A stretch of 64,000 bases of DNA from Rhodococcus sp. HNM0563 (GTDB lineage Bacteria > Actinomycetota > Actinomycetes > Mycobacteriales > Mycobacteriaceae): contig NZ_JAASAF010000004.1 of assembly GCF_012726195.1 (NCBI RefSeq), positions 62,001 through 126,000 on the forward strand, given 5' to 3'. Shown piece after piece: positions 1 to 64,000 of this stretch. Under the pieces are notes generated by a model, which was not told the origin of the DNA, ran no database searches, and saw only the letters and a program-made list of their open reading frames with translations. How positions within the stretch are numbered: position 1 is the first letter of the stretch; the number at the start of each line of letters is the position of its first letter. The position numbers and the translations under genes are program-made.

Positions 1-233
1 GCCGCGGTTTCCTTCCCGTCGATCCGGGTCAAAGGAGTGGCGGGGGTGGTGGGGAGGACTGCCGCGGCGCCCGCACGCGCGAGCGAGGTGCCCGGTCGCG
101 ATGCGACAGCTGTCGGCTGCACCGGTGCCTCGTCCAGCGAGCCCCACGTTCCGCATTCGGGGCAGCGTCCGACCCACTTGGCGACGGTGTGCGAGCAGTC
201 GGAGCAGCGGTACATCGTTTTGGATCTGGCCAC
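1..233 (-). CDS. radA: DNA repair protein RadA (Sms), N-terminal part, cut by window edge
   Basis: Only the first 77 codons lie in the window; the gene continues past position 1. The start is taken as GTG at 233, giving a protein that begins MARSKTMYRCSDC. The N-terminal zinc finger is visible as CxxC (YRCSDC) followed after a WVGRCPECGTWG stretch by a second CxxC. This motif opens RadA, a RecA-like ATPase that processes recombination branches. The ATPase domain is outside the window. The neighbour lpqE matches the lpqE-radA order of M. tuberculosis, which supports the call. The ribosome binding site is weak. Confidence 0.9.
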   Translation of the reverse strand, partial: MARSKTMYRCSDCSHTVAKWVGRCPECGTWGSLDEAPVQPTAVASRPGTSLARAGAAAVLPTTPATPLTRIDGKETA

Positions 234-266
234 TGCCGGAGGATATGCGAACGTGGTGACAGAACG

Positions 267-306
267 CCGGAAGGTCCGGACGAGAATGCTCGTCCGAACC
301 TTCCGG
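267..306 (-). terminator. Hairpin terminator after lpqE
   Basis: An 18-base arm (267-284) pairs with 289-306 around the loop AATG, with a single mismatch. It lies just past the lpqE stop and before radA. There is no clear U-tract, which is common for actinobacterial terminators. Confidence 0.7.
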
Positions 307-330
307 AAGGGTCTTGCCGGTCGCGCTGGG

Positions 331-960
331 TCAGTGCGCTTCGCCGATGATCGGCGACATCTCCGACTCGTGGCGATCGAGAACCGGGCCTGCATCGACC
401 GGTACGGACAGGGTCACGTCGCCAGCTTCCTCGAAGGAGAAGGTGAAGGGGATGGTCAGGCCGGGCCGGACACCTTCCTTCAGGTCGACGAGTTCGATGG
501 TCTCGACCGTCGCGGGCACCACGGGGGTGTCCTCCGGCGAGGTCGGCTGCGGTGATTCGTCGACGGACTCGAGAAGATCGGTGGTCTCCGGGGAAACACC
601 GGCGATGACCGAGCCTTGAGCGGGGATCGTGATGTTGTCCGCGCCGGTCACCGAGCCCGCGTACTCGGTCTCGATGCCCGTGAGGACGTCGTCCCGGTAG
701 CCGTCGAGATTCGCGATGGTGAAGCCGAGCAGAGCGGTTCCCCCCGGCTCGATGCTGTACTCCTCGGAATCCGGGTAGATGATGTGCACGTTGCGCAGTG
801 CAAGGCTGCCCGCGTCCGTGTTGGTGCCGTTGATCGCAGCCACCTGGTCGGAGGTCTGGGTGATCTGACCGGCGCCGCACGCGGACAACGCCAGCGTCGC
901 ACCCGCGGCCAGGGCGACAGCGGTCGCGACTCGACGAGTCGACGTGTTGAGAGCAGTCAC
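331..960 (-). CDS. lpqE: LpqE-like lipoprotein
   Basis: A 209-residue exported lipoprotein. The start is GTG at 960, chosen because GGAGG lies five bases upstream; an in-frame ATG farther upstream would add an implausible leader. The signal peptide ends in the lipobox LSAC with the lipidated Cys at residue 28. The mature part is beta-rich and resembles the LpqE/PCu(A)C-like fold group; its exact role is not established. It is divergent from carD and followed by a strong hairpin and radA, the arrangement known in mycobacteria. Family assignment rests on synteny plus the lipobox; function is open. Confidence 0.78.
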   Translation of the reverse strand: MTALNTSTRRVATAVALAAGATLALSACGAGQITQTSDQVAAINGTNTDAGSLALRNVHIIYPDSEEYSIEPGGTALLGFTIANLDGYRDDVLTGIETEYAGSVTGADNITIPAQGSVIAGVSPETTDLLESVDESPQPTSPEDTPVVPATVETIELVDLKEGVRPGLTIPFTFSFEEAGDVTLSVPVDAGPVLDRHESEMSPIIGEAH

Positions 961-1722
<762 letters not shown>

Positions 1723-1752
1723 TAGGCGACGCGACCCTCGAATCAACATCAA

Positions 1753-2478
1753 GTGAATCGAATACAGCAAGTACACGATCGCAGCGGGCCGGTCGTCGGA
1801 ATCATTCCGGCGGCCGGCCGCGGCGTCCGTCTGGGTGAGTCACTACCCAAGGCGTTCGTCGAGCTCGATGGGCGCACCATGCTCGACCGGGCTGTCGAAG
1901 CGATGCTGGGTTCCGGCGCGGTCGACCGCGTCGTGGTGGTGGCGCCGCCCGAGCTCGCCTCGACACCTCCGGCGGAGCTCGTACGCGCGGAATACGCCGA
2001 CCGGGTCACGGTCACCGGCGGTGGTGCGGAACGCGCCGATTCTGTGCGCGCGGGTCTCCGGGCGGCGTCGGACGCGCAGTTCGTGCTCGTGCACGATGCG
2101 GCGCGGGCGCTGACTCCACCGGAGTTGTTCACCCGAGTGGTCGAGGCGCTCCGGGGTGGGCGGCGCGCAGTGATTCCCGTCCTGCCGGTCGCCGACACCA
2201 TCAAGAGCGTCGACTCCGACGGGGTCGTCACCGGCACCCCTGAGCGGGCGACCCTGCGCGCGGTGCAGACACCACAGGGGTTCGAGGCAGACCTGCTCGA
2301 ACGCGCCAATCGCGATACGGGCGACGCAACCGACGATGCCGGGCTGGTGGAACGGCTCGGCGAGTTCGTGCAGACCGTGGCGGGCGACCCGCTCGCCTTC
2401 AAGATCACCACACCGCTGGATCTGGTGCTGGCCCGAGCTCTGCTCGCCGCCGGCGAACGGACACAAGAGGGGAACTGA
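1753..2478 (+). CDS. ispD: 2-C-methyl-D-erythritol 4-phosphate cytidylyltransferase
   Basis: 241 residues. It transfers CMP from CTP to methylerythritol phosphate in the MEP isoprenoid pathway. The nucleotide-binding loop PAAGRGVRLG lies at residues 19-28, followed by LPKAF, with HDAARAL and VQTPQGF farther on, all typical of IspD. The start is a GTG with a poor ribosome binding site, 30 bases after carD, so translation may depend partly on read-through from carD. ispF follows six bases after the stop, forming one unit. Confidence 0.95.
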   Translation: MNRIQQVHDRSGPVVGIIPAAGRGVRLGESLPKAFVELDGRTMLDRAVEAMLGSGAVDRVVVVAPPELASTPPAELVRAEYADRVTVTGGGAERADSVRAGLRAASDAQFVLVHDAARALTPPELFTRVVEALRGGRRAVIPVLPVADTIKSVDSDGVVTGTPERATLRAVQTPQGFEADLLERANRDTGDATDDAGLVERLGEFVQTVAGDPLAFKITTPLDLVLARALLAAGERTQEGN

Positions 2479-2484
2479 GCACAC

Positions 2485-2961
2485 GTGCGTGTCGGAATCG
2501 GAACAGATGTGCACCCGGTCGAACCGGGGCGTTCATGCTGGATGGCAGGTCTGCTGTTCGACGACGCAGATGGTTGTTCGGGGCACTCCGACGGCGACGT
2601 CGCCGCACACGCGTTGTGTGATGCGTTGTTGTCGGCGTCCGGCCTCGGCGACCTGGGTTCGGTGTTCGGGACCGATCGACCCGAGATGTCGGGAGCGTCG
2701 GGGGCCTCGATGCTCACCGAGGTACGGCGGCTGCTGACCGAAGAAGGCTGGACCATCGGCAACGCGGCCGTGCAGGTGATCGGGAACCGCCCGAAGATCG
2801 GGCCGCGACGGGACGAGGCGGTGCGTGTGCTGTCCGATCTGCTCGGCGCACCCGTGTCGGTGTCGGCCACCACCACCGACGGGCTCGGGCTGACCGGCCG
2901 CGGGGAAGGTGTGGCGGCTATCGCCACCGCGCTCGTACTACCTGACGTCGATCAACGGTAA
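2485..2961 (+). CDS. ispF: 2-C-methyl-D-erythritol 2,4-cyclodiphosphate synthase
   Basis: 158 residues, normal family length, GTG start. It cyclises CDP-methylerythritol phosphate in the MEP pathway. The metal-binding Asp8 and His10 are in GTDVHPVE, and a further ligand lies in [16 protein letters not shown]. The C-terminal [13 protein letters not shown] segment is characteristic. It is spaced six bases from ispD and eleven bases from cysS, so all three are probably co-transcribed. Confidence 0.96.
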
Positions 2962-2972
2962 GATGGTCTGTC

Positions 2973-4367
2973 GTGACTTTGCGCCTTTTCGACACCGAGA
3001 CACGAGCCGTGCGGGATTTCGAACCGCTGGTGCCCGGACACGCTTCGGTGTATCTGTGTGGTGCCACTGTTCAGGGTGAGCCGCACATCGGCCACGTGCG
3101 CAGCGGCGTCGCGTTCGACGTTCTGCGACGATGGCTCGCAGCGAAGGGGCTCGACGTCGCGTTTGTGAGAAACGTCACCGATATCGACGACAAGATTCTC
3201 CGCAAGGCGAGCGAGGCGGGCCGCCCCTGGTGGGAATGGAAGACCACCTACGAGCGCGCTTTCACCCGCGCCTACGACGCTCTGGGTGTGTTGCCGCCCT
3301 CCGTGGAGCCCCGCGCGACCGGGCACATCACTCAGATGGTCGAGCTCATGCGTCGACTCATCGACGCGGGTCATGCTTACGCTTCCGACGGCAACGTCTA
3401 CTTCGACGTGATGAGTTTCCCCGAGTACGGCGCGTTGTCGGGGCACAAACTCGACGACGTCCATCAAGGTGAGAGCGCCGGGCAGGGCAAGCGCGACCCT
3501 CGCGACTTCACCCTGTGGAAGGCCGAGAAGGCCGGGGAGCCCTCGTGGCCGACGCCGTGGGGTCGTGGCCGTCCGGGCTGGCATCTCGAATGCTCCGCCA
3601 TGGCGGAGTTCTATCTTGGTTCCTCGTTCGACATCCATTGCGGCGGCATGGATCTGGTGTTTCCGCATCACGAGAACGAGATCGCGCAGGCCCGCGCTGC
3701 AGGTGACGGCTTCGCCCGTTACTGGTTGCACAACGGCTGGGTCACCATGGGCGGCGAGAAGATGTCCAAGTCGCTCGGCAACGTGCTGTCCATCCCCAAC
3801 GTCCTCACCCGCGTGCGGGCCCAGGAACTGCGTTACTACCTCGGCAGCGCCCACTACCGGTCGATGCTCGAATATTCCGACACGGCGCTGGCCGAGGCGG
3901 CCGCGGCCTACCGGGGACTCGAGTCGTTCGTGATCAAGACCCGTGACCGGGCAGGCGACGTTCCCGTCGGAACGTGGACCGACGCGTTCGCCGAAGCGCT
4001 CGACGACGATCTCGGGGTGCCCAAAGCGCTCGCCGAGATCCACGGCCGACGCAGCGAGGGCAACAAGGCGCTCGACAACGGAGACCTGACCGAAGCGGTG
4101 CGCATCGCTTCCCAGATCCGTGCGATGCTTTCTGTCCTCGGCGTCGATCCACTCGATGCACACTGGCAGGAGAGCTCCGGCGACGAGTCGGGTGCGCTCG
4201 CCGCCCTCGATGTGCTGGTGGGAGCAGAACTCGATCGTCGACAGAGCGCCCGTGCCGAGAAGAATTGGGCGGTCGCCGACGAAGTACGTGACCGGCTGAC
4301 AGCGGCGGGGATCGAAGTAACGGATACGCCGAACGGACCCGAGTGGTCTCTGAAAGCAGGGCAGTGA
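2973..4367 (+). CDS. cysS: Cysteinyl-tRNA synthetase
   Basis: 464 residues, class I aminoacyl-tRNA synthetase charging tRNA-Cys. The HIGH signature is at residues 38-41 and the KMSKS signature is in [11 protein letters not shown]. Zinc ligands are Cys29 (YLCG), the Cys in WHLECSAMA and the HCGG/HHENE histidines. The length and C-terminal domain favour CysS over the shorter mycothiol ligase MshC. The GTG start follows ispF closely, and the stop overlaps the rlmB start as TGATG. Confidence 0.95.
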
Positions 4368-5326
4368 TGGCAGGCAATTCCCAGCGCCGCGGAGCGATTC
4401 GCAAGGGCGGAACGAAGAAAGGCCAGGTCGTCGGTTCGGGCGGTCAGCGTCGGCGCGGTCTCGAAGGCCGCGGCGCTACCCCGAAGGCCGAGGATCGTTC
4501 GTACCATCCTGCGGCCCGGCGCGCTCGCGCAGCGGCGAAGGCTGCCGACAACCGAGGCCGCCGTCCGGGCGGACGCAAGCCGGAGGACGGGCCGGAGATG
4601 GTCCTCGGCCGCAACCCCGTAGTCGAGTGCTTGCGGGCCGAGGTCCCGGCGACCGCGCTCTACGTCGCGGTCGGTGCGGAAGCCGACGACCGGCTCAAGG
4701 AAGCAGTGCAGCGCGCCGCTGATGCCGGAATCTCGATTCTCGAAGTGCAGCGCAGCGAACTCGACCGGCTCACGGCGAACGGTATGCATCAGGGTATCGG
4801 TCTGCAGGTGCCGCCGTACCGCTACGCGCACCCCGACGATCTGATCGTGCGCGCCAAGGAGAGGCACGAGCGACCCCTGCTGGTGGCGCTCGACAACATT
4901 TCCGATCCCCGCAACCTCGGTGCGATCATCCGGTCGGTGGCGGCGTTCGGTGGCCATGGCGTTGTGATTCCGCAGCGTCGGAGCGCGTCGGTCACTGCCG
5001 TGGCCTGGCGCACCAGTGCGGGTGCTGCGGCGCGGCTTCCGGTAGCACGCGCAACCAATCTGACCCGCACCCTCAAGGACTGGCAGTCTCAGGGCGTCCG
5101 CGTCGTGGGTCTCGATGCCGGTGGTGATACCGACCTCGATACCTTCGACGGCACCGATCCCGTCGTCGTGGTGGTGGGGTCCGAGGGCAAGGGACTCTCG
5201 CGGCTCGTCCGCGAGACGTGCGATTCGATCCTGTCCATCCCGATGGCCGGCGACGTGGAGTCGCTCAACGCGTCGGTCGCGGCAGGCGTCGTGCTCGCCG
5301 ATATCGCGCGGCGTCGCAGGTCCTGA
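4367..5326 (+). CDS. rlmB: 23S rRNA 2'-O-methyltransferase of the SpoU/RlmB family
   Basis: 319 residues from the ATG at 4367, which overlaps the cysS stop (TGATG). The first 70 or so residues are a basic, Gly/Arg-rich extension ([12 protein letters not shown] and so on) that probably contacts RNA. The SpoU methyltransferase core follows, with the three knot motifs [27 protein letters not shown] and [17 protein letters not shown]. It methylates a ribose in 23S rRNA using S-adenosylmethionine. The cysS-rlmB order is conserved in actinobacteria. The exact target nucleotide (G2251-equivalent) is inferred from the family. Confidence 0.92.
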
Positions 5327-5419
5327 AGGCCGCTCCGAAGGTCAGCGCGTACCGACGGGAACCGATCGGGCCCTCGCTGCGTCTGTACCGGTAGGGCCGG
5401 ACGGAAGCGGAGGCACACA

Positions 5420-5869
5420 GTGGCGTACACAACGGCGTTCGACGGGCGTTTCGAGATCACACCGCCATTGAGTCGGCCCGACATCGACTTCCTCACCGGG
5501 TTCGCGGGTGCCGCGAGTGGTCCGCACAACGCGGGCCGCGACGGTCTGCCGGCAGAGGGGCGGCCGCTGTCGTGGTGTCAGTGGGCCCCGAGCAGTGACG
5601 GATGCGCCCTCGAGTGGGACGGCGACCCGGTCTTCTACCGGTACTCCGAATGGCTTCAGTACCTGATCGCCGCGTTCCTGGCACCCCGGGGGTATGAGGT
5701 GTCGGGGACGGTGGAGGTGCGCACCAGCGCCGGCGACCACGGCCTGATCACTGTGCGTGACAACGAGGTCACAGTTCAGATCAGTCGGACGAACCGCACA
5801 CGCCGCCCCGGACGTAATTGCGCCGCAGTGGGAAGGTCCGCTGTCGTCACCACCGCGATCACCGGATAG
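5420..5869 (+). CDS. Conserved actinobacterial protein of unknown function
   Basis: 149 residues from a GTG preceded by GGAGG. No recognised domain. Residues 1-110 look compact and mixed alpha/beta, with aromatic-rich segments (WCQWAPSSDGC, FYRYSEWLQYL). The tail after about residue 119 is Arg/Thr-rich and lies over the 3' end of the convergent pxpC gene, a 94-base overlap, so the true C-terminus may have been extended by a mutated stop. The gene may belong to the cysS-rlmB transcription unit, 93 bases upstream. Confidence 0.65.
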   Translation: MAYTTAFDGRFEITPPLSRPDIDFLTGFAGAASGPHNAGRDGLPAEGRPLSWCQWAPSSDGCALEWDGDPVFYRYSEWLQYLIAAFLAPRGYEVSGTVEVRTSAGDHGLITVRDNEVTVQISRTNRTRRPGRNCAAVGRSAVVTTAITG

Positions 5870-6639
5870 CCGCCGGTGACGGGGTGATCGGCGAGGAACA
5901 GCACCGGATGACCCTCCGGCGGCACCTGGACGGACCCGGCAACCATACCCTCGCTGGGTAGTTCGTCATGGCGTGAGCGGTGTAGCGGTCCGGGGCCCCG
6001 GAGCCGGATCCCCACCCGATCGAGTTGCGGAGTCACCGTCCACGATTCGTGTAGGAAGGCGCGGACCGAGGCGGGAGTGAACCAGTCGTCGCGGGGCCCT
6101 GTTCGCACACGGAGTTCGACGGGATCACCCGCGGGCGCAGGCGGAGGGATCTGCTCTTCGCAGGGGAGTTCGTCGGCGAGTGCGCCGACAAGCAGCCGGT
6201 CACCGGTGTGCACCGGCGCTGGGCCCGTGCCCGACAACGTGTCGGTCGAACGGCTTCCCAGTACCTCCGGAACGTCGATGCCGCCGCGGACTGCCAGATA
6301 CGACCGCAATCCCTCGGATGGCACTGAGACCGAGACGACGTCCTGATCGCGGAGACGCACCCTCGCGTAATCACCCACCGAGCGGCCGTTTACCGTCACG
6401 TCGACGCGCGCTCCGGTGATCGCGACGATCGTGTCGCCGACGCTTCGGACCGAGAGTCCGCCACCGGTCACCTCGAGGGCCGCGGCGTCCGGGTGATTGC
6501 CGACGAGGCGATTCGCAGCGTCGTGCGCCGTGCGGTCCGCAGCGCCGGATGCGGTCACGCCGTCGGCCCCGTATCCGATGCGTCCGTGATCCTGCACAGT
6601 CGTGAAGATTCCAGGGGTGACCACCTCGAGCCATGCCAT
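5776..6639 (-). CDS. pxpC: 5-oxoprolinase subunit C (biotin-dependent carboxyltransferase/KipA family)
   Basis: About 287 residues from the ATG at 6639; a second ATG six codons upstream is possible. It starts MAWLEVVTPGIFTTVQDHGRIGY, typical of PxpC, with SGAADRTAHDAANRLVGN following. With PxpA and PxpB it forms the ATP-dependent 5-oxoprolinase that opens pyroglutamate to glutamate. The partner genes lie at 8.1-9.5 kb on the same strand, separated from this gene by mgtE on the opposite strand. It therefore probably needs its own promoter. Confidence 0.88.
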   Translation of the reverse strand: MAWLEVVTPGIFTTVQDHGRIGYGADGVTASGAADRTAHDAANRLVGNHPDAAALEVTGGGLSVRSVGDTIVAITGARVDVTVNGRSVGDYARVRLRDQDVVSVSVPSEGLRSYLAVRGGIDVPEVLGSRSTDTLSGTGPAPVHTGDRLLVGALADELPCEEQIPPPAPAGDPVELRVRTGPRDDWFTPASVRAFLHESWTVTPQLDRVGIRLRGPGPLHRSRHDELPSEGMVAGSVQVPPEGHPVLFLADHPVTGGYPVIAVVTTADLPTAAQLRPGRRVRFVRLI

Positions 6640-6737
6640 GGATCCATGGTCTCGCAATCCGGGGCGGCGGTGAGGACTGTTCGGTGAGCGCAGCCGGCGC
6701 GCGTTAGGTTGAAGTGCCGCAGTTCGAGGGAGACACG

Positions 6738-8111
6738 ATGAGCCGGAACGATCCGACCACCAGTATCGAGGCCACCCGGGTGGAGGCGACCCGGGCAGTC
6801 GAGGGTGCGTTGGACGACGGCGATCTGGCTGCGGCGCACGCCGCAGTAGCCGACCTGAGCGTGGAACTGCTCGTCGACGTGCTCGAGCGGTTGGACCACA
6901 CCGACCGCGCGGTGCTCTATCGGTTGCTTCCCAAGGATCAGGCGATGGAGGTGTTCGAGCAGCTGGATCCGAGTCTGCAGAGCGCCCTCGTCGGCGGCCT
7001 GCAAGACGATCAGGTCGCGTCGATCTTCGCTGATCTCGAGCCCGACGATCGAGTCGAACTGCTCGACGAGTTGCCGGCCACCGTTGCGGCGAAGCTCATG
7101 CGCGGCCTCCCGTACGACGAACGTGAGATGACAGCGACGATCCTCGGCTACAGGCAGGGCGCTCTCGGACGGCGCATGAGCCCGGAGTTCGTCTCGTTGC
7201 GCCAAGACATGCCGATCGAGCGAGCCCTCGCGATGGTCCGTAGCCGCCTCCACGATGCCGAGACGGTCTACACCTTGCCGGTTGTCGACAGGAATCGGAT
7301 CCTCGTGGGTGTGGTGGGGTTGCGAGATCTGATGGGCGCCCCGAAGGACGGCGCAGTCGGCGACATCATGAGCGAACCGTATTTCGCGCGGGCCACCGAC
7401 GACGCAGAGGAAGCTGCCCGCCGCTGTGCCGAGCTGAAGTTGCTGGCGTTGATCGTCGTGGACAGCGAAACGCGACTGGTGGGCATCCTCACTGTCGACG
7501 ATGCGTTGCGCATCCTGGAGTCGGCCGAGAGCGAGGACCAGGCCCGGATCGGCGGCACCGAGCCGCTACGCCAGCCCTATCTCGCCACGCCGGCGAGACA
7601 ATTGGTGCGTTCGCGGGTCGTGTGGCTGCTCGTGCTGGCGATCGGAGCGACATTGACCGTGCAGGTGCTCGAGGTGTTCGAATCGACCTTGGAACAGGCC
7701 GTGACGTTGGCGTTGTTCGTGCCGCTGCTCATCGGCACCGGTGGCAACACGGGAAATCAGGCGGCGACCACCGTTACGCGGGCATTGGCTCTCGACGACG
7801 TGAGTCCCCGAGATGTCGGCCGTGTCGTCGTCCGTGAACTCAGGGTGGGGTTCTCGCTCGGGGTGCTGCTCGGTTCCGTGGCGTTCGTCCTCGCAACTGC
7901 CGTCTACGACATGTCGGTGGGCGCGGTGATCGGGCTGACGCTGGTCACCGTGTGCACACTCGCAGCCACTGTCGGTGGGGCGATGCCGTTGGTCGCCAAG
8001 GCTATCCGTGTGGATCCCGCAGTGTTCTCCAATCCGTTCATCACGACGTTCGTCGATTCGACGGGATTGGTACTGTATTTTCTCATTGCAAAAGCCGTGC
8101 TGGGAATTTGA
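6738..8111 (+). CDS. mgtE: Magnesium transporter MgtE
   Basis: 457 residues from the ATG at 6738 with GAGGGA upstream. The order is the MgtE N-terminal superhelical domain (about 20-130), a tandem CBS pair (about 130-265) that senses cytosolic Mg, then five membrane segments from about residue 295. The pore signature TGGNTGNQAATT is present. It imports Mg2+ (and possibly Co2+) as a homodimer closed by the cytosolic domains at high Mg. It lies between pxpC and pxpB on the opposite strand and converges with pxpB, stops 16 bases apart. Confidence 0.94.
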   Translation: MSRNDPTTSIEATRVEATRAVEGALDDGDLAAAHAAVADLSVELLVDVLERLDHTDRAVLYRLLPKDQAMEVFEQLDPSLQSALVGGLQDDQVASIFADLEPDDRVELLDELPATVAAKLMRGLPYDEREMTATILGYRQGALGRRMSPEFVSLRQDMPIERALAMVRSRLHDAETVYTLPVVDRNRILVGVVGLRDLMGAPKDGAVGDIMSEPYFARATDDAEEAARRCAELKLLALIVVDSETRLVGILTVDDALRILESAESEDQARIGGTEPLRQPYLATPARQLVRSRVVWLLVLAIGATLTVQVLEVFESTLEQAVTLALFVPLLIGTGGNTGNQAATTVTRALALDDVSPRDVGRVVVRELRVGFSLGVLLGSVAFVLATAVYDMSVGAVIGLTLVTVCTLAATVGGAMPLVAKAIRVDPAVFSNPFITTFVDSTGLVLYFLIAKAVLGI

Positions 8112-8127
8112 CGAGACCGCTTGGTGT

Positions 8128-8736
8128 TCAGTAGGACTCGAATCGTACTGCGGCACCGGGGTGCAACAATGCAGGGGGAGTCCGATCCGGTTGCCACAGA
8201 ACTTGTTCGGTGGTGCCGATCAGCTGCCAGCCTCCCGGAGAGCTTCTCGGATAGATCCCGGAGAACTCGCCTGCCAACCCGACGGCACCCGCGGGCACCG
8301 AGGTCCGCGGGGAGTCTCGACGTGGTACCTGCAAGCGGCTGTCGCCGCCCGTGAGATAGGCGAAGCCGGGAGCGAAGCCGCCGAACGCCACCGTCCAGGC
8401 GCGTCCGGTGTGCGCGGCGATCACACCGCTGACGCCCAGTCCGGTTCGTTCACCGACCTCCTCGAGGTCGGGACCGTCGTACCGCACTCGGATCACCACT
8501 TCGGCCCCCGGGATGGTGTCTGCGCGCATCGGCTGCGTCTCGACGAGCCAGCGGCGCACCGTGTCGGCGTGGGTCGTTCGCGTGTCGAAGCGGACCAGCA
8601 GTGTGCGGGCAGCGGGCACCAGGTCGACGACACCGTGTATCCGATTCGCGTCGAGTGCGCGGAAATGCGCGAGTACGTCGTCGAGTGAATCGAACTCCGC
8701 GAGTACTGCGGAGTCGCCGTTGCGCAGGATCCTCAC
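8128..8736 (-). CDS. pxpB: 5-oxoprolinase subunit B (KipI family)
   Basis: 202 residues from the GTG at 8736, ten bases after the pxpA stop; an ATG at 8781 would overlap pxpA and add a Ser/Arg-rich leader. RILRNGDSAVLAEF at the start and FGGFAPGFAYLTGGDSRLQVPRR near the middle are KipI/PxpB signatures. It works with PxpC as the ATP-binding allophanate-hydrolase-like half of 5-oxoprolinase. Co-transcription with pxpA is likely. Confidence 0.9.
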   Translation of the reverse strand: MRILRNGDSAVLAEFDSLDDVLAHFRALDANRIHGVVDLVPAARTLLVRFDTRTTHADTVRRWLVETQPMRADTIPGAEVVIRVRYDGPDLEEVGERTGLGVSGVIAAHTGRAWTVAFGGFAPGFAYLTGGDSRLQVPRRDSPRTSVPAGAVGLAGEFSGIYPRSSPGGWQLIGTTEQVLWQPDRTPPALLHPGAAVRFESY

Positions 8737-8746
8737 GTGCCGCCGC

Positions 8747-9505
8747 CTAGACGAATGCGCGGACGTCGATGTTCTCGGCATCCAGCAGGGCCCGGACGGC
8801 CACGGCCATGGCGGTGGCGTCAGGGGAGTCGCCGTGGATGCACACGGACTGTGGGTCTACGCGCACATCGGTGCCGTCGATCGCTGTGACCACGCCTTCG
8901 GTGACCATACGCAACACGCGCTGGGCCACCAGATCCGGATCGTGCAGCACGGCACCCGGTTCGCGCCGCGACACGAGGGCCCCGTCGGGGGTGTACGCGC
9001 GGTCGGCGAACGCCTCGGTCACCACGATCAAGCCCGCGCGTTCGGCCTCCTCGAGGAACGCCGATCCGGGAAGCCCGAGAACAGGTAGTGAGGCGTTGTA
9101 CGAGCGGATCGCCGCCACGACCGCGCGGGCCTGCTCGCGGTGGTGAACGATCGCGTTGTACAAAGCGCCGTGCGGTTTGACGTATCCGACCGTTGAGCCC
9201 GCAGCCCGGGCGAGGCCGTCGAGGGCGCCGATCTGGTAGATCACCTCGGCAGTGAGCTCTGCCGGCTCGACATCGATGAACCGTCGACCGAACCCCGCCA
9301 GATCGTGGTACCCCACCTGGGCTCCGATGCGTACGGTGTGATCCACTGCACCCCTGCAGGTTTCGAGCAGATTCGATGGATCACCCGCGTGGAACCCGCA
9401 CGCGATGTTGGCGCTCGTGACAAGCGAGAGCATGGCCTTGTCGTCGCCGAGTCGCCACTGCCCGTAGCTCTCGCCGAGGTCGCTGTTCAGGTCGATGCGG
9501 GTCAC
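8747..9505 (-). CDS. pxpA: 5-oxoprolinase subunit A (LamB/YcsF family)
   Basis: 252 residues, full length. It opens with [17 protein letters not shown] and contains [11 protein letters not shown] and [10 protein letters not shown], the LamB/YcsF signatures. In bacteria PxpA with PxpBC converts 5-oxoproline, a damage product of glutamine and glutathione-like metabolites, to glutamate. It is the first gene of the pxpAB pair. The choE stop lies 22 bases upstream on the same strand, so read-through from that gene is possible. Confidence 0.93.
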
Positions 9506-9527
9506 GTGTCCGATTCTAGGGCGGGTG

Positions 9528-11138
9528 TCAGATCGTCACCCCGACGTCCTTCGCGACGATGTTGTCGAGCGCGCGCTCGGCGACGGCGGCGATGGTCATC
9601 GACGGGTTGCACGCACCGGACTGGCCCGGAAGCAGCGCACCGTCGAGCACGTACAGACCGCGCTGGCCGTGTACTCGTCCGTCGAGGTCGCAGACGCCGC
9701 CCATGCTCGCCCCGCCGAGCGGGTGCCACGTGGACGGAACGATGGCATTGGTATCGGTGGCGATACCTGTGTTGCCGACGATCTTGCGCACCGTGGGGTC
9801 GATGTGACCATTCTGGATCGCGGCGTCGCCGTCTTTCGGCCAGTGCAGGATCGCGTCGTCCTTCGCAGAGTCGTAGACGAACGAACCGCGGCTGTCGCTG
9901 ATGCCGTAGCCCACGAGCACGGTGCTGCGAGTGTTGACGCCGATCGCCGGAATCGACGCTTGGATCACTGTGAAGGCGGCGTTCGGATCGTCCCAGTTCT
10001 TGCTGCCGTAGACGACCGGGCCGCCCTGCAACGCGCCGAAGTCCTCACGCATGTCGGACCAGAGGTAGATACGGTCGGCGTTGCTGCCCCAGTTGCGTCC
10101 GAGATCGTCGGGGAGATCCGGGATCTGTCCCTTCTGCGACGCCCGGACCAGCAAGCGGGTCGTATTGAGGCTGCCGGCGGCCAGGATGAGTGTGTCGGTG
10201 GTGAGGATCTTGTTCTCGAGGAGATTCCCGGAGGTGTCGATCCGGTCGACGTATACGGTCCACCGGCCGTCGGAAGCCCGTTCGATGTCTCTGACCTCGT
10301 GCTGGGTCTGCACGGTCACCAGACCGGTGGCCTCGGCAGCAGCGATATAGGTGACGTCGACGGAATGCTTGCCGCCGTTGTTGACACCGAGCGCCCCGGA
10401 GCCGTCCGTGTACGACGGAGCCATCTCGCCGCGCAGTTCGGCGAGGGCGTAGTCCCAGTCGATCGGCATGGGAATCTTCTCGAGCGGGAGTCCGGCCTGT
10501 TTCACGCGCTCGGCGAAGATCCGCGCGGCGGCGTAGTTGGGGTGGGAGACGAGTTCGTCGGGGGCGGTCGCGAGCCTCAGCATCCGCGACACACGCGGGT
10601 AGTGGACGCGATTCATGGTGGCCCAGTCGAGCTCGTTCGGGAAGTGGGCGTTGAACACTTCCTCGCTGGGCTGCAACGACATTCCCTGGTAGACGAGCGA
10701 GCCACCGCCGACTCCTGCGGCGCACAGGGCCGTCATGTTCTGTCCGACAACTGCCTCGACCAGGCCGGTGTGCGGCTCCACCATGACGGGCCTGCCGAAG
10801 AGTTCGGGTGCGGAGCGGAACCACAGCATGCGCCCGTCGGGTGCGTCGACTCGCGGGAAGGTCGTCGAGTCGGGTCCGGTGGGCCAGCGTTTTCCCCGCT
10901 CGAGGATGGTGACGGGCACTCCGGCTTCCGCCAGACGCAGTGCGCTCACGCCGCCGCCGAACCCGGAGCCGATGACGACCACACGATGTTCTTCGCGTGT
11001 CAGCGGCACCTTGCTCGTTCGGGTAGCGATGCCGGTGGACGCGTGTGCGGCGGATGTTCCTGCCAGTACAGCGCCGACGGTGGCGGCCCCTGCGAGAAAT
11101 GTGCGCCTGCTGATGCTCGACAAGATTTCGCTCCCCAA
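9528..11138 (-). CDS. choE: Secreted cholesterol oxidase, class I (GMC-type, non-covalent FAD)
   Basis: 536 residues starting at a TTG with GAGG seven bases upstream. A Tat signal (SRRTFLAG) runs to about residue 33. The FAD-binding GSGFGGG is at 57-63. C-terminal signatures [10 protein letters not shown] and [13 protein letters not shown] hold the active-site His and Asn of cholesterol oxidases. It oxidises and isomerises cholesterol to cholest-4-en-3-one outside the cell using O2. A TetR gene lies 67 bases upstream on the same strand and may regulate it. No KstR-type palindrome was seen here. The symbol follows the R. equi homologue. Confidence 0.87.
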
Positions 11139-11205
11139 GAGTCTGCCTCGACCCTGGCGGATACCTCCGGGCCGCGTGCAAAACTAGACATATGGGTGCC
11201 GAGTG

Positions 11206-11754
11206 TCAAGGTTTCGGCATCGCCGGTTCCAGCCATCTGGTGAGAAAGCGCCTCAGTTCGTCATCCGAATGCATCTCGGGATCGTCGAACAGAACCACCG
11301 ACAATCCGAGGAAGAGTGCGATGTCGGCGATGTCGTCGAGTTGCGGAACGATCTCGGGGTATTTGTGGGCCAATGGCTCGAGCAGTCGAAGGACGACCGG
11401 TTTTGCCCGGCTCACCATGCCCGTGTCGAAGAAAGGATGCTCGCGGCCCGAACGATGCAATGCGGCCAGTACCGGATTGTCACGCACCGCCCCCCGGCCG
11501 GCGACGAGCAGTTCGACGAGGTACTCGCACGGGGTGTCCGCTCCGGCCAACAGTGTGAGGATATCGTCGAGCTTTCCCAGCGCAGCGCTCGCGACCGCCT
11601 GCGACACCAGATCTTCCCGACTCCCGAATATCGAGTACACGGTCTGTCGGGAGACACCGGCCGCCTTCGCTACGCCCGCGATGGTGACGGCATCGAACCC
11701 GTCGCTCGTGATGAGCGCGAGTGTCGCGTCGAGAACTTTCGTACGGGAGCGCAT
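11206..11754 (-). CDS. TetR-family transcriptional regulator
   Basis: 182 residues. The helix-turn-helix is VTIAGVAKAAGVSRQTVYSIFGSREDLV (about residues 23-50). The C-terminal ligand domain has no assigned subfamily. It is upstream of and co-directional with the class I cholesterol oxidase gene, 67 bases apart, and downstream of the metal permease gene on the same strand. Control of the cholesterol oxidase gene is a guess from position only. Confidence 0.8.
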   Translation of the reverse strand: MRSRTKVLDATLALITSDGFDAVTIAGVAKAAGVSRQTVYSIFGSREDLVSQAVASAALGKLDDILTLLAGADTPCEYLVELLVAGRGAVRDNPVLAALHRSGREHPFFDTGMVSRAKPVVLRLLEPLAHKYPEIVPQLDDIADIALFLGLSVVLFDDPEMHSDDELRRFLTRWLEPAMPKP

Positions 11755-11782
11755 CCGCTGATTGTCCCGCAGCGAATGGACG

Positions 11783-12670
11783 TCAGGCCGCCGGTGTGAG
11801 AACCCGCCCCGCGCCCCGGCGGCGCTGCACCGACCCGATCGCCCGGCATACGAGGTAGATGACGAAGGCGATCGCGGTGATGAAACTCGACACCGGGACG
11901 CCGGGTGCGAGCGCGAGCAGGATGCCCCCGACAGCCGCGACCTCGGCGAAGATCACCGACAGGATCGTCGCGGCGAGCGGACCACGGGTCACCCGCGCCG
12001 CCGCGGCAGCGGGCGTGATGAGCAGGGCCATGACGAGTAGCGCCCCGACGATCTGCACACCGAGCGCGGCGGTGATGCCGACGAGTACCGCGAAGACCAT
12101 CGACAGTGCCCGTACCGGCACGCCGCGTGCGGCCGCGACCTCGGGGTCGGTGCTCGAGAACAGCAGCGGGCGGTAGATCAGGACCAGGGCGCCGATCACC
12201 ACGACCGCGCAGCCGGCGAGCAACGCGACACCGGTTCCGCCGGGCGCAACGATCTGGCCGGTCAGCAGTGAGAACGCAGCGCCGGTGCGCCCGTCGTATG
12301 CCCACAGCAGCAACACGGCGAGGCCGAGCCCGAAGGCCATGACGACGCCGATCACCGAGTCTCGTTCGCGGGCGCGCGTTCCGAGCAATCCGAACAGGAT
12401 CGCGGCGACCACGGCACCGACGACCGCGCCGATCCCGACGGAGACCCCCACCAGCAGTGCTGCGGCGGCGCCGGTGAGCGACAGCTCGGAGGTGCCGTGC
12501 ACCGAGAACGCCATCTGTCGGCTGATGATCAGGGGGCCGATGACACCGGCGAGGAGACCGAGGATGGCCCCTGAGATCAGGGCCTGCTGCACGAAGTCGT
12601 ACTGCAGGAGTTCTGCGGTGGCCTGGAAATCGAACAGCCGTCCCATGGCGTCCGAGAACTTGCTGCTCAT
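11783..12670 (-). CDS. znuB: Metal ABC transporter permease (ZnuB/TroC family)
   Basis: 295 residues starting at ATG 12670, which overlaps the ATPase stop (ATGA). It has eight or so hydrophobic segments typical of the zinc/manganese permease family; SRQMAFSVHGTSELSLTGAAAALL is the conserved early segment. It forms the membrane channel of the importer with the adjacent ATPase and binding lipoprotein. The metal (Zn versus Mn) is inferred from the His-rich partners and the possible Zur box upstream. Confidence 0.88.
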   Translation of the reverse strand: MSSKFSDAMGRLFDFQATAELLQYDFVQQALISGAILGLLAGVIGPLIISRQMAFSVHGTSELSLTGAAAALLVGVSVGIGAVVGAVVAAILFGLLGTRARERDSVIGVVMAFGLGLAVLLLWAYDGRTGAAFSLLTGQIVAPGGTGVALLAGCAVVVIGALVLIYRPLLFSSTDPEVAAARGVPVRALSMVFAVLVGITAALGVQIVGALLVMALLITPAAAAARVTRGPLAATILSVIFAEVAAVGGILLALAPGVPVSSFITAIAFVIYLVCRAIGSVQRRRGAGRVLTPAA

Positions 12671-13533
12671 GCGTGGTCCTCCGGGTGGTGATGGTGGACG
12701 CCTTCGCCGGGGCGGAGCCCGCCCGCGCTGCCGAGCGCATCGATGGCGTCGCCCGTGCCGACGACGACGAGCCGCCCGCGCATCTCGAGCACCTCGACCT
12801 CTGTGCGGTACAGCTCGGAGAGCACCTCGGAGGTCATGACCTCCGAGGGTGTGCCGATGCGGAACTGGCCGTCGACGAGATAGAGCACCCGGTCGACGAG
12901 GGGAAGGATCGGGTTGATCTCGTGGGTGACGAACAGCACGGCGGTGTCGTGGTCCTTGCGCCGCTTGTCGATGAGCGCCGACACGAGATGCTGATTGGCG
13001 AGGTCGAGGCTGAGCAGCGGTTCGTCGCACAGCAGCACTTGCGGATCACCCACGAGTGCTTGCGCCACCCGGAGCCGTTGCTGTTCACCTCCGGACAGGT
13101 CGCCGACCAACGCGTTCGCGTACGACTGCGCCCCGACCTGGGCGATCGCGGCGTCCACGGCGGCCTTGCGGCGCTTGAAATGTCGAATACCGGTGCCCCA
13201 CAGGTGTCCGTCCACACCGAGTCCGACAAGGTCGCGGCCACGCAACGGAACACCTACGTCGAGCGTCTTCTGTTGCGGTACGTATCCGACATGAGGGCTG
13301 CCGGTATGGACCGGTGTGCCCGCGATGGTGGCCGTTCCCGCGCTGAGCGGAAGCTGACCGAGCAGGACTTTGAGGAGAGAGGTCTTTCCGGCGCCGTTCG
13401 GCCCGAGGACTGCGACGAACTCTCCGGGGTGCACCGCGAGGTCGAGGTGGTCCCAGAGGACGCGTTCGCCGAACGCCAATCTGGCGCCGCTCAGTTCGAC
13501 CGCGTGGGGATGGTCGGGGAGGGAAGATGTCAC
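12667..13533 (-). CDS. znuC: Metal ABC transporter ATP-binding protein (ZnuC-type)
   Basis: 288 residues. Walker A is GPNGAGKTS, the signature is LSGGEQQR, and Walker B is VLLCDEPLLSLD followed by the switch His in VTHEIN. The C-terminus ends in a His-rich tail (HHHHPEDHA) that could bind zinc, a feature seen in some zinc transporters. It powers the importer. Its stop overlaps the permease start, and the binding-protein gene ends 40 bases upstream. Confidence 0.9.
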   Translation of the reverse strand: MTSSLPDHPHAVELSGARLAFGERVLWDHLDLAVHPGEFVAVLGPNGAGKTSLLKVLLGQLPLSAGTATIAGTPVHTGSPHVGYVPQQKTLDVGVPLRGRDLVGLGVDGHLWGTGIRHFKRRKAAVDAAIAQVGAQSYANALVGDLSGGEQQRLRVAQALVGDPQVLLCDEPLLSLDLANQHLVSALIDKRRKDHDTAVLFVTHEINPILPLVDRVLYLVDGQFRIGTPSEVMTSEVLSELYRTEVEVLEMRGRLVVVGTGDAIDALGSAGGLRPGEGVHHHHPEDHA

Positions 13534-13573
13534 CGGGGTCCGTGTTCTCGAGCTGTGGTCAGGGGATGGGGGA

Positions 13574-14590
13574 CTACGACGCAGAATCGAGTCCGGTGGC
13601 GAGCGACTCGGCGGTCCGGGTCTGCCACTGAATGTAATCGACGCCCTCGGGTAGGGTCTCGAAAACTTCGACGACGGGAATGCCCGAAGATTCGGCGGCC
13701 GAGCGCATCTCCCTGCTCACCTTGTCCTCGGTCTGCGGGTTGTAGAGGAGGACCCCGACCTTCTTGTCGAGCAGCAGTTGCCGAGTCTCGGCGATGCTCG
13801 CGGGCGACGGGTCGGTGCCGTTCTCGATCGCGTTGGTGAAATCGGTGGGAGTCACGTCGTGGAGACCGGCCGCCAGCACGAGATAGTGACCGATGGTCTC
13901 GGTCTGTGCGATGGGTGCGTCGGCGTGGGTCTCCGCGATCCTAGTCGTGACGTCCGAGATGTCGTGCAGACTTTCGTGGAATGCCGCGGCGTTGTCGCGG
14001 TACACCTGCGCGCCGTCGGGGTCGAGGCCTGCGAGTTGCTCGGCGACAGCGTGCGCGACCGCATCCGCGGTCGCGAGGTCGTACCAGACGTGTTCGTTGA
14101 TGCCGCTGTGATCGTGGCCGTCATGACCGTGGGCGGCCTCGTCCGGCGTCGGAGCATCGGAGGTGGGGGTGGCGTTGTCGGTGCCGTGGTCGTGGCCGGC
14201 GTGCAGGTCGCTGTATTCACCCGACTCGAACAGTGCGAATGCCTCGACGGTGGGGATGTCGCCACCGACGGAGCCGAGGATGTCGTCGACGAAGTGGTCG
14301 TATCCGCCGCCGTTGTAGACCACCAGCGACGCGTCGCTGATGGCAGCGGCGTCGAGTGGACTGGCCTCGTAGGAGTGTGGGTCTGCGTTCGGTTCGGAGA
14401 TCAGCGACTCGACCTCGATCCGGTCGCCCGCGACGGCCTGGGCGATCGAGCCCCACACGTTCGTCGACGCGACCACGCTCAGTTCGTCGTCCGAGCCCGA
14501 GTCGCCGGTCGTGCCGGAGCCACACGCTGCGAGGACGGTGGCGCACGACAGGGTAGCCGCGACGAGTGCGGCGCGGGAGGACATACGCAC
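13574..14590 (-). CDS. znuA: Zinc/manganese-binding ABC transporter lipoprotein (ZnuA-type)
   Basis: 338 residues from a GTG with AGGAG about nine bases upstream. The lipobox LAAC gives a lipidated Cys23. Metal-ligand segments DPHSYEASPLD, NEHVWYD and the later QTETIGHYLVLA are cluster A-I signatures. Between the first two is an acidic, His-rich loop (HAGHDHG, HGHDGHDH) typical of zinc-binding members. It captures the metal outside the membrane and delivers it to the permease. First gene of the operon, with a candidate Zur palindrome upstream. Confidence 0.9.
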   Translation of the reverse strand: MRMSSRAALVAATLSCATVLAACGSGTTGDSGSDDELSVVASTNVWGSIAQAVAGDRIEVESLISEPNADPHSYEASPLDAAAISDASLVVYNGGGYDHFVDDILGSVGGDIPTVEAFALFESGEYSDLHAGHDHGTDNATPTSDAPTPDEAAHGHDGHDHSGINEHVWYDLATADAVAHAVAEQLAGLDPDGAQVYRDNAAAFHESLHDISDVTTRIAETHADAPIAQTETIGHYLVLAAGLHDVTPTDFTNAIENGTDPSPASIAETRQLLLDKKVGVLLYNPQTEDKVSREMRSAAESSGIPVVEVFETLPEGVDYIQWQTRTAESLATGLDSAS

Positions 14591-14647
14591 TGGTGTTCTC
14601 TCCTGAATCGGTGCGCGGGGAAGGCGATGAGGCCACCCTAACGCTAT

Positions 14648-14667
14648 TGGAAACCGTTACCGTTCCA
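14648..14667 (-). promoter_or_regulatory. Candidate Zur operator before znuA
   Basis: An imperfect palindrome with outer arms TGGAA and TTCCA and a core GGAAACCGTTACC that is symmetrical at 10 of 13 positions. Layout and position, 58 bases before the znuA start, resemble Zur/Fur boxes. No zur gene is in the window. Confidence 0.38.
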
Positions 14668-14741
14668 CTTTAGCGGACGATTCCGCGCATTCCGCCCAAC
14701 CCGCCTGGTCGTGAGCATCGACACAGGACTACGGTCCGATC

Positions 14742-15851
14742 ATGTCCAGGTCCCGTCAGCCGCGCCGACAGGCAACCCTGGCGTCGATCGCCGCCGAGCT
14801 GAAAATCTCTCGTACCACGGTCTCGAACGCATACAACCGGCCCGACCAACTGTCTACTGAACTGCGCGAACGAGTCTTCGAGGTCGCCAAGCGCCGGGGC
14901 TACGCCGGCCCCGACCCGATGGCCCGATCCCTGCGTACCCGCAAGGCCGGCGCGGTCGGAGTACTTCTCACCGAGGCGCTGAGCTATTCGTTCCGCGACC
15001 CGGCCGCGATGAGTTTCCTCTCCGGCCTCTCCGAAGCATGTGAGGCTGCCGGGCAGGGTCTGCTACTCATTCCCGCGGGGCCGGGCCTCACCGACGCCGA
15101 GGCCGCGCAGGTCGTGCATCGCTCGTCCGTAGACGGGTTCGTCGTCTATTCCGTGCCGCCCGAGGATCCGTATCTGGCCGCTGTGCTCGAACGGCACCTG
15201 CCGATCGTTGCATGCGATCAGCCTCGCGGTATCGGGGCGGCGCCCGTCGTGGGCATCGACGACCGCTCGCCCATGCGTGACCTCGCCGCCCACCTGATCG
15301 AGCTCGGTCACTGCGAGTTCGGGATCGTCTGCATGCGGCTCGGTCGCGAACGACACGACGGTGTCGTGGACCTCGCTGCGTTGGAAGACACGGGCTTCCA
15401 CGTCCAACATGAGCGGATACTCGGCGTGCGCGACGCCATGCGCGACGCCGGGCTCGACGATTCCGCGCTCACCGTGGTCGAGCGTTTCACCCACACCTCC
15501 GCTGACGGGCAGTCTGCTGCGGCGCAGATCATGAGCGTCAATCCGCGGATCACTGCGCTGATGTGCACCACCGATGTGCTGGCGCTCGGTGCGCTCGCAT
15601 GGGCCGACCAGGCGGGGCTCGACGTCCCCGGCCACCTGTCGATCACCGGGTTCGACGGCGTCGACGAGGCACTGCGCGAAGGGCTGACCACGGTGAGCCA
15701 GCCTCAGAAGGACAAGGGACGTCGCGCGGGTGAGCTCCTGCTGGCCTCGCCCGCGCACTCGGGTATCCCCGAGATCGAGACACTCGACACTCGGCTCGTC
15801 TTCGGCAAGACCTCTGGGCCGGTCGAGAGCACCGGCTGGTACGCAGAGTAG
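14742..15851 (+). CDS. LacI-family transcriptional regulator
   Basis: 369 residues. The N-terminal HTH is ATLASIAAELKISRTTVSNAYNRPDQLS (about 11-38), followed by a periplasmic-binding-protein-like effector domain with VDGFVVYS and ITGFDGVDEALREGLTTV. It corresponds in position to the LacI gene next to kstR in M. tuberculosis. It is divergent from znuA and convergent with the trehalose-phosphatase fusion, whose stop is six bases away. The effector is unknown; a sugar or trehalose-related role is only a guess. Confidence 0.87.
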   Translation: MSRSRQPRRQATLASIAAELKISRTTVSNAYNRPDQLSTELRERVFEVAKRRGYAGPDPMARSLRTRKAGAVGVLLTEALSYSFRDPAAMSFLSGLSEACEAAGQGLLLIPAGPGLTDAEAAQVVHRSSVDGFVVYSVPPEDPYLAAVLERHLPIVACDQPRGIGAAPVVGIDDRSPMRDLAAHLIELGHCEFGIVCMRLGRERHDGVVDLAALEDTGFHVQHERILGVRDAMRDAGLDDSALTVVERFTHTSADGQSAAAQIMSVNPRITALMCTTDVLALGALAWADQAGLDVPGHLSITGFDGVDEALREGLTTVSQPQKDKGRRAGELLLASPAHSGIPEIETLDTRLVFGKTSGPVESTGWYAE

Positions 15852-15857
15852 GCCGGC

Positions 15858-18416
15858 TCAGGCGGGGTTGGCGGCGAGCAGTTGCGCGCAGCGCAGGAGG
15901 CCGATGTGGCTGTAGGCCTGCGGGTGATTGCCCAGCGACCGCTCAGCGACCGGGTCGTACTCCTCACTGAGCAGTCCGGTCGGACCGGCCGCGGCGACGA
16001 GTTGTGCGAACAGTGCCTCTGCGTCGTTGCGCTGCCCGATCAGCAGGTACGCCTCGACGAGCCACGCCGCGCACAGATGGAAGCCACCTTCGACGCCCGG
16101 TAGCCCGTCCTCGTGGCGGTACCGGTACACCGTCGAACCGCTTCGCAGTTCCGCTTCGGTGGCGCGGACCGTCTCGCGGAACCGCTCGTCGGTGGGGTCG
16201 ATCAGTCCGGTCAGCCCGATGAACAGAGTTGCCGCGTCGAGGTCGGTGCCGTCGTATGCGGCGGTGTAGGAGCGGACGTCTTCGTTCCAGCCCTTCTCGA
16301 GGACCTCCTCCGCGATTTCGTCGCGGAGGGATTCCCACCCTTCACCGGCGGGGCGGGAGAACGTATCGGCGAGAGTGAGGGCCCGGTCGACGGTGAGCCA
16401 GCCCATCACCTTCGAATAGACGTGGTGTCGAGGGTTGTCGCGGATCTCCCAGATGCCGTGATCAGGTTCGAACCAGCGGCGCTCGACCGCTGTGACCATC
16501 GAGCAGACCAGCTCCCAGTCGCGGTCGGTGAGCGCAGTGACCCGGTCGGCGCCGAGTGCATCACGCCGGTGAGCGATTGCGGCGATCAGGTTCACGATGG
16601 GGCCGAACACATCGAGCTGAACCTGCTGGTTGGCCGCGTTACCGACGCGCACCGGTCGTGAACCGGCGTATCCGGGAAGGGAATCGAGAACGGCCTCCGG
16701 GGGCAGCGGGCCACCGGCAAGCGTGTAGAGCGGATGCAGGCGCTCGGGGCCGGGCAGGGTCTCGAGAACGTCGTGTACCCAGTCGAGGTAGTTCTCCGCC
16801 TCGGCGAGGGAGCCCACGTCGACGAGCGCGTGCGACGTCAGCGCCGCATCTCGCAGCCAGCAGTACCGGTAGTCCCAGTTGCGTACCCCACCGATCTCTT
16901 CGGGCAGTGAGGTGGTCACCGCAGCGAGAATCGACCCGGTCGGCTCGTGAACGAGGCCGCGCAACGTCAGCGCCGACCGCTTGGCGAGATCCGGCTTGAG
17001 AGTGGGGAGGTCGAGTTCGGCGGCCCATTGCCACCAGTACGCTTCCGCGTGTGCCCGCCGTTCCACCTCCGATGTCGGATGCTTCTCGAGATCATCTGTA
17101 CCGCAACGTAATTCCAAGACAATATCGCCGTCGGAAGGATCGACGACAGCGTGGGCGGTCTGGTGGACGCCCTCGCTGGTGATGTCCCAGCGGACTCCCG
17201 GCGACCGCAGAACGAACGGTTCGTTGAAGCCGTGCACCCGTAGGCCGTCGTCGACGGCTTCGAGGACCACCTGGCCCTGGCCGAATTCGGGACGCGGTGC
17301 AAACGTCACGACCGCCGTTGCCCGGCCGGAGATCACACGCGTCAGGTCGGTGCGCCCGGCCTCGACGTCGTGCGGCAGATAGTCGATCACCGCGAGACTC
17401 GCCCAGCGGGTCACGACCGTCATCGTCGAGTCGATGTACCGCTGACTCAGCGGAAGTGCTTCGCGCGTAGGTCCGATGGTGAAATGGCCGGCGGCGTCGC
17501 CGCCGAGGAGATGCGCGAAGATCGCGGCCGAATCGGGCTCGGGATGACACAGCCAGGTGATGGTGCCATCGGGGGTGACCAGCGCCTTCGACCGTGGGCT
17601 TGCGAGCATGGTGAGTCGCTCGATCGGGCTGGCATGCGCACCCGAGAGCCACGTGCGGCGTTCTTCGAGCAGAAATGCCAGCGCCGCGATCACGTCCTCG
17701 GAGCGGTCCACCCGGTACTCGGCGACCGTCGCGCCTTCGCCCACCTTGATGCCGACGTCGGGTCCGCGCAAGGAGGCGAATGCCTTCTCGTCGGTGACGT
17801 CGTCGCCGAAGAACACGGCGGCGCTGGAGGCTTCCTGGTGTCGGATGATGTCGAGTGCGCTGCCCTTGTCGGTCGGGACGACGGATAGCTCGATGACGGC
17901 TTTACCTTCGGTGACCTGGATGCCGGGTAGCAACGCGAGGTCGCCGCGTACCGCGGTCAGGGCGTGTTCGGCGTCCCCGGGCTCGGCGTTGCGTACGTGG
18001 AGGGCGGCGCTGGCGGGTTTCGCCTCCACCCTGGTACCGGGGAATCGGCTCGCGATGGCCTCGAGTCCCGTGACGATGTAACGGAGCCGGCTCTTGGATT
18101 CGTCGTCGATCGCGTGCACGAATCCGACATCGAATTCGGAGCCGTGACTTCCGACGAGCTTGACCTCCACCGGCAGACGTGAAAGCGCCGCCAGATCCTT
18201 GAGCGCGCGTCCCGAGATGACCGCCGCGGACGTCGCAGGCAGGACCGCGAGGTCCCGCATGGCGCGGACTGCTTCGGCATGTGGATGAGCGTTGTCGGGA
18301 TCGGACACGATGGGAGACAACGTGCCGTCGTAGTCGCTCGCAACCAGCAACCGGGGCGCGCGTGCGACGGCGGCCAGCGCCCGGCGCAGCTCGATGGGGA
18401 GGTCTAGTGCGCTCAC
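15858..18416 (-). CDS. Trehalose-6-phosphate phosphatase fused to GH15 trehalase/glucoamylase-type hydrolase
   Basis: 852 residues from the GTG at 18416; a TTG three codons upstream is possible. The N-terminal HAD phosphatase (about 20-250) has the nucleophile motif DYDGT (Asp28, Asp30) and GDDVTDEKAF (204-213), as in OtsB. A glycoside hydrolase family 15 domain follows from about residue 265, with NWDYRYCWLRDA (513-524), the signature of actinobacterial GH15 trehalases. One chain could thus dephosphorylate trehalose-6-phosphate and hydrolyse trehalose or another alpha-glucoside. Substrates are inferred. Confidence 0.85.
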   Translation of the reverse strand: MSALDLPIELRRALAAVARAPRLLVASDYDGTLSPIVSDPDNAHPHAEAVRAMRDLAVLPATSAAVISGRALKDLAALSRLPVEVKLVGSHGSEFDVGFVHAIDDESKSRLRYIVTGLEAIASRFPGTRVEAKPASAALHVRNAEPGDAEHALTAVRGDLALLPGIQVTEGKAVIELSVVPTDKGSALDIIRHQEASSAAVFFGDDVTDEKAFASLRGPDVGIKVGEGATVAEYRVDRSEDVIAALAFLLEERRTWLSGAHASPIERLTMLASPRSKALVTPDGTITWLCHPEPDSAAIFAHLLGGDAAGHFTIGPTREALPLSQRYIDSTMTVVTRWASLAVIDYLPHDVEAGRTDLTRVISGRATAVVTFAPRPEFGQGQVVLEAVDDGLRVHGFNEPFVLRSPGVRWDITSEGVHQTAHAVVDPSDGDIVLELRCGTDDLEKHPTSEVERRAHAEAYWWQWAAELDLPTLKPDLAKRSALTLRGLVHEPTGSILAAVTTSLPEEIGGVRNWDYRYCWLRDAALTSHALVDVGSLAEAENYLDWVHDVLETLPGPERLHPLYTLAGGPLPPEAVLDSLPGYAGSRPVRVGNAANQQVQLDVFGPIVNLIAAIAHRRDALGADRVTALTDRDWELVCSMVTAVERRWFEPDHGIWEIRDNPRHHVYSKVMGWLTVDRALTLADTFSRPAGEGWESLRDEIAEEVLEKGWNEDVRSYTAAYDGTDLDAATLFIGLTGLIDPTDERFRETVRATEAELRSGSTVYRYRHEDGLPGVEGGFHLCAAWLVEAYLLIGQRNDAEALFAQLVAAAGPTGLLSEEYDPVAERSLGNHPQAYSHIGLLRCAQLLAANPA

Positions 18417-18523
18417 CTGTCCCAAGGTAGGCGAAAAAGCCGGTGCACCGACCCGTGTGGAGGCAATCGCGGGGGGTGTTTCGCGTTACACCCACGAAGT
18501 GCTGGACGAAAGGGTCGTTCTGC

Positions 18524-19201
18524 TCAGGAATCGCCGTGCGACTCGGCGCTACCCGGCGTGGAGTAGACCTCGCGCGGGGAATCGCCGAGTAGCAGGTCGA
18601 CGGTCAGTTCCAGGCGACGTGCGACGTCGGTTGCCGAGGACCGGCGGGTCAGCCACGCCACGAGGTTGGACAGCCACACATCGCTGATGACGCGCGCAAT
18701 CGCGAGTTCTTCCTCGGTGGGTTCGCCTTCGTTCATCGCCCTGGCGAAGAGTCGGTCCATGAGCTTGCCCACCTGGTCGACCTCGGCGGCTGCCGACGCG
18801 TCGGCGAACATGAACGCCCGTGTCATTGCCTCGGTGAGCAGCGGGTCGCGTTGCATGGCCTTGGTGATCAGGCTCAGGATCAGGTGCATGCGTTCGAGCG
18901 GACTGTGTCCGGGCGGGATCTTCCCCTTGCCCTCGATGCGGGCGAATTCACGTCCGAGTGCCGAGACCAGCAGGTGCACCTTCGACGGGAAGTACCGGTA
19001 CAGCGTGCCCACCGCGACATCTGCGCGTTCCGCCACGGCGCGCATCTGCACGGCCTCGTATCCGCCCTTCGACGCGAGCGTCAGGGTGGCATCGAGTATC
19101 CGCTTGCGCCGTTCCTTCTGGGCGTTGGAACTGAGATCGTCCTCGGTGAGGGCGGCCAGGGTTCCGTTGCCGTTGGAACGCGAGCGGGACGGGGTGACCA
19201 T
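18524..19201 (-). CDS. kstR: KstR, TetR-family repressor of cholesterol catabolism
   Basis: 225 residues from ATG 19201, with GAGGA seven bases upstream. The stretch RRKRILDATLTLASKGGYEAVQMRAVAERAD plus VGTLYRYFPSKVHLLVSALGREF is nearly the mycobacterial KstR sequence, as is VISDVWLSNLVAWLTRRSSATDV. KstR represses sterol uptake and degradation genes and is released by 3-oxo-cholestenoyl-CoA-type ligands. It is divergent from fadE34 with a perfect operator between them, as in M. tuberculosis, implying autoregulation. The N-terminal 25 residues before the HTH are a Ser/Asn-rich extension. Confidence 0.95.
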   Translation of the reverse strand: MVTPSRSRSNGNGTLAALTEDDLSSNAQKERRKRILDATLTLASKGGYEAVQMRAVAERADVAVGTLYRYFPSKVHLLVSALGREFARIEGKGKIPPGHSPLERMHLILSLITKAMQRDPLLTEAMTRAFMFADASAAAEVDQVGKLMDRLFARAMNEGEPTEEELAIARVISDVWLSNLVAWLTRRSSATDVARRLELTVDLLLGDSPREVYSTPGSAESHGDS

Positions 19202-19242
19202 AGATCGTTTCCTCACACCTTGACTCTGGACCGATGTCATAT

Positions 19243-19256
19243 TAGAACACGTTCTA
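19243..19256. promoter_or_regulatory. KstR operator between kstR and fadE34
   Basis: TAGAACACGTTCTA is a perfect match to the published TNNAACNNGTTNNA-type KstR consensus and is symmetrical apart from its central base pairs. It sits 42 bases from the kstR start and 37 from the fadE34 start. Confidence 0.9.
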
Positions 19257-19292
19257 GCTAATGATGTCATTTCGAAAGGTCGGAGTCCCGCT

Positions 19293-21434
19293 GTGAGTAT
19301 TGCCATGACAGAGGAGCAGCGGGCCGTTCAGGCTTCTGTTCGGGCCTGGTCACGAGGCGTGGAGCCGGTGTCGAGGATACGTCGCGACCCCGGTGATGCC
19401 TGGCGCGAGGGCTGGGCATCGCTCGCCGAACTCGGTCTGTTCGCTGTTGCTGTTCCGGAAGAGGCCGGGGGGCTCGGTGCCACTGTGGTCGACCTGGCCG
19501 TGATGCTCGAACAGGCCGCGCACGAACTTGCGCCCGGGCCCGTCGTCACCACCGCTGTCGCAGCGCTCGTGTTCGGTCGTGGTGGGGACGCGGTTGCGAA
19601 GACGGCCGCACTGCTCGCCGAAGGCGCGCTGCCCACGGCCGTCGCGCTCGACCCGGTTGCCGCAGAACTCACTGCCGACGGGGCTGTGCTCACCGGTGGA
19701 GCCGGTGCCGTGATCGCGGCGGAGTCCGGTGTCGCAGTCCTCGTCCGCCTCGATACCGGTGGCGATGGTACTGAGCGCTGGGCGCTGGTGGACTCCGATG
19801 CGCCGGGCATGCACCTGGATGTGCTCGAGACGATCGACAAGTCGCGACCCCTCGCGCGGGTACGACTCGGCGGGACGGTTGTTCCCGCCGAGCGAATCGT
19901 GCAAACCCCAGCAGGATTCGTCCGCGATCTCACCGTTGCGCTCTCGGTGGCCGAACTCGCCGGTGTCGCAGGCTGGGCACTGACCACCGCCGTCGAGTAC
20001 GCCAAGATCCGCGAGCAGTTCGGCAAGCCCATCGGCTCGTTCCAGGCCGTCAAGCACCTGTGCGCGGAAATGCTGTGCCGCACAGAGAAGATCCGAACTC
20101 TCGCCTGGGACTCGGCTGTCGCCGCGGATGCAGATGCGGCAGAGCTGCCCGTTGCGGCTGCCGTCGCTGCCGCGGTGTCGCTGGACGCGGCCGTGGAGAC
20201 CGCCAAGGATGCGATCCAGGTGCTCGGCGGAATCGGTTTCACGTGGGAGCACGACGCGCACCTCTACCTGCGGCGTGCGGTCGCCACGCGGCAGCTGCTC
20301 GGGGGTTCGACCACGTGGCGGGCACGCCTGACCGACCTGACCCGCGGAGGTGCGCGCCGTCATCTCGGCATCGACCTGTCGGAGCATGCCGCGGATCGTG
20401 AACGTATCCGCGATGAGGTTGCGGCGATCGCTTCGCGTCCTGAATCCGAGCACCGGGTAGCGCTTGCTGAATCAGGTTGTCTCGCACCGCATTGGCCCGC
20501 GCCGTACGGACGCGGGGCCGGGCCGGCCGAACAGCTGCTGATTCAGGAGGAGCTCGCTGCCGCAGGTGTCTCGCGTCCCGACCTCGTGATCGGCTGGTGG
20601 GCGGTGCCGACCATTCTGGAACACGGGACCGCCGAGCAGATCGAACGTTTCGCGATGCCCACCCTCCGCGGCGACATCGTGTGGTGCCAGCTGTTCTCCG
20701 AGCCCGGTGCCGGATCGGACCTCGCGGCCCTGCGTACTACAGCGGAGAAGGTCGACGGCGGTTGGACACTGCAGGGGCAGAAGGTATGGACTTCGCTCGC
20801 GCACCAGGCGGACTGGGCCATCTGCCTGGCTCGCACCGACCGGGACGTTCCGAAGCACAAGGGCATCACATACTTCCTTGTCGACATGAAATCTGCCGGC
20901 ATCACCGTCGCACCGCTTCGGGAGATCACCGGCGACGCGTTGTTCAACGAGGTGTTCCTCGACTCGGTGTTCGTGCCCGACGACTGTGTTGTCGGTGCGC
21001 TCGGCGGGGGCTGGAAACTTGCACGGACCACCTTGGCGAACGAGCGGGTCGCGATGGGCGGAAAATCGTCGCTCGGTCCCGCGATCGAAGAACTCCTCGC
21101 CCTGGCTGCTCCGGGCGACGCGGTGGCGGACGACCGCATCGGCGCTCAGATCGGTGAGGCACTGGTCGGCTCGCTGCTGGACCTGCGCACCACGCTCGCA
21201 CAGCTCGAGGGCCAGGATCCAGGGCCTGCGTCGAGCGTGCGGAAGCTGATCGGAGTGCGTCAGCGACAGGACACCGCCGAGCTCGCGATGGATCTTGCGG
21301 GGGAGGCCGGGTGGGTGGAGGGCCCCCTCACGCGCGAGTTCCTCAATCTGCGCTGCCTGAGCATCGCGGGCGGCACGGAGCAGATTCTGCTCACCCTCGC
21401 CGCTGAACGCCTTCTGGGGCTACCCAGGGGCTGA
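19293..21434 (+). CDS. fadE34: Acyl-CoA dehydrogenase FadE34/ChsE3 (fused two-domain)
   Basis: 713 residues, about twice a normal acyl-CoA dehydrogenase, with two tandem domains: 1-345 (GKPIGSFQAVKHLCAEML, IQVLGGIGFTWEHDAHLYLRR) and 360-713 (SEPGAGSDLAALRT, MAGGTEQI-like ending). This matches FadE34 of M. tuberculosis, a fusion of the usual heteromeric pair that dehydrogenates C24 steroid-CoA side chains. GTG start with GGAG upstream. Divergent from kstR and behind a KstR operator. Confidence 0.93.
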   Translation: MSIAMTEEQRAVQASVRAWSRGVEPVSRIRRDPGDAWREGWASLAELGLFAVAVPEEAGGLGATVVDLAVMLEQAAHELAPGPVVTTAVAALVFGRGGDAVAKTAALLAEGALPTAVALDPVAAELTADGAVLTGGAGAVIAAESGVAVLVRLDTGGDGTERWALVDSDAPGMHLDVLETIDKSRPLARVRLGGTVVPAERIVQTPAGFVRDLTVALSVAELAGVAGWALTTAVEYAKIREQFGKPIGSFQAVKHLCAEMLCRTEKIRTLAWDSAVAADADAAELPVAAAVAAAVSLDAAVETAKDAIQVLGGIGFTWEHDAHLYLRRAVATRQLLGGSTTWRARLTDLTRGGARRHLGIDLSEHAADRERIRDEVAAIASRPESEHRVALAESGCLAPHWPAPYGRGAGPAEQLLIQEELAAAGVSRPDLVIGWWAVPTILEHGTAEQIERFAMPTLRGDIVWCQLFSEPGAGSDLAALRTTAEKVDGGWTLQGQKVWTSLAHQADWAICLARTDRDVPKHKGITYFLVDMKSAGITVAPLREITGDALFNEVFLDSVFVPDDCVVGALGGGWKLARTTLANERVAMGGKSSLGPAIEELLALAAPGDAVADDRIGAQIGEALVGSLLDLRTTLAQLEGQDPGPASSVRKLIGVRQRQDTAELAMDLAGEAGWVEGPLTREFLNLRCLSIAGGTEQILLTLAAERLLGLPRG

Positions 21435-21443
21435 CGGGCCGGA

Positions 21444-21460
21444 GTCCCGAAGGTCGGGAC
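21444..21460 (+). terminator. Hairpin after fadE34
   Basis: GTCCCG (21444-21449) pairs with CGGGAC (21455-21460) around a five-base loop, ten bases past the fadE34 stop and before the next KstR box. No U-tract. Confidence 0.5.
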
Positions 21461-21538
21461 GAGCTCGGCGGTGACTCCCCGCGGCGTGCACGATACGGGC
21501 AGACGGCGGTTTCGCCGACACCGGAATGGTGCTACAAC

Positions 21539-21552
21539 TAGAACACGTTCTA
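21539..21552. promoter_or_regulatory. KstR operator before chsE1 operon
   Basis: TAGAACACGTTCTA, identical to the kstR/fadE34 box, ends 17 bases before the chsE1 start. It should control the whole chsE1-chsE2-chsH2-chsH1-ltp2 run. Confidence 0.88.
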
Positions 21553-21569
21553 ACTAGAAGGTGGTTACG

Positions 21570-22616
21570 GTGGATTTCGCACGTGACGAGACGCAGGAGG
21601 AAGTGGCCGGAGTTGCCGCCGACCTGCTCGGTCGGGGGCTCGACTCCGACGAATTGTGGTCCGCGCTCGCGGGTGCGGATCTCCTTTCGCTGGCATTACC
21701 CGAACGACTCGGGGGTTCCGGACTCGGAGTCGCCGAGGCGCTCACCGTCCTCACCGAGGTCGGCCGCGCTGCGGCACTGGTCCCGGCGCTACCCACCGTC
21801 GGGTTCGGCGTGCTTCCCGTGCTCGCGCTCGCGAGCGAAGAGCAGCAGGACGCGCTGCTGAGCGAGGTCGCCTCCGGAGGAATCCTCACCGCAGCGCTCG
21901 CCGAGCCGGGCCGGCCCTTCCCGCAGGCGCCCGCCGCCGCAGTCGTCGAGGTCGACGGCGGTGTCGCGGTCACCGGCTCGTTCGTCGCGGTGCCCTACGC
22001 GGATCGCGCACAGAGCATCCTCGTTCCCACCACCGCCGGAGTCGTCGCGGTGGCGCCGGACGCCGACGGGGTGACCCTGCTCGAGAGTCCCACCTCGGCG
22101 CACACCCCCGAATTCTCCGTCCGGCTCGAGTCCGCAGTCGGTACGCGGCTCGGCGACGGCGACGCAGCGTCCGACGTCCAGACCCTGTACAGCCTCGCGA
22201 CCGCGGGGATCGCCGCGTACTCCGATGGGCTACTCACCGGAGCCACCGAACTCACCGCGAAGCACGTGAGCGAACGCCACCAATTCGGCAAGCCGCTCGC
22301 GGCCTTCCAGGCGGTTGCACAGCAGATCGCCGACGTCTATGTCACCGCCCGTACCCTGCACGTGGCCGCTCTGTCGACCATCTGGCGGATCTCCGAGAAT
22401 CTCGACGCTGCAGATGATCTCGACGTCACCGCGTACTGGATCGCCGCGGAACTACTCCCGGCGATGCGCGTGCTGCACCACCTGCACGGCGGCATCGGCG
22501 TCGACGAAACCTATCCGATGCACAGGTATTCGTCTCTGGCCAAGGATATTGCGCGGCTGCTCGGCGGCGCTTCGTACCGACTCGACCTCGTGGGGGCCCG
22601 GTGTTCATCGAACTGA
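21570..22616 (+). CDS. chsE1: Acyl-CoA dehydrogenase alpha-type subunit ChsE1 (FadE28-like)
   Basis: 348 residues from the GTG at 21570, preceded by AGAAGG; a GTG at 21561 is also in frame. It has acyl-CoA dehydrogenase features (ERHQFGKPLAAFQAVAQQIADVYV; HLHGGIGVDETYPMHRYSSLAKDI) but lacks the catalytic Glu region, as expected for one half of the ChsE1-ChsE2 heterotetramer. The pair dehydrogenates 3-oxo-4-pregnene-20-carboxyl-CoA in the last beta-oxidation cycle of the cholesterol side chain. It overlaps chsE2 by 16 bases. Confidence 0.9.
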   Translation: MDFARDETQEEVAGVAADLLGRGLDSDELWSALAGADLLSLALPERLGGSGLGVAEALTVLTEVGRAAALVPALPTVGFGVLPVLALASEEQQDALLSEVASGGILTAALAEPGRPFPQAPAAAVVEVDGGVAVTGSFVAVPYADRAQSILVPTTAGVVAVAPDADGVTLLESPTSAHTPEFSVRLESAVGTRLGDGDAASDVQTLYSLATAGIAAYSDGLLTGATELTAKHVSERHQFGKPLAAFQAVAQQIADVYVTARTLHVAALSTIWRISENLDAADDLDVTAYWIAAELLPAMRVLHHLHGGIGVDETYPMHRYSSLAKDIARLLGGASYRLDLVGARCSSN

Positions 22617-23752
22617 CCGAAGACCAGCGCGCACTGCAGACCGAACTGCGCGGCTACTTCTCCAACCTGATCTCGCCCGAGGAGGCCGAGATCATGCGCA
22701 CCGAGCGGCACGGGCCCACCTACCGCGATGTGATCCGGCGCATGGGCAAGGACCGCTGGCTGGGAGTCGGCTGGCCCAAGGAGTTCGGTGGCCACGGCTT
22801 CGCTGATGTCGAGCAGCAGATCTTCGCCAATGAAGCCGTCCGGGCCGACGTGCCCCTGCCCAGCGTCACTCTGCAGACCGTAGGCCCGACCCTGCAGGTG
22901 TACGGCACCGACGAGCAGAAACAGAAGTTCCTGCCCGCAATCCTCGCCGGCGAGGTCCATTTCGCCATCGGCTACTCCGAGCCCGAAGCAGGCACCGACC
23001 TCGCGGCGCTGCGCACCACCGCCGTCCGCGACGGCGACGAGTATGTGATCAACGGCCAGAAGATCTTCACCACCGGCGGTCACGACGCCGACTACATCTG
23101 GCTCGCCGCGCGCACCGGCTCCGCGGACTCCCGTCACCGAGGGATCTCGGTGTTCATCGTCGACACCAGCGATCCCGGATTCAGCTGGACCCCGATCATC
23201 ACCGCCGATGGCGCCCACCACGTCAACGCCACGTACTACAGCGACGTGCGAGTGCCCGCGAGCATGCTCGTCGGCGAAGAGAACAAGGGTTGGCGCCTGA
23301 TCACGACGCAGCTCAACCACGAGCGCGTCATGCTCGGACCGGCGGGCAAGGTTGCGGGCATCTACGAGCACCTCCTCGAGTGGGTGCGCGAACACAAGCT
23401 CACCGACGAACCCGAGGTGCGTCGCGCACTCGGTGAGATCCACGCGACGTACCGGCTCAACGAACTGCTCAATTGGCAGGTGGCCTCGAGCGACGGCGAC
23501 GCCGTCGACATCGCCGACGCGTCGGCCACCAAGGTCTTCGCCACCGAGCGCATCCAGCGTGTCGGCATGCTCGCCGAAGAGATCGTCGGACGCTACGGGG
23601 ACCCCGCCGACGCGGATACCGGTGCGCTGCTCAGCTGGCTCGACATGCAGGCCAAGCGGAACGTTGTCATCACCTTCGGCGGCGGCGTCAACGAGGTGAT
23701 GCGGGAACTGATCGCAACAGCCGGTCTCGGGATGCCCCGGGTGCCGCGATGA
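22601..23752 (+). CDS. chsE2: Acyl-CoA dehydrogenase subunit ChsE2 (FadE29-like)
   Basis: 383 residues, GTG start inside the end of chsE1. Typical signatures are FAIGYSEPEAGTDLAALRTTA, FTTGGHDADYIWLAART and NHERVMLGPAG. It provides the complementary FAD-binding and catalytic half of the ChsE1-ChsE2 enzyme acting on the three-carbon steroid side chain. Gene order chsE1-chsE2-chsH2-chsH1-ltp2 is the same as in the mycobacterial igr operon. Confidence 0.92.
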   Translation: MFIELTEDQRALQTELRGYFSNLISPEEAEIMRTERHGPTYRDVIRRMGKDRWLGVGWPKEFGGHGFADVEQQIFANEAVRADVPLPSVTLQTVGPTLQVYGTDEQKQKFLPAILAGEVHFAIGYSEPEAGTDLAALRTTAVRDGDEYVINGQKIFTTGGHDADYIWLAARTGSADSRHRGISVFIVDTSDPGFSWTPIITADGAHHVNATYYSDVRVPASMLVGEENKGWRLITTQLNHERVMLGPAGKVAGIYEHLLEWVREHKLTDEPEVRRALGEIHATYRLNELLNWQVASSDGDAVDIADASATKVFATERIQRVGMLAEEIVGRYGDPADADTGALLSWLDMQAKRNVVITFGGGVNEVMRELIATAGLGMPRVPR

Positions 23753-23766
23753 CGGAGGCGAACACG

Positions 23767-24792
23767 ATGAGCACAGCCGACGAGATCCTCGCCTCAGCCG
23801 ACGCTGTTCGTGCCGACGGGGCCTCCGCCCCCCGCTGGGGGCGCGACCCGGTGAACCTGCCGATGATCCGCAACTGGGTGGAGGCGCTGGGCGACGACAA
23901 CCCCATCTACACCGACGAAGCCGCGGCCATTGCGGCCGGTCACGGAGGTCTCGTCGCACCTCCCGCGATGGCGCAGGTGTGGACGATGCGCGGCCTGGGC
24001 GCCGAACGGGAGAAGGATGATCCGCTCGGCCGGATGACCGCCATCCTCGACGAGGCCGGTTACACCTCGGTGGTGGCGACCAATTGCGACCAGATCTACC
24101 ACCGCTACCTTCGCCCGGGTGAAGAGGTGACGATCGAGTCCACGCTCGAGGACGTCGTCGGACCCAAGAAGACCGGACTCGGTGAGGGGTGGTTCTTCAC
24201 CACCCGCAACATCTGGAAGGTCGGCGACGAAGCGGTCGCCGAGATGATATTCCGAATCCTGAAGTTCGCGCCCCCCGCCCAGAATGACCGAACGTCACCT
24301 TCGGCCAGTTCGACCGACTCAACGTCACCTTCGGTCACAGCGCAGCAGGTACCGGACGATCTCGATCCCACGCGGATGCTCCGCCCGTCCGCCTCGCACG
24401 ATACGAAGTTCTTCTGGGACGGCGTTGCGGCACACGAATTGCGGATCCAGCGCCGCCCGGATGGGTCGTTGCAACATCCGCCGGTGCCCGCATTGTGGCT
24501 CGACAAGAACGAGACCACCGACTACCTGGTCTCGAGCGGTCGCGGCACCGTGTTCAGCTTCGTGGTGCACCACGCGCCGAAAGCCCCCGGACGGCAACTC
24601 CCGTTCGTGGTGGCCCTGGTCGAACTCGAGGGTGGTATCCGCATGCTCGGCGAGCTGCGCGGTGTCGATCCGGCCGACGTGAAGATCGGAATGCCGGTCC
24701 AGGCAACGTATCTCGACTTCCCCGGCGACGACGAGACGGGCGGAAGCCCGTGGACTCTCTACGCCTGGCAGCCCCGTGAGGAGGACGCGTGA
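23767..24792 (+). CDS. chsH2: Steroid enoyl-CoA hydratase subunit ChsH2 (MaoC-like plus DUF35)
   Basis: 341 residues from ATG 23767, which has GGAGG eight bases upstream; ATG 23749, overlapping the chsE2 stop, is the alternative. The N-terminal MaoC-like hotdog domain spans about 1-170. The C-terminal DUF35/OB-fold domain (about 190-340) is the part that binds the aldolase Ltp2 in known complexes. With ChsH1 it hydrates the C17 side-chain enoyl-CoA. The interdomain linker carries an odd Ser/Thr-rich insert encoded by a 30-bp repeat. Confidence 0.9.
   Translation: MSTADEILASADAVRADGASAPRWGRDPVNLPMIRNWVEALGDDNPIYTDEAAAIAAGHGGLVAPPAMAQVWTMRGLGAEREKDDPLGRMTAILDEAGYTSVVATNCDQIYHRYLRPGEEVTIESTLEDVVGPKKTGLGEGWFFTTRNIWKVGDEAVAEMIFRILKFAPPAQNDRTSPSASSTDSTSPSVTAQQVPDDLDPTRMLRPSASHDTKFFWDGVAAHELRIQRRPDGSLQHPPVPALWLDKNETTDYLVSSGRGTVFSFVVHHAPKAPGRQLPFVVALVELEGGIRMLGELRGVDPADVKIGMPVQATYLDFPGDDETGGSPWTLYAWQPREEDA
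24285..24337 (+). repeat. 30-bp period repeat inside the chsH2 linker
   Basis: AACGTCACCTTCGG occurs at 24291-24304 and again at 24321-24334, exactly 30 bases apart. The block is bounded by inverted arms TGACCGA (24285-24291) and TCGGTCA (24331-24337). It keeps the reading frame and encodes a Ser/Thr-rich linker. It looks like a small inserted or expanded repeat unit. Confidence 0.7.
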
Positions 24793-25214
24793 GCACACCC
24801 GCGATGACGGTGGGGGAGAAGCTCCCACCCTTGTCCATCCACGGCGATCCGACCTTCGTGATCTCGACGGCGTTGGCCACCAGAGATTTCCAGGACGTCC
24901 ATCACGACCGCGACCTCGCGCAGCAGCGGGGCTCGAAGGACATCTTCGTCAACATCCTCACCGACACCGGCCTCGTCCAGCGGTACCTGACCGACTGGGC
25001 CGGGCCGCGTGCCGTCGTCAAATCCATCTCACTGCGCCTCGGCGTCCCGTGGTATGCGTACGACACGCTCACGTTGAACGGCACCGTCGCCGACATCGAC
25101 GACGACGGTGTCATCACCCTCGACATCGTGGGCAGCAACTCGCTCGGCAACCACATCGTCGCGAAAGCCACGTTCCTCGCAGGTAAGGGCGCGTCCGAAG
25201 GGGAAGTCGCATGA
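24789..25214 (+). CDS. chsH1: Steroid enoyl-CoA hydratase subunit ChsH1 (MaoC-like)
   Basis: 141 residues, a single hotdog domain, GTG start overlapping the chsH2 stop (GTGA). The DFQDVHHDRD segment and the FVNILTDTGLVQRYLTDW helix resemble ChsH1. It pairs with ChsH2 as an alpha2beta2 hydratase; ChsH1 supplies the catalytic His/Asp. Its stop overlaps the ltp2 start. Confidence 0.9.
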   Translation: MSTPAMTVGEKLPPLSIHGDPTFVISTALATRDFQDVHHDRDLAQQRGSKDIFVNILTDTGLVQRYLTDWAGPRAVVKSISLRLGVPWYAYDTLTLNGTVADIDDDGVITLDIVGSNSLGNHIVAKATFLAGKGASEGEVA

Positions 25215-26383
25215 GCACGCTGTCACGTAAGGCTGCGATCGCCGGAATCGGCGCGACCGATTTCTCCAAGGACTCCGGGCGCAGCGAACTGCGTCTCGCC
25301 GCCGAAGCAGTCGCCGATGCCCTCGACGACGCCGGACTGACGCCGGCCGACGTCGACGGTCTCGTCTCCTTCACGATGGACACCAACACCGAGGTGGCAG
25401 TCGCGCGTGCTGTGGGTATCCCGAGTCTGAAGTTCTTCTCCCGCATCCACTACGGCGGCGGGGCCGCGGCCGCGACGGTGCAGCAGGCCGCGATGGCGGT
25501 CGCGACCGGTGTCGCTGATGTCGTCGTCGCCTATCGCGCATTCAACGAACGCTCCGGCGCTCGCTTCGGGCAGGTCAACAGTGCCCTTGCGACCCAGGTG
25601 AATTCGTCGGGTACCGACAACGCGTTCTCCTACCCGCACGGACTGAGCACCCCGGCTTCGTTCGTTGCGATGACCGCGCAGCGCTATATGCATGTCACGG
25701 GCGCCACCAGCGCCGACTTCGGTGCTGTCGCGGTGGCCGACCGCAAGCACGCGGCGAAGAACCCGAAGGCGTTCTTCCACGGTAAGCCGATCACCCTCGA
25801 GGATCATCAGAACTCACGCTGGATTGCGGAGCCGCTGCATCTCCTCGACTGCTGCCAGGAATCGGATGGTGGTGTGGCGCTGGTGATCACGACACCTGAG
25901 CGCGCCAAGGACCTGAAGCAGACGCCGGCGATCATCACGGCGGCGGCGCAGGGCAGCGGCCCGGATCAGTACATCATGACGAGCTACTACCGCGACGGAC
26001 TGACGGGGCTGCCCGAGATGGGCATCGTCGGCGACCAGTTGTGGGGCCAGTCGGGCCTGACCCCGCAGGACGTGCAAACTGCGGTGCTCTACGACCACTT
26101 CACCCCGTACGTGCTGATGCAACTCGAAGAACTGGGCTTCTGTAAGCCCGGCGAAGCGAAGGACTTCATCGCCGACGGAGGAATCGAGCTCGGCGGGCAC
26201 CTGCCGCTCAACACGCACGGCGGCCAGCTCGGCGAGGCATACATCCACGGGATGAACGGCATCGCCGAGGGCGTCCGCCAGATCCGCGGGACGTCCGTGA
26301 ATCAGGTGGAGGCCGTCGAGAATGTGCTCGTCACCGCGGGTACCGGTGTCCCGACGTCGGGCCTGATGCTGGCACGGTCCTGA
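25211..26383 (+). CDS. ltp2: Steroid side-chain aldolase Ltp2 (thiolase-like)
   Basis: 390 residues, thiolase/SCP-x-like fold. It begins KAAIAGIGATDFSKDSGRSELRLAAEA and carries NTHGGQLGEAYIHGMNGIAEGVRQIRG near the end. In this operon context it is Ltp2, the retro-aldolase that cleaves 17-hydroxy-3-oxo-4-pregnene-20-carboxyl-CoA to androstenedione and propionyl-CoA, docked on the ChsH2 DUF35 domain. ATGA overlap with chsH1. Last gene of the tightly packed operon. Confidence 0.9.
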   Translation: MSTLSRKAAIAGIGATDFSKDSGRSELRLAAEAVADALDDAGLTPADVDGLVSFTMDTNTEVAVARAVGIPSLKFFSRIHYGGGAAAATVQQAAMAVATGVADVVVAYRAFNERSGARFGQVNSALATQVNSSGTDNAFSYPHGLSTPASFVAMTAQRYMHVTGATSADFGAVAVADRKHAAKNPKAFFHGKPITLEDHQNSRWIAEPLHLLDCCQESDGGVALVITTPERAKDLKQTPAIITAAAQGSGPDQYIMTSYYRDGLTGLPEMGIVGDQLWGQSGLTPQDVQTAVLYDHFTPYVLMQLEELGFCKPGEAKDFIADGGIELGGHLPLNTHGGQLGEAYIHGMNGIAEGVRQIRGTSVNQVEAVENVLVTAGTGVPTSGLMLARS

Positions 26384-26388
26384 CCGGA

Positions 26389-26405
26389 CTCCCGGTCTTC
26401 GGGAG
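26389..26405 (+). terminator. Possible hairpin after ltp2
   Basis: CTCCCG (26389-26394) and CGGGAG (26400-26405) enclose GTCTT, just past the ltp2 stop. It may terminate the side-chain operon before the SDR gene; no U-tract. Confidence 0.4.
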
Positions 26406-26476
26406 ATTCCCGGGCATGTCGCCGGTCCGTGGTGTAGACCGAGTCCGGCAGGTACGGGATTCGAGAAGGGAACGGC

Positions 26477-27313
26477 ATGAGCAGGTTCGAAGGCAAGGTC
26501 GCATTTGTCACCGGAGCCGCGCGTGGTCAGGGACGTTCGCACGCGCTCGCGTTCGCTGAGGCGGGAGCAGATCTCGTCCTGTGCGACCGCTGCGAGGATT
26601 CGCCCGTCGTGCGCTACCCTCTCGCCACCGAGGACGACCTCGCGGAAACGGTGCGTCTGGCCGAAGCCGCCGGTGCGAAGGTCGTCTCGGAGAAGCTCGA
26701 CACCGCGGATCGCGCCGCGATGGACCGGCTTGTCGCACGCGCCCACGACGAGCTCGGCCGTATCGATATCGCGGTCGCCAACGCCGGGGTGTCGACGGCA
26801 GCACCGGTCCAGTCGATGCCGCAGGCCATGTGGGACGAGACGATCTCGTCGAACCTCACGGGTGTGTTCAACACGATCGCGTGCGTTGCCCCGGGGATGA
26901 TCGAGCGCGGATACGGCCGGATCGTGACGATCTCGTCGATGCTCGGGCGCGCCGGAAACACCAACATGGTGGCCTACGGTGCATCGAAGTGGGGTGTCAT
27001 CGGCATGACCAAGAGCGCCGCGCTGGATCTCGCGCAGAACGGGATCACCGTCAACGCCATCGCACCCGGCAATATCTCCACGCCGATGATCCACAACGAC
27101 GCGCTCTACGGCATGCTCCGGCCCGATCTGGAGAACCCCACCGCCGACGATGTCGCTCCGGTCTTCACGTCGCTGCACGCGCAGCCCGTGCCGTGGCTCG
27201 AGCCTGCCGAGATCACGCGCGCGGTGTTGTTCTTCTGCGACGAGGCTGCCGCGCACATCAGCGGAACCGTGCTGCCCATCGATGCGGGGAACGCAGCGCG
27301 CGTCACCGGCTAG
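26477..27313 (+). CDS. Mycofactocin-coupled type SDR oxidoreductase
   Basis: 278 residues. Rossmann motif TGAARGQGRSHA (12-23), catalytic Ser153/154 and YGASK (Tyr167, Lys171). The insert YPLATEDDLAETVRLAEAAGAKVV after the second strand is the mark of the mycofactocin-associated SDR subfamily, which keeps a tightly bound NAD and passes electrons to mycofactocin. The substrate is probably a steroid or other alcohol, inferred from location. Its TAG stop (27311-27313) lies within the 6-bp target duplication of the IS that follows. Confidence 0.85.
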   Translation: MSRFEGKVAFVTGAARGQGRSHALAFAEAGADLVLCDRCEDSPVVRYPLATEDDLAETVRLAEAAGAKVVSEKLDTADRAAMDRLVARAHDELGRIDIAVANAGVSTAAPVQSMPQAMWDETISSNLTGVFNTIACVAPGMIERGYGRIVTISSMLGRAGNTNMVAYGASKWGVIGMTKSAALDLAQNGITVNAIAPGNISTPMIHNDALYGMLRPDLENPTADDVAPVFTSLHAQPVPWLEPAEITRAVLFFCDEAAAHISGTVLPIDAGNAARVTG

Positions 27314-27314
27314 C
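27309..27314. repeat. Target-site duplication, left copy
   Basis: GCTAGC, repeated at 30117-30122, flanks the IS481-type element. The sequence is itself palindromic, so the boundary could also be drawn inside the inverted repeat. The TGT/ACA tips support this reading. Confidence 0.65.
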
Positions 27315-28296
27315 TGTACTGACCGGGGACATTGATCAACCTCGTGAAGGGTGGCTGGTTGGCGCAGGCCGTGTGGGGTCGGTGATGGTTGTAGTGATGC
27401 AGCCATGACTCGAGAACGTCGCGTCGTTCTGCCTCTGAGCGGTAGCAGCGGGCGTAAGCCCACCCGTCGGCCATTGTGCGGTGGAAGCGCTCGACCTTCC
27501 CGTTCGTCTGCGGGCGATATGGGCGCGTGTACCTCGGACGGATCGACAGCGCCTCGCAGGTACCGCGCCACAGATGCGACCGGTAGGCACCGCCGTTGTC
27601 GGACAGTACTCGCTCGATCGTGACCCCACGCTCGGCGAACCAGCCGACAGCTCGTTGCAGGACGCCAACGGCAGTGACAGCAGTCTCGTCGTCGTGGATC
27701 TCGGTGTACGCGACGCGGGAGTGATCGTCGATCACGGTGTGGACGTAGGCGTAGCCCAGCTTGGGTCCGCCGTGCTGATTGCGTGGCTTGTCCGGCGTGG
27801 CGACGCGGTTGCGGTCGCCTTGGCGTCGGCCGACGTAGCGCCAGCCACCGCCGTCGGGGATGTTCCCCAGCTTCTTCACGTCCACGTGCACCAGCGACCC
27901 GGGGTGCGGGTGCTCGTAACGACGGATCGGTTCGCCGGTCGCCCGGTCGACGTGCGACAGCCGATTCAATCGAGCAGTGGTGAGGATGCGGTGGACGGTG
28001 GAGGGCGCGATCCCGAGCCTCGCTGATAGTTGAACTGGCCCTTCCCGCAACCTGATCCGCAGGTTGACGCACCGCTTCGTGACGGGCTTGCTCGTCTTGT
28101 TCGGCGAGCTCTTCGGGCGCGAGGACCGGTCGTGCATGGGCTCGCCGGCGCGGTAGCGGCCGACCCAGCGCTTCACGGTCGGCCACGAGACCTGGAATCG
28201 GGCGGCGACCTCACTGATCGGCCAGCCCTCCTCGACAACGAGTTGGGCAACCTTCAGACGGTGACGCGGTGTGAGGGCAGCGTTGGGATGGGACAT
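27310..28296 (-). CDS. IS481-family DDE transposase
   Basis: 328 residues from ATG 28296. N-terminal HTH domains (HRLKVAQLVVEEGWPISEVAARFQVSWPTVKRW) precede an integrase core with DDE residues in SLVHVDVKKL, RVLSDNGGAY and KVERFHRTM. It appears intact. Its final codons read through the inverted repeat (NVPGQYS), and the TAG stop is formed by the flanking GCTAGC, so the stop depends on the target sequence. It is 43 bases downstream of merR on the same strand and might be co-transcribed with the cargo. Confidence 0.92.
   Translation of the reverse strand: MSHPNAALTPRHRLKVAQLVVEEGWPISEVAARFQVSWPTVKRWVGRYRAGEPMHDRSSRPKSSPNKTSKPVTKRCVNLRIRLREGPVQLSARLGIAPSTVHRILTTARLNRLSHVDRATGEPIRRYEHPHPGSLVHVDVKKLGNIPDGGGWRYVGRRQGDRNRVATPDKPRNQHGGPKLGYAYVHTVIDDHSRVAYTEIHDDETAVTAVGVLQRAVGWFAERGVTIERVLSDNGGAYRSHLWRGTCEALSIRPRYTRPYRPQTNGKVERFHRTMADGWAYARCYRSEAERRDVLESWLHHYNHHRPHTACANQPPFTRLINVPGQYS
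27315..27337. repeat. IS terminal inverted repeat, left
   Basis: A 23-base inverted repeat beginning TGTACTGACCGGGGAC, identical to the reverse complement of 30094-30116. The last codons of the transposase run through it. Confidence 0.9.
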
Positions 28297-28338
28297 GGCA
28301 TCTTTCGGTCCGGGACGGCGCCGCGGCACCCGCCGCTG

Positions 28339-29106
28339 TCAGGCCAGATGCTGCACGTGGATGCGCAGGGCGTTCGCGGCGAACTGCGCGGCCTCTGGGC
28401 TGCCGAAGGTCTGGTGGAAGTCGGGATTGGTTTCGTAGAGGTCGGCCATGCCTCGCACCATTGCGGCGGATCGTTCGACATCGCCGACGTGGGTGGGTGT
28501 CCCGGGGATGTCAGCGAACCAGGCCATGTGGTCGGCAGCGTGCGCTCGAGCAACTGGTGAGCCGGGTGTGTGGCCGGCTTCGTGGATTTCTGCCCACCGT
28601 GTGAGCAGGGCCTGGGCGTTGGCCTGCCAGTCGCGTTGTTGTTCCACGGACTTGGCATGCCACCACCGGTTCGACGCGGCGAAGGCCTCGCGTCCCCACC
28701 GGCGTACGACCTCGGCCTCGTAGCGGTCGTTGAAGCCTTCGAGCATCACATCCATGCGTGGTTCTCGGCCCTCTCGGCGCATCTGCAGGGTGTGTTCGAC
28801 CGCGCTGATGCGCCGGTCCAGGGCCTCGCGGTCCTCGGCGAGCTGTGTCAGGTGGGCCTCGAGCGCTTCGACCTCGGCGGTCGGCGTCTCGGGGGCGTCG
28901 AGCACTGCGGAGATGTCGGCCAGTGGCATACCCGTGTCGCGGAGCAGAAGGATGCGTTGCAGGCGCGCGACCGCGTCGGGACCGTAGTAGCGGTAGCCGT
29001 TGGACCCGACGCGATCGGGCTCGAGCAGCCCGATGCGGTGATAGTGGCGCAGCGTGCGGCCGCTGATGCCTGCGCGTTCAGCGAGCTCGTGCACCGTCCA
29101 TTCCAT
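28339..29106 (-). CDS. MerR-family regulator with TipAS-type C-terminal domain (IS cargo)
   Basis: 255 residues from ATG 29106, with AGGAG seven bases upstream. The MerR HTH is WTVHELAERAGISGRTLRHYHRIGLLEP (3-30) with a wing GYRYYGPDAVARL. A dimerising coiled coil spans about 72-110. A C-terminal helical TipAS-like domain (about 120-255) follows; this fold binds drug-like ligands in TipA-type regulators. It lies downstream of the DUF2268 gene behind a 19-bp-spacer promoter, the hallmark of MerR control. The ligand is unknown. Confidence 0.87.
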   Translation of the reverse strand: MEWTVHELAERAGISGRTLRHYHRIGLLEPDRVGSNGYRYYGPDAVARLQRILLLRDTGMPLADISAVLDAPETPTAEVEALEAHLTQLAEDREALDRRISAVEHTLQMRREGREPRMDVMLEGFNDRYEAEVVRRWGREAFAASNRWWHAKSVEQQRDWQANAQALLTRWAEIHEAGHTPGSPVARAHAADHMAWFADIPGTPTHVGDVERSAAMVRGMADLYETNPDFHQTFGSPEAAQFAANALRIHVQHLA

Positions 29107-29135
29107 CACCGGGCTCCTGTCGTTCGACGTGCTGC

Positions 29136-30044
29136 TCAGTGTGCCGGGTCTGTGGTCAGGCCCAGCCGTGGCAGCGCAATGCGCAGGATCTCGGACGCGG
29201 GAGTGCGGACGTTTTGGGCGGCCGTGGTGCCCGTGGCGTCGAGGTAGGCGCGGACAAGCCGAGCACCGGCTGCATAACCGGCCCCGGTCGGCAAGCCGAC
29301 GGGCTCGGCACCGAACAGTTGTGCGCTGGAGTCGCCCAGCACCCAGGCGGCGAAGTCTGCCATTCCTGTGACGCCCAGGCCGCTGGCAACCTTCGCCAAG
29401 ACTTGGTCGTCGGAGTGGGTTTCATCGCGCACGAAGTGGGTGTAGCCGGCGTCGCCATACAACTCGGACGCGAAAACGTCGGCGAGCCCTTCGGACACAA
29501 CGTGCTCGCCAACCATCACCGTCTGTGGGTCCCACACGATCCCGCCGGGTGAATAGCGCACGTTGTGGTGCAGTTCGTGGACCGCGATCGCCTCGAGGCG
29601 ATCGAGAACGCGCGAGGTGGGCCAGACGGTGATGGCGATGTAGCCGCTGATGCCGCCGAACCCGGACATCCCTTGCACCTCGTCGACGAAGTGCTGGCTG
29701 GTCGGATCTCCCAGGACGAGCAGCACGTTCAGGTCGGGGATGGTCACACCCGGATCGGCAGACGTCAACGCTGCGACCCCGTCCTCGAGGGCCTTCTCGA
29801 TGCGGGTCCACGCATCGGCCGCGACAAGGGATTCCAGACCTTCGCGGACCTGCTCGATCGCGGAGTCCGGACGGAAGCCGAAGTTCTGCTGGTGCACGGT
29901 CGCCATGTCCACGCCGCCGGGGATGAAGTGGTACATCCCGGCCATCGGAGCCCACATGTCACGGATGAGGTCGGCGCGATCCTTCGCGTCCGCCGTCAGG
30001 ACTCGGTTCATGCCCGAGGCACTGTCAATCACTGAAATGGTCAT
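29136..30044 (-). CDS. DUF2268-type putative zinc metallopeptidase (IS cargo)
   Basis: 302 residues. AVHELHHN contains HExxH (His156, Glu157, His160), and Glu185 in SEGLADVF is positioned as a third zinc ligand, the gluzincin-like layout of DUF2268 (PF10026). There is no signal peptide or membrane segment, so it is probably cytoplasmic. The substrate is unknown. It starts only eight bases from the -10 element, suggesting a leaderless transcript. It is followed 29 bases later by merR, so the two look like a regulator-effector pair carried by the IS. Confidence 0.78.
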   Translation of the reverse strand: MTISVIDSASGMNRVLTADAKDRADLIRDMWAPMAGMYHFIPGGVDMATVHQQNFGFRPDSAIEQVREGLESLVAADAWTRIEKALEDGVAALTSADPGVTIPDLNVLLVLGDPTSQHFVDEVQGMSGFGGISGYIAITVWPTSRVLDRLEAIAVHELHHNVRYSPGGIVWDPQTVMVGEHVVSEGLADVFASELYGDAGYTHFVRDETHSDDQVLAKVASGLGVTGMADFAAWVLGDSSAQLFGAEPVGLPTGAGYAAGARLVRAYLDATGTTAAQNVRTPASEILRIALPRLGLTTDPAH

Positions 30045-30052
30045 GACAAGCG

Positions 30053-30083
30053 ACCGTAAACATTGACGCTACGACAAGGTCAA
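30053..30083 (-). promoter_or_regulatory. MerR-type promoter inside the IS right end
   Basis: On the minus strand, -35 TTGACC (30083-30078) and -10 TACGGT (30058-30053) are separated by 19 bases, the over-long spacer activated by MerR proteins. An inverted repeat TTGAC...GTCAA fills the spacer. The DUF2268 ATG is eight bases past the -10, implying little or no leader. Confidence 0.6.
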
Positions 30084-30093
30084 CCGTTTCCTC

Positions 30094-30116
30094 GATCAAT
30101 GTCCCCGGTCAGTACA
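30094..30116. repeat. IS terminal inverted repeat, right
   Basis: Reverse complement of 27315-27337 over all 23 bases, ending ...CAGTACA. The last six codons of the neighbouring MFS gene now come from here and the adjacent IS bases. Confidence 0.9.
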
Positions 30117-31754
30117 GCTAGCGCCTTCGAAGCCCGGTCCGCTCGGGTCGGTACCGACGGCACGCGACGGTAGTCGACCTGTCCCGAACAGTGCGGCGAC
30201 TGCGAGCAGAGCGGTCACACCGAACGCCACTTGCAAGGCTTTGAGTCGCGCATCGCTGTTGACGGCGACGATGGCGTCGCGCGTCGGTGCGTCCAGGCCC
30301 GCCGAGACCAGGGCGCCGTCGAGTTCGGTATTCGACAGGAATGGCACGCCCTGTGCGATCTGGGTCCCTGCCTGCTGCTGGACGGCTGCCGGGATATCCG
30401 GGTTGTCTTCGATACCTGCGCTCACCGACGTGGAGAGGGTGGCGATCAGGATCGAGCCGATCAGCGCTGTACCGAGCGAAGCGCCGAGGTTGGTGGCGGT
30501 GTTCTGCACGCCGCCGACCTCGGCGCTCTTCGACTCCGGCACCGCCGACACGGTGATCGCTCCCAACTGGGACGACAACGCGCCGAGGCCTGCCCCCAGG
30601 AACAGCATCGGGATCGCCACCACGGCGGCGGTGGCTCCGGGATCCATTCCCGCGGTGAGCACGGCGATCCCGACGATCATCGAGGCGAGCCCCAGTCGCA
30701 CAACCCGCCTGGGGTTCGCGTGCGGCCAGAGTTTCGGGATACCCGCCGCGGCGAGCACGAGTGCAAGCGAGAGCGGCAGGATCCGCACACCCGTCTCGAG
30801 TGCGCTCAACTCCAGCACCACGGACAGGAACAGCGGCACCGAGAAGAACACACCCGCCTGGACTGCGAACTGGGCGAAGAACATCGTCAGTCCACCGGTG
30901 AGTTGACGACTTTCGAACAATGCCGGATCGATGAGTGGATCGCGACCCGTCGCGACCAGCGCGTGCTGCCGCCGCATGAAGGCGTAGAGGACCAGCAACC
31001 CGACGAGGATCAGCCAGATCACGGGCGACATACCGATGACCTCCGGACCGCCGGATGTGGCGATCACCCAGCCCCATTCGCTCGACCGCAGCACGCCGTA
31101 CACGATCATCGCCAGCCCCACCACCGACATGAGCGCGCTGGGCACGTCGATCGACATCGGCGCCGCCGGAACGTCCCGCACCCGCCGTAGTACGAGCAGG
31201 ATCAGCGCCACCACGACGACCTCGCCGAAGAAGACGTAGCGCCACGACGCGAACGTCGTCACCGCCCCACCGAGTAGCGGGCCGACGGCGACCGCCATTG
31301 CACCGGCAGCTGCAACGAGCCCGTACGCCGCTGCGCGCCGCTCGGGTGGGAAGTTCGCGGCGACGAGGGAGACGATCGCAGGCATGATCAGTGCCGCACC
31401 GATGCCTTCGAGGAGCGACCAGCCCAGCAGAAGGATCGGCAAGTTCGGAGCACACCCGGTGACGAGCGAGCCGACCGCGTAGACCACGAGTCCGACCCCG
31501 AAGGCGCGGCGCCGTCCGAGCGCGGTACCGACTTTGCCGCCCGTGATCATCAGAGATGCCATCACCAGCGTGTACAGCGTGATCGCGGTCTGGATTCCGG
31601 TGATCGTCGTGTCGAGATCCTGCGCGACGGTCGCCATCGACACGTTCATCACCGAGCTGTCGAGCGTCATCAGGAATTGGCCCGATGCCAGCACTGCCAG
31701 GACGAGTGCGGAACCCGATCGCACTTCCGGATCTGATCTACGACTCTTGCTCAT
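30096..31754 (-). CDS. MFS drug-efflux transporter (DHA2/14-TM family)
   Basis: 552 residues from ATG 31754. The opening FLMTLDSSVMNVSMATVAQDL is the DHA2 family motif for proton-coupled multidrug exporters; about 14 hydrophobic segments are seen. The IS insertion at its 3' end replaced the natural last residue: the current C-terminus GASCTDRGH uses IS codons, whereas the uninterrupted gene would end GASR. This should not affect function. It is divergent from the drrA-like ABC gene. Substrate unknown. Confidence 0.88.
   Translation of the reverse strand: MSKSRRSDPEVRSGSALVLAVLASGQFLMTLDSSVMNVSMATVAQDLDTTITGIQTAITLYTLVMASLMITGGKVGTALGRRRAFGVGLVVYAVGSLVTGCAPNLPILLLGWSLLEGIGAALIMPAIVSLVAANFPPERRAAAYGLVAAAGAMAVAVGPLLGGAVTTFASWRYVFFGEVVVVALILLVLRRVRDVPAAPMSIDVPSALMSVVGLAMIVYGVLRSSEWGWVIATSGGPEVIGMSPVIWLILVGLLVLYAFMRRQHALVATGRDPLIDPALFESRQLTGGLTMFFAQFAVQAGVFFSVPLFLSVVLELSALETGVRILPLSLALVLAAAGIPKLWPHANPRRVVRLGLASMIVGIAVLTAGMDPGATAAVVAIPMLFLGAGLGALSSQLGAITVSAVPESKSAEVGGVQNTATNLGASLGTALIGSILIATLSTSVSAGIEDNPDIPAAVQQQAGTQIAQGVPFLSNTELDGALVSAGLDAPTRDAIVAVNSDARLKALQVAFGVTALLAVAALFGTGRLPSRAVGTDPSGPGFEGASCTDRGH
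30117..30122. repeat. Target-site duplication, right copy
   Basis: GCTAGC, matching 27309-27314. Joining the two flanks through one copy restores normal ends for both neighbouring genes. Confidence 0.65.
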
Positions 31755-31910
31755 TGCCGAACCGGCTTCCGATTCCAGAAGTGACCCGCGCAGGTAGAAA
31801 TCCAAAGTACAACAGAACCGGACGGCAAGGGCAGGACTCGGAAAACCGATCGCACTCTGTCGGTGCCTTGGTGCACACTGGGCGAGCAACCCGTATCCAG
31901 GAGAGAACTC

Positions 31911-32870
31911 ATGGCTGATGCCATCGTTGTCGAAGGATTGATCAAGCGGTTCGGTGGCCTCACCGCGCTCGACGGCATAGACCTCCGTGTTCCCGAAGGC
32001 ACGGTCACCGCGTTGCTCGGCCCCAACGGAGCCGGGAAGACCACGGCGGTTCGTGTTCTGACGACATTGCTCGTCCCCGATGGCGGGCGGGCGGAGGTCG
32101 CGGGATTCGATGTCGTTGCCGATGCCGAAGCATTGCGCACACAGATCGGTGCTTCGGGCCAGTACGCCGCGGTCGACGAATATCTCACCGGATACGAGAA
32201 CCTCGAAATGGTCGGGCGCCTCTACCACCTCGGCGCCAAACGGAGCCGCAAGCGGGCACGAGAACTGCTCGACCAATTCGATCTCGTCGATGCAGGTGAT
32301 CGTCCTGTGAAGACATATTCGGGCGGTATGCGGCGCCGACTCGATCTCGCCGGTGCTCTCGTCGCCGAGCCGCCCGTGCTGTTTCTCGACGAGCCCACCA
32401 CCGGACTCGACCCACGCGCCCGCCTCGGGCTGTGGGGCATCATCGAGAAACTCGTCGAACGCGGCACCACCCTGCTGCTCACCACGCAGTACATGGATGA
32501 GGCCGAGCGACTCGCCGACCGGATCGTCGTGATCGATCGGGGCACCATCATCGCCAGGGGGACCGCCGACGAGCTCAAGTCGCTCGTGGGCGGAGAGCGG
32601 ATCGAGCTGTCGGTGCCCGATGCTGGACAGATCGAGACTGCGCGTGAGGCTTTGGCGGAGCTTGCCGCCGGAGATATCCGTATCGAATCGGGCAGGGTGA
32701 TCGTGCCTGCCACAGGCGGAACCGAACTGCTCGTCGCCGCGCTCGGGCGGGTCGCGGAGGTCGGCGTCCGGGTCACCGATGTCACGCTGCGCCGGCCCAC
32801 TCTCGACGACGTGTTCCTCACACTGACAGGTCACGAGGCGGAGGAGAGGATCGAGGAGCCGACCTCATGA
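31911..32870 (+). CDS. DrrA-type ABC exporter ATP-binding protein
   Basis: 319 residues from ATG 31911 with AGGAG upstream. Walker A GPNGAGKTT, signature YSGGMRRRLDLA, Walker B VLFLDEPTTGLD and the H-loop variant TTQYMDEAE are those of the daunorubicin-resistance (DrrA) family, which has Gln in place of the usual His after the D-loop. A C-terminal DrrA-type regulatory domain follows. It energises the adjacent permease. Its stop overlaps that gene's start. Confidence 0.9.
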   Translation: MADAIVVEGLIKRFGGLTALDGIDLRVPEGTVTALLGPNGAGKTTAVRVLTTLLVPDGGRAEVAGFDVVADAEALRTQIGASGQYAAVDEYLTGYENLEMVGRLYHLGAKRSRKRARELLDQFDLVDAGDRPVKTYSGGMRRRLDLAGALVAEPPVLFLDEPTTGLDPRARLGLWGIIEKLVERGTTLLLTTQYMDEAERLADRIVVIDRGTIIARGTADELKSLVGGERIELSVPDAGQIETAREALAELAAGDIRIESGRVIVPATGGTELLVAALGRVAEVGVRVTDVTLRRPTLDDVFLTLTGHEAEERIEEPTS

Positions 32871-33670
32871 ACACTCTGCAGATGACCGCATCCGACGGTC
32901 TCACGATCGCCAAACGCAACATGATCAAGATCAAGCGCGTTCCGGATCTGATCGTCTTCACGACGCTGTCGCCGATCATGTTCGTGTTGCTGTTCGCGTA
33001 CGTGTTCGGCAGCGCGATCCAGATCCCCGGCACGTCGTACCGGGAGTTCCTCATCGCCGGAGTGTTCACCCAGACCGTGATCTTCGGTGCCACGTGGACC
33101 GGCCTCGGCATGGTCGAGGATTTGCAGAAGGGCATCATCGACCGATTCCGGACGCTTCCGATGGCCCCGTCCGCGGTGCTGATCGGCCGTACCTCCACCG
33201 ACGTGCTCATCAACATCGTGAGTCTGGTGGTCATGTCGTTGACCGGTCTGGTGGTCGGCTGGCGTATCAACTCGTCGCCTCTGGAGGCGCTCGCGGGTTA
33301 CGCCCTGTTGTTGCTGTTCGCCTATGCCTTGTCGTGGCTGATGGCTGTCGTCGGAATGTGGATCCGTACGCCCGAGGTGTTCAACAACGCCAGTTTCATG
33401 GTGATCTTCCCGCTGTCGTTCATCGCCAACACATTCGTCGACACCTCGCAGATGCCGACCGTGTTGCGTACGTTCGCCGAATGGAACCCGGTGTCCGCGG
33501 TGACCCAGGCCGTCCGCGAGTTGTTCGGCAACACGAATCCGATGATGCCGGTGCCCGACGTGTGGCCGTTGCAGAACCCCGTCATTGCGTCACTGTTGTG
33601 GACTGCGTTGATGCTGGTCGTGTTCGTGCCGTTCGCGATCCGTCGCTACAAGAAGGCAGTGAGCCGATAA
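32867..33670 (+). CDS. DrrB-type ABC-2 permease
   Basis: 267 residues with six hydrophobic segments (for example LIVFTTLSPIMFVLLFAYVFG and VNIVSLVVMSLTGLVVG). It is an ABC-2 family permease partnering the preceding ATPase (ATGA overlap) to export a lipophilic compound; the substrate cannot be read from sequence. It is convergent with the secreted hydrolase gene, stops 22 bases apart. Confidence 0.9.
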   Translation: MNTLQMTASDGLTIAKRNMIKIKRVPDLIVFTTLSPIMFVLLFAYVFGSAIQIPGTSYREFLIAGVFTQTVIFGATWTGLGMVEDLQKGIIDRFRTLPMAPSAVLIGRTSTDVLINIVSLVVMSLTGLVVGWRINSSPLEALAGYALLLLFAYALSWLMAVVGMWIRTPEVFNNASFMVIFPLSFIANTFVDTSQMPTVLRTFAEWNPVSAVTQAVRELFGNTNPMMPVPDVWPLQNPVIASLLWTALMLVVFVPFAIRRYKKAVSR

Positions 33671-33692
33671 CGGGTCGGTGAGCCGAGGAGGA

Positions 33693-34757
33693 TCACGCTC
33701 CGCGCTGGGCGGCCCATCCGTTGATCGCAGTCGCGAACTCGGTCGATGCGGGCAGCAACACCGGGCCGTCGGCCACCCCGGCGGGCAGCGGGCCGAGCTC
33801 TTCGAGGGTGTGATTGGCGGTCGTGAAGTGATCGAACTGCAGATTGGTGTGCTCGAGGGATGCACGCAGCGGCGCGATCTGATCGCAGCTGATGTTCAGA
33901 TCCTTGTCGGAGCACGTCAGCAGGACGGGGACGCCGGAGGGCAGCGAGGCGGCGAGATCGGGTGGATTCAGTGCGTCGGCCTCGGCGAGGAACGTCGCGT
34001 TGTAGTCGTTGAACCCGAACTGCTCCATGATCGGGCTCAGACCATCCGGCACGGTGCCGGAGGTGCGGAGGGACTCGATGGTGCGGGGCAGGTCGTTGCG
34101 GAGTTGCTCGGCGGCGGCCTCGTCGAGCTGCCCCGAGTTCGCGACGGCCTCGAGCTGCCCGTTCAGAAGGTCGAGGTAACGCATCGACAGCGGTGCCAGC
34201 AACCCGTAGCCGTCGCCGACCCCGCGTTGCGCGAGTGCGAGCGTGGTCAGGCCGCCTTCGCTGTGCCCCAGCACCAGGATGTCGTCGGCCGCAAATCCGG
34301 TGCGCTCGGAGAGCAACTCGGCAGCAGCCTGAGCGTGATCGACCTGATCGGTGAACCCGTACACCTTTCCGGTCTCGGGCGCGTACGACCCGAGGCCGGT
34401 GGCACCCGCGCCGATTTTATCGAAGCGTAGGCTCGCGATCCCGTGGGCGGCGAGCGAGTCGGCGACGCGAAGCAGGGTGTCGGCCACCATCAACGGTGCC
34501 TGGTTGCCGTTGCGGTCGGTGACTCCGCTGCCCGGCAACAGCAGTGCCGCGCCCTTGATGTCGCCCTCGGGGGTGCGCAGGCTGCCGTGGAAGGTGGTTC
34601 CGGAAGCGTCGAACGTGACCTCGGTGTCGGCGCCGGCCGGTGCGACCACCGAGCCCGTGTCGGGCAGTGCGGACGCTATACCTGTGAACGTCGCACCACC
34701 CGCCACCACGAGCAGTGGAACCGCTGCAGCACCGATCACAGGTCGCAAGCTTCGCAT
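33693..34757 (-). CDS. Secreted alpha/beta-hydrolase
   Basis: 354 residues from ATG 34757. An N-terminal signal peptide (about 1-30, PVIGAAAVPLLVVAGGATFTGIASALP) is followed by an alpha/beta-hydrolase fold with nucleophile elbow GHSEGG (LVLGHSEGGLTTLAL), an early GSGVTDRNGNQAPL segment and a late FTTANHTLEE His. It is probably an exported esterase or lipase. It follows the class II cholesterol oxidase gene by 28 bases on the same strand, so the two may act on sterols or sterol esters outside the cell (inference). Confidence 0.78.
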   Translation of the reverse strand: MRSLRPVIGAAAVPLLVVAGGATFTGIASALPDTGSVVAPAGADTEVTFDASGTTFHGSLRTPEGDIKGAALLLPGSGVTDRNGNQAPLMVADTLLRVADSLAAHGIASLRFDKIGAGATGLGSYAPETGKVYGFTDQVDHAQAAAELLSERTGFAADDILVLGHSEGGLTTLALAQRGVGDGYGLLAPLSMRYLDLLNGQLEAVANSGQLDEAAAEQLRNDLPRTIESLRTSGTVPDGLSPIMEQFGFNDYNATFLAEADALNPPDLAASLPSGVPVLLTCSDKDLNISCDQIAPLRASLEHTNLQFDHFTTANHTLEELGPLPAGVADGPVLLPASTEFATAINGWAAQRGA

Positions 34758-34785
34758 GGTTGCGAACCTTAGCAAAGGTCAATGA

Positions 34786-36531
34786 TCAGGGCAGCAGACG
34801 GTCGATGAACGTGTTGCTGTAGACCCGATGCGGATCGAGCCGGTTGTACACCGCCCGCGCACTGTCCCAGTTCTCATCGGCCGGAACACCTTCGCGATAG
34901 GTATCGGGCAGGCCCTGGGTGATGATGTGGTCGTCCGTATACGGCAGTTCGGGTCCGAACGCCCAGCCCTTCGACCACTCGGGACGGAAAGTCGAATCAC
35001 CGCCGTTGTAGCGCTGACGCATCCACTGCTCCATCTCGCGATAGAACGCGAACATGCCGGGTGTGCCCGGAACGCCCAGCACATTCAGCCAGATCGCGGT
35101 GTCCCACTCGGGTTTGTCCGGGCGCGGACGTGTCGCTGCGATCGTCGGCGGGCCCGCAGACGGCACGCGCACGTCGGATGACTGATCGAGACCGCAGCAA
35201 CGAATCTCGACGGGACCGTTGAGCGGGTACTGGCCGAGACCGCGATAGTGCTCGATCCGTTCGTTGAACCACTGGGTGAAATCATGGATGACGGTGGCGA
35301 CGTTGGCGCGGTTGGTCAGCACCGCGCCACCGCCTTCGGTCAGACGCAGAGTGGTGGCCTTGATGTAGAACTGCAGGTCCTTCGACCAGCCCCAGATGTC
35401 CGACGAGGCCGTCGCGGCGAGGCCCGCAACGGTCACGCCGTAGTAGGTCTGGCCGAAAAGCGGGGCAATCTGGGGGTTTCCACCCGTCAGTTGCCCGAGC
35501 AGATCGGTGATCGGCTCAGGAACGTTGTCGGAGAACGGGTAGTTGTACGGTCCGGTGACTTCGCGGGACTCGGCCGGTTTCTCCGGAGCGAGCGACCACA
35601 CTTTCATCCACGGCTTCTCGGTGAACGGATACCAGATTGCCTCGGCTCGGCCTGTGCTGCTCACGAACGATTCGAATGTCCGACCCGAAGCGCCTGCAGG
35701 AGAGAACAGTTCGCGCCAGTCGATGTCGGTGTAGCTCTGGCACCGCATCCTGTAGTTGGGCCCGGCCTGGAGTGTGACCGACGTCAGGAACGTTCTACCG
35801 AGGTGTGTCAGAAGCGCGGTGATATCGGGGTCTGCGCGGGTGAAGGTACGCAACGCATACCTGCTGCCGTCCCACACGACTGCGGTCAGCTCGGTGACGA
35901 GGTTGCTCAGCGAGCCGAAAGTATGTCCCGGAACATTGCTTTCACCGTCGGCCGGAAGAGCTGCTCCGTGAGCATTGACCGCGAGCGATCCTGCGATCGT
36001 CAGGACGCCGGGTGCGGGCAGGTTCGCGAACCCGAGTCCGTGATCCTGCAATGCCGAGGTGATCGCATCGAGTGTGGCGCCGGGCCCGGCCGTCACGGTC
36101 GCCGGGTTGCCACCCGGATTCACGCTCACGGAGTTCAGATGAAGCATGGTGTCGGCGAGGATCACCCGGTCGACCGGAGCGCCGTTGACGATCGTGAGTG
36201 GCGTCCAGCCGTGCATCGCACCTCGTGGACGGATGGTGTATCCGTTCTCGTGGGCCCAATTCGTCAGCCGCACTACGTCATCGGCATTGTTCGGTGCACA
36301 CGTCCAGATCGAGTCCAGCATGATCTCCTTGGACCAGTTCTGGTACGCCTGCTGGTACAGATCGATGCCCTCGGGGAATGACGGCGGCGCCGGAAGCGTC
36401 GCGTCGGAAGATCCGAACGGAATCGCGTGCGCGGGTGTCCAGCCGCCGACAGCGGTCGCGGCCAGAGCGCCGGCGCCGGCGGCGAGGAAGCCTCGTCGGG
36501 ACAGACGCGGAGCGGAATCTCGAATTGTCAT
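34786..36531 (-). CDS. Secreted cholesterol oxidase, class II (VAO-type, covalent FAD)
   Basis: 581 residues with a Tat signal (SRRGFLAAGAGALAATAVGG). The VAO-fold FAD domain contains IRPRGAMHGWTPLT; its His corresponds to the residue carrying covalent FAD in the Brevibacterium sterolicum enzyme. The large C-terminal part matches the cholesterol-oxidase substrate-binding domain. It converts cholesterol to cholest-4-en-3-one. It is structurally unrelated to the class I enzyme at 9.5-11.1 kb. It follows hsd4B by 30 bases on the same strand and probably shares the KstR-controlled kstD transcript. Confidence 0.9.
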   Translation of the reverse strand: MTIRDSAPRLSRRGFLAAGAGALAATAVGGWTPAHAIPFGSSDATLPAPPSFPEGIDLYQQAYQNWSKEIMLDSIWTCAPNNADDVVRLTNWAHENGYTIRPRGAMHGWTPLTIVNGAPVDRVILADTMLHLNSVSVNPGGNPATVTAGPGATLDAITSALQDHGLGFANLPAPGVLTIAGSLAVNAHGAALPADGESNVPGHTFGSLSNLVTELTAVVWDGSRYALRTFTRADPDITALLTHLGRTFLTSVTLQAGPNYRMRCQSYTDIDWRELFSPAGASGRTFESFVSSTGRAEAIWYPFTEKPWMKVWSLAPEKPAESREVTGPYNYPFSDNVPEPITDLLGQLTGGNPQIAPLFGQTYYGVTVAGLAATASSDIWGWSKDLQFYIKATTLRLTEGGGAVLTNRANVATVIHDFTQWFNERIEHYRGLGQYPLNGPVEIRCCGLDQSSDVRVPSAGPPTIAATRPRPDKPEWDTAIWLNVLGVPGTPGMFAFYREMEQWMRQRYNGGDSTFRPEWSKGWAFGPELPYTDDHIITQGLPDTYREGVPADENWDSARAVYNRLDPHRVYSNTFIDRLLP

Positions 36532-36561
36532 GTATAGAGCATCTTTCCGGGAGGGTGGAAC

Positions 36562-37422
36562 TCACGCGATGGTGAGCACCACATCGGCCAGGGCTGGTGC
36601 AAGGTCTCGGTCCGCGACAGCGACAGTGGCAAGGAGCTGTTTCCCGCTCTTCCACACGCGTACGCGCAGTGTCTCACCGGGGAACACGACGCCGGCGAAC
36701 TTGGCACGGAACCCGGCGACACGTGTCGCGTCGGAATCGAGAAGGTGGTCGGCGATCGACTTGCACACCGTGCCGTAGGTGCACAGGCCGTGGAGAATCG
36801 GCGCCGGGAACCCGGCGGCCTTCGCGAATTCCGGATCCGAGTGGAGTGGGTTGCGATCACCGCAGAGGCGGTACAGGAGCGCTTGCTGAGGCAGCGTCGG
36901 GACGTCGAACTCGGCATCCGGGGCGCGGTCGGGCAATGCGACGGCCTCCGACGGTCCGCGTTCGCCGCCGAAGCCGCCTTCTCCGCGTGCAAAGATCGAC
37001 GACCGGGCGGTCCACAGCGGGTTTCCGTCGAGATCCTCGGTGACGGATTCCTGCACGATGACTGCGGCCTTGCCCTTGTCCCACACCTCGGCGATGCGAG
37101 TGGTGGTGCGGCCTTTGCCGGATGCCGGGATGGGCGCGTGGACCTTCACTTCCTGGCTGCCGTGCACGACCTTCGCCAGATCGATCTCGACACCGGGGAA
37201 GGACACCTTCGGCGGTTCCGTGTCGTGGAATGTCGCGGCTACCGTCGCGAATGTGGGGAGTACCTGGGGATCACCGTCGCGCAGGTAGCGCAGCTCGCCG
37301 GCATCGGTGGGGCGGGCGCCGGCACCGAGTCCGAGATTGTAGAGCTGGACGTCACTGCTGCTCCACGAGAATTCCTGGATGGGGAGCGATGCGCCGAGGG
37401 CGACTGAGGGGTCGATGGGCAC
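36562..37422 (-). CDS. hsd4B: MaoC-like steroid enoyl-CoA hydratase (Hsd4B)
   Basis: 286 residues from the GTG at 37422, with AAAGGA upstream. A double hotdog fold is seen: an N-terminal part (about 1-150) and a C-terminal MaoC domain with LYRLCGDRNPLHSDPEFAKAAGFPAPILHGLCTYG holding the hydratase Asp/His motif. Gene order kstD-hsd4B matches Rv3537-Rv3538 of M. tuberculosis. It hydrates an enoyl-CoA intermediate during steroid side-chain beta-oxidation. It starts 50 bases after the kstD stop. Confidence 0.88.
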   Translation of the reverse strand: MPIDPSVALGASLPIQEFSWSSSDVQLYNLGLGAGARPTDAGELRYLRDGDPQVLPTFATVAATFHDTEPPKVSFPGVEIDLAKVVHGSQEVKVHAPIPASGKGRTTTRIAEVWDKGKAAVIVQESVTEDLDGNPLWTARSSIFARGEGGFGGERGPSEAVALPDRAPDAEFDVPTLPQQALLYRLCGDRNPLHSDPEFAKAAGFPAPILHGLCTYGTVCKSIADHLLDSDATRVAGFRAKFAGVVFPGETLRVRVWKSGKQLLATVAVADRDLAPALADVVLTIA

Positions 37423-37472
37423 GGGGGTCCTTTCTTCGCGACCGGGCCGCACTTCGGCGCCGGGTGGGCAGC

Positions 37473-39188
37473 CTAAGCGTGATCGGCGGTATCGGCGACG
37501 GCGTCTTCCGCTGAATGGTTCCCGTTCCTGCGGAGGATGTCGAGCACAGCGAGGTAGCCGAAGGTCATGGCCGGTCCGATGGTGGCGCCGGGGCCGGCGT
37601 AGGTGTGACCCATCACGGGGGAGCTGACGTTGCCGGTCGCGTAGAGGCCGTCGATCACTGTGCCGTCCTCCTTGAGGACGCGGGCGTCGACGTCGGTGAC
37701 GAGACCACCCTTGGTGCCGAGGTCGCCCGGAACGACCTTGATTGCGTAGAACGGAGCCTTGCCGATCTCCGCGAGGCTGGGGTTGGGCTTGTTGCGGGGG
37801 TCGCCGTAGTAGTGGTCGTATTTCGACTCGCCGCGACCGAAGTCCTCGTCCTTGCCCGAGCGGGCGAAACCGTTGAATCGCTCGACGGTCTCGGAGAGCG
37901 CAGACGCCGGAACGCCGATCTTCTCGGCGAGCTCACTGATGGTGTCGGCCTTGACCATCACTCCGGCCTTGAACCATCGCTTCGGGAACGGTTGTCCGGG
38001 TGTGATCCCGGCGAAGGTGTACCGGTTGCGGTAACGCTGGTCGAGAACCATCCATGCCGGGATGTTCTCGCCCGGTCCCTCGCCGCGGCCGTACTGTCCG
38101 CCGTACATGGCATGCGTCGCCTCGACATACGGGGCGGATTCGTTCACGAACCGCTTGCCCTCACTGTTGACCATCATGCAGCCGGGAAGGCTCCGTTCCG
38201 ACAGTGCGAACCACGGGCCGCCGGTGAGCGGGAACGACGGACCCCACCAGGAATCGTCCATGAAATCGACTGCACCGCCGATGGATTGGCCGGCTCGGAT
38301 GCCGTCGCCCTCGTTCGCTTTGGCTCCGACGGTCCACTCCGTGCCGATCGGTGCGCGCTGGTATTCCTTGCGCATCTCGTCGTTGTGATCGAAGCCGCCA
38401 CTTGCGAGGACGACACCCTTGCCGGCGCGGATGATCCGTTCTTCGCCGTCCGAGATCACCTTGACGCCGCGCACCACGCCGTCCTCGACGAGGAGGTCGG
38501 TCAGGGCGGTGTTCAGCAGCAAGGGGACATTCGCGTCGCGGAGACCGATACGCAAGCCCGCCATGAGCGCCTGACCGCGGACGAGCAGGTGCTTCTTGGT
38601 CAGATTCGCCCACACGAAGCGCGCGCCGACCTTCGCGGCGCGCAGCGGTCCGCGAGGATTGCGCATCAACAGGTTGAGCCACTTGTAGTCGGCCTGGGTG
38701 ATGACGAAGTTCTTCGGCGCCCGCGCATAGTCGGGTTCGAGGGTGGCGAGGTCTGCGCCGAGGCGGCGCCCGTCGAACGGGCTCGGCTCGACCGAACGGC
38801 CACCGGCGCGTCCGCCCGGGGCCTCCGGGTAGTAGTCGGAGTATCCGGGGACCCACTGCAGTTCGAGGGCGCTGTGCTTCTGGACGAAGGACAGCATCTC
38901 AGGGCCGCGGTCGATGTACGTGTCGATCTTCTCGGCGGGAACGACGTCGCCGATGATGCTGTGCAGGTAGGTGCGTGCGGCCTCGGGGGTGTCCTCGACA
39001 CCGGCCGCCTTCAGGGCGTCGTTGTTGGGGATCCATACGCCGCCGCCGGAGCGGGCGCTCGAACCGCCGTAGCAGGCGGCCTTCTCGATCACGACGACAC
39101 TCGCACCCTTGTTGGCTGCGGTGATGGCGGCGGTCATTCCGCCGGCGCCGCTGCCGACGACGACGATGTCGTACTCCTGCTCAGTCAT
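37473..39188 (-). CDS. kstD: 3-ketosteroid delta1-dehydrogenase
   Basis: 571 residues from ATG 39188. The N-terminal FAD motif is VVVGSGAGGMTAAITAANKGASVVVIEKA; SARSGGGVWIPNN and the C-terminal GHTYAGPGATIGPAMTFGYLA carry active-site residues of the family. It introduces the 1,2 double bond into 3-ketosteroids, which with KshA opens ring B. The KstR operator sits immediately before the start codon. It heads the run kstD-hsd4B-cholesterol oxidase-hydrolase. Confidence 0.94.
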   Translation of the reverse strand: MTEQEYDIVVVGSGAGGMTAAITAANKGASVVVIEKAACYGGSSARSGGGVWIPNNDALKAAGVEDTPEAARTYLHSIIGDVVPAEKIDTYIDRGPEMLSFVQKHSALELQWVPGYSDYYPEAPGGRAGGRSVEPSPFDGRRLGADLATLEPDYARAPKNFVITQADYKWLNLLMRNPRGPLRAAKVGARFVWANLTKKHLLVRGQALMAGLRIGLRDANVPLLLNTALTDLLVEDGVVRGVKVISDGEERIIRAGKGVVLASGGFDHNDEMRKEYQRAPIGTEWTVGAKANEGDGIRAGQSIGGAVDFMDDSWWGPSFPLTGGPWFALSERSLPGCMMVNSEGKRFVNESAPYVEATHAMYGGQYGRGEGPGENIPAWMVLDQRYRNRYTFAGITPGQPFPKRWFKAGVMVKADTISELAEKIGVPASALSETVERFNGFARSGKDEDFGRGESKYDHYYGDPRNKPNPSLAEIGKAPFYAIKVVPGDLGTKGGLVTDVDARVLKEDGTVIDGLYATGNVSSPVMGHTYAGPGATIGPAMTFGYLAVLDILRRNGNHSAEDAVADTADHA

Positions 39189-39189
39189 A

Positions 39190-39203
39190 TAGAACACGTT
39201 ATA
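39190..39203. promoter_or_regulatory. KstR operator before kstD
   Basis: TAGAACACGTTATA, one base from the kstD ATG (39188). The surrounding 19 bases, TAGAACACGTTATAGAATT, are identical to those at the kshA box. Confidence 0.85.
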
Positions 39204-39342
39204 GAATTGGTTCTGTCGAGTCCATCCTTTCCGGCCGGATTGTCTGGACGGGACGGAGAATCGCGAGCACGGTGCGACTCGATACACGTTTCACAAATGG
39301 GTGAAGGTTCCCGCCGCCGAGGAACGGGGGCGCCGGGCTGAA

Positions 39343-40311
39343 TCAGGCGGACGCTCGCCGAACGATCGTGGACGGCGCTTCGGTCCAGTCTCGGGTGGTC
39401 GCGTCGACCGCCAGCCGCGCTGCGCGCCGCCCATAGGCGGCGGTGTCGATCCGGACCGTCGTCAGTTCGGGTTCCCACAGACTTTCCTGGTGCTCGTCGT
39501 CGAATCCGATGACTGCGAGGTCTTCCGGAGCGCGGTACCCGAGTTGCGTCATCACCGAGAGCACGGACAGGGCGACGGCGTCGTTGAGCGACGCGACCGC
39601 GGTGACGTCCGACTCCTGCACGAGAGTGCGCACCGATTCGGTGCGCGCCCGGGGATCGGGGTCCATCGACACCCGAACGACGGTGAGCGGAGCCAATCCG
39701 AGATCGAGAGCGGCGCGGTGGGCGTCGGCGATGCGGGCACGGCCGAACGAGCCGGTTCCTTCGGCGGGGATGGCGAGGGCGACGTGCCGGTGGCCGTGCT
39801 CGGCGAGATGCTGCAGTTGCAGCCGGGTATGGAACGGGAATCCGGCCTGGTGACCGCGAAACGCTCCCCAGATGTGGTCGTCACGGAGATCGTCGGGTAG
39901 CTGGGAGAGATCCACCACGGCAAGCGGTCCGAGTTTTCTCCGAAGGTCCTGCGCGGCGTCGCGGCCCTCCGAGATCACGACGAGGGTGCGGTCGTGTCGG
40001 CGCAACTCCTCCTGCATCGTGCGGATCAAGCGACCGATGCTCGTGCCGATGACGTCCGTGCCGACGTTCAGCAGCACGACCGGTGAGGCGACGACCTCGG
40101 AGGGGGACGTCACGGTGCGCGGTGGGTAACCCAGCGCGTCGGCCGCGGCGCGCACGCGGTCCTGTGTCGCAGCTGTGATCGTCTGGTTCGGTGTGTCGTT
40201 GAGTACGTAACTGACGGTGGCCGTGGAAACTCCGGCGGCATCGGCGACATCCCGGATCGTTGTTCTTCGCACGCGTGTTCGCGCGGTGGGTGTCCGTTTC
40301 CCTCTGACCAC
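39343..40311 (-). CDS. LacI-family transcriptional regulator
   Basis: About 322 residues if started at the GTG at 40311; GTGs at 40344 and 40272 are also in frame, none with a strong ribosome binding site. The HTH is TTIRDVADAAGVSTATVSYVLNDTPNQTI, with an effector domain containing VIGFDDEHQESLWEPELTTV. A palindrome of the kind bound by LacI proteins lies between this gene and the divergent SDR gene, so it probably controls both. The effector is unknown. Confidence 0.84.
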   Translation of the reverse strand: MVRGKRTPTARTRVRRTTIRDVADAAGVSTATVSYVLNDTPNQTITAATQDRVRAAADALGYPPRTVTSPSEVVASPVVLLNVGTDVIGTSIGRLIRTMQEELRRHDRTLVVISEGRDAAQDLRRKLGPLAVVDLSQLPDDLRDDHIWGAFRGHQAGFPFHTRLQLQHLAEHGHRHVALAIPAEGTGSFGRARIADAHRAALDLGLAPLTVVRVSMDPDPRARTESVRTLVQESDVTAVASLNDAVALSVLSVMTQLGYRAPEDLAVIGFDDEHQESLWEPELTTVRIDTAAYGRRAARLAVDATTRDWTEAPSTIVRRASA

Positions 40312-40325
40312 CGACTCAGAGTACG

Positions 40326-40342
40326 GCTTAACGCTGTTAAGC
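40326..40342. promoter_or_regulatory. Probable operator of the LacI regulator
   Basis: GCTTAACGCTGTTAAGC: seven-base arms in perfect inverted order around GCT, in the divergent lacI-type/SDR promoter. The symmetry suits a LacI dimer. Confidence 0.6.
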
Positions 40343-40410
40343 ACCTACGTTCGCCCCCGAGAGGCGGTGCCGCTCGGATCGGCCCGTCGACATCACGAGA
40401 AGGGAAGCGC

Positions 40411-41187
40411 ATGGGCAAGGTAGACGGCAAGGTGGCCATCATCACCGGGGCGGCGAGCGGACTGGGCAAGTACGAGGCGGTCCGTCTCGCCGCGGAGGGC
40501 GCCGACGTGGCCATCTGCGACATCCAGGAGGAGAAGCTGCAGGAGACCAAGCGGCTGTGCGAGGAGCAGGGCGCACGCGTGGTGGCGGTCGGCTGTGACG
40601 TCACCTCGTACGACAGCCTGAAGGCATTCGTGGACCGGACCGTGGAGGAACTCGGCACGGTCGACGTCCTGGTGAACAATGTGCACAAGACGACGCTCAA
40701 GCCGTTCCTCGACCTGGACATCGAGGACTTCAAGACGGAACTCGAGATCTCCGTGTTCTCCGCGTGGCACATGATGAAGCTGTGCTTCCCGAACATGAAG
40801 AACAAGCCGGGCGCGGGCGCGTCCATCATCAACTTCGGCTCGCGATGGGGTCAGGAGAGCCCCCGGCTGAGCGCCACGTACTCGCCCTCGAAGGAGGCGG
40901 TCCGTGCACTGTCCCGTACGGTCGCACGCGAGTGGGGCGAATACAATATCCGGGTGAACGCGATCTGCCCGGGTGGGTTCACGGACAACGCCACCGCGAC
41001 GATGGATCAGCAGCTTCCGGAGATGCAGAAGTACGCGATGGAAGCCTTCAAGGACAACGTGTACGGCCGCCCCGGTGACCCGTACGAGGATGTCGCCCCG
41101 ATCGTCGTGTTCCTCGCTTCCGACGACAGTCACTGGCTGTCCGGTCAGACGATCAACGCCGACGGTGGAGGCTGGATCGCAGCGTGA
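40411..41187 (+). CDS. SDR-family oxidoreductase
   Basis: 258 residues. Cofactor motif TGAASGLGKYEA (about 13-24), NNVH in place of the usual NNAG, and catalytic YSPSK. It is a classical short-chain dehydrogenase. It is divergent from a LacI regulator rather than behind a KstR box, so it may act on a different substrate from the steroid genes around it. It is convergent with the small gene beside kshA, stops 16 bases apart. Confidence 0.86.
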   Translation: MGKVDGKVAIITGAASGLGKYEAVRLAAEGADVAICDIQEEKLQETKRLCEEQGARVVAVGCDVTSYDSLKAFVDRTVEELGTVDVLVNNVHKTTLKPFLDLDIEDFKTELEISVFSAWHMMKLCFPNMKNKPGAGASIINFGSRWGQESPRLSATYSPSKEAVRALSRTVAREWGEYNIRVNAICPGGFTDNATATMDQQLPEMQKYAMEAFKDNVYGRPGDPYEDVAPIVVFLASDDSHWLSGQTINADGGGWIAA

Positions 41188-41203
41188 CCTGCTGCCGCGG
41201 GGG

Positions 41204-41542
41204 TTACCTGGCGATGTTCAGCGAACCGTCGAGCACGGCCTGCTCGATGCTGGCCCGCAGATTCGGGCAGCCCTCGCGAGGCGCACTGGCACGGTCGGTG
41301 TCCCGGAAGACGGGGCATGTCACGTTCGGATCGCTCTGCCATTGCACGCTCGTCTGACGGAAGCTGTTCTTGCGCACCAGGACACAGGTGTCACAACTGC
41401 GGCATTCGACCTCGCTCAGGCCCGAATCCAGGTAGTTGATCTTGTCGATGGCGGTCTGGGCGGCGATCGCCTCGACCCGTTCCGGCTGGTCCGCGAAACT
41501 CGGAGACTTGGCCCACGTGCTGCGTCGGGTCGAGGCGCTCAT
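41204..41542 (-). CDS. Small Cys-rich protein beside kshA
   Basis: 112 residues, starting two bases after the kshA stop, so surely co-transcribed with it. Five cysteines (ECRSCDTCV, VTCPVF, GCPNL) suggest metal or Fe-S binding, but no known domain is evident. A hypothetical gene also follows kshA in M. tuberculosis (Rv3527); whether this is its equivalent cannot be settled here. A role in supporting the Rieske oxygenase is a guess. Confidence 0.72.
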   Translation of the reverse strand: MSASTRRSTWAKSPSFADQPERVEAIAAQTAIDKINYLDSGLSEVECRSCDTCVLVRKNSFRQTSVQWQSDPNVTCPVFRDTDRASAPREGCPNLRASIEQAVLDGSLNIAR

Positions 41543-41544
41543 CG

Positions 41545-42690
41545 TCAGACCTCCGAGTCCTGCTTCTTCTCGGCCTCAGCGGCCTTGCGGGCCATGTTCT
41601 CGGCGACCTCCGCTTCCCAGGCCTCGTTGGCCTTAGCGGTGTCGACCTCGAATTCGAAGCGTCCGGTCATCTTGTCGGTGACGTCGGCGACGTCGACGTA
41701 GAACTGCTCATACCAGCGACGCAGCTGGTACACCGGGCCGTCCTCTTCGCACAGCAGCGGATTTTCGATCTTGGTCTTGTTCTTCCAGATCTCGACGTCC
41801 TGCAGGAATCCCTCACCGACACCCTCGGTGAGTTTGGCGGCCAGCATGTCGGTCTGCTCTGCGTTCATGCCCGTCGGCTTCTTGACGATGATGCCGTACT
41901 GCAGCATGAATGAGTCGTGGGTGATCGGGTAATGACAGTTGATCAGCACCGATTCGGTCTCGTATCCGCCGTAGTTGTTCTTCAGCGGATTGATCATGTA
42001 GGACGGACCGTAATACGCCGCGTACGACTCGAGTTTCGATTCCATGCCGTACTGGGTGGCCATGCCCTTGTCCGGACGTCCGCGGGTGTTGAGGTACTGC
42101 TCCGCGACGTGTCCTTCGAAGACGTTCTTGAAGAACGTGGGGAAGGCGTAGTGGATGTAGAAGAAGTGCGCCATGTCGACGACGTTGTCGATGATCTCGC
42201 GGCAATTGGACCCCTCGATGAGGATCTGATGCCACGTCCAGTCGGTCCACTCGTCGGTCCCGTACTGCTCGAGTTCGGGAATCGTGACGTTCTCCGGCGG
42301 CGCATTGCCCTCCGGATCGTTCCACACGAACAGCTGGCCGTGCTTCTCCATCGTGGTCCACGCGCGAGTGCGGGCGAGCGGGGGGACGCGTCGCGCGTAG
42401 GGGATGTCGGTGCATTTACCGTTGCCGCCCCAGCGCCAGTCGTGGAACGGACACGCGATCGAATCGCCCTTGATCTCGCCCTGCGACAGGTCGCCACCCA
42501 TGTGCCGGCAGTAGCCGTCGAGCACCTTGATCTCGCCGTTGCTGTCGGCCCAGACCACGAGTTTGGTGCCGAAGGCCTCGACGGAGTGCGGCTTGCCGTC
42601 CTTGAAACTGCGACTCAGTCCGAGGCAGTGCCAACCCCGCGCGAACCGGGTCCGCGCCTCTCCGACGTCGATCTCGCGAATCTGTGCCAT
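41545..42690 (-). CDS. kshA: 3-ketosteroid 9-alpha-hydroxylase, oxygenase component
   Basis: 381 residues. The Rieske [2Fe-2S] motif has Cys61, His63, Cys80 and His83 (CRH...CPFHDW). The mononuclear iron site has NVVDMAHFFYIHYA with His175 and His180. It hydroxylates C9 of androstadienedione; together with KstD this opens ring B. The reductase partner KshB is not in the window. A KstR operator lies 30 bases upstream. Divergent from hsaA. Confidence 0.95.
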   Translation of the reverse strand: MAQIREIDVGEARTRFARGWHCLGLSRSFKDGKPHSVEAFGTKLVVWADSNGEIKVLDGYCRHMGGDLSQGEIKGDSIACPFHDWRWGGNGKCTDIPYARRVPPLARTRAWTTMEKHGQLFVWNDPEGNAPPENVTIPELEQYGTDEWTDWTWHQILIEGSNCREIIDNVVDMAHFFYIHYAFPTFFKNVFEGHVAEQYLNTRGRPDKGMATQYGMESKLESYAAYYGPSYMINPLKNNYGGYETESVLINCHYPITHDSFMLQYGIIVKKPTGMNAEQTDMLAAKLTEGVGEGFLQDVEIWKNKTKIENPLLCEEDGPVYQLRRWYEQFYVDVADVTDKMTGRFEFEVDTAKANEAWEAEVAENMARKAAEAEKKQDSEV

Positions 42691-42719
42691 GTCCGCTCAC
42701 TTCCTTCCGGATCTCTTAG

Positions 42720-42733
42720 TAGAACACGTTATA
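42720..42733. promoter_or_regulatory. KstR operator before kshA
   Basis: TAGAACACGTTATA, 30 bases upstream of the kshA start, in the same 19-base context as the kstD box. Confidence 0.85.
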
Positions 42734-42821
42734 GAATTTCCCCCGCGATCGAAAGGGAACGAGGACTTTGGTCCCCGTGAAACCTGTGATGCCACGGAAC
42801 TCGTCCGGTCTCGACACAAAT

Positions 42822-42835
42822 AAGAACATGTTCTA
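42822..42835. promoter_or_regulatory. KstR operator before hsaA
   Basis: AAGAACATGTTCTA, part of the palindrome TAAGAACATGTTCTAG (42821-42836), 45 bases before hsaA. It fits the KstR consensus with a TG-type centre. Confidence 0.8.
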
Positions 42836-42879
42836 GTCTCGAACCAAGCGATCAATTCCTGAACAGACGGGAGTGTCCA

Positions 42880-44055
42880 GTGGGTGACCACGACAGCCAC
42901 GAGGTACTGCAGCGGATCGACGCTCTGCTGCCCAGCCTGCGGGAACGCGCGCAGGAAGCCGAGGATCTTCGCCGCATCCCCGATGGTTCGATCAAGGCGC
43001 TCCAGGAGTCCGGCTTCTTCAAACTTCTGCAACCGGCACAGTGGGGTGGATACGAAGCCGACCCCGTCACCTTCTACACCGCGGTGCGCACCATCGCGAG
43101 TGCCTGCGGATCCACCGGCTGGGTGTCCGGAATCATCGGTGTCCACAATTGGCACCTCGCACTGTTCGACCAGCAGGCGCAGGAAGACGTCTGGGGTGAG
43201 GACACCGATGTGCGCATCTCCTCGTCGTATGCGCCGATGGGCGCCGGCGAGGTCGTCGACGGCGGCTACAAGGTCAACGGTGCCTGGGCGTGGTCGTCGG
43301 GCAGCGATCACGCGACCTGGGTCGTCGTCGGCGGCCCGGTCATCAAGGACGGGCGCCCCGTCGACTTCGGTAGCTTCCTGATACCGCGCTCGGAGTACGA
43401 GATCGATGACGTGTGGAACGTGGTCGGGCTGCGTGGAACGGGCTCCAACACCGTCGTGGTCAAGGACGTGTTCGTTCCGCGACACCGCTTCCTGAGCTTC
43501 AAGACGATGAACGATCTGGCCTCGCCCGGACTCGAGCGGAACACCGCGCCCGTCTACAAGATGCCGTGGGGAACCATCCATCCCACGACCATCTCCGCCC
43601 CGATCGTCGGCATGGCCTACGGGGCCTACGACGCCCACGTCGAGCACCAGGGCAAGCGGGTGCGCGCCGCCTACGCGGGGGAGAAGGCCAAGGACGACCC
43701 GTTCGCGAAGATCCGCATCGCCGAGGCATCCAGCGACATCGACGCCGCGTGGCGGCAACTCTCGGGCAATGTCGCGGACGAGTACGCCTATCTCCTCGAA
43801 GGCAAGGACGTTCCGATCGAGCTCCGCCTGCGCGCCCGTCGCGACCAGGTGCGCGCGACCGGCCGCGCCATCGCCTCGATCGACCGACTGTTCGAGAACT
43901 CGGGCGCCACCGCGCTCGCCAATGGCACACCCATTCAACGATTCTGGCGCGACGCTCACGCCGGTCGTGTGCATGCCGCCAACGACGCCGAACGCGCATA
44001 CGTCATGTTCGGCGGCGCCGAATTCGGTCTTCCTCTCACCGACACGATGGTTTAA
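42880..44055 (+). CDS. hsaA: 3-HSA monooxygenase, oxygenase subunit
   Basis: 391 residues, GTG start. Acyl-CoA-dehydrogenase-like fold of the group D flavin monooxygenases (FFKLLQPAQWGGYEADPVTFYTAVRTIA; WSSGSDHATWVVVGG). It hydroxylates the phenolic ring A of 3-HSA (9,10-secosteroid) at C4 using FMNH2 from HsaB. First gene of hsaA-hsaD-hsaC-hsaB, the M. tuberculosis order, behind a KstR operator. Confidence 0.95.
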   Translation: MGDHDSHEVLQRIDALLPSLRERAQEAEDLRRIPDGSIKALQESGFFKLLQPAQWGGYEADPVTFYTAVRTIASACGSTGWVSGIIGVHNWHLALFDQQAQEDVWGEDTDVRISSSYAPMGAGEVVDGGYKVNGAWAWSSGSDHATWVVVGGPVIKDGRPVDFGSFLIPRSEYEIDDVWNVVGLRGTGSNTVVVKDVFVPRHRFLSFKTMNDLASPGLERNTAPVYKMPWGTIHPTTISAPIVGMAYGAYDAHVEHQGKRVRAAYAGEKAKDDPFAKIRIAEASSDIDAAWRQLSGNVADEYAYLLEGKDVPIELRLRARRDQVRATGRAIASIDRLFENSGATALANGTPIQRFWRDAHAGRVHAANDAERAYVMFGGAEFGLPLTDTMV

Positions 44056-46444
<2,389 letters not shown>

Positions 46445-46590
46445 TTGCCTGAAGCGAGCGGTGTCTCCTGATCGTCGAACTCCGCTCCCGTCGCTGATCT
46501 GCTGTCGCCGCTTCCATTGGGCGGGAGCACTCTGTCGCGGGTGGCCCGCGGCATACATGGTGAGCCTTGTCACGACGAAAGGTTCAATGT

Positions 46591-47874
46591 ATGCCCTCGA
46601 TTACCCCGCCGGACCCCTTCGACCCAGCACAGCTGGGGCCGATACAGCTGCGCAACAGGATCATCAAGGCGGCCACGTCCGAGGGGCGGTCTCCCGACGG
46701 CCTCGTCACGCAGGATCTGATCGACTTCCATGTCGCGTACGCCCGAGGAGGCGTGGGCCTGACAACAGTGGCCTACTGCTGCGTGAGTTCGGAGGGCGCC
46801 AGTGCGCCCGGCCAGATCCTCATGACACGGAATGCGGTGCCGGGCCTACAGCGCCTGACCGAGGCCGTCCACGCCGAAGGCGCCGCGATCTCGGCCCAAC
46901 TCGGACACGCCGGTCCGGTCGCATCCAAGAAGATCACCGGGGTCACCGCGGTGGCGCCGAGCAGGATGGTCAACCCGACCGCGCTGGAGTACTGCCGGGC
47001 GATCTCACGCCGTGAAATAACCGACGTCGTACAGCGTTTCGCTGACGCGGCAGCAATCGCCGTCGACTCCGGCTTCGACGCCGTCGAACTGCACTTCGGT
47101 CACAACTATCTACCCAGCTCGTTTCTGAGTCCTCTGTTCAATCGACGTCGCGATGAATACGGTGGCGACATCGACAACCGATCCCGATTCGTCCGGGAGA
47201 TCGCGGATGCAGTGCGTACGCGAGTCGGTAGCGCCATCGCCGTCACGGCCAAGATCAGCATGGACGACGGAATTCGCGGTGGAATCGGTGTGTCGGAATC
47301 GCTGCGGACCGCACAGTTGCTCGATGCGGACGGCACCCTGGATGCACTCGAGTTGACCCAGGGGTCGTCGGTGGTGCGTCAGATGTTCCTGTTCCGCGGG
47401 GATGTCCCGGTGGACGACTTCGCTGCCGTGATGCCGCAGCCGTGGAAGACCGGTGTCCTGCTCCTGGGAAAGAAGATCCTTGGGGAGTTCCCCTATCACG
47501 ACCTCTACATGCTCGAATCCGCGCGACAGTTCGTTCCGTTGATGAAGAACACCAAGCTGATCCTGTTGGGTGGCATCACCGACTTCGACCACATGACCAC
47601 TGGGATGGCTGAGGGATTCGACTTCGTCGCTATGGGGCGAGCTCTGCTTCGTGAGCCGAATCTGGTGGAGGCGATTCGAACAGACCGGTCCAAGCAGACG
47701 TACTGCACACACTGCAATCGATGTATGTACACCGTGTACGGGCGCACGCACTGTGTCCTGGACCCCGCGTCCGCGTTCGGAGCTGTTGATTCTGCCCGTG
47801 GAGCCGACAGTGCGGTTATCACAGGCGTCGACGAGCTCGCGGCGTCGGCACGGGGATCCGGATGCCGGGACTGA
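46591..47874 (+). CDS. Old-yellow-enzyme family NADH:flavin oxidoreductase
   Basis: 427 residues from ATG 46591 with GAAAGG upstream. TIM-barrel FMN enzyme: LGPIQLRNRIIKAATSEG, QLGHAGPVA, and HFGHNYLPSSFLSPLFNRRRDEYGGDIDNRSRF are OYE signatures. Near the end CTHCNRCMYTVYGRTHC resembles the Fe-S cysteine cluster of 2,4-dienoyl-CoA reductase-like members, but the second half of those proteins is absent. The substrate is unknown; its position next to hsaB suggests a steroid or enone. Its end overlaps a truncated SDR gene. Confidence 0.87.
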   Translation: MPSITPPDPFDPAQLGPIQLRNRIIKAATSEGRSPDGLVTQDLIDFHVAYARGGVGLTTVAYCCVSSEGASAPGQILMTRNAVPGLQRLTEAVHAEGAAISAQLGHAGPVASKKITGVTAVAPSRMVNPTALEYCRAISRREITDVVQRFADAAAIAVDSGFDAVELHFGHNYLPSSFLSPLFNRRRDEYGGDIDNRSRFVREIADAVRTRVGSAIAVTAKISMDDGIRGGIGVSESLRTAQLLDADGTLDALELTQGSSVVRQMFLFRGDVPVDDFAAVMPQPWKTGVLLLGKKILGEFPYHDLYMLESARQFVPLMKNTKLILLGGITDFDHMTTGMAEGFDFVAMGRALLREPNLVEAIRTDRSKQTYCTHCNRCMYTVYGRTHCVLDPASAFGAVDSARGADSAVITGVDELAASARGSGCRD

Positions 47875-47966
47875 GAGGGCGAGTGGCGCTGATCACCGGA
47901 GGCGGCCAGGGCGTCGGGCGGGGGATTGCTCCGGCGGCAGCTGACGATTGTGAAATCATCATGTGA
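47862..47966 (+). pseudogene. Truncated SDR gene (N-terminal remnant)
   Basis: 34 codons beginning MPGLRGRVALITGGGQGVGRG, the cofactor-binding start of a short-chain dehydrogenase, then diverging and stopping at 47964-47966. It overlaps the OYE stop by 13 bases, as an operon partner would. Everything beyond the first Rossmann helix is missing, so this is a deletion remnant marking the end of the steroid region. Confidence 0.72.
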
Positions 47967-48060
47967 TCGGGCATAAATCCTCCCCCGAGCGTGTTGTGCT
48001 CTACCATCGGTCAACCAAGACCAGGTACAGCCGCCAATCGTGCATGAATGGGAGGAGCCC

Positions 48061-48345
48061 ATGGCAACCGACTACGACCGCCCCAGGGTCGAACAGAACA
48101 ATGATGAACCGCTCGACATTTTGGGTCCCGGCCGCAACACCGCACAGGCGGCGGTGGCGGACGTCGAGGAAGCCGACACCGCTGAATCGTTCGAGCTTCC
48201 CGGTGCGGATCTGTCCGGTGAGGAACTGACCGTCCGTGTCGTTCCTCGCCAGGCAGACGAATTCACTTGTACGCGTTGCTTTCTCGTCCAGCATCGCAAT
48301 CGCATGTCGGACCAGGAAGAGAACATCTGCCTGGATTGCGCCTGA
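48061..48345 (+). CDS. DUF4193 family protein
   Basis: 94 residues from ATG 48061, with GGGAGGAG upstream. An acidic N-terminal half is followed by a C-terminal zinc-ribbon-like pair (FTCTRCFLVQHRNR and ICLDCA), as in the actinobacterial DUF4193 family (Rv2699c-like). The function is unknown; a small nucleic-acid or protein-binding zinc protein is possible. It is core in actinobacteria but here sits beside the broken end of the catabolic cluster. Confidence 0.85.
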   Translation: MATDYDRPRVEQNNDEPLDILGPGRNTAQAAVADVEEADTAESFELPGADLSGEELTVRVVPRQADEFTCTRCFLVQHRNRMSDQEENICLDCA

Positions 48346-48365
48346 GAATGCTGTTCTCGCAACGA

Positions 48366-48380
48366 TCGAACGCCGTTCGA
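48366..48380. terminator. Hairpin between convergent DUF4193 and mprF-like genes
   Basis: TCGAAC (48366-48371) pairs with GTTCGA (48375-48380) around GCC. A second stem GAGAA/TTCTC at 48344-48358 overlaps the DUF4193 stop. Either could serve both strands. Confidence 0.45.
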
Positions 48381-48389
48381 CGACTGCGG

Positions 48390-50885
48390 TCAGCGTTGCA
48401 ATATCCGTGACATGAGCTGCCGTCCCTGCTCGAACGACATGTTCGGCAGGTACGCGTGGCCGACCGCGAGCCCGATCCGAGGCAATGCCGTGGAGTCGGG
48501 AAACACCATGTACATGGGGCGATGGCGGGGCTGGAACTTGGCTTTGAACGACAAGAGCGACCGGAACCCGTACACGGGCTCGAGAACCTGACCGAGCAGG
48601 TTCAGGAGGTCGTCGAGTGCACCCCGCTCATCGCCACCGGACTCGTCCGCCGCACTGGCGAGCGGGGCACCGGACAAGCTGAGGAACTCGAGTCCGTCCT
48701 CGCGGGCAGACAGCGCAGCCGACGCGATGAGGAACTCCATCACCGGCGGAAACCCGTCGGAATGCCGTCGCATGAAATCGAGTGTGAGCCCCACGAGCGT
48801 GCCGTCGCGGAACACCGGCATCCACGAGGTGACACCGTGCATATGGCCGTCGGTGTCGAGTGCCACCAGCAGGCGGATCTCCGGGTCCTTCAGTTCCTCC
48901 AGCCCTCCGAGTGTGAAACCCATTTCGGGAAGCCCCTTGTCGGCGACCCACTCTTCCGAGATCTCGACGATCTGTGAAACCACCGACAGGGGAGCCTCGG
49001 AGAATGTGGTCCAGCGCGCCTCGATGCCCTGTTTGGTCGCGCGATTCAAAGAGGTCCGTACGTCCTGGAACTTCTTGCCTTTGAACGCGAGCTCCGGCAG
49101 GTCGAGGAGTGTTTCCTCGGCGACCTGCACACAACTCCAGCCGTGGTTGCGCGCAACGACTGCGAGATCTTCGCCGACCGAATAGAAGCATGGCGTCCAT
49201 CCGTTACGTAGACAGTACGAGGCAAACGCATCGACGGCGTCGGCGCGTGTCGCCGGATCGCCGACGGGGTCCCCTGTGGTCAGGGCGATACCCGAGTGAA
49301 CCTGATACGCGACTGTGTGGGCACCGTCGTCACTGAACCAATAGCTGTTGCCGGGCCACGTGATCATCCATGACAGCGATTCGCCTCCTGGTGATCGCAA
49401 CAGTGCACGAACCCGCTGCTCGTCGGTAGCGGAGTGCCCGAGCACGGGAATCGTGAAGCTACGGAACATCAACACAGCGAAGACGACCCAGACCACGATA
49501 CCCACCCATTCGAACAGCACCGTCGCGGGAATCGTCGCAGGCAATATCGGAGGGTCGAACAGCTGCAGATACACCGGCGGTACGAGCCGGCGAGGAAAGT
49601 CGCGTAGCAGCGTCACCGGACCGGGGTCGCGATCGAAGCTCCCGGCGAGAAGCGATCCTGCTGCTACGTAGACGACCAGTGCCGCCGCGGTCACGGCGGC
49701 AGTACCGAGCCACACGCGCCGGTAGGTTCCGCGTGGCGCACGCACCTGGAACAACCGGTGCGTCGCCAGAAGCACCACGAGGACCGCGAGAAGCACAGAC
49801 AACGGCGCCAGTTCCTGGTACAACGATCCGTGCCGGTGATATCCGTACACCAGCGAACGCGTCTCGGTCGCTCGGACCACGGCACTCGCCGTCGCTGCAG
49901 CGATGAGTGCGAGGTGTCCCCATACCGTGAGCAACCACGCGGCGCGGCGTCCACGCCGCAGACCCTCCGCGCCCACCAGCAACACCGCAGCGGGCAGCAG
50001 ATTCGCGACCAGCGGACCGAACCCCGAGAGTCGGAGGGCCTGGTGCCCTTTGCGGCACTCGTCGGCCAGAGCCGGATCGTCACACACGTCCACGAGTTCG
50101 CGCGCCGTGTAGGGGACCTGGCCGAACAACTCACGCAGGGCCGACAGCGGACCGATGGCGTGTGGCGAGAAGGCGGCGAGCGCAGGGCCGAGCACACTGG
50201 CCGCGACCACGAGAGCGACGAGTGTGCGTTGTTCTCTGATCGTGCCGCCGAGTGTTGCGACGTGCGGACGACCCCGGAAGAGGAGGGGGCCCAGCACCAA
50301 CCCGGCAACAGCAGCGCCGAGGCGCGTCAGGTCTTGCAGGTGACCGGCAAACAGCGTGGTGGTGATCAGGAAGACGAGCACGACCATGCGGATTCGTCGT
50401 CGCCACAGTGTCGACATCGCCGCGGTGGCAGTCAGGAGCGTGCCGATGATCCAGGGAAGTGGATCTTCGATCAGATGGCCGTGGAGAGCGATTCCCCACG
50501 AGTTCGGAAACGTGGAGACTAGCTGTGCTACCGCCAGTGCTGCGGCTGCACCCACGCCCTGAGTGACGGCCGCGCCGATCGCGAACCGCCTGCTACCGCA
50601 GAGATTCTCGACCGGAACGGCAACTGCCAGGACGGCGGCGGTGACGAGAAGGTAATCCGCGAGCCTCGACGCGAACAACCCGGATGTCCAGAGCACCCAC
50701 ACATGCCCGTCCGAGAAGCTCGACACTCCGAGCGAGACGTCGTGGGCGAGACCTCGCGACGGGCCGCGCAGGATGCTTCCCGTGACCGCGCCGAGAATCC
50801 AGAGTCCAGCAAGCAGCGTGAGCGAGACAGGAGCGCTTCGCAGTATCGACGTGTAGCGCGCGACAACCGGTCGAACGTGTGTCAC
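48390..50885 (-). CDS. MprF-like membrane protein (DUF2156, aminoacyl-phosphatidylglycerol synthase type)
   Basis: 831 residues from the GTG at 50885, whose GTGA overlaps the esterase stop. The N-terminal half has many membrane segments, the first about six resembling a rhomboid-like bundle. The C-terminal half is a DUF2156/GNAT-like domain (PGNSYWFSDDGAHTVAYQVHSGIALTTGDPVGDP; GLEELKDPEIRLLVALD) as in MprF and LysX, which transfer an amino acid from tRNA to phosphatidylglycerol. No lysyl-tRNA synthetase domain is attached. Amino acid specificity is unknown. Confidence 0.84.
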   Translation of the reverse strand: MTHVRPVVARYTSILRSAPVSLTLLAGLWILGAVTGSILRGPSRGLAHDVSLGVSSFSDGHVWVLWTSGLFASRLADYLLVTAAVLAVAVPVENLCGSRRFAIGAAVTQGVGAAAALAVAQLVSTFPNSWGIALHGHLIEDPLPWIIGTLLTATAAMSTLWRRRIRMVVLVFLITTTLFAGHLQDLTRLGAAVAGLVLGPLLFRGRPHVATLGGTIREQRTLVALVVAASVLGPALAAFSPHAIGPLSALRELFGQVPYTARELVDVCDDPALADECRKGHQALRLSGFGPLVANLLPAAVLLVGAEGLRRGRRAAWLLTVWGHLALIAAATASAVVRATETRSLVYGYHRHGSLYQELAPLSVLLAVLVVLLATHRLFQVRAPRGTYRRVWLGTAAVTAAALVVYVAAGSLLAGSFDRDPGPVTLLRDFPRRLVPPVYLQLFDPPILPATIPATVLFEWVGIVVWVVFAVLMFRSFTIPVLGHSATDEQRVRALLRSPGGESLSWMITWPGNSYWFSDDGAHTVAYQVHSGIALTTGDPVGDPATRADAVDAFASYCLRNGWTPCFYSVGEDLAVVARNHGWSCVQVAEETLLDLPELAFKGKKFQDVRTSLNRATKQGIEARWTTFSEAPLSVVSQIVEISEEWVADKGLPEMGFTLGGLEELKDPEIRLLVALDTDGHMHGVTSWMPVFRDGTLVGLTLDFMRRHSDGFPPVMEFLIASAALSAREDGLEFLSLSGAPLASAADESGGDERGALDDLLNLLGQVLEPVYGFRSLLSFKAKFQPRHRPMYMVFPDSTALPRIGLAVGHAYLPNMSFEQGRQLMSRILQR

Positions 50886-52222
50886 GGGTGTGTCAGGCCG
50901 AGTCGCTGACCGAGCCACGGCAACTCCTTCTCCAGTCCGGCCGACCACGCCTCGAAACTGTGCCCGCCGGGTAGTTCGGTGAGATGGACATCCATACCCG
51001 CAGCCTGCGCGGCGGCTTTGAGTTGTTCGATGCCGGAACGGAATTCGCTGTCGTCACTTCCGACGACGAATGCACCGGCCGACTCCGGGAAGCGTTCATG
51101 GGCCAGCAGGTCGGCGGGATTCATGCGCTCGAAGGCGGCTTCGTCACCACCGAACACCTCGTCGACCGTGCGGGTGCGGTCGCCGAGCGTAGGCTCACCC
51201 TGCCCCGACATGTCGAGGAACGTGGGGTAGACATCCGGCCGCAGCGTCGCCATCTGCAGCGCGCAGGTGCCCCCGTACGACAGGCCACCGATGGCCCATG
51301 CCCTCGGATCGGTGTCCACCTGAAGGTTGTTGCGCACCCACGCGGGCACGTCCACAGACAGATAGGTCGCGACGTTGCCGAGATGTGAGTCGACGCACAA
51401 GGGATTGGCGAATTGGCTTCCGGTGCCGTCGGCGAGCACCACGATCGGTGCGAGTCCGCTGTGTTCGGAGGCAAACGCATCCATGGTCTGGGTGAGCCGG
51501 CCGCCGATGAGCCAGTCCTCGGTACTGCCGGGTTGTCCTGCCAACAGCACCAGAACCGGTAGCTCCGGACGGGGGTCGGAGAAATAGGCGGGCGGAAGGT
51601 AGAGGTGCGCCGCGCGGGCTTCGAACCCCGAGGTCGCGCCCGGTATCGGAGCGGTGATCACCGCGCCGCTCGTCGGTAGGCGAGGCGGTGGCGTCCACGT
51701 GTCGCTCGGGACCGTCCTGGCCGACTCCAGTGAGTCGAGCGATACGGTGCGGAAACTGTTCACACCCAAGGCCGCGCGGACGGTCGGGTACGCGTCGTAC
51801 ACGGCGTTGATATGACCTGCGGCAGCCAGCGTGACGACCAGCCATGCCGCGATCAACCCGCACGCCACGGGAAGATGGCGCCGGGCTCGATCGCGGGCCA
51901 GCAGACGGCCCACGAGGAGGGTGAGAGCGAGAATCGCAATCCCCGACCACACGTAAACCGTCGTCGGGAGGGGATCGGGAAACGGCCGCCACAGCTTCTC
52001 GACCACAACTGCGGCCGCCACCGTGACCACCAGCGCACATGACCCGAGCACAGGTAGGAGGACGAGCCACCGCCTGGTTCGCCTGGCGGCGAGTACGCCG
52101 AGCCCGACGACCGCAGCCGCGGTGAAGACGATCGCCGCTGCACTCGTGGTCAGCGGTAGATCCAGCACAGGGTCGGTGATCCCGGACAAGGACACCGACT
52201 CAGTATGGATCGGCCTCGACAT
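50882..52222 (-). CDS. Membrane-anchored esterase (esterase D/mycolyltransferase-like fold)
   Basis: About 446 residues; ATG 52222 overlaps the upstream stop by 23 bases, with GTG 52195 as an alternative. Four N-terminal membrane segments (about 25-150) precede an alpha/beta-hydrolase with YLPPAYF, LVLLAGQPGS and nucleophile GGLSYGG, ending with GGHSFEAW His. It is probably an exterior-facing lipid esterase. It is translationally coupled to the MprF-like gene, suggesting it acts on the same lipid (for example, hydrolysing aminoacyl-PG). Confidence 0.8.
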   Translation of the reverse strand: MSRPIHTESVSLSGITDPVLDLPLTTSAAAIVFTAAAVVGLGVLAARRTRRWLVLLPVLGSCALVVTVAAAVVVEKLWRPFPDPLPTTVYVWSGIAILALTLLVGRLLARDRARRHLPVACGLIAAWLVVTLAAAGHINAVYDAYPTVRAALGVNSFRTVSLDSLESARTVPSDTWTPPPRLPTSGAVITAPIPGATSGFEARAAHLYLPPAYFSDPRPELPVLVLLAGQPGSTEDWLIGGRLTQTMDAFASEHSGLAPIVVLADGTGSQFANPLCVDSHLGNVATYLSVDVPAWVRNNLQVDTDPRAWAIGGLSYGGTCALQMATLRPDVYPTFLDMSGQGEPTLGDRTRTVDEVFGGDEAAFERMNPADLLAHERFPESAGAFVVGSDDSEFRSGIEQLKAAAQAAGMDVHLTELPGGHSFEAWSAGLEKELPWLGQRLGLTHP

Positions 52223-53000
52223 CTCCGGAGTCGTTGTCGCCGATCAGCGCTTGGACGATCACCGGTGACGCAACGAGCGCGATAGCGACGACGAACAGAT
52301 ACCCGACGATGGTGAAGACGATCCCGAGTGTCCCGAAATGCGCTTCGGAACTGGCGGTGACATGGGGCAGTGCGATTCGTCCTCCGACGCTGACAGCGGT
52401 CAGCAGTGTTGCTGTGAGAAGGCCGGTGGCGACCAGCACTCGAGTGGGAACGAGGCCTGCCGTGAGCAGTGTGGGGCACGTCGTCCAGACACCGACCCAC
52501 ATGCACCACTGAGCGATCAGCGCGATGATCGGTGACCCGAGTTGGTGGATCAGTCCGGTGACCAGCGCGGAGGTCGCCACCAGCAACAGGACCGCACACC
52601 ACCGCCACGCATGGGACAGGCGCAACACGGGCGTATCCCAGATCTTGCCGTACACCCTGCCGAGCGCACGCGCGAACGATGTGCCACTGATGAGGACCAT
52701 CAACAGCCCCACCGCGCCGAACGCCGCCGCTTCCGACGTCACCTCGAATCCGTCCTGGACGAGCGCATCGGGATCGACTCCGAACGGAGCGAGCAGGGTC
52801 TCCCGAATTGTGGACGTGTCGACGAGGAGCGACGCGGCCATGATGACGGGCAGAACCGAGGTGAACAGCTGCGCAGCGAGCGTCATCGAGCGGTCGACGA
52901 GTTCGATGCGCCCGAGCCCCACCAGAATGCGCTCGAGGGCGCGGCCCACCGGGTGGGTATTCAACTCGGCGCGGACGCGCGCCACCGTCGTGGCCGGCAT
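52200..53000 (-). CDS. YihY/BrkB-type membrane protein
   Basis: 266 residues, six or so hydrophobic segments (LFTSVLPVIMAASLLV, AVGLLMVLISGTSFARALGRVYGKIWD, and others). It resembles the YihY/virulence-factor BrkB family, once misassigned as RNase BN; a lipid or solute transport role is likely but unproved. First of three overlapping minus-strand genes with the esterase and MprF-like genes. Confidence 0.72.
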   Translation of the reverse strand: MPATTVARVRAELNTHPVGRALERILVGLGRIELVDRSMTLAAQLFTSVLPVIMAASLLVDTSTIRETLLAPFGVDPDALVQDGFEVTSEAAAFGAVGLLMVLISGTSFARALGRVYGKIWDTPVLRLSHAWRWCAVLLLVATSALVTGLIHQLGSPIIALIAQWCMWVGVWTTCPTLLTAGLVPTRVLVATGLLTATLLTAVSVGGRIALPHVTASSEAHFGTLGIVFTIVGYLFVVAIALVASPVIVQALIGDNDSGDVEADPY

Positions 53001-53060
53001 GGAGCGATCCTGCCAGGGAGCAGCTCCTCGTGTGCGCCGAACGACCGCAGTTCCGTACGG

Positions 53061-54548
53061 TTACAGCGCCACACCGATGTACTTGGTTTCGAGGAACTCG
53101 TCGATTCCGGTGAAGCCGCCTTCGCGCCCGAGACCGGACTCCTTGATCCCGCCGAACGGTGCGGCAGGGTTGGAGACCACGCCCTGATTCAATCCCACCA
53201 TGCCGGCTTCGAGCGCTTCGCACACGCGTAGCCCTCGTCGCAGATTCTCGGTGTAGACATAGGACACGAGCCCGAACGGGGTGTCGTTGGCACGTCGGAT
53301 CGCTTCGTCCTCGGTCTCGAAAGTACTGATCGCCGCGACCGGGCCGAAGATCTCGGTGTGGCACATCTGCGCGTCGTCGGCGACGTCGGTGAGCACCGAT
53401 GCCGGATAGAAGTATCCGAGTCCGTCGACGGGGGTACCGCCGAGGGCGACGGTCGCGCCGCGGGCAACGGCGTCGTCGATGAGCTCGCTGACCTTGTCGA
53501 CGGCGGCGCGGTTGATGAGCGGCCCGACGACCACCCCGTCCTCGACACCTCGGCCCATCGGCAGTTCGGACATACGCTCGGTGAGGCGCTTCGTGAATTC
53601 CTCGGCGACACCGCGCTGGACGAGGATACGGTTCGCGGCAGTGCAGGCCTGTCCGATGTTGCGCATCTTCGCGGCCATCGCGCCGTCGACCGCGGAGTCG
53701 AGATCCGCATCGTCGAAGACGAGGAACGGCGCGTTGCCGCCGAGTTCCATCGAGGTGCGCATGACGGTGCGCGCACACAGTTCGAGCAGGTGTTTGCCGA
53801 CTCCGGTCGATCCCGTGAACGACAGCTTGCGTGAGCGCGGATCGAGGATCAGCGGCGCCATCACGTCATCGGACTGCGACGTGGTGACGACGTTGACGAC
53901 CCCGGCCGGAAGTCCCGCCTCGCTGAGCAGGTCGGCGAGGGCGAGTATCGACAGCGGTGTCTGCGACGCCGGCTTGATCACGCTCGTGCAGCCTGCGGCG
54001 ATGGCCGGGCCGATCTTGCGGGTGCCCATCGCCATCGGGAAATTCCACGGGGTGATGAGCAGGGTCGGGCCCACCGGCTGTCGGGTGACGAGGAATCTCG
54101 ATCCGCCCGCGGGTGCCTGCATGTAGCCGCCGTCGATACGGACGGCCTCCTCGGCGAACCAGCGGAAGAACTCGGCCGCGTAGTTCACCTCGCCGCGTGC
54201 CTCGGCAAGCGGCTTACCCATCTCGAGTGTCATGATCAGCGCGAGCCGATCGATATTCTCGATCATGAGCCGATACGCGTCCGCGAGGATCGTCGAGCGT
54301 TCACGCGGTGACGTCTGCGCCCACGAATCCTGCGCGGCTGCCGCGGCGTCGAGGGCGCGCATCCCGTCGGCGGGGCTCGCGTCGGCGACCGAGCACAACT
54401 CCCGTTCGGTGGACGGGTCGACGACGGGCATCGTGCGGTCGGCGTCCTGCCATCGACCGTCTATGAAGAGGCCCGTCGGGACCGTGCGGATGGCTGCGTC
54501 TTCGTTAGGGCTGAGCTTGTCGTTCCGAGTGACCGCCTGATCGGGCAT
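53061..54548 (-). CDS. gabD: Succinate-semialdehyde dehydrogenase family protein
   Basis: 495 residues, aldehyde dehydrogenase superfamily. LLITPWNFPMAMGTRKIGPAIAAGC, FTGSTGVGKHLLE, MELGGNAPFLVFDDADLD and catalytic Cys in NIGQACTAANRIL are present. With the divergent aminotransferase it suggests GABA or beta-alanine use: transamination to a semialdehyde, then oxidation. GAAAGG precedes the ATG. The operator shared with the 63-kb promoter lies in the intergenic region. Confidence 0.88.
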   Translation of the reverse strand: MPDQAVTRNDKLSPNEDAAIRTVPTGLFIDGRWQDADRTMPVVDPSTERELCSVADASPADGMRALDAAAAAQDSWAQTSPRERSTILADAYRLMIENIDRLALIMTLEMGKPLAEARGEVNYAAEFFRWFAEEAVRIDGGYMQAPAGGSRFLVTRQPVGPTLLITPWNFPMAMGTRKIGPAIAAGCTSVIKPASQTPLSILALADLLSEAGLPAGVVNVVTTSQSDDVMAPLILDPRSRKLSFTGSTGVGKHLLELCARTVMRTSMELGGNAPFLVFDDADLDSAVDGAMAAKMRNIGQACTAANRILVQRGVAEEFTKRLTERMSELPMGRGVEDGVVVGPLINRAAVDKVSELIDDAVARGATVALGGTPVDGLGYFYPASVLTDVADDAQMCHTEIFGPVAAISTFETEDEAIRRANDTPFGLVSYVYTENLRRGLRVCEALEAGMVGLNQGVVSNPAAPFGGIKESGLGREGGFTGIDEFLETKYIGVAL

Positions 54549-54594
54549 GGCATGCCTTTCGTCCGTTGCCTTCGGTCTCCGCCCATGTTATGCA

Positions 54595-54609
54595 TATTGT
54601 CAACAATCC
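54595..54609. promoter_or_regulatory. Candidate GntR-type operator between gabD and gabT
   Basis: TATTGTCAACAATCC, with the palindrome ATTGT-CA-ACAAT, lies in the divergent promoter. The same 15 bases recur at 63229-63243. TTGTNNACAA symmetry is typical of FadR/VanR-type GntR repressors. Confidence 0.62.
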
Positions 54610-54659
54610 AACAATAGGATTGGGATTCGAACTCGGTCGCCGAACCCGGGAGGGTTGTC

Positions 54660-55901
54660 ATGACTCGACTGTCTCCACTGCTTCAGCAAGCCACGCCCGT
54701 CACCGTCGACCACGCCGCCGGCAGCTACATCTACGGCACCGACGGACGCAGATACCTCGACTTCACAGCGGGAATCGGTGTCACCAGCACCGGTCACTGC
54801 CATCCGCACGTCGTAGAAGCGGCACAGCGACAGATCGGCTCGCTGATCCACGGCCAGTACACGACCGTCATGCACAAACCCCTGCTCGAACTCACCGAAC
54901 GGCTCGGCGCCGTCCTGCCCGAAGGTCTCGACTCGCTGTTCTTCGCGAACTCGGGGAGTGAGGCGGTCGAGGCCGCGCTGCGCCTGGCCCGCCAGGCCAC
55001 CGGACGTCCCAACGTGATCGTGTTCCACGGTGGATTCCACGGCCGCACCGTCGCCGCCGCGTCGATGACCACCTCCGGTACACGATTCTCCGCGGGGTTC
55101 AGCCCCCTGATGGGTGGCGTGCACATCGCGCCGTTCCCCAACGCGTACCGCTACGGATGGACCGAGGAGCAAGCCACCGATTTCGCGCTGAAAGAACTCG
55201 ACTACCTCTTCGCGACGGTCACCTCACCGGCCGAAACCGCGGCGTTCATCGTCGAACCCGTTCTCGGCGAAGGTGGTTACGTTCCGGGCAACACCCGCTT
55301 CTTCCAAGGCCTGCGTGAGCGTGCCGACCGGCACGGCATCCTTCTCGTCTTCGACGAGATCCAGACCGGATTCGGGCGCACCGGAAAGTTCTTCGGGCAC
55401 CAGCACTTCGACACCCGGCCCGACGTGATCACAATCGCGAAGGGCCTCGCCAGCGGGTTCCCCCTGTCCGGTATCGCGGCATCCGAAGAGCTCATGGCCA
55501 AAGCATGGCCCGGATCCCAGGGCGGGACCTACGGCGCCAACGCTGTAGCGTGCGCCGCCGCAATCGCCACTCTCGAGGTCATCGAGAAGGAAGGCCTCGT
55601 CGACAATGCCGCGGCACGCGGCACCGAACTGCTCGAAGGGGCACGTTCACGTGCCACCGACGCAGTAGGCGATGTGCGGGGACTCGGTTTGCTGGTGGGC
55701 AGTGAGTTCGTCACTGGCGAGGGGGTTCCCGATCGCGAACGCGCCGCGGCTGCACAGAAACTCGCGTCGAGCAAGGGACTGTTGCTCCTGACCTGCGGGG
55801 CATACATGAACGTCGTGCGGATGATTCCGCCGCTCATCGTCACCTCCGAGCAGGTCGAGGACGCCCTCGGCATCTGGTCCGAGGTGCTCGCCGAAGTCTG
55901 A
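54660..55901 (+). CDS. gabT: Class III omega-aminotransferase (GABA aminotransferase-like)
   Basis: 413 residues from ATG with GGGAGGG upstream. PLP-dependent class III fold: SGSEAVEAALRLARQATGR, FHGGFHGRTVAA, LLVFDEIQTGFGRTGKFF, and Lys in ITIAKGLASGFPLSG that binds PLP. It probably transfers the amino group of GABA, beta-alanine or a related amine to 2-oxoglutarate or pyruvate. Paired divergently with gabD; DUF3830 follows 18 bases later. Confidence 0.86.
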   Translation: MTRLSPLLQQATPVTVDHAAGSYIYGTDGRRYLDFTAGIGVTSTGHCHPHVVEAAQRQIGSLIHGQYTTVMHKPLLELTERLGAVLPEGLDSLFFANSGSEAVEAALRLARQATGRPNVIVFHGGFHGRTVAAASMTTSGTRFSAGFSPLMGGVHIAPFPNAYRYGWTEEQATDFALKELDYLFATVTSPAETAAFIVEPVLGEGGYVPGNTRFFQGLRERADRHGILLVFDEIQTGFGRTGKFFGHQHFDTRPDVITIAKGLASGFPLSGIAASEELMAKAWPGSQGGTYGANAVACAAAIATLEVIEKEGLVDNAAARGTELLEGARSRATDAVGDVRGLGLLVGSEFVTGEGVPDRERAAAAQKLASSKGLLLLTCGAYMNVVRMIPPLIVTSEQVEDALGIWSEVLAEV

Positions 55902-55919
55902 TCGCGTCCAGGAGGTTCC

Positions 55920-56417
55920 GTGGCCCGCTTCATCACGATCACGCTCGACAAGCGTGGCATCTCCTGCCGCGCACGACTCCTCGACGCAGAGGCGCCGCTG
56001 ACATGCGAGGCGGTGTGGAACGCCTTACCGCAGAGCGGCGCCGCGTTCCACGCGAAATACGCACGCAACGAGCTGTATACGCTCGTCCCGCGAATCACGA
56101 CCGCGCCGCATCGTGAAAATCCTACGGTGACACCGATTCCCGGTGATGTGTGCCTGTTCGATTTCGAGCCGTGGGAGATCGGCAACCCCGCGTACGGGTA
56201 CGAACCGGGATCGGAGGCCCACCACGAGCAGGGCGCCACCGACCTGGCGCTGTTCTATGGCCGCAACAACCTGCTGATCAACGGTGACGTCGGGTGGGTG
56301 CCGGGAAACGTGTTCGCGGCCATCGAGGACGGGTTACCCGAGCTCGCGGTGGCATGTAACGACCTGTGGATACAGGGGGTGGTGGGGGAGACGCTGACCT
56401 TCGCCCGAGCGAGGTGA
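55920..56417 (+). CDS. DUF3830 family protein
   Basis: 165 residues from a GTG with AGGAGG upstream. It matches the DUF3830 family (ITLDKRGISCRARLLDAEAPLTCEAVWNALP; GDVCLFDFEPWEIG; DLALFYGRNNLL), thought to have a cyclophilin-like fold and often found with amino-acid and amide catabolism genes. The biochemical role is unknown. Co-transcribed with gabT. Confidence 0.82.
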   Translation: MARFITITLDKRGISCRARLLDAEAPLTCEAVWNALPQSGAAFHAKYARNELYTLVPRITTAPHRENPTVTPIPGDVCLFDFEPWEIGNPAYGYEPGSEAHHEQGATDLALFYGRNNLLINGDVGWVPGNVFAAIEDGLPELAVACNDLWIQGVVGETLTFARAR

Positions 56418-56418
56418 G

Positions 56419-56446
56419 CGGGGCAAACTCCGTAGCGAGCGCCCCG
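56419..56446. terminator. Possible hairpin between DUF3830 and the alcohol dehydrogenase
   Basis: CGGGGC (56419-56424) can pair with GCCCCG (56441-56446) across a 16-base loop, between two convergent genes. Confidence 0.3.
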
Positions 56447-56490
56447 GGTCGCCGCCGAACACCCACCTGGTCGTATGCTCGCTGCCCGGC

Positions 56491-57510
56491 CTATGAGCCG
56501 GAATCCGGGTTGCGAACGAAGACGGGCTTCGAGTGCCGCTCGGTCAATTGATCGGGAAGTTCCTCCCAGTCGAAGACGTGGGAGACCACGGCACGGGGGT
56601 CGACCTTGCCGGTTGCGGCCAGCTCGAGGGCCGCGGGAATGTTGGATCGGACGTTGTCCCGTCCTATGCGCATCGTCATGCTGTTGAGATACATGTTGAT
56701 CAACGGAAGTTCACCGGGCTGGAAGTGATTGCCGGCGCTCTCGCAGAAGCCTTCAGGCTTGAGGGACTGTGCCGCGAGCGCGAGCTGGTCCACCCGTCCC
56801 GTGGCCTCGACGGCGAAATCGAAGCCTTGATGAATCGGTGCGGTCTCGGCAAGCGTACGCGCGCCGAACTGTTCGGCAAGTGCTCGGTGCCCTTCGTCGG
56901 GGTCGACATACAATACGTCCCCGACGCCCAGTGCTCTGGCTATGTCGCAGACATAGAGGCCGATGCTTCCACGCGCAATGACCAGGACCGACATGTCCGG
57001 GCGGGAGCTGACGTGCGGAGCGACGAGTCGCCAGGCGAGGGACCAATTGTCGCTGGCGGAGGCCATCGCAATGGGGTCGAGGCCCTGCGGCAGCGGGACG
57101 AGCATGGCGTCGGCGTAGGGGACCTTCACGAGGTCGGAGAAGAGCCCACCCCATGACCCACCGAGCGGGGCGCCGTACATCGCCATGTGAGGTACGTTCG
57201 CGCAGTGCGCGTGGAGTCCGGATCGGCAGCGGTCGCATGTGCCACAGCTGATCGACCAGGGTACGACGACGATGTCGCCGGGCAGGACCGTGGTGACCTC
57301 GTCTCCGACGTCGATCACTTGCGCCACGCATTCGTGCCCGATCGCGAAGGGTGGTTCGATGAAGCCGCGGCCTGCGAGGATCTGAGAGTCGACGTCGCAG
57401 GTGGTCGCCGCGATGGGAGCTACGATCGCTTCACCGGCGCCGTCGACTTTGGGATCTGCTGCTTCGCGCCACTCGGCGGTCCAGCGTCCGGTGTATATGA
57501 GTTCTCGCAT
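56491..57510 (-). CDS. Zinc-dependent medium-chain alcohol dehydrogenase
   Basis: 339 residues. Catalytic zinc region ATTCDVDS and GHECVAQ; structural zinc cysteines in CGTCDRCRSGLHAHC. The cofactor loop is ARGSIGLYV, a departure from GxGxxG that keeps two glycines. It oxidises a secondary alcohol or sugar-like substrate with NAD(P). GAAAGG precedes the ATG. It follows the thioesterase gene on the same strand, 125 bases apart. Confidence 0.86.
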   Translation of the reverse strand: MRELIYTGRWTAEWREAADPKVDGAGEAIVAPIAATTCDVDSQILAGRGFIEPPFAIGHECVAQVIDVGDEVTTVLPGDIVVVPWSISCGTCDRCRSGLHAHCANVPHMAMYGAPLGGSWGGLFSDLVKVPYADAMLVPLPQGLDPIAMASASDNWSLAWRLVAPHVSSRPDMSVLVIARGSIGLYVCDIARALGVGDVLYVDPDEGHRALAEQFGARTLAETAPIHQGFDFAVEATGRVDQLALAAQSLKPEGFCESAGNHFQPGELPLINMYLNSMTMRIGRDNVRSNIPAALELAATGKVDPRAVVSHVFDWEELPDQLTERHSKPVFVRNPDSGS

Positions 57511-57635
57511 GGTGTATGCCTTTCGCGACGGTTGGGGTACCGCTAGCGCATGTGGGCGCGTGGTCCCAGAGATTCAGTGCACGCTTCTTGTCGGTGCTGG
57601 GTCCGCTGAGGCTGTAAGCCCGGTGCGGTGCGGGG

Positions 57636-58529
57636 TTACACGCGCTCGGGACGCTTCTCGACCAGGACGTTCTGCGTGCTGCGTCCCACGGGTCCGGCGG
57701 GGGTGTGGATGACGGCTGCGCTCATAGCTATTCCGTCGTGTCCGATCGAGGTTTCGCATTCGAGACCGATCCATGACCCTCGGGGTGGCTCGAACAGATG
57801 GACGGACAGCTCGGTGTTGAGAAACGTCCATTCATGGGGATCGAGACGCGCGCCGAGCCCGTTCGCGAGGTCAGCGAGTGCGACCGCATGGGTGAGGTCG
57901 CTGGTCGGCTCACCTTCGACGAGGGGCTTCGCCATCCGCAGCCAGGCCGAGGTCGGGGTATTGCGAACTCCTATCGGTGACACCACGCGCCAATCGATGG
58001 CATTGACGAATCCGACCCGCCAGGAATCCGGTAGAGGGAACGAGCGGGGATCATCTGCCTCGCCGTCCTCTGTGGGGGGCAGGGCCGAATCGGCATGATG
58101 GGCAACTTCTCGGGTGTCGGTGTTGACGAGTCGCCACCCACGGGCTTTGGCGACGGGCCTGAATGTGTTGTCGGAGTTTCGCGAGTGGAGTTCGGCGGCA
58201 ACCAGTTCGATTCTGCGTCCGGGGCGCTCGACCCATGCATGAACTCTGAGCTCGGACAGCGGCACCGGTCCCAAGATCTCGACGGTAACGCGAGAGATCC
58301 GGGTTCGGTCCCGTGGTTGACATCGCTCCATCGCTCGGGCCATCAGACCCGCCACCGGGCCTCCGTGCTGGATCCCGGGGCCCCAGGGGCTGCCGGCATG
58401 CCCAGAGGGCGTGAATGTCTCCCATGTGGTGCCATCCGAGGCCAATTCGGTGGTGTCGAGTCTGAAGCAGCCGTCGATGGTGTCGGGGGCGGCCGCAGTG
58501 CGCCGCCCCTCGGTCATGCTGTCGGTCAT
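57636..58529 (-). CDS. Thioesterase family protein (double hotdog)
   Basis: 297 residues. The N-terminal half (GSPWGPGIQHGGPVAGLMARAMER) and the C-terminal half (WTFLNTELSVHLFEPPRGSWIGLECETSIG; GIAMSAAVIHTPAGPVGRSTQNVLVE) are two TesB-like hotdog repeats. It probably hydrolyses an acyl-CoA. It is downstream of a TetR regulator (46 bases) and upstream of the alcohol dehydrogenase in a minus-strand run. Confidence 0.82.
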   Translation of the reverse strand: MTDSMTEGRRTAAAPDTIDGCFRLDTTELASDGTTWETFTPSGHAGSPWGPGIQHGGPVAGLMARAMERCQPRDRTRISRVTVEILGPVPLSELRVHAWVERPGRRIELVAAELHSRNSDNTFRPVAKARGWRLVNTDTREVAHHADSALPPTEDGEADDPRSFPLPDSWRVGFVNAIDWRVVSPIGVRNTPTSAWLRMAKPLVEGEPTSDLTHAVALADLANGLGARLDPHEWTFLNTELSVHLFEPPRGSWIGLECETSIGHDGIAMSAAVIHTPAGPVGRSTQNVLVEKRPERV

Positions 58530-58575
58530 ATTGATTGCCTTACATCGAGTTTCGATGAGACGCGGTAGCGCGTGC

Positions 58576-59136
58576 TCACCGGTGGAGTAGTATTCGGAGC
58601 TGCTTGCTGGTGGCTTCGAGAGGTGTGAGGGAGCGCTGAACCCGTGCCATCATGATCGCGCCTTCAATGGCGGCGACGCACATGGCAGCGAGTTCGTCCG
58701 CGTCTCCCGTGGACCGGTCCTCGTCGCGAAGTGATGAGGCGAGAATGTCGACCCATCGGCCAAGGGCCGCGGCTGTGCTGTCCCGGAGCGCGGGGTCGCC
58801 GTATCCTTCCTGTGCGACTGCCGCGACAGGACACCCAGCGTGGTAGTCGCTGCGGAGCAACCATTTCCCGAAGTAGTCGCAGACACCTTCGACGAGCTGC
58901 GCCGCCGTTGCCCCGCGATCGATTGCCGACGACAGTCGAGCGGTCACTTCGTTACCCGCCCTGTCGACGGCGGCCTGGATCATCTCTGATTTCCCACCGG
59001 GAAAGTGGTGGCGGACGGAACCTCGGGGTGCTCCGGAGTGCTCCAGTACGCGGTCGAAGGATGTACCGGTCAGTCCGCGTTCCCGCAGGACCTCGGTTGC
59101 GCTCGCCACCATCTTGTCGCGTGTTCCACGGGCCAT
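58576..59136 (-). CDS. TetR-family regulator (LmrA/YxaF-like)
   Basis: 186 residues. HTH GTSFDRVLEHSGAPRGSVRHHFPGGKSEM (about 23-51); the HHFPGGKSEMI stretch and the DYHAGCPVAAVAQEG motif are typical of the LmrA/YxaF subgroup. It sits between the tautomerase and thioesterase genes on the same strand. It may bind the inverted repeat at 59653-59668. Confidence 0.85.
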   Translation of the reverse strand: MARGTRDKMVASATEVLRERGLTGTSFDRVLEHSGAPRGSVRHHFPGGKSEMIQAAVDRAGNEVTARLSSAIDRGATAAQLVEGVCDYFGKWLLRSDYHAGCPVAAVAQEGYGDPALRDSTAAALGRWVDILASSLRDEDRSTGDADELAAMCVAAIEGAIMMARVQRSLTPLEATSKQLRILLHR

Positions 59137-59168
59137 GACGTCACTACCATCCTCTGTTGTCGCGCGAG

Positions 59169-59624
59169 TCAGTCGGTCGTAATGCTCCCATTCCGGTCTG
59201 CGCGGGCTTGTGCAGCAGCCGCCCGAAGCTCAGCGAACATTATGGGTTGGCCCCCGGCGCCCCAGTTGCCGTCGGGGATCTCGTGGATGTGTACCCAGAT
59301 TCGGTACGGATCGGGATCGCCGCCGTCGGCCTCGCGGATTGCCGCTGTCGCGTCCGTGATCATGCCCGCCTTTCGGCGCTGACTCAGGGCGCCTTCGGGG
59401 ACGGTTGCCGAAAGTAGGTAGAGGGGCTGCTCGGCACGTTGTCCGCCCTGATTGACGGCCCAGTCCGGGCGTTCGTGTAGTTGCACCCAGGTGGCGGCGC
59501 GGAAGAACGGCGTGTCGGGGACGCTCTCCCAATGCATCAGGATCTCGGTCAGCTTCGTGACCAGTCCGGTGCGTGCCTCGGAGGTCAGGGCGCCTTTCGG
59601 GTACGTCAGTTCGAGTAGCGGCAT
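59169..59624 (-). CDS. Tautomerase-like protein
   Basis: 151 residues from ATG 59624 (GAGG upstream); processing would expose Pro as residue 1 (MPLLELTYPKGAL), the catalytic feature of the tautomerase superfamily. Two beta-alpha-beta repeats are seen (PLLELTYPKGALTSEARTGL and PLYLLSATVPEGALSQRRKAGM), the second with Ala-Thr-Val in place of a starting Pro. It may isomerise a keto/enol intermediate of the pathway encoded nearby. Confidence 0.8.
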   Translation of the reverse strand: MPLLELTYPKGALTSEARTGLVTKLTEILMHWESVPDTPFFRAATWVQLHERPDWAVNQGGQRAEQPLYLLSATVPEGALSQRRKAGMITDATAAIREADGGDPDPYRIWVHIHEIPDGNWGAGGQPIMFAELRAAAAQARADRNGSITTD

Positions 59625-59937
59625 CAGCCCATCCTCATCGTCGGAATTATTATATGCAACATAGCATAATCGGTGACGGACGATTGAGTCGATGGAGGGC
59701 ATGTGCGAAATCGAGTTTTGTATCGTGGCCTGTCGTCATAGGTTTCGGTGATCCGACCGAACACGTCCTGATCTTTGTCGTCCCCTCGTCTTGATGCTTC
59801 ACTCGAGGTGAGCTCGATCCAGTCGGGATTGGAGAAGCGGTGGATCTCGAGTCCATGCGCGCGTCGGTGCAGGACGCGTTCGGATGGCGGCCGACGATTC
59901 GACCCCACCCTCGCGCCGGACAGAAGGAGGAGTCCTC
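59625..59937. other. Divergent intergenic region, tautomerase/enoyl-CoA hydratase
   Basis: 313 bases without a confident gene. The part nearest the tautomerase is AT-rich and holds the inverted repeat at 59653-59668. A minus-strand open frame (59908-59624) ends TGATG over the tautomerase start but matches no family known to me and runs through the AT-rich repeat, so it is not called. Confidence 0.5.
59653..59668. promoter_or_regulatory. Inverted repeat, possible TetR operator
   Basis: TATGC-AACATA-GCATA, perfect five-base arms in an AT-rich stretch 29 bases upstream of the tautomerase start. A plausible binding site for the TetR gene of the same run. Confidence 0.42.
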
Positions 59938-60690
59938 ATGGGACAGCCACTCATCACAGACAAGGATGGAACCCGCCGCATCACTCTCGATCGACCTGAG
60001 ATCCTCAACGCACTCCAGGTCGAAGATCTCCCGGTCATTACCGGAGCGGTCGAATCAATCGGTCCGGAAATCAGGGCGATCGTCCTTACTGGCTCCGGAG
60101 ACCGATCGTTCTCCGCCGGCATGCATGTCGAGACCTTCGCGGACGCAACGCCGGAAACAGCACACCGCATCATTTCTCAGGTCCGCGACTGTGTCGGCGC
60201 AATCAGACTCGCCCCGGTTCCTGTCATCGCAATGATCAACGGATACTGCCTCGGTGCCGGATTCGAAATGGCTCTCGCCGCGGACCTCCGGATCGCGCAC
60301 CCTGAGGTCGAGTTCGGGCTGCCCGAGGTGAAGCTCGGTATCCCATCGGTTGTCGATGCGGCGCTTCTCCACCACTACGGGGGTCTGTCCAAGGCCAAGG
60401 AGATCATCCTCACCGCGGATATGTACTCGGTCGCAGACCTGGCGCCCTACGGTTTCGTGAACAGGATCGTCGCCCCTCACGAACTCGAAGACGCGACTGC
60501 TGATCTGGTTACGGGATTGTCCAGCTGCACCCGCGAGGTCCTGGCCGCGCAGAAGCGACTGTTCGAGATCTGGCTCAACAGTGGCCTCCAGCCCGGAATC
60601 GACGCCAGTGTCGAGGTATTTGCCGATCTTTTCACGTCACCGGTCACTCGCCACGCCATCGCGCAGTACCAGCCGGTATCGCGAAAGTGA
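59938..60690 (+). CDS. Enoyl-CoA hydratase/isomerase family protein
   Basis: 250 residues from ATG 59938, with GGAGGAG upstream. Crotonase fold: FSAGMHVETFA (oxyanion segment), GYCLGAGFEMALAADLRIAHPEVEFGLPEVKLGIPSVVDAALLHHYGG with the usual Glu, and VNRIVAPHELED. It probably hydrates or isomerises an enoyl-CoA in the pathway of the divergent tautomerase/thioesterase genes. Confidence 0.87.
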   Translation: MGQPLITDKDGTRRITLDRPEILNALQVEDLPVITGAVESIGPEIRAIVLTGSGDRSFSAGMHVETFADATPETAHRIISQVRDCVGAIRLAPVPVIAMINGYCLGAGFEMALAADLRIAHPEVEFGLPEVKLGIPSVVDAALLHHYGGLSKAKEIILTADMYSVADLAPYGFVNRIVAPHELEDATADLVTGLSSCTREVLAAQKRLFEIWLNSGLQPGIDASVEVFADLFTSPVTRHAIAQYQPVSRK

Positions 60691-60698
60691 GAGTATTC

Positions 60699-60729
60699 GG
60701 GGTCGGTCAGGACCTCTGACTGTGGCCCC
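60699..60729. terminator. Hairpin between enoyl-CoA hydratase and amidase genes
   Basis: GGGG...GTCAG (60699-60710) can pair with CTGAC...CCCC (60716-60729) around GACCT, with an internal bulge. It separates two convergent genes and could stop both. Confidence 0.45.
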
Positions 60730-60809
60730 TGTGGTAATGCATCGCGCACAGCGTTGAGTGCAGGACGGGAAACTCGAATACCTTTGTCGCCGAGCGCGTC
60801 ATGAACCCT

Positions 60810-62183
60810 TCAGGCGGCCAGTGCATATTCCGCGAACCGTGCGACTGCGAGGACCAGGTCGTCCGAGTGCCGCGGCCCCACGATCTGGAGTCCGACGGGA
60901 AGCCCGGCCGATGTAGTGCCTGCCGGAATACTGATCGCCGGCTGTTGTGAGAGGTTGAACGGGTAGCTGAACGGCGTCCACTGCGGCCAGGTGGTTGCCG
61001 ACGACCCGGGTGGCACGTCGTAGCCGGCCTCGAACGCCGGTATCGGTACCGCAGGAGTCAGCAGCACATTGTGCGTCGTGTGGAACGTGCCCATGGTGAT
61101 GCCCACGGCGGCGGCGACGGCACGAGCATCGAGATACTCTACGGCGCTGAGTGTTTCGCCGCGCTCCCACACTCGGGCCAGGCCCGGATCGACCTTGTCG
61201 CGTGCGCCGTCGGGGAAGTTCTTCAGCATCGCGGCGGCGCCGGAGGCCCACAGCACTTCGAAGGCTTCGAGCGGGTCGCCGAATCCGGGATCGGCTTCGG
61301 TGACGGCGAGGCCGGCATCAGCGAGCCGACGCACGGCACGGTCGATGATGTCGCCAACCTCGGGGTCGACCGAGACGTAGCCGAGCGTTTTCGAGTACGC
61401 GACATCGAGACCGACGACCGCTCGGTCCAGTGAGCCACGGAATGTCATGACGGGAGGTGCGAGCGCGGTCGGGTCACGGGGGTCGGGCAGCGACAGGATG
61501 TCGGTGAGCAAGGCCGCGTCCTCCACCGTTCGGGTGATGGGCCCGGCATGCGCAAGCGGACCGAACGGGCTGGCGGGGAACAGCGGAATCCGCCCGTGCG
61601 TCGGTTTGAAACCGACCACACCGCAGAACGCCGCGGGGATGCGGATGCTTCCGCCTCCGTCGGTGCCCACCGAACATGGCCCGAACCCGGCTGCAACTGC
61701 GGCGGCACTGCCGCCGGACGATCCGCCCGCGGTCTTCGTCGTGTCGTGAGGGTTGCGGGTGATCCCGTACAACGCGGAGTCTGTCACGGCCTTCCACGCG
61801 ATCTCCGGTGTCGTCGTCTTGCCGACGAACACCATCCCGTCCTCACGAAGTCGTGCGGTGACGGGGCTGTCGACATCCCATGCCTGATCGGCGTCGACGG
61901 CCTGCGAGCCGCGTAACGTCGGCCAGTCCTTGGTGAGGAAGATGTCCTTGATCGAGATGGGTACCCCGTCGAGCAGTCCCTTTGCATACCCTGTGCGCCA
62001 GCGCTCCTCGGATCGGCGGGCCTGCTCCAGGGCTCGATCTTCGTCGACCAGGCAGAACGCGTTGATGTCGCGGTCGCGCTCGGCGATGTCGTCGAGAACT
62101 GCTCGAGTGGCCTCGACCGGGGACAGCTCACCCGCGGAGTAGGCAGTCACCAGCTCGACCGCGGTCATGTCGGTGGGCTTCAT
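60810..62183 (-). CDS. Amidase-signature family amidase
   Basis: 457 residues. The Ser-cisSer-Lys triad is visible: Lys79 in GVPISIKD, cis-Ser155 in AGGSSGGS, and Ser179 in TDGGGSIRIPA. It hydrolyses an amide (carboxamide or carbamoyl) to acid and ammonia. It follows the D-2-hydroxyacid dehydrogenase gene by 43 bases on the same strand and shares its promoter. Confidence 0.9.
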   Translation of the reverse strand: MKPTDMTAVELVTAYSAGELSPVEATRAVLDDIAERDRDINAFCLVDEDRALEQARRSEERWRTGYAKGLLDGVPISIKDIFLTKDWPTLRGSQAVDADQAWDVDSPVTARLREDGMVFVGKTTTPEIAWKAVTDSALYGITRNPHDTTKTAGGSSGGSAAAVAAGFGPCSVGTDGGGSIRIPAAFCGVVGFKPTHGRIPLFPASPFGPLAHAGPITRTVEDAALLTDILSLPDPRDPTALAPPVMTFRGSLDRAVVGLDVAYSKTLGYVSVDPEVGDIIDRAVRRLADAGLAVTEADPGFGDPLEAFEVLWASGAAAMLKNFPDGARDKVDPGLARVWERGETLSAVEYLDARAVAAAVGITMGTFHTTHNVLLTPAVPIPAFEAGYDVPPGSSATTWPQWTPFSYPFNLSQQPAISIPAGTTSAGLPVGLQIVGPRHSDDLVLAVARFAEYALAA

Positions 62184-62226
62184 GAGTTGCCTCCCTGGTG
62201 TTCGGACTTGCTCCCGGCGTCAGGCC

Positions 62227-63210
62227 TCAGGTGCTCGGCACGTAGCCGAGGTGCTTGTCGACGACGTTCTCGAGCTCACCGCCGGAACGCCACCGCTGGA
62301 AGTTGTCGACGAACACGTCGACCAGCGCGTCTCTCCATCCGCGGAAGTCACCGGAATTATGCGGTGTGATCATGACATTCGGAATATCCCACAGTGCGTG
62401 TTCCGGCGGGAGCGGTTCGGTGTCGACGACGTCGAGTGCAGCGCCCGCAAGCTCCCCCGAACGCAGGGCGTCAACCAGATCGTCGGTGCGGACGAGGTCG
62501 CCGCGTCCGACGTTGATGAAGCGTGCGCTCGGTTTCATCGCGCGGAACATGGAGGCATCGAACATGTCACGTGTCTGCTCAGTCAAGGGTGCAGCGACGA
62601 CCACGAAGTCGGCGTCGGCGAGTGCTTCGGCGAGGACTTCGGTGGCGGTGACAGTGCCGAAATCGGGGTCGTCGTCGCGTGCGCGTCGCCCCGAGCCCCG
62701 GACCCTCATTCCGACCGCGGTGAGGAGGCGTGCGATCGCGCGACCGATGGGGCCGGTGCCGACGACGAGAGCGGTGCGTCCGGCGATACGTTCGGATTCG
62801 CGGTGCCGCCACGTGTGCTCGCTCTGGAGCCGGAGTGATCCCGGTAGATCCTTCGCGAACGAGAGTATCTGCGCCAGAACGTATTCTGCGATCGGCTGAT
62901 CGAATACGCCGCGAGAGTTGGTGACGGTGACATCGCTGTCGCGAAGGGCCGGGAACATGATCGGATCCACTCCCGCTGCGGCCACGTGGACCCAGCGCAG
63001 CGTCTCGGCGGCATGCCATGCACGGGGGAGTGAATCGGTGAGGAAGTCGTAGACGAAGAGCACCTCGGCTCCGGCGAGCGCGGTCGCGAGGCCGTCGCTG
63101 TCGGTGTAGCGAATGTCGGCGTGCTCGGCGACCGGGGCAAGGAGTGTCTCGTCCGGCACGGACTCGGCATGTAGCACCGCCACCACAGGATTCGCTGTCA
63201 CGATTGACAC
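62227..63210 (-). CDS. D-2-hydroxyacid dehydrogenase family protein
   Basis: 327 residues. Rossmann motif ALVVGTGPIGRAIARLL, substrate Arg in FINVGRGDLV, and the catalytic His region MITPHNSGDFRGW in place of the commoner PHxAG. It interconverts a 2-keto acid and D-2-hydroxy acid with NAD(P). First gene of the minus-strand pair with the amidase. The GntR-type operator lies about 20 bases upstream. Confidence 0.86.
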   Translation of the reverse strand: MSIVTANPVVAVLHAESVPDETLLAPVAEHADIRYTDSDGLATALAGAEVLFVYDFLTDSLPRAWHAAETLRWVHVAAAGVDPIMFPALRDSDVTVTNSRGVFDQPIAEYVLAQILSFAKDLPGSLRLQSEHTWRHRESERIAGRTALVVGTGPIGRAIARLLTAVGMRVRGSGRRARDDDPDFGTVTATEVLAEALADADFVVVAAPLTEQTRDMFDASMFRAMKPSARFINVGRGDLVRTDDLVDALRSGELAGAALDVVDTEPLPPEHALWDIPNVMITPHNSGDFRGWRDALVDVFVDNFQRWRSGGELENVVDKHLGYVPST

Positions 63211-63228
63211 CGTAAGAGCCTATCGTAT

Positions 63229-63243
63229 TATTGTCAACAATCC
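63229..63243. promoter_or_regulatory. Candidate GntR-type operator, second copy
   Basis: TATTGTCAACAATCC, identical to 54595-54609, between the divergent dehydrogenase and racemase-type genes. Confidence 0.62.
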
Positions 63244-63281
63244 TCGTACGGTGGTGTCAGCGGGTAGAAGCAGAGGGCCCT

Positions 63282-64000
63282 ATGGAATTGAACATCCCCG
63301 AATTCGAGGGGCCTCTCGTGCAGCGGGGCATCGGTATCATCGCACCGTTCGATCTCGCACTCGAACGTGAACTGTGGCGCTGGGCCCCCCTCGAAGTGAG
63401 CCTGCACCTTGCGCGCACACCTTTCGAACCCGTTGCGGTGAGCAAGGAGATGGCCGAACTCGTCTCCGATCGTCGTCACCTCATGGCCGCAACCCGAGAC
63501 ATCATGCAGGTCGAGCCCGAGGTGGTCGCCTATCTCTGCAGCTCCGGCTCGTTCGTCAAAGGCGTGGCGTACGAAAAGACCCTGTGCGACGCGATCTGCG
63601 AGGCCGGCGCACCCGTGGCGGTGACGACGTCGGGAGCGCTGCTCGAGGCACTTCACCGATTGAACCTGACCAAGATCTCGGTGCTCACCCCGTACGACGA
63701 GGAGCTCACCCTCCTGCTGCACGATTTCCTCGCCGAAGCCGGAACCGAGGTACTGCGGTCCGAATATCTCGGACTCGGCGGCGGCATCTGGAGGGTCAAC
63801 TACCGCACCATTGCCGAACGCATCATCGGTGCCGATACGTCCGACTCCGAGGCGGTCTTCGTCAGTTGTACCAATCTGCCGACCTACGACCTGATCGCAC
63901 CCCTCGAACGTGAATTGGGCAAACCGATACTCACGGCCAATCAACTCACGATCTGGGCGTGTCTCGGAAGGATGAAGCTGCCGATGACAGGACCGGGACA
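63282..64000 (+). CDS. Asp/Glu racemase superfamily protein (maleate isomerase/arylmalonate decarboxylase type), cut by window edge
   Basis: 239 codons are visible and the frame runs off the end. ATG 63282 follows GAGGG. Two catalytic-type cysteines are present: Cys86 in YLCSSGS and Cys196 in VSCTNLPTYDLI. ERELGKPILTANQLTIWACL near the end is typical of the maleate cis-trans isomerase/Asp-Glu racemase group. It may isomerise a cis-unsaturated diacid or racemise a C2 centre in the pathway shared with the amidase. The exact reaction is open. Confidence 0.85.
   Translation, partial: MELNIPEFEGPLVQRGIGIIAPFDLALERELWRWAPLEVSLHLARTPFEPVAVSKEMAELVSDRRHLMAATRDIMQVEPEVVAYLCSSGSFVKGVAYEKTLCDAICEAGAPVAVTTSGALLEALHRLNLTKISVLTPYDEELTLLLHDFLAEAGTEVLRSEYLGLGGGIWRVNYRTIAERIIGADTSDSEAVFVSCTNLPTYDLIAPLERELGKPILTANQLTIWACLGRMKLPMTGPG

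Follow-up and report, generated by a model that had tools for sequence, protein, structure and literature searches.

An IS481-family transposon of Rhodococcus with a TipAS-type MerR regulator and a putative DUF2268 zinc peptidase as cargo

The element and its insertion site

The window (64,000 nt of genomic DNA of Rhodococcus sp. HNM0563) contains an intact IS481-family transposon whose three genes are all located on the minus strand (Table 1). An earlier note on this DNA had described 23-bp identical terminal repeats with TGT/ACA tips, and these are present at both ends (23 of 23 positions identical). A repeat-finding program reported perfect arms of 29 bp at the same ends, because the flanking 6-bp GCTAGC duplication is itself a palindrome. 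This target duplication, absent from the earlier note, is of the NCTAGN type, stands on both sides of the element and is single at the empty site described below; 6-bp duplications are usual for most IS481 elements (PMC10045372).

Table 1. Features of the transposon and its target site (positions in the window)
Feature	Positions	Strand	Details
IS481-family transposon, intact	27315-30116		2,802 bp; transposase, TipAS-type MerR and DUF2268 zinc peptidase (putative)
Left terminal inverted repeat, transposase end	27315..27337	+	23 bp
Right terminal inverted repeat, cargo end	30094..30116	-	23 bp
Target-site duplication, left copy	27309..27314		GCTAGC (NCTAGN)
Target-site duplication, right copy	30117..30122		GCTAGC
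Host SDR-family gene	26477..27313	+	PF00106
IS481-family transposase	27310..28296	-	328 aa from ATG at 28296
Gap, MerR stop to transposase ATG	28297..28338	-	42 nt
MerR-family regulator with TipAS effector domain	28339..29109	-	256 aa
DUF2268 putative zinc metallopeptidase	29136..30044	-	302 aa; HExxH 156-160, Glu185
MerR-type promoter	30053..30083	-	TTGACC, 19-bp spacer, TACGGT

The insertion point is the stop codon of a host SDR gene, which is left intact: the left GCTAGC provides two TAG stops, one for this gene (27311-27313) and one for the transposase on the minus strand (27310-27312). The transposase reading frame has no internal stop and matches the NCBIfam model NF033577 with 346 bits (cut-off 224); the motifs HVDVKK, LSDNGG and GKVERFHR are visible, which we take to be candidate DDE triad motifs. 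The earlier estimate of a length ∼2.5 times that of a standard IS481 element holds against the cargo-free relatives in this analysis (1,092-1,216 bp).

Regulator, peptidase and promoter

The proposed contents, a TipAS-type MerR gene and a DUF2268 HELHH protein, were borne out by profile matches. The MerR protein matches PF13411 (67.9 bits) and PF07739 (65.9 bits), both above cut-off, and its best match by sequence to a solved structure is SkgA (7cla, E 2.6e-21). The peptidase matches PF10026 with 108.3 bits and has the motif HELHH; H156, E157, H160 and E185 are invariant across 65 sequences, down to 27% identity. Its predicted model is tentatively gluzincin-like. The sequence search gave no solved relatives at E 1; a search by name found DUF2268 scarcely named in the papers searched. 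A defence-system reading was dropped: PADLOC gave no DUF2268 match, and its mad1 match to MerR residues 1-55 (52.5 bits) looks like a generic DNA-binding match.

Just inside the right end of the element lies a MerR-type promoter, whose spacer contains the dyad TTGnCG-N3-CGnCAA (5 of 6 dyad pairs); its score was reached by 17 of 6,000 shuffled controls. Spacers of 19-20 bp are reported for MerR-family promoters (PMC9909328), and the TipA class has been described as comprising minimal, autoregulated drug-resistance systems (PMC7762955). The −10 element ends 8 nt upstream of the ATG, and the mRNA is therefore probably leaderless. The same arrangement was found in 28 of the 30 upstream regions scanned; as for the other two, on the right strand, L021 has the 19-bp arrangement and L028 does not. 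MerR-DUF2268 pairs also occur outside the element, preceded by this MerR-type promoter with its 19-bp spacing; non-mobile pairs were seen at L042, L043, L046, L048, L049, L053 and L056. All three genes of the element look constrained: each of the 22 gene-pair comparisons gave a dN/dS within 0.09-0.44.

Mobility and cargo-carrying subclades

The earlier note had suggested looking for empty sites and for copies with the same boundaries; both were found. In the sole congener with both flanks found adjoining (G001, locus L115), the joined flanks were matched with 90% identity over 596 bp and a single GCTAGC. Full units are present in Prauserella rugosa (L033, 97.9% identical, duplication TCTAGG), Dietzia cercidiphylli (L034, 94.3%, GCTAGC) and Dietzia sp. 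NCCP-2495 (L040, 94.3%, GCTAGA), and a diverged full trio (L145) has its own duplication, TCTAGC, with 6 of 6 positions matching. Multiple copies within the host genome were not seen: this genome has one full copy. Carriage by phages found no support either, as a megablast-level search against 50,697 phage records gave no match.

The boundaries are beyond chance, because the 2,802-bp unit recurs with the same ends at other sites and in other genera. Chance assembly, in which an IS481 element landed next to a resident MerR-DUF2268 pair and a stray second end completed the picture, is thus hardly conceivable. Nothing was found in its favour, although at other loci the pair stands without the element; the shared boundaries with differing 6-bp duplications in other genera, the separate duplication of the diverged trio and the empty site, which has no MerR-DUF2268 pair, already refute it. 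The identical ends, the NCTAGN duplications, the copies in other genera and the congener empty site show, at the level of sequence comparison, that the element moves as one piece. Its two ends enclose passenger genes, as in a transporter IS, and it is by all appearances carrying a drug-sensor-like switch and a putative zinc peptidase between unrelated actinobacteria.

In two well-supported transposase subclades every element for which both ends were found (22 of 22 and 25 of 25) carries cargo, and in both this cargo nearly always pairs a regulator with an effector; the kinds of cargo vary widely among related elements. We did not find this two-subclade pattern in print, where such cargo is so far known from single examples. 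In the first tree (22 cargo and 12 bare rows) a branch (96/93) had every cargo element on the same side; L093 and L057c, which gave no single 270-residue match, and L047 and L103, whose transposase is broken or partial, were not part of it. A careful 71-row tree also omitted L106, L017 and L018 (long branches); L019, its transposase split in three, appears in none of the trees, and the trees do not include the TnRErm46 transposase.

That the cargo trait arose only once did not hold with the second set added: the trait changed twice in a quick 74-row tree and three times in the careful one, with one change in only 2% of bootstrap trees. The extra changes arise chiefly because L220, with an Rrf2 gene and an NAD(P)H-binding gene as cargo, groups among bare elements (weakly placed with bare L140, 85/34). 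We therefore restrict the claim to the two subclades. Transposase identity was likewise tried as a cargo rule: it separates the second set (cargo 75.1-98.2%, bare 69.3-73.8%), but identity alone fails because the first set includes a bare element, L140, at 75.4%.

Expression, function and known relatives

The transposase ribosome site is locked in a hairpin in cargo-free relatives (20 of 20 tested), while cargo elements keep this hairpin in 5 of 52 cases, the cargo usually standing in its place; both counts use exact complementary arms with a cut of 8 nt, a measure and a cut picked after the first set and the paired probabilities of the second set were known. Exact arms were adopted because paired probability, which told bare (0.78-0.97) from cargo (0.25-0.75) elements in the first set, overlapped in the second (0.58-0.93 and 0.33-0.84). 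In the gap between the MerR and transposase genes of the window no locking hairpin was found (longest complementary arm <8 nt) and fold z was 0.66 and 0.9 in two computations; there is no terminator-like site within 27300-30130.

With good confidence we read the element as a unit transposon of the IS481 family that is autonomous and has a self-regulated response operon of two genes as its cargo. It is likely a self-regulated mobile xenobiotic-response module, the ‘drug-response’ role being suggested by the domain families. The TipAS-MerR protein would bind a foreign, probably antibiotic-like ligand and realign the promoter; with ligand present, peptidase and regulator would be made, and the peptidase, presumably cytosolic and of gluzincin (thermolysin/M1) type, might cleave that peptide-like compound or a stress-relevant host peptide. 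The operon may have been captured from non-mobile copies in other Actinobacteria, and the cargo would have displaced a short leader that hides the transposase ribosome site in cargo-free relatives; with the leader so replaced, the transposase could be reached via read-through from the operon. A bolder form of this proposal, which we consider speculative and unlikely, is a sensor-driven transposon: TipAS-MerR with an antibiotic-like ligand would drive one leaderless transcript, through peptidase and regulator into the unlocked transposase, and a drug would induce both the response and its spread. More widely, this group of IS481 elements would be general carriers of ligand-sensing regulator-effector pairs, swapped between transposase backbones.

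Plain passenger carriage, with the operon selected for host benefit, the transposase expressed independently (e.g. from a promoter formed as circularization joins the two ends) and sensing unlinked to moving, is in our view somewhat better than an even bet. Related elements (among them L149, L150, L143, L144, L091, L146, L152 and L153) have a strong isolated hairpin between cargo and transposase, with fold z from −3.2 to −5.5; the wide variation in cargo means that transposition does not depend on any particular sensor, and L035 and L036 have kept intact cargo though most of their transposase is lost. Yet the window element and its nearest kin have neither this hairpin nor a terminator-like site in the junction of only 42 nt, and they have lost the ribosome-site lock that cargo-free relatives possess. 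The peptidase could also be a regulated protease of a stress or proteostasis response rather than a detoxifying enzyme, with an internal or general signal as TipAS ligand, a reading that we regard as possible but the less probable one. It would fit the wide distribution of DUF2268 outside mobile elements in Bacillota and Actinobacteria (658 and 392 proteins, E <0.001), often without an annotated TipAS gene adjoining (L157, L158), but promoter and MerR-type operator are kept down to 49% protein identity, and on two plasmids DUF2268 genes are found near macrolide-resistance genes (L154 by erm(51), L157 near msr(A)), an association only.

If true, the two cargo subclades would represent a general means for small response modules to spread within the Actinobacteria. 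The element offers a compact entry point to the widespread DUF2268 peptidase family, via a regulator class known for antibiotic sensing, and the lost translational lock raises the question of whether the inducer of the cargo also induces movement.

The predicted peptidase shares with DUF2268/YjaZ-type predicted zinc proteases (PF10026) the invariant HExxH and Glu; its model is tentatively gluzincin-like. The regulator has the MerR DNA-binding and TipAS domains and the 19-bp-spacer promoter of TipA-class MerR proteins (TipAL, SkgA, Mta and AlbA); unlike theirs, its gene lies behind a DUF2268 peptidase gene and inside a transposon. The earlier note had stated that the transposase is normally the only gene of an IS481 element and that, to its author's knowledge, such a module was not described; neither statement is supported, since ISArsp12 and TnRErm46 were published with a regulator and an effector, and the kind of element is therefore already known. 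TnRErm46 of Rhodococcus equi, reported as actively moving, likewise has an IS481-family transposase as its last gene, NCTAGN duplications, a TAG stop supplied by the target, and a TetR regulator among other passengers; it differs in size (6.9 kb, seven ORFs) and in its end sequence, TGTTGCGGGTCATGACGTTG (PMC6794481). ISArsp12, a 2,615-bp IS481-family element from plasmid pA2H1 of Arthrobacter sp. ANT_H2, is described with regulator and effector passengers upstream of the transposase, as in the window element (PMC6305408). It has ends TGTACTGACCGGACACGTTG and the 6-bp direct repeat CCTAGA, and our end-finding recovers it at the published length and direct repeat. Its transposase is 78.7% identical to that of the window and falls in the sister subclade of the tree; as cargo it has an ArsR regulator with a permease rather than TipAS-MerR and DUF2268.

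Structure and mobility of the IS481-family element

The window element, of 2,802 bp, is bounded by perfect inverted ends of 23 bp and has the 6-bp duplication GCTAGC on both sides. The duplicated CTAG supplies the TAG stop of the transposase gene; the insertion point coincides with the TAG stop codon of an SDR gene and does not disrupt that gene. The adjacent minus-strand MFS frame now terminates within the right inverted repeat and has thereby a few extra C-terminal residues.

Coordinates of the window element and of features in related loci
Sequence	Feature	Coordinates	Strand	Order of transcription
Window	IS481-family element	27315-30116		
Window	DUF2268 gene	29136-30044	minus	first
Window	TipAS-type MerR gene	28339-29109	minus	second
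Window	IS481 transposase gene	27310-28296	minus	last
Window	end of MFS frame	30096-30122	minus	
L088	two cargo elements	380-2923; 2930-4205		
L093	AbiV-type HEPN gene	5445-6185		
L154	DUF2268 gene near erm(51)	3501-4400		
L157	DUF2268 gene between IS6 transposases	2485-4951		
L234	cmx and IS5564 transposase	1826-3990		

The host genome has a single copy of the element. The SDR flank is present in 17 of the 18 genomes of the genus (own included). In one congener (locus L115 of genome G001) both flanks adjoin, with 90% identity over 596 bp, one GCTAGC and no insert; in the remaining matching congeners the right flank does not appear in the fetched stretch, so these carry no weight for or against. 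Full 2,802-bp units were found at other sites in Prauserella rugosa (L033; 97.9% identity, duplication TCTAGG), Dietzia cercidiphylli (L034; 94.3%, GCTAGC) and Dietzia sp. NCCP-2495 (L040; 94.3%, GCTAGA). A later survey gave another 2,802-bp unit (L194), with flanking hexamers mismatched at two of six positions, and a 2,801-bp unit (L230) with duplication GCTAGC. The gene trio is also present in diverged form in L145 (duplication TCTAGC, 6/6), L047 (transposase broken) and L215 (transposase broken, duplication 5/6). As judged from sequence comparison, the empty site and the copies elsewhere indicate that the window element travels as a single unit. Transfer of the copies L033, L034 and L040 appears to be recent, since at silent sites they differ from the window element by 0.03-0.24.

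Passenger genes in related elements

We gathered two sets of related elements. The first includes 26 elements with both ends (21 plus 5 plasmid elements), all longer than 1.8 kb; identical 6-bp duplications flank 21 of them. Five (the window element, L033, L034, L040 and L047) were reached through cargo or the whole unit and therefore are no test of the carriage rule, i.e. presence of cargo throughout two subclades; the others were found via transposase matches. With ISArsp12 as positive control, end-finding returned 2,615 bp and CCTAGA, the values published (excerpt of PMC6305408).

The second set, gathered later by transposase DNA alone, includes 40 stretches (all listed matches minus places already seen and contig-edge fragment G1214:C94). 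Both ends were found in 37: 26 elements with cargo (1.9-4.1 kb; identical duplications in 21) and 11 bare, cargo-free ones (1.10-1.12 kb; identical duplications in 9). Two stretches (L202, L210) have no recognisable left end, with the right end ∼1.6 kb upstream of the transposase, and L233 is truncated by the contig end. The overlap check, confined to the first-set loci compared, found no second-set element there letter for letter.

A regulator was identified in 26/26 first-set elements (only an AraC remnant in L139, a small MazE-type protein in L094, and calls by similarity search in L090 and L047) and in 25/26 second-set cargo elements, the exception being L198. Effectors were likewise identified in 26/26 and 25/26 (exception L201); in L095 and L218 the effector matches no Pfam family. 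Across both sets we counted 24 kinds of cargo, second-set genes being named in part via similarity to first-set genes. The kinds with a regulator are TipAS-MerR + DUF2268; WYL + VOC, RidA or alpha/beta-hydrolase; HTH_11 + MFS + UvrA-like gene; HTH_11 + SnoaL + DUF5655; IclR/MarR-like HTH + MFS; XRE-cupin + DUF2938; AraC + VOC; TetR + DoxX, ABC exporter, hydrolase, cupin + DUF4865, or EamA; MazE/AbrB-type + ABC exporter; HxlR + 148-aa protein; MarR + VOC or polyketide-cyclase-like protein; Rrf2 + NAD(P)H-binding; ArsR + permease; LysR + EamA; PadR + unassigned protein; and MerR alone (L201). ABC + MFS (L198) is the kind without a regulator.

In the first transposase tree a branch supported at 96/93 has all 22 cargo rows to one side of it. 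In the tree of both sets, 22/22 elements of one subclade carry cargo (100/100), as do 25/25 in the window's subclade, which also holds two rows with unknown or cut ends (100/99); a third group contains four bare elements and one with cargo, L220. The cargo trait requires three changes on this tree, and one origin of the trait is possible. The DUF2268-MerR cargo occurs in both subclades (the window element in one, L145 and L215 in the other), and Rrf2-NAD(P) cargo on the different backbones of L152 and L220; thus, identical kinds of cargo were acquired more than once or exchanged.

Several loci show further arrangements. The right ends of L145 and L146, two elements of genome G607 that differ in cargo, agree exactly over their first 30 bp, as though a cargo swap had taken place immediately inward of that end. 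In L088 two cargo elements adjoin back to back, about one CTAG site apart: the first comprises WYL + VOC + transposase, and the second is the opening part of a DUF2268-MerR element, truncated by the contig end. In L093 the HEPN gene is within the element, beyond a damaged transposase, near the left end. In L234 (C. striatum pTP10) the efflux gene cmx touches the IS5564 transposase (65% identity to that of the window) directly upstream on the same strand; a search with the end pattern did not find the far end of this element.

Origin and expression of the DUF2268-MerR operon

A DUF2268 similarity search in named genomes produced 24 loci. Those with a DUF2268-MerR pair whose homology stops before the transposon ends are L042, L043, L046, L048, L049, L053 and L056; the rest are elements (full, partial or decayed) or lone genes. 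The pair also stands alone on plasmids of Streptomyces sp. KN37 (L156) and Clavibacter phaseoli (L155, genes convergent). The DUF2268 tree of 30 rows (17 element-borne, 13 others) requires three changes, at least two of them forced by well-supported branches.

On Corynebacterium marinum plasmid pCmarinum2 (L154) the DUF2268 gene adjoins a recombinase, a Mu-transposase-type gene and an AAA ATPase, and may be carried by a transposon of another kind; the MerR-type promoter is retained, and the annotation of the stretch has no MerR gene. On Staphylococcus epidermidis plasmid pSE11H-1 (L157) the DUF2268 gene is bracketed by two IS6 transposases, and msr(A) is near.

Upstream of DUF2268 we identified TTGACC and TA-N3-T at 19-bp spacing with a dyad inside the spacer; a 19-20-bp spacer is a known hallmark of MerR-family promoters (excerpt of PMC9909328). 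The literature presents proteins of the TipA class as minimal drug-resistance systems that regulate themselves (excerpt of PMC7762955). In the window this promoter begins 10 bp inward from the right inverted repeat. The arrangement was detected in 28/30 homologous upstream regions (equal score in 17 of 6,000 shuffled sequences); the two misses, L021 and L028, were scored on the wrong strand, and on the right strand L021 has the arrangement and L028 does not. The dyad has at least 5/6 pairs in 23/30 regions. Because the −10 ends 7-8 nt ahead of ATG (27/28 regions; 23 nt in L051), the operon mRNA is probably leaderless.

In bare elements, the 100 bp upstream of the transposase fold into a long stem whose 3′ arm contains the ribosome site. 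Stems of this type are known from mobile elements to stop outside transcripts from yielding transposase. When the longest exactly complementary arm was measured, all 20/20 bare elements tested (9 and 11) reached 8 nt or more (9-16); arms of at least 8 nt occur in 5/52 cargo elements (L139, L211, L213, L215, L216). The window element is without this lock, and its MerR-transposase gap of only 42 nt has no terminator-like site. Read-through from cargo into transposase cannot be general, since eight elements (L149, L150, L143, L144, L091, L146, L152, L153) have a strong hairpin in between.

Comparison with known elements

The best guess for the function of the window element is a putative xenobiotic-response module, and drug-inducible movement is possible. 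We found no general statement of the regulator plus effector pattern of IS481 cargo in open-licence PMC papers. New here are the carriage rule for the two subclades, the finding that the translational lock has been lost, and the cargo of sensor and peptidase.

Passenger-carrying IS481-family elements are a kind already known, to which the window element belongs. In excerpts of the sources, transporter ISs are defined (PMC9330008), ISArsp12 has a regulator and a permease as passengers (PMC6305408), and IS481 members may bear resistance genes, regulators and the like as cargo, TnRErm46 being reported (PMC6794481). The window element resembles TnRErm46, as excerpted from the latter source, in that the transposase stop of both is the TAG of the duplicated target.
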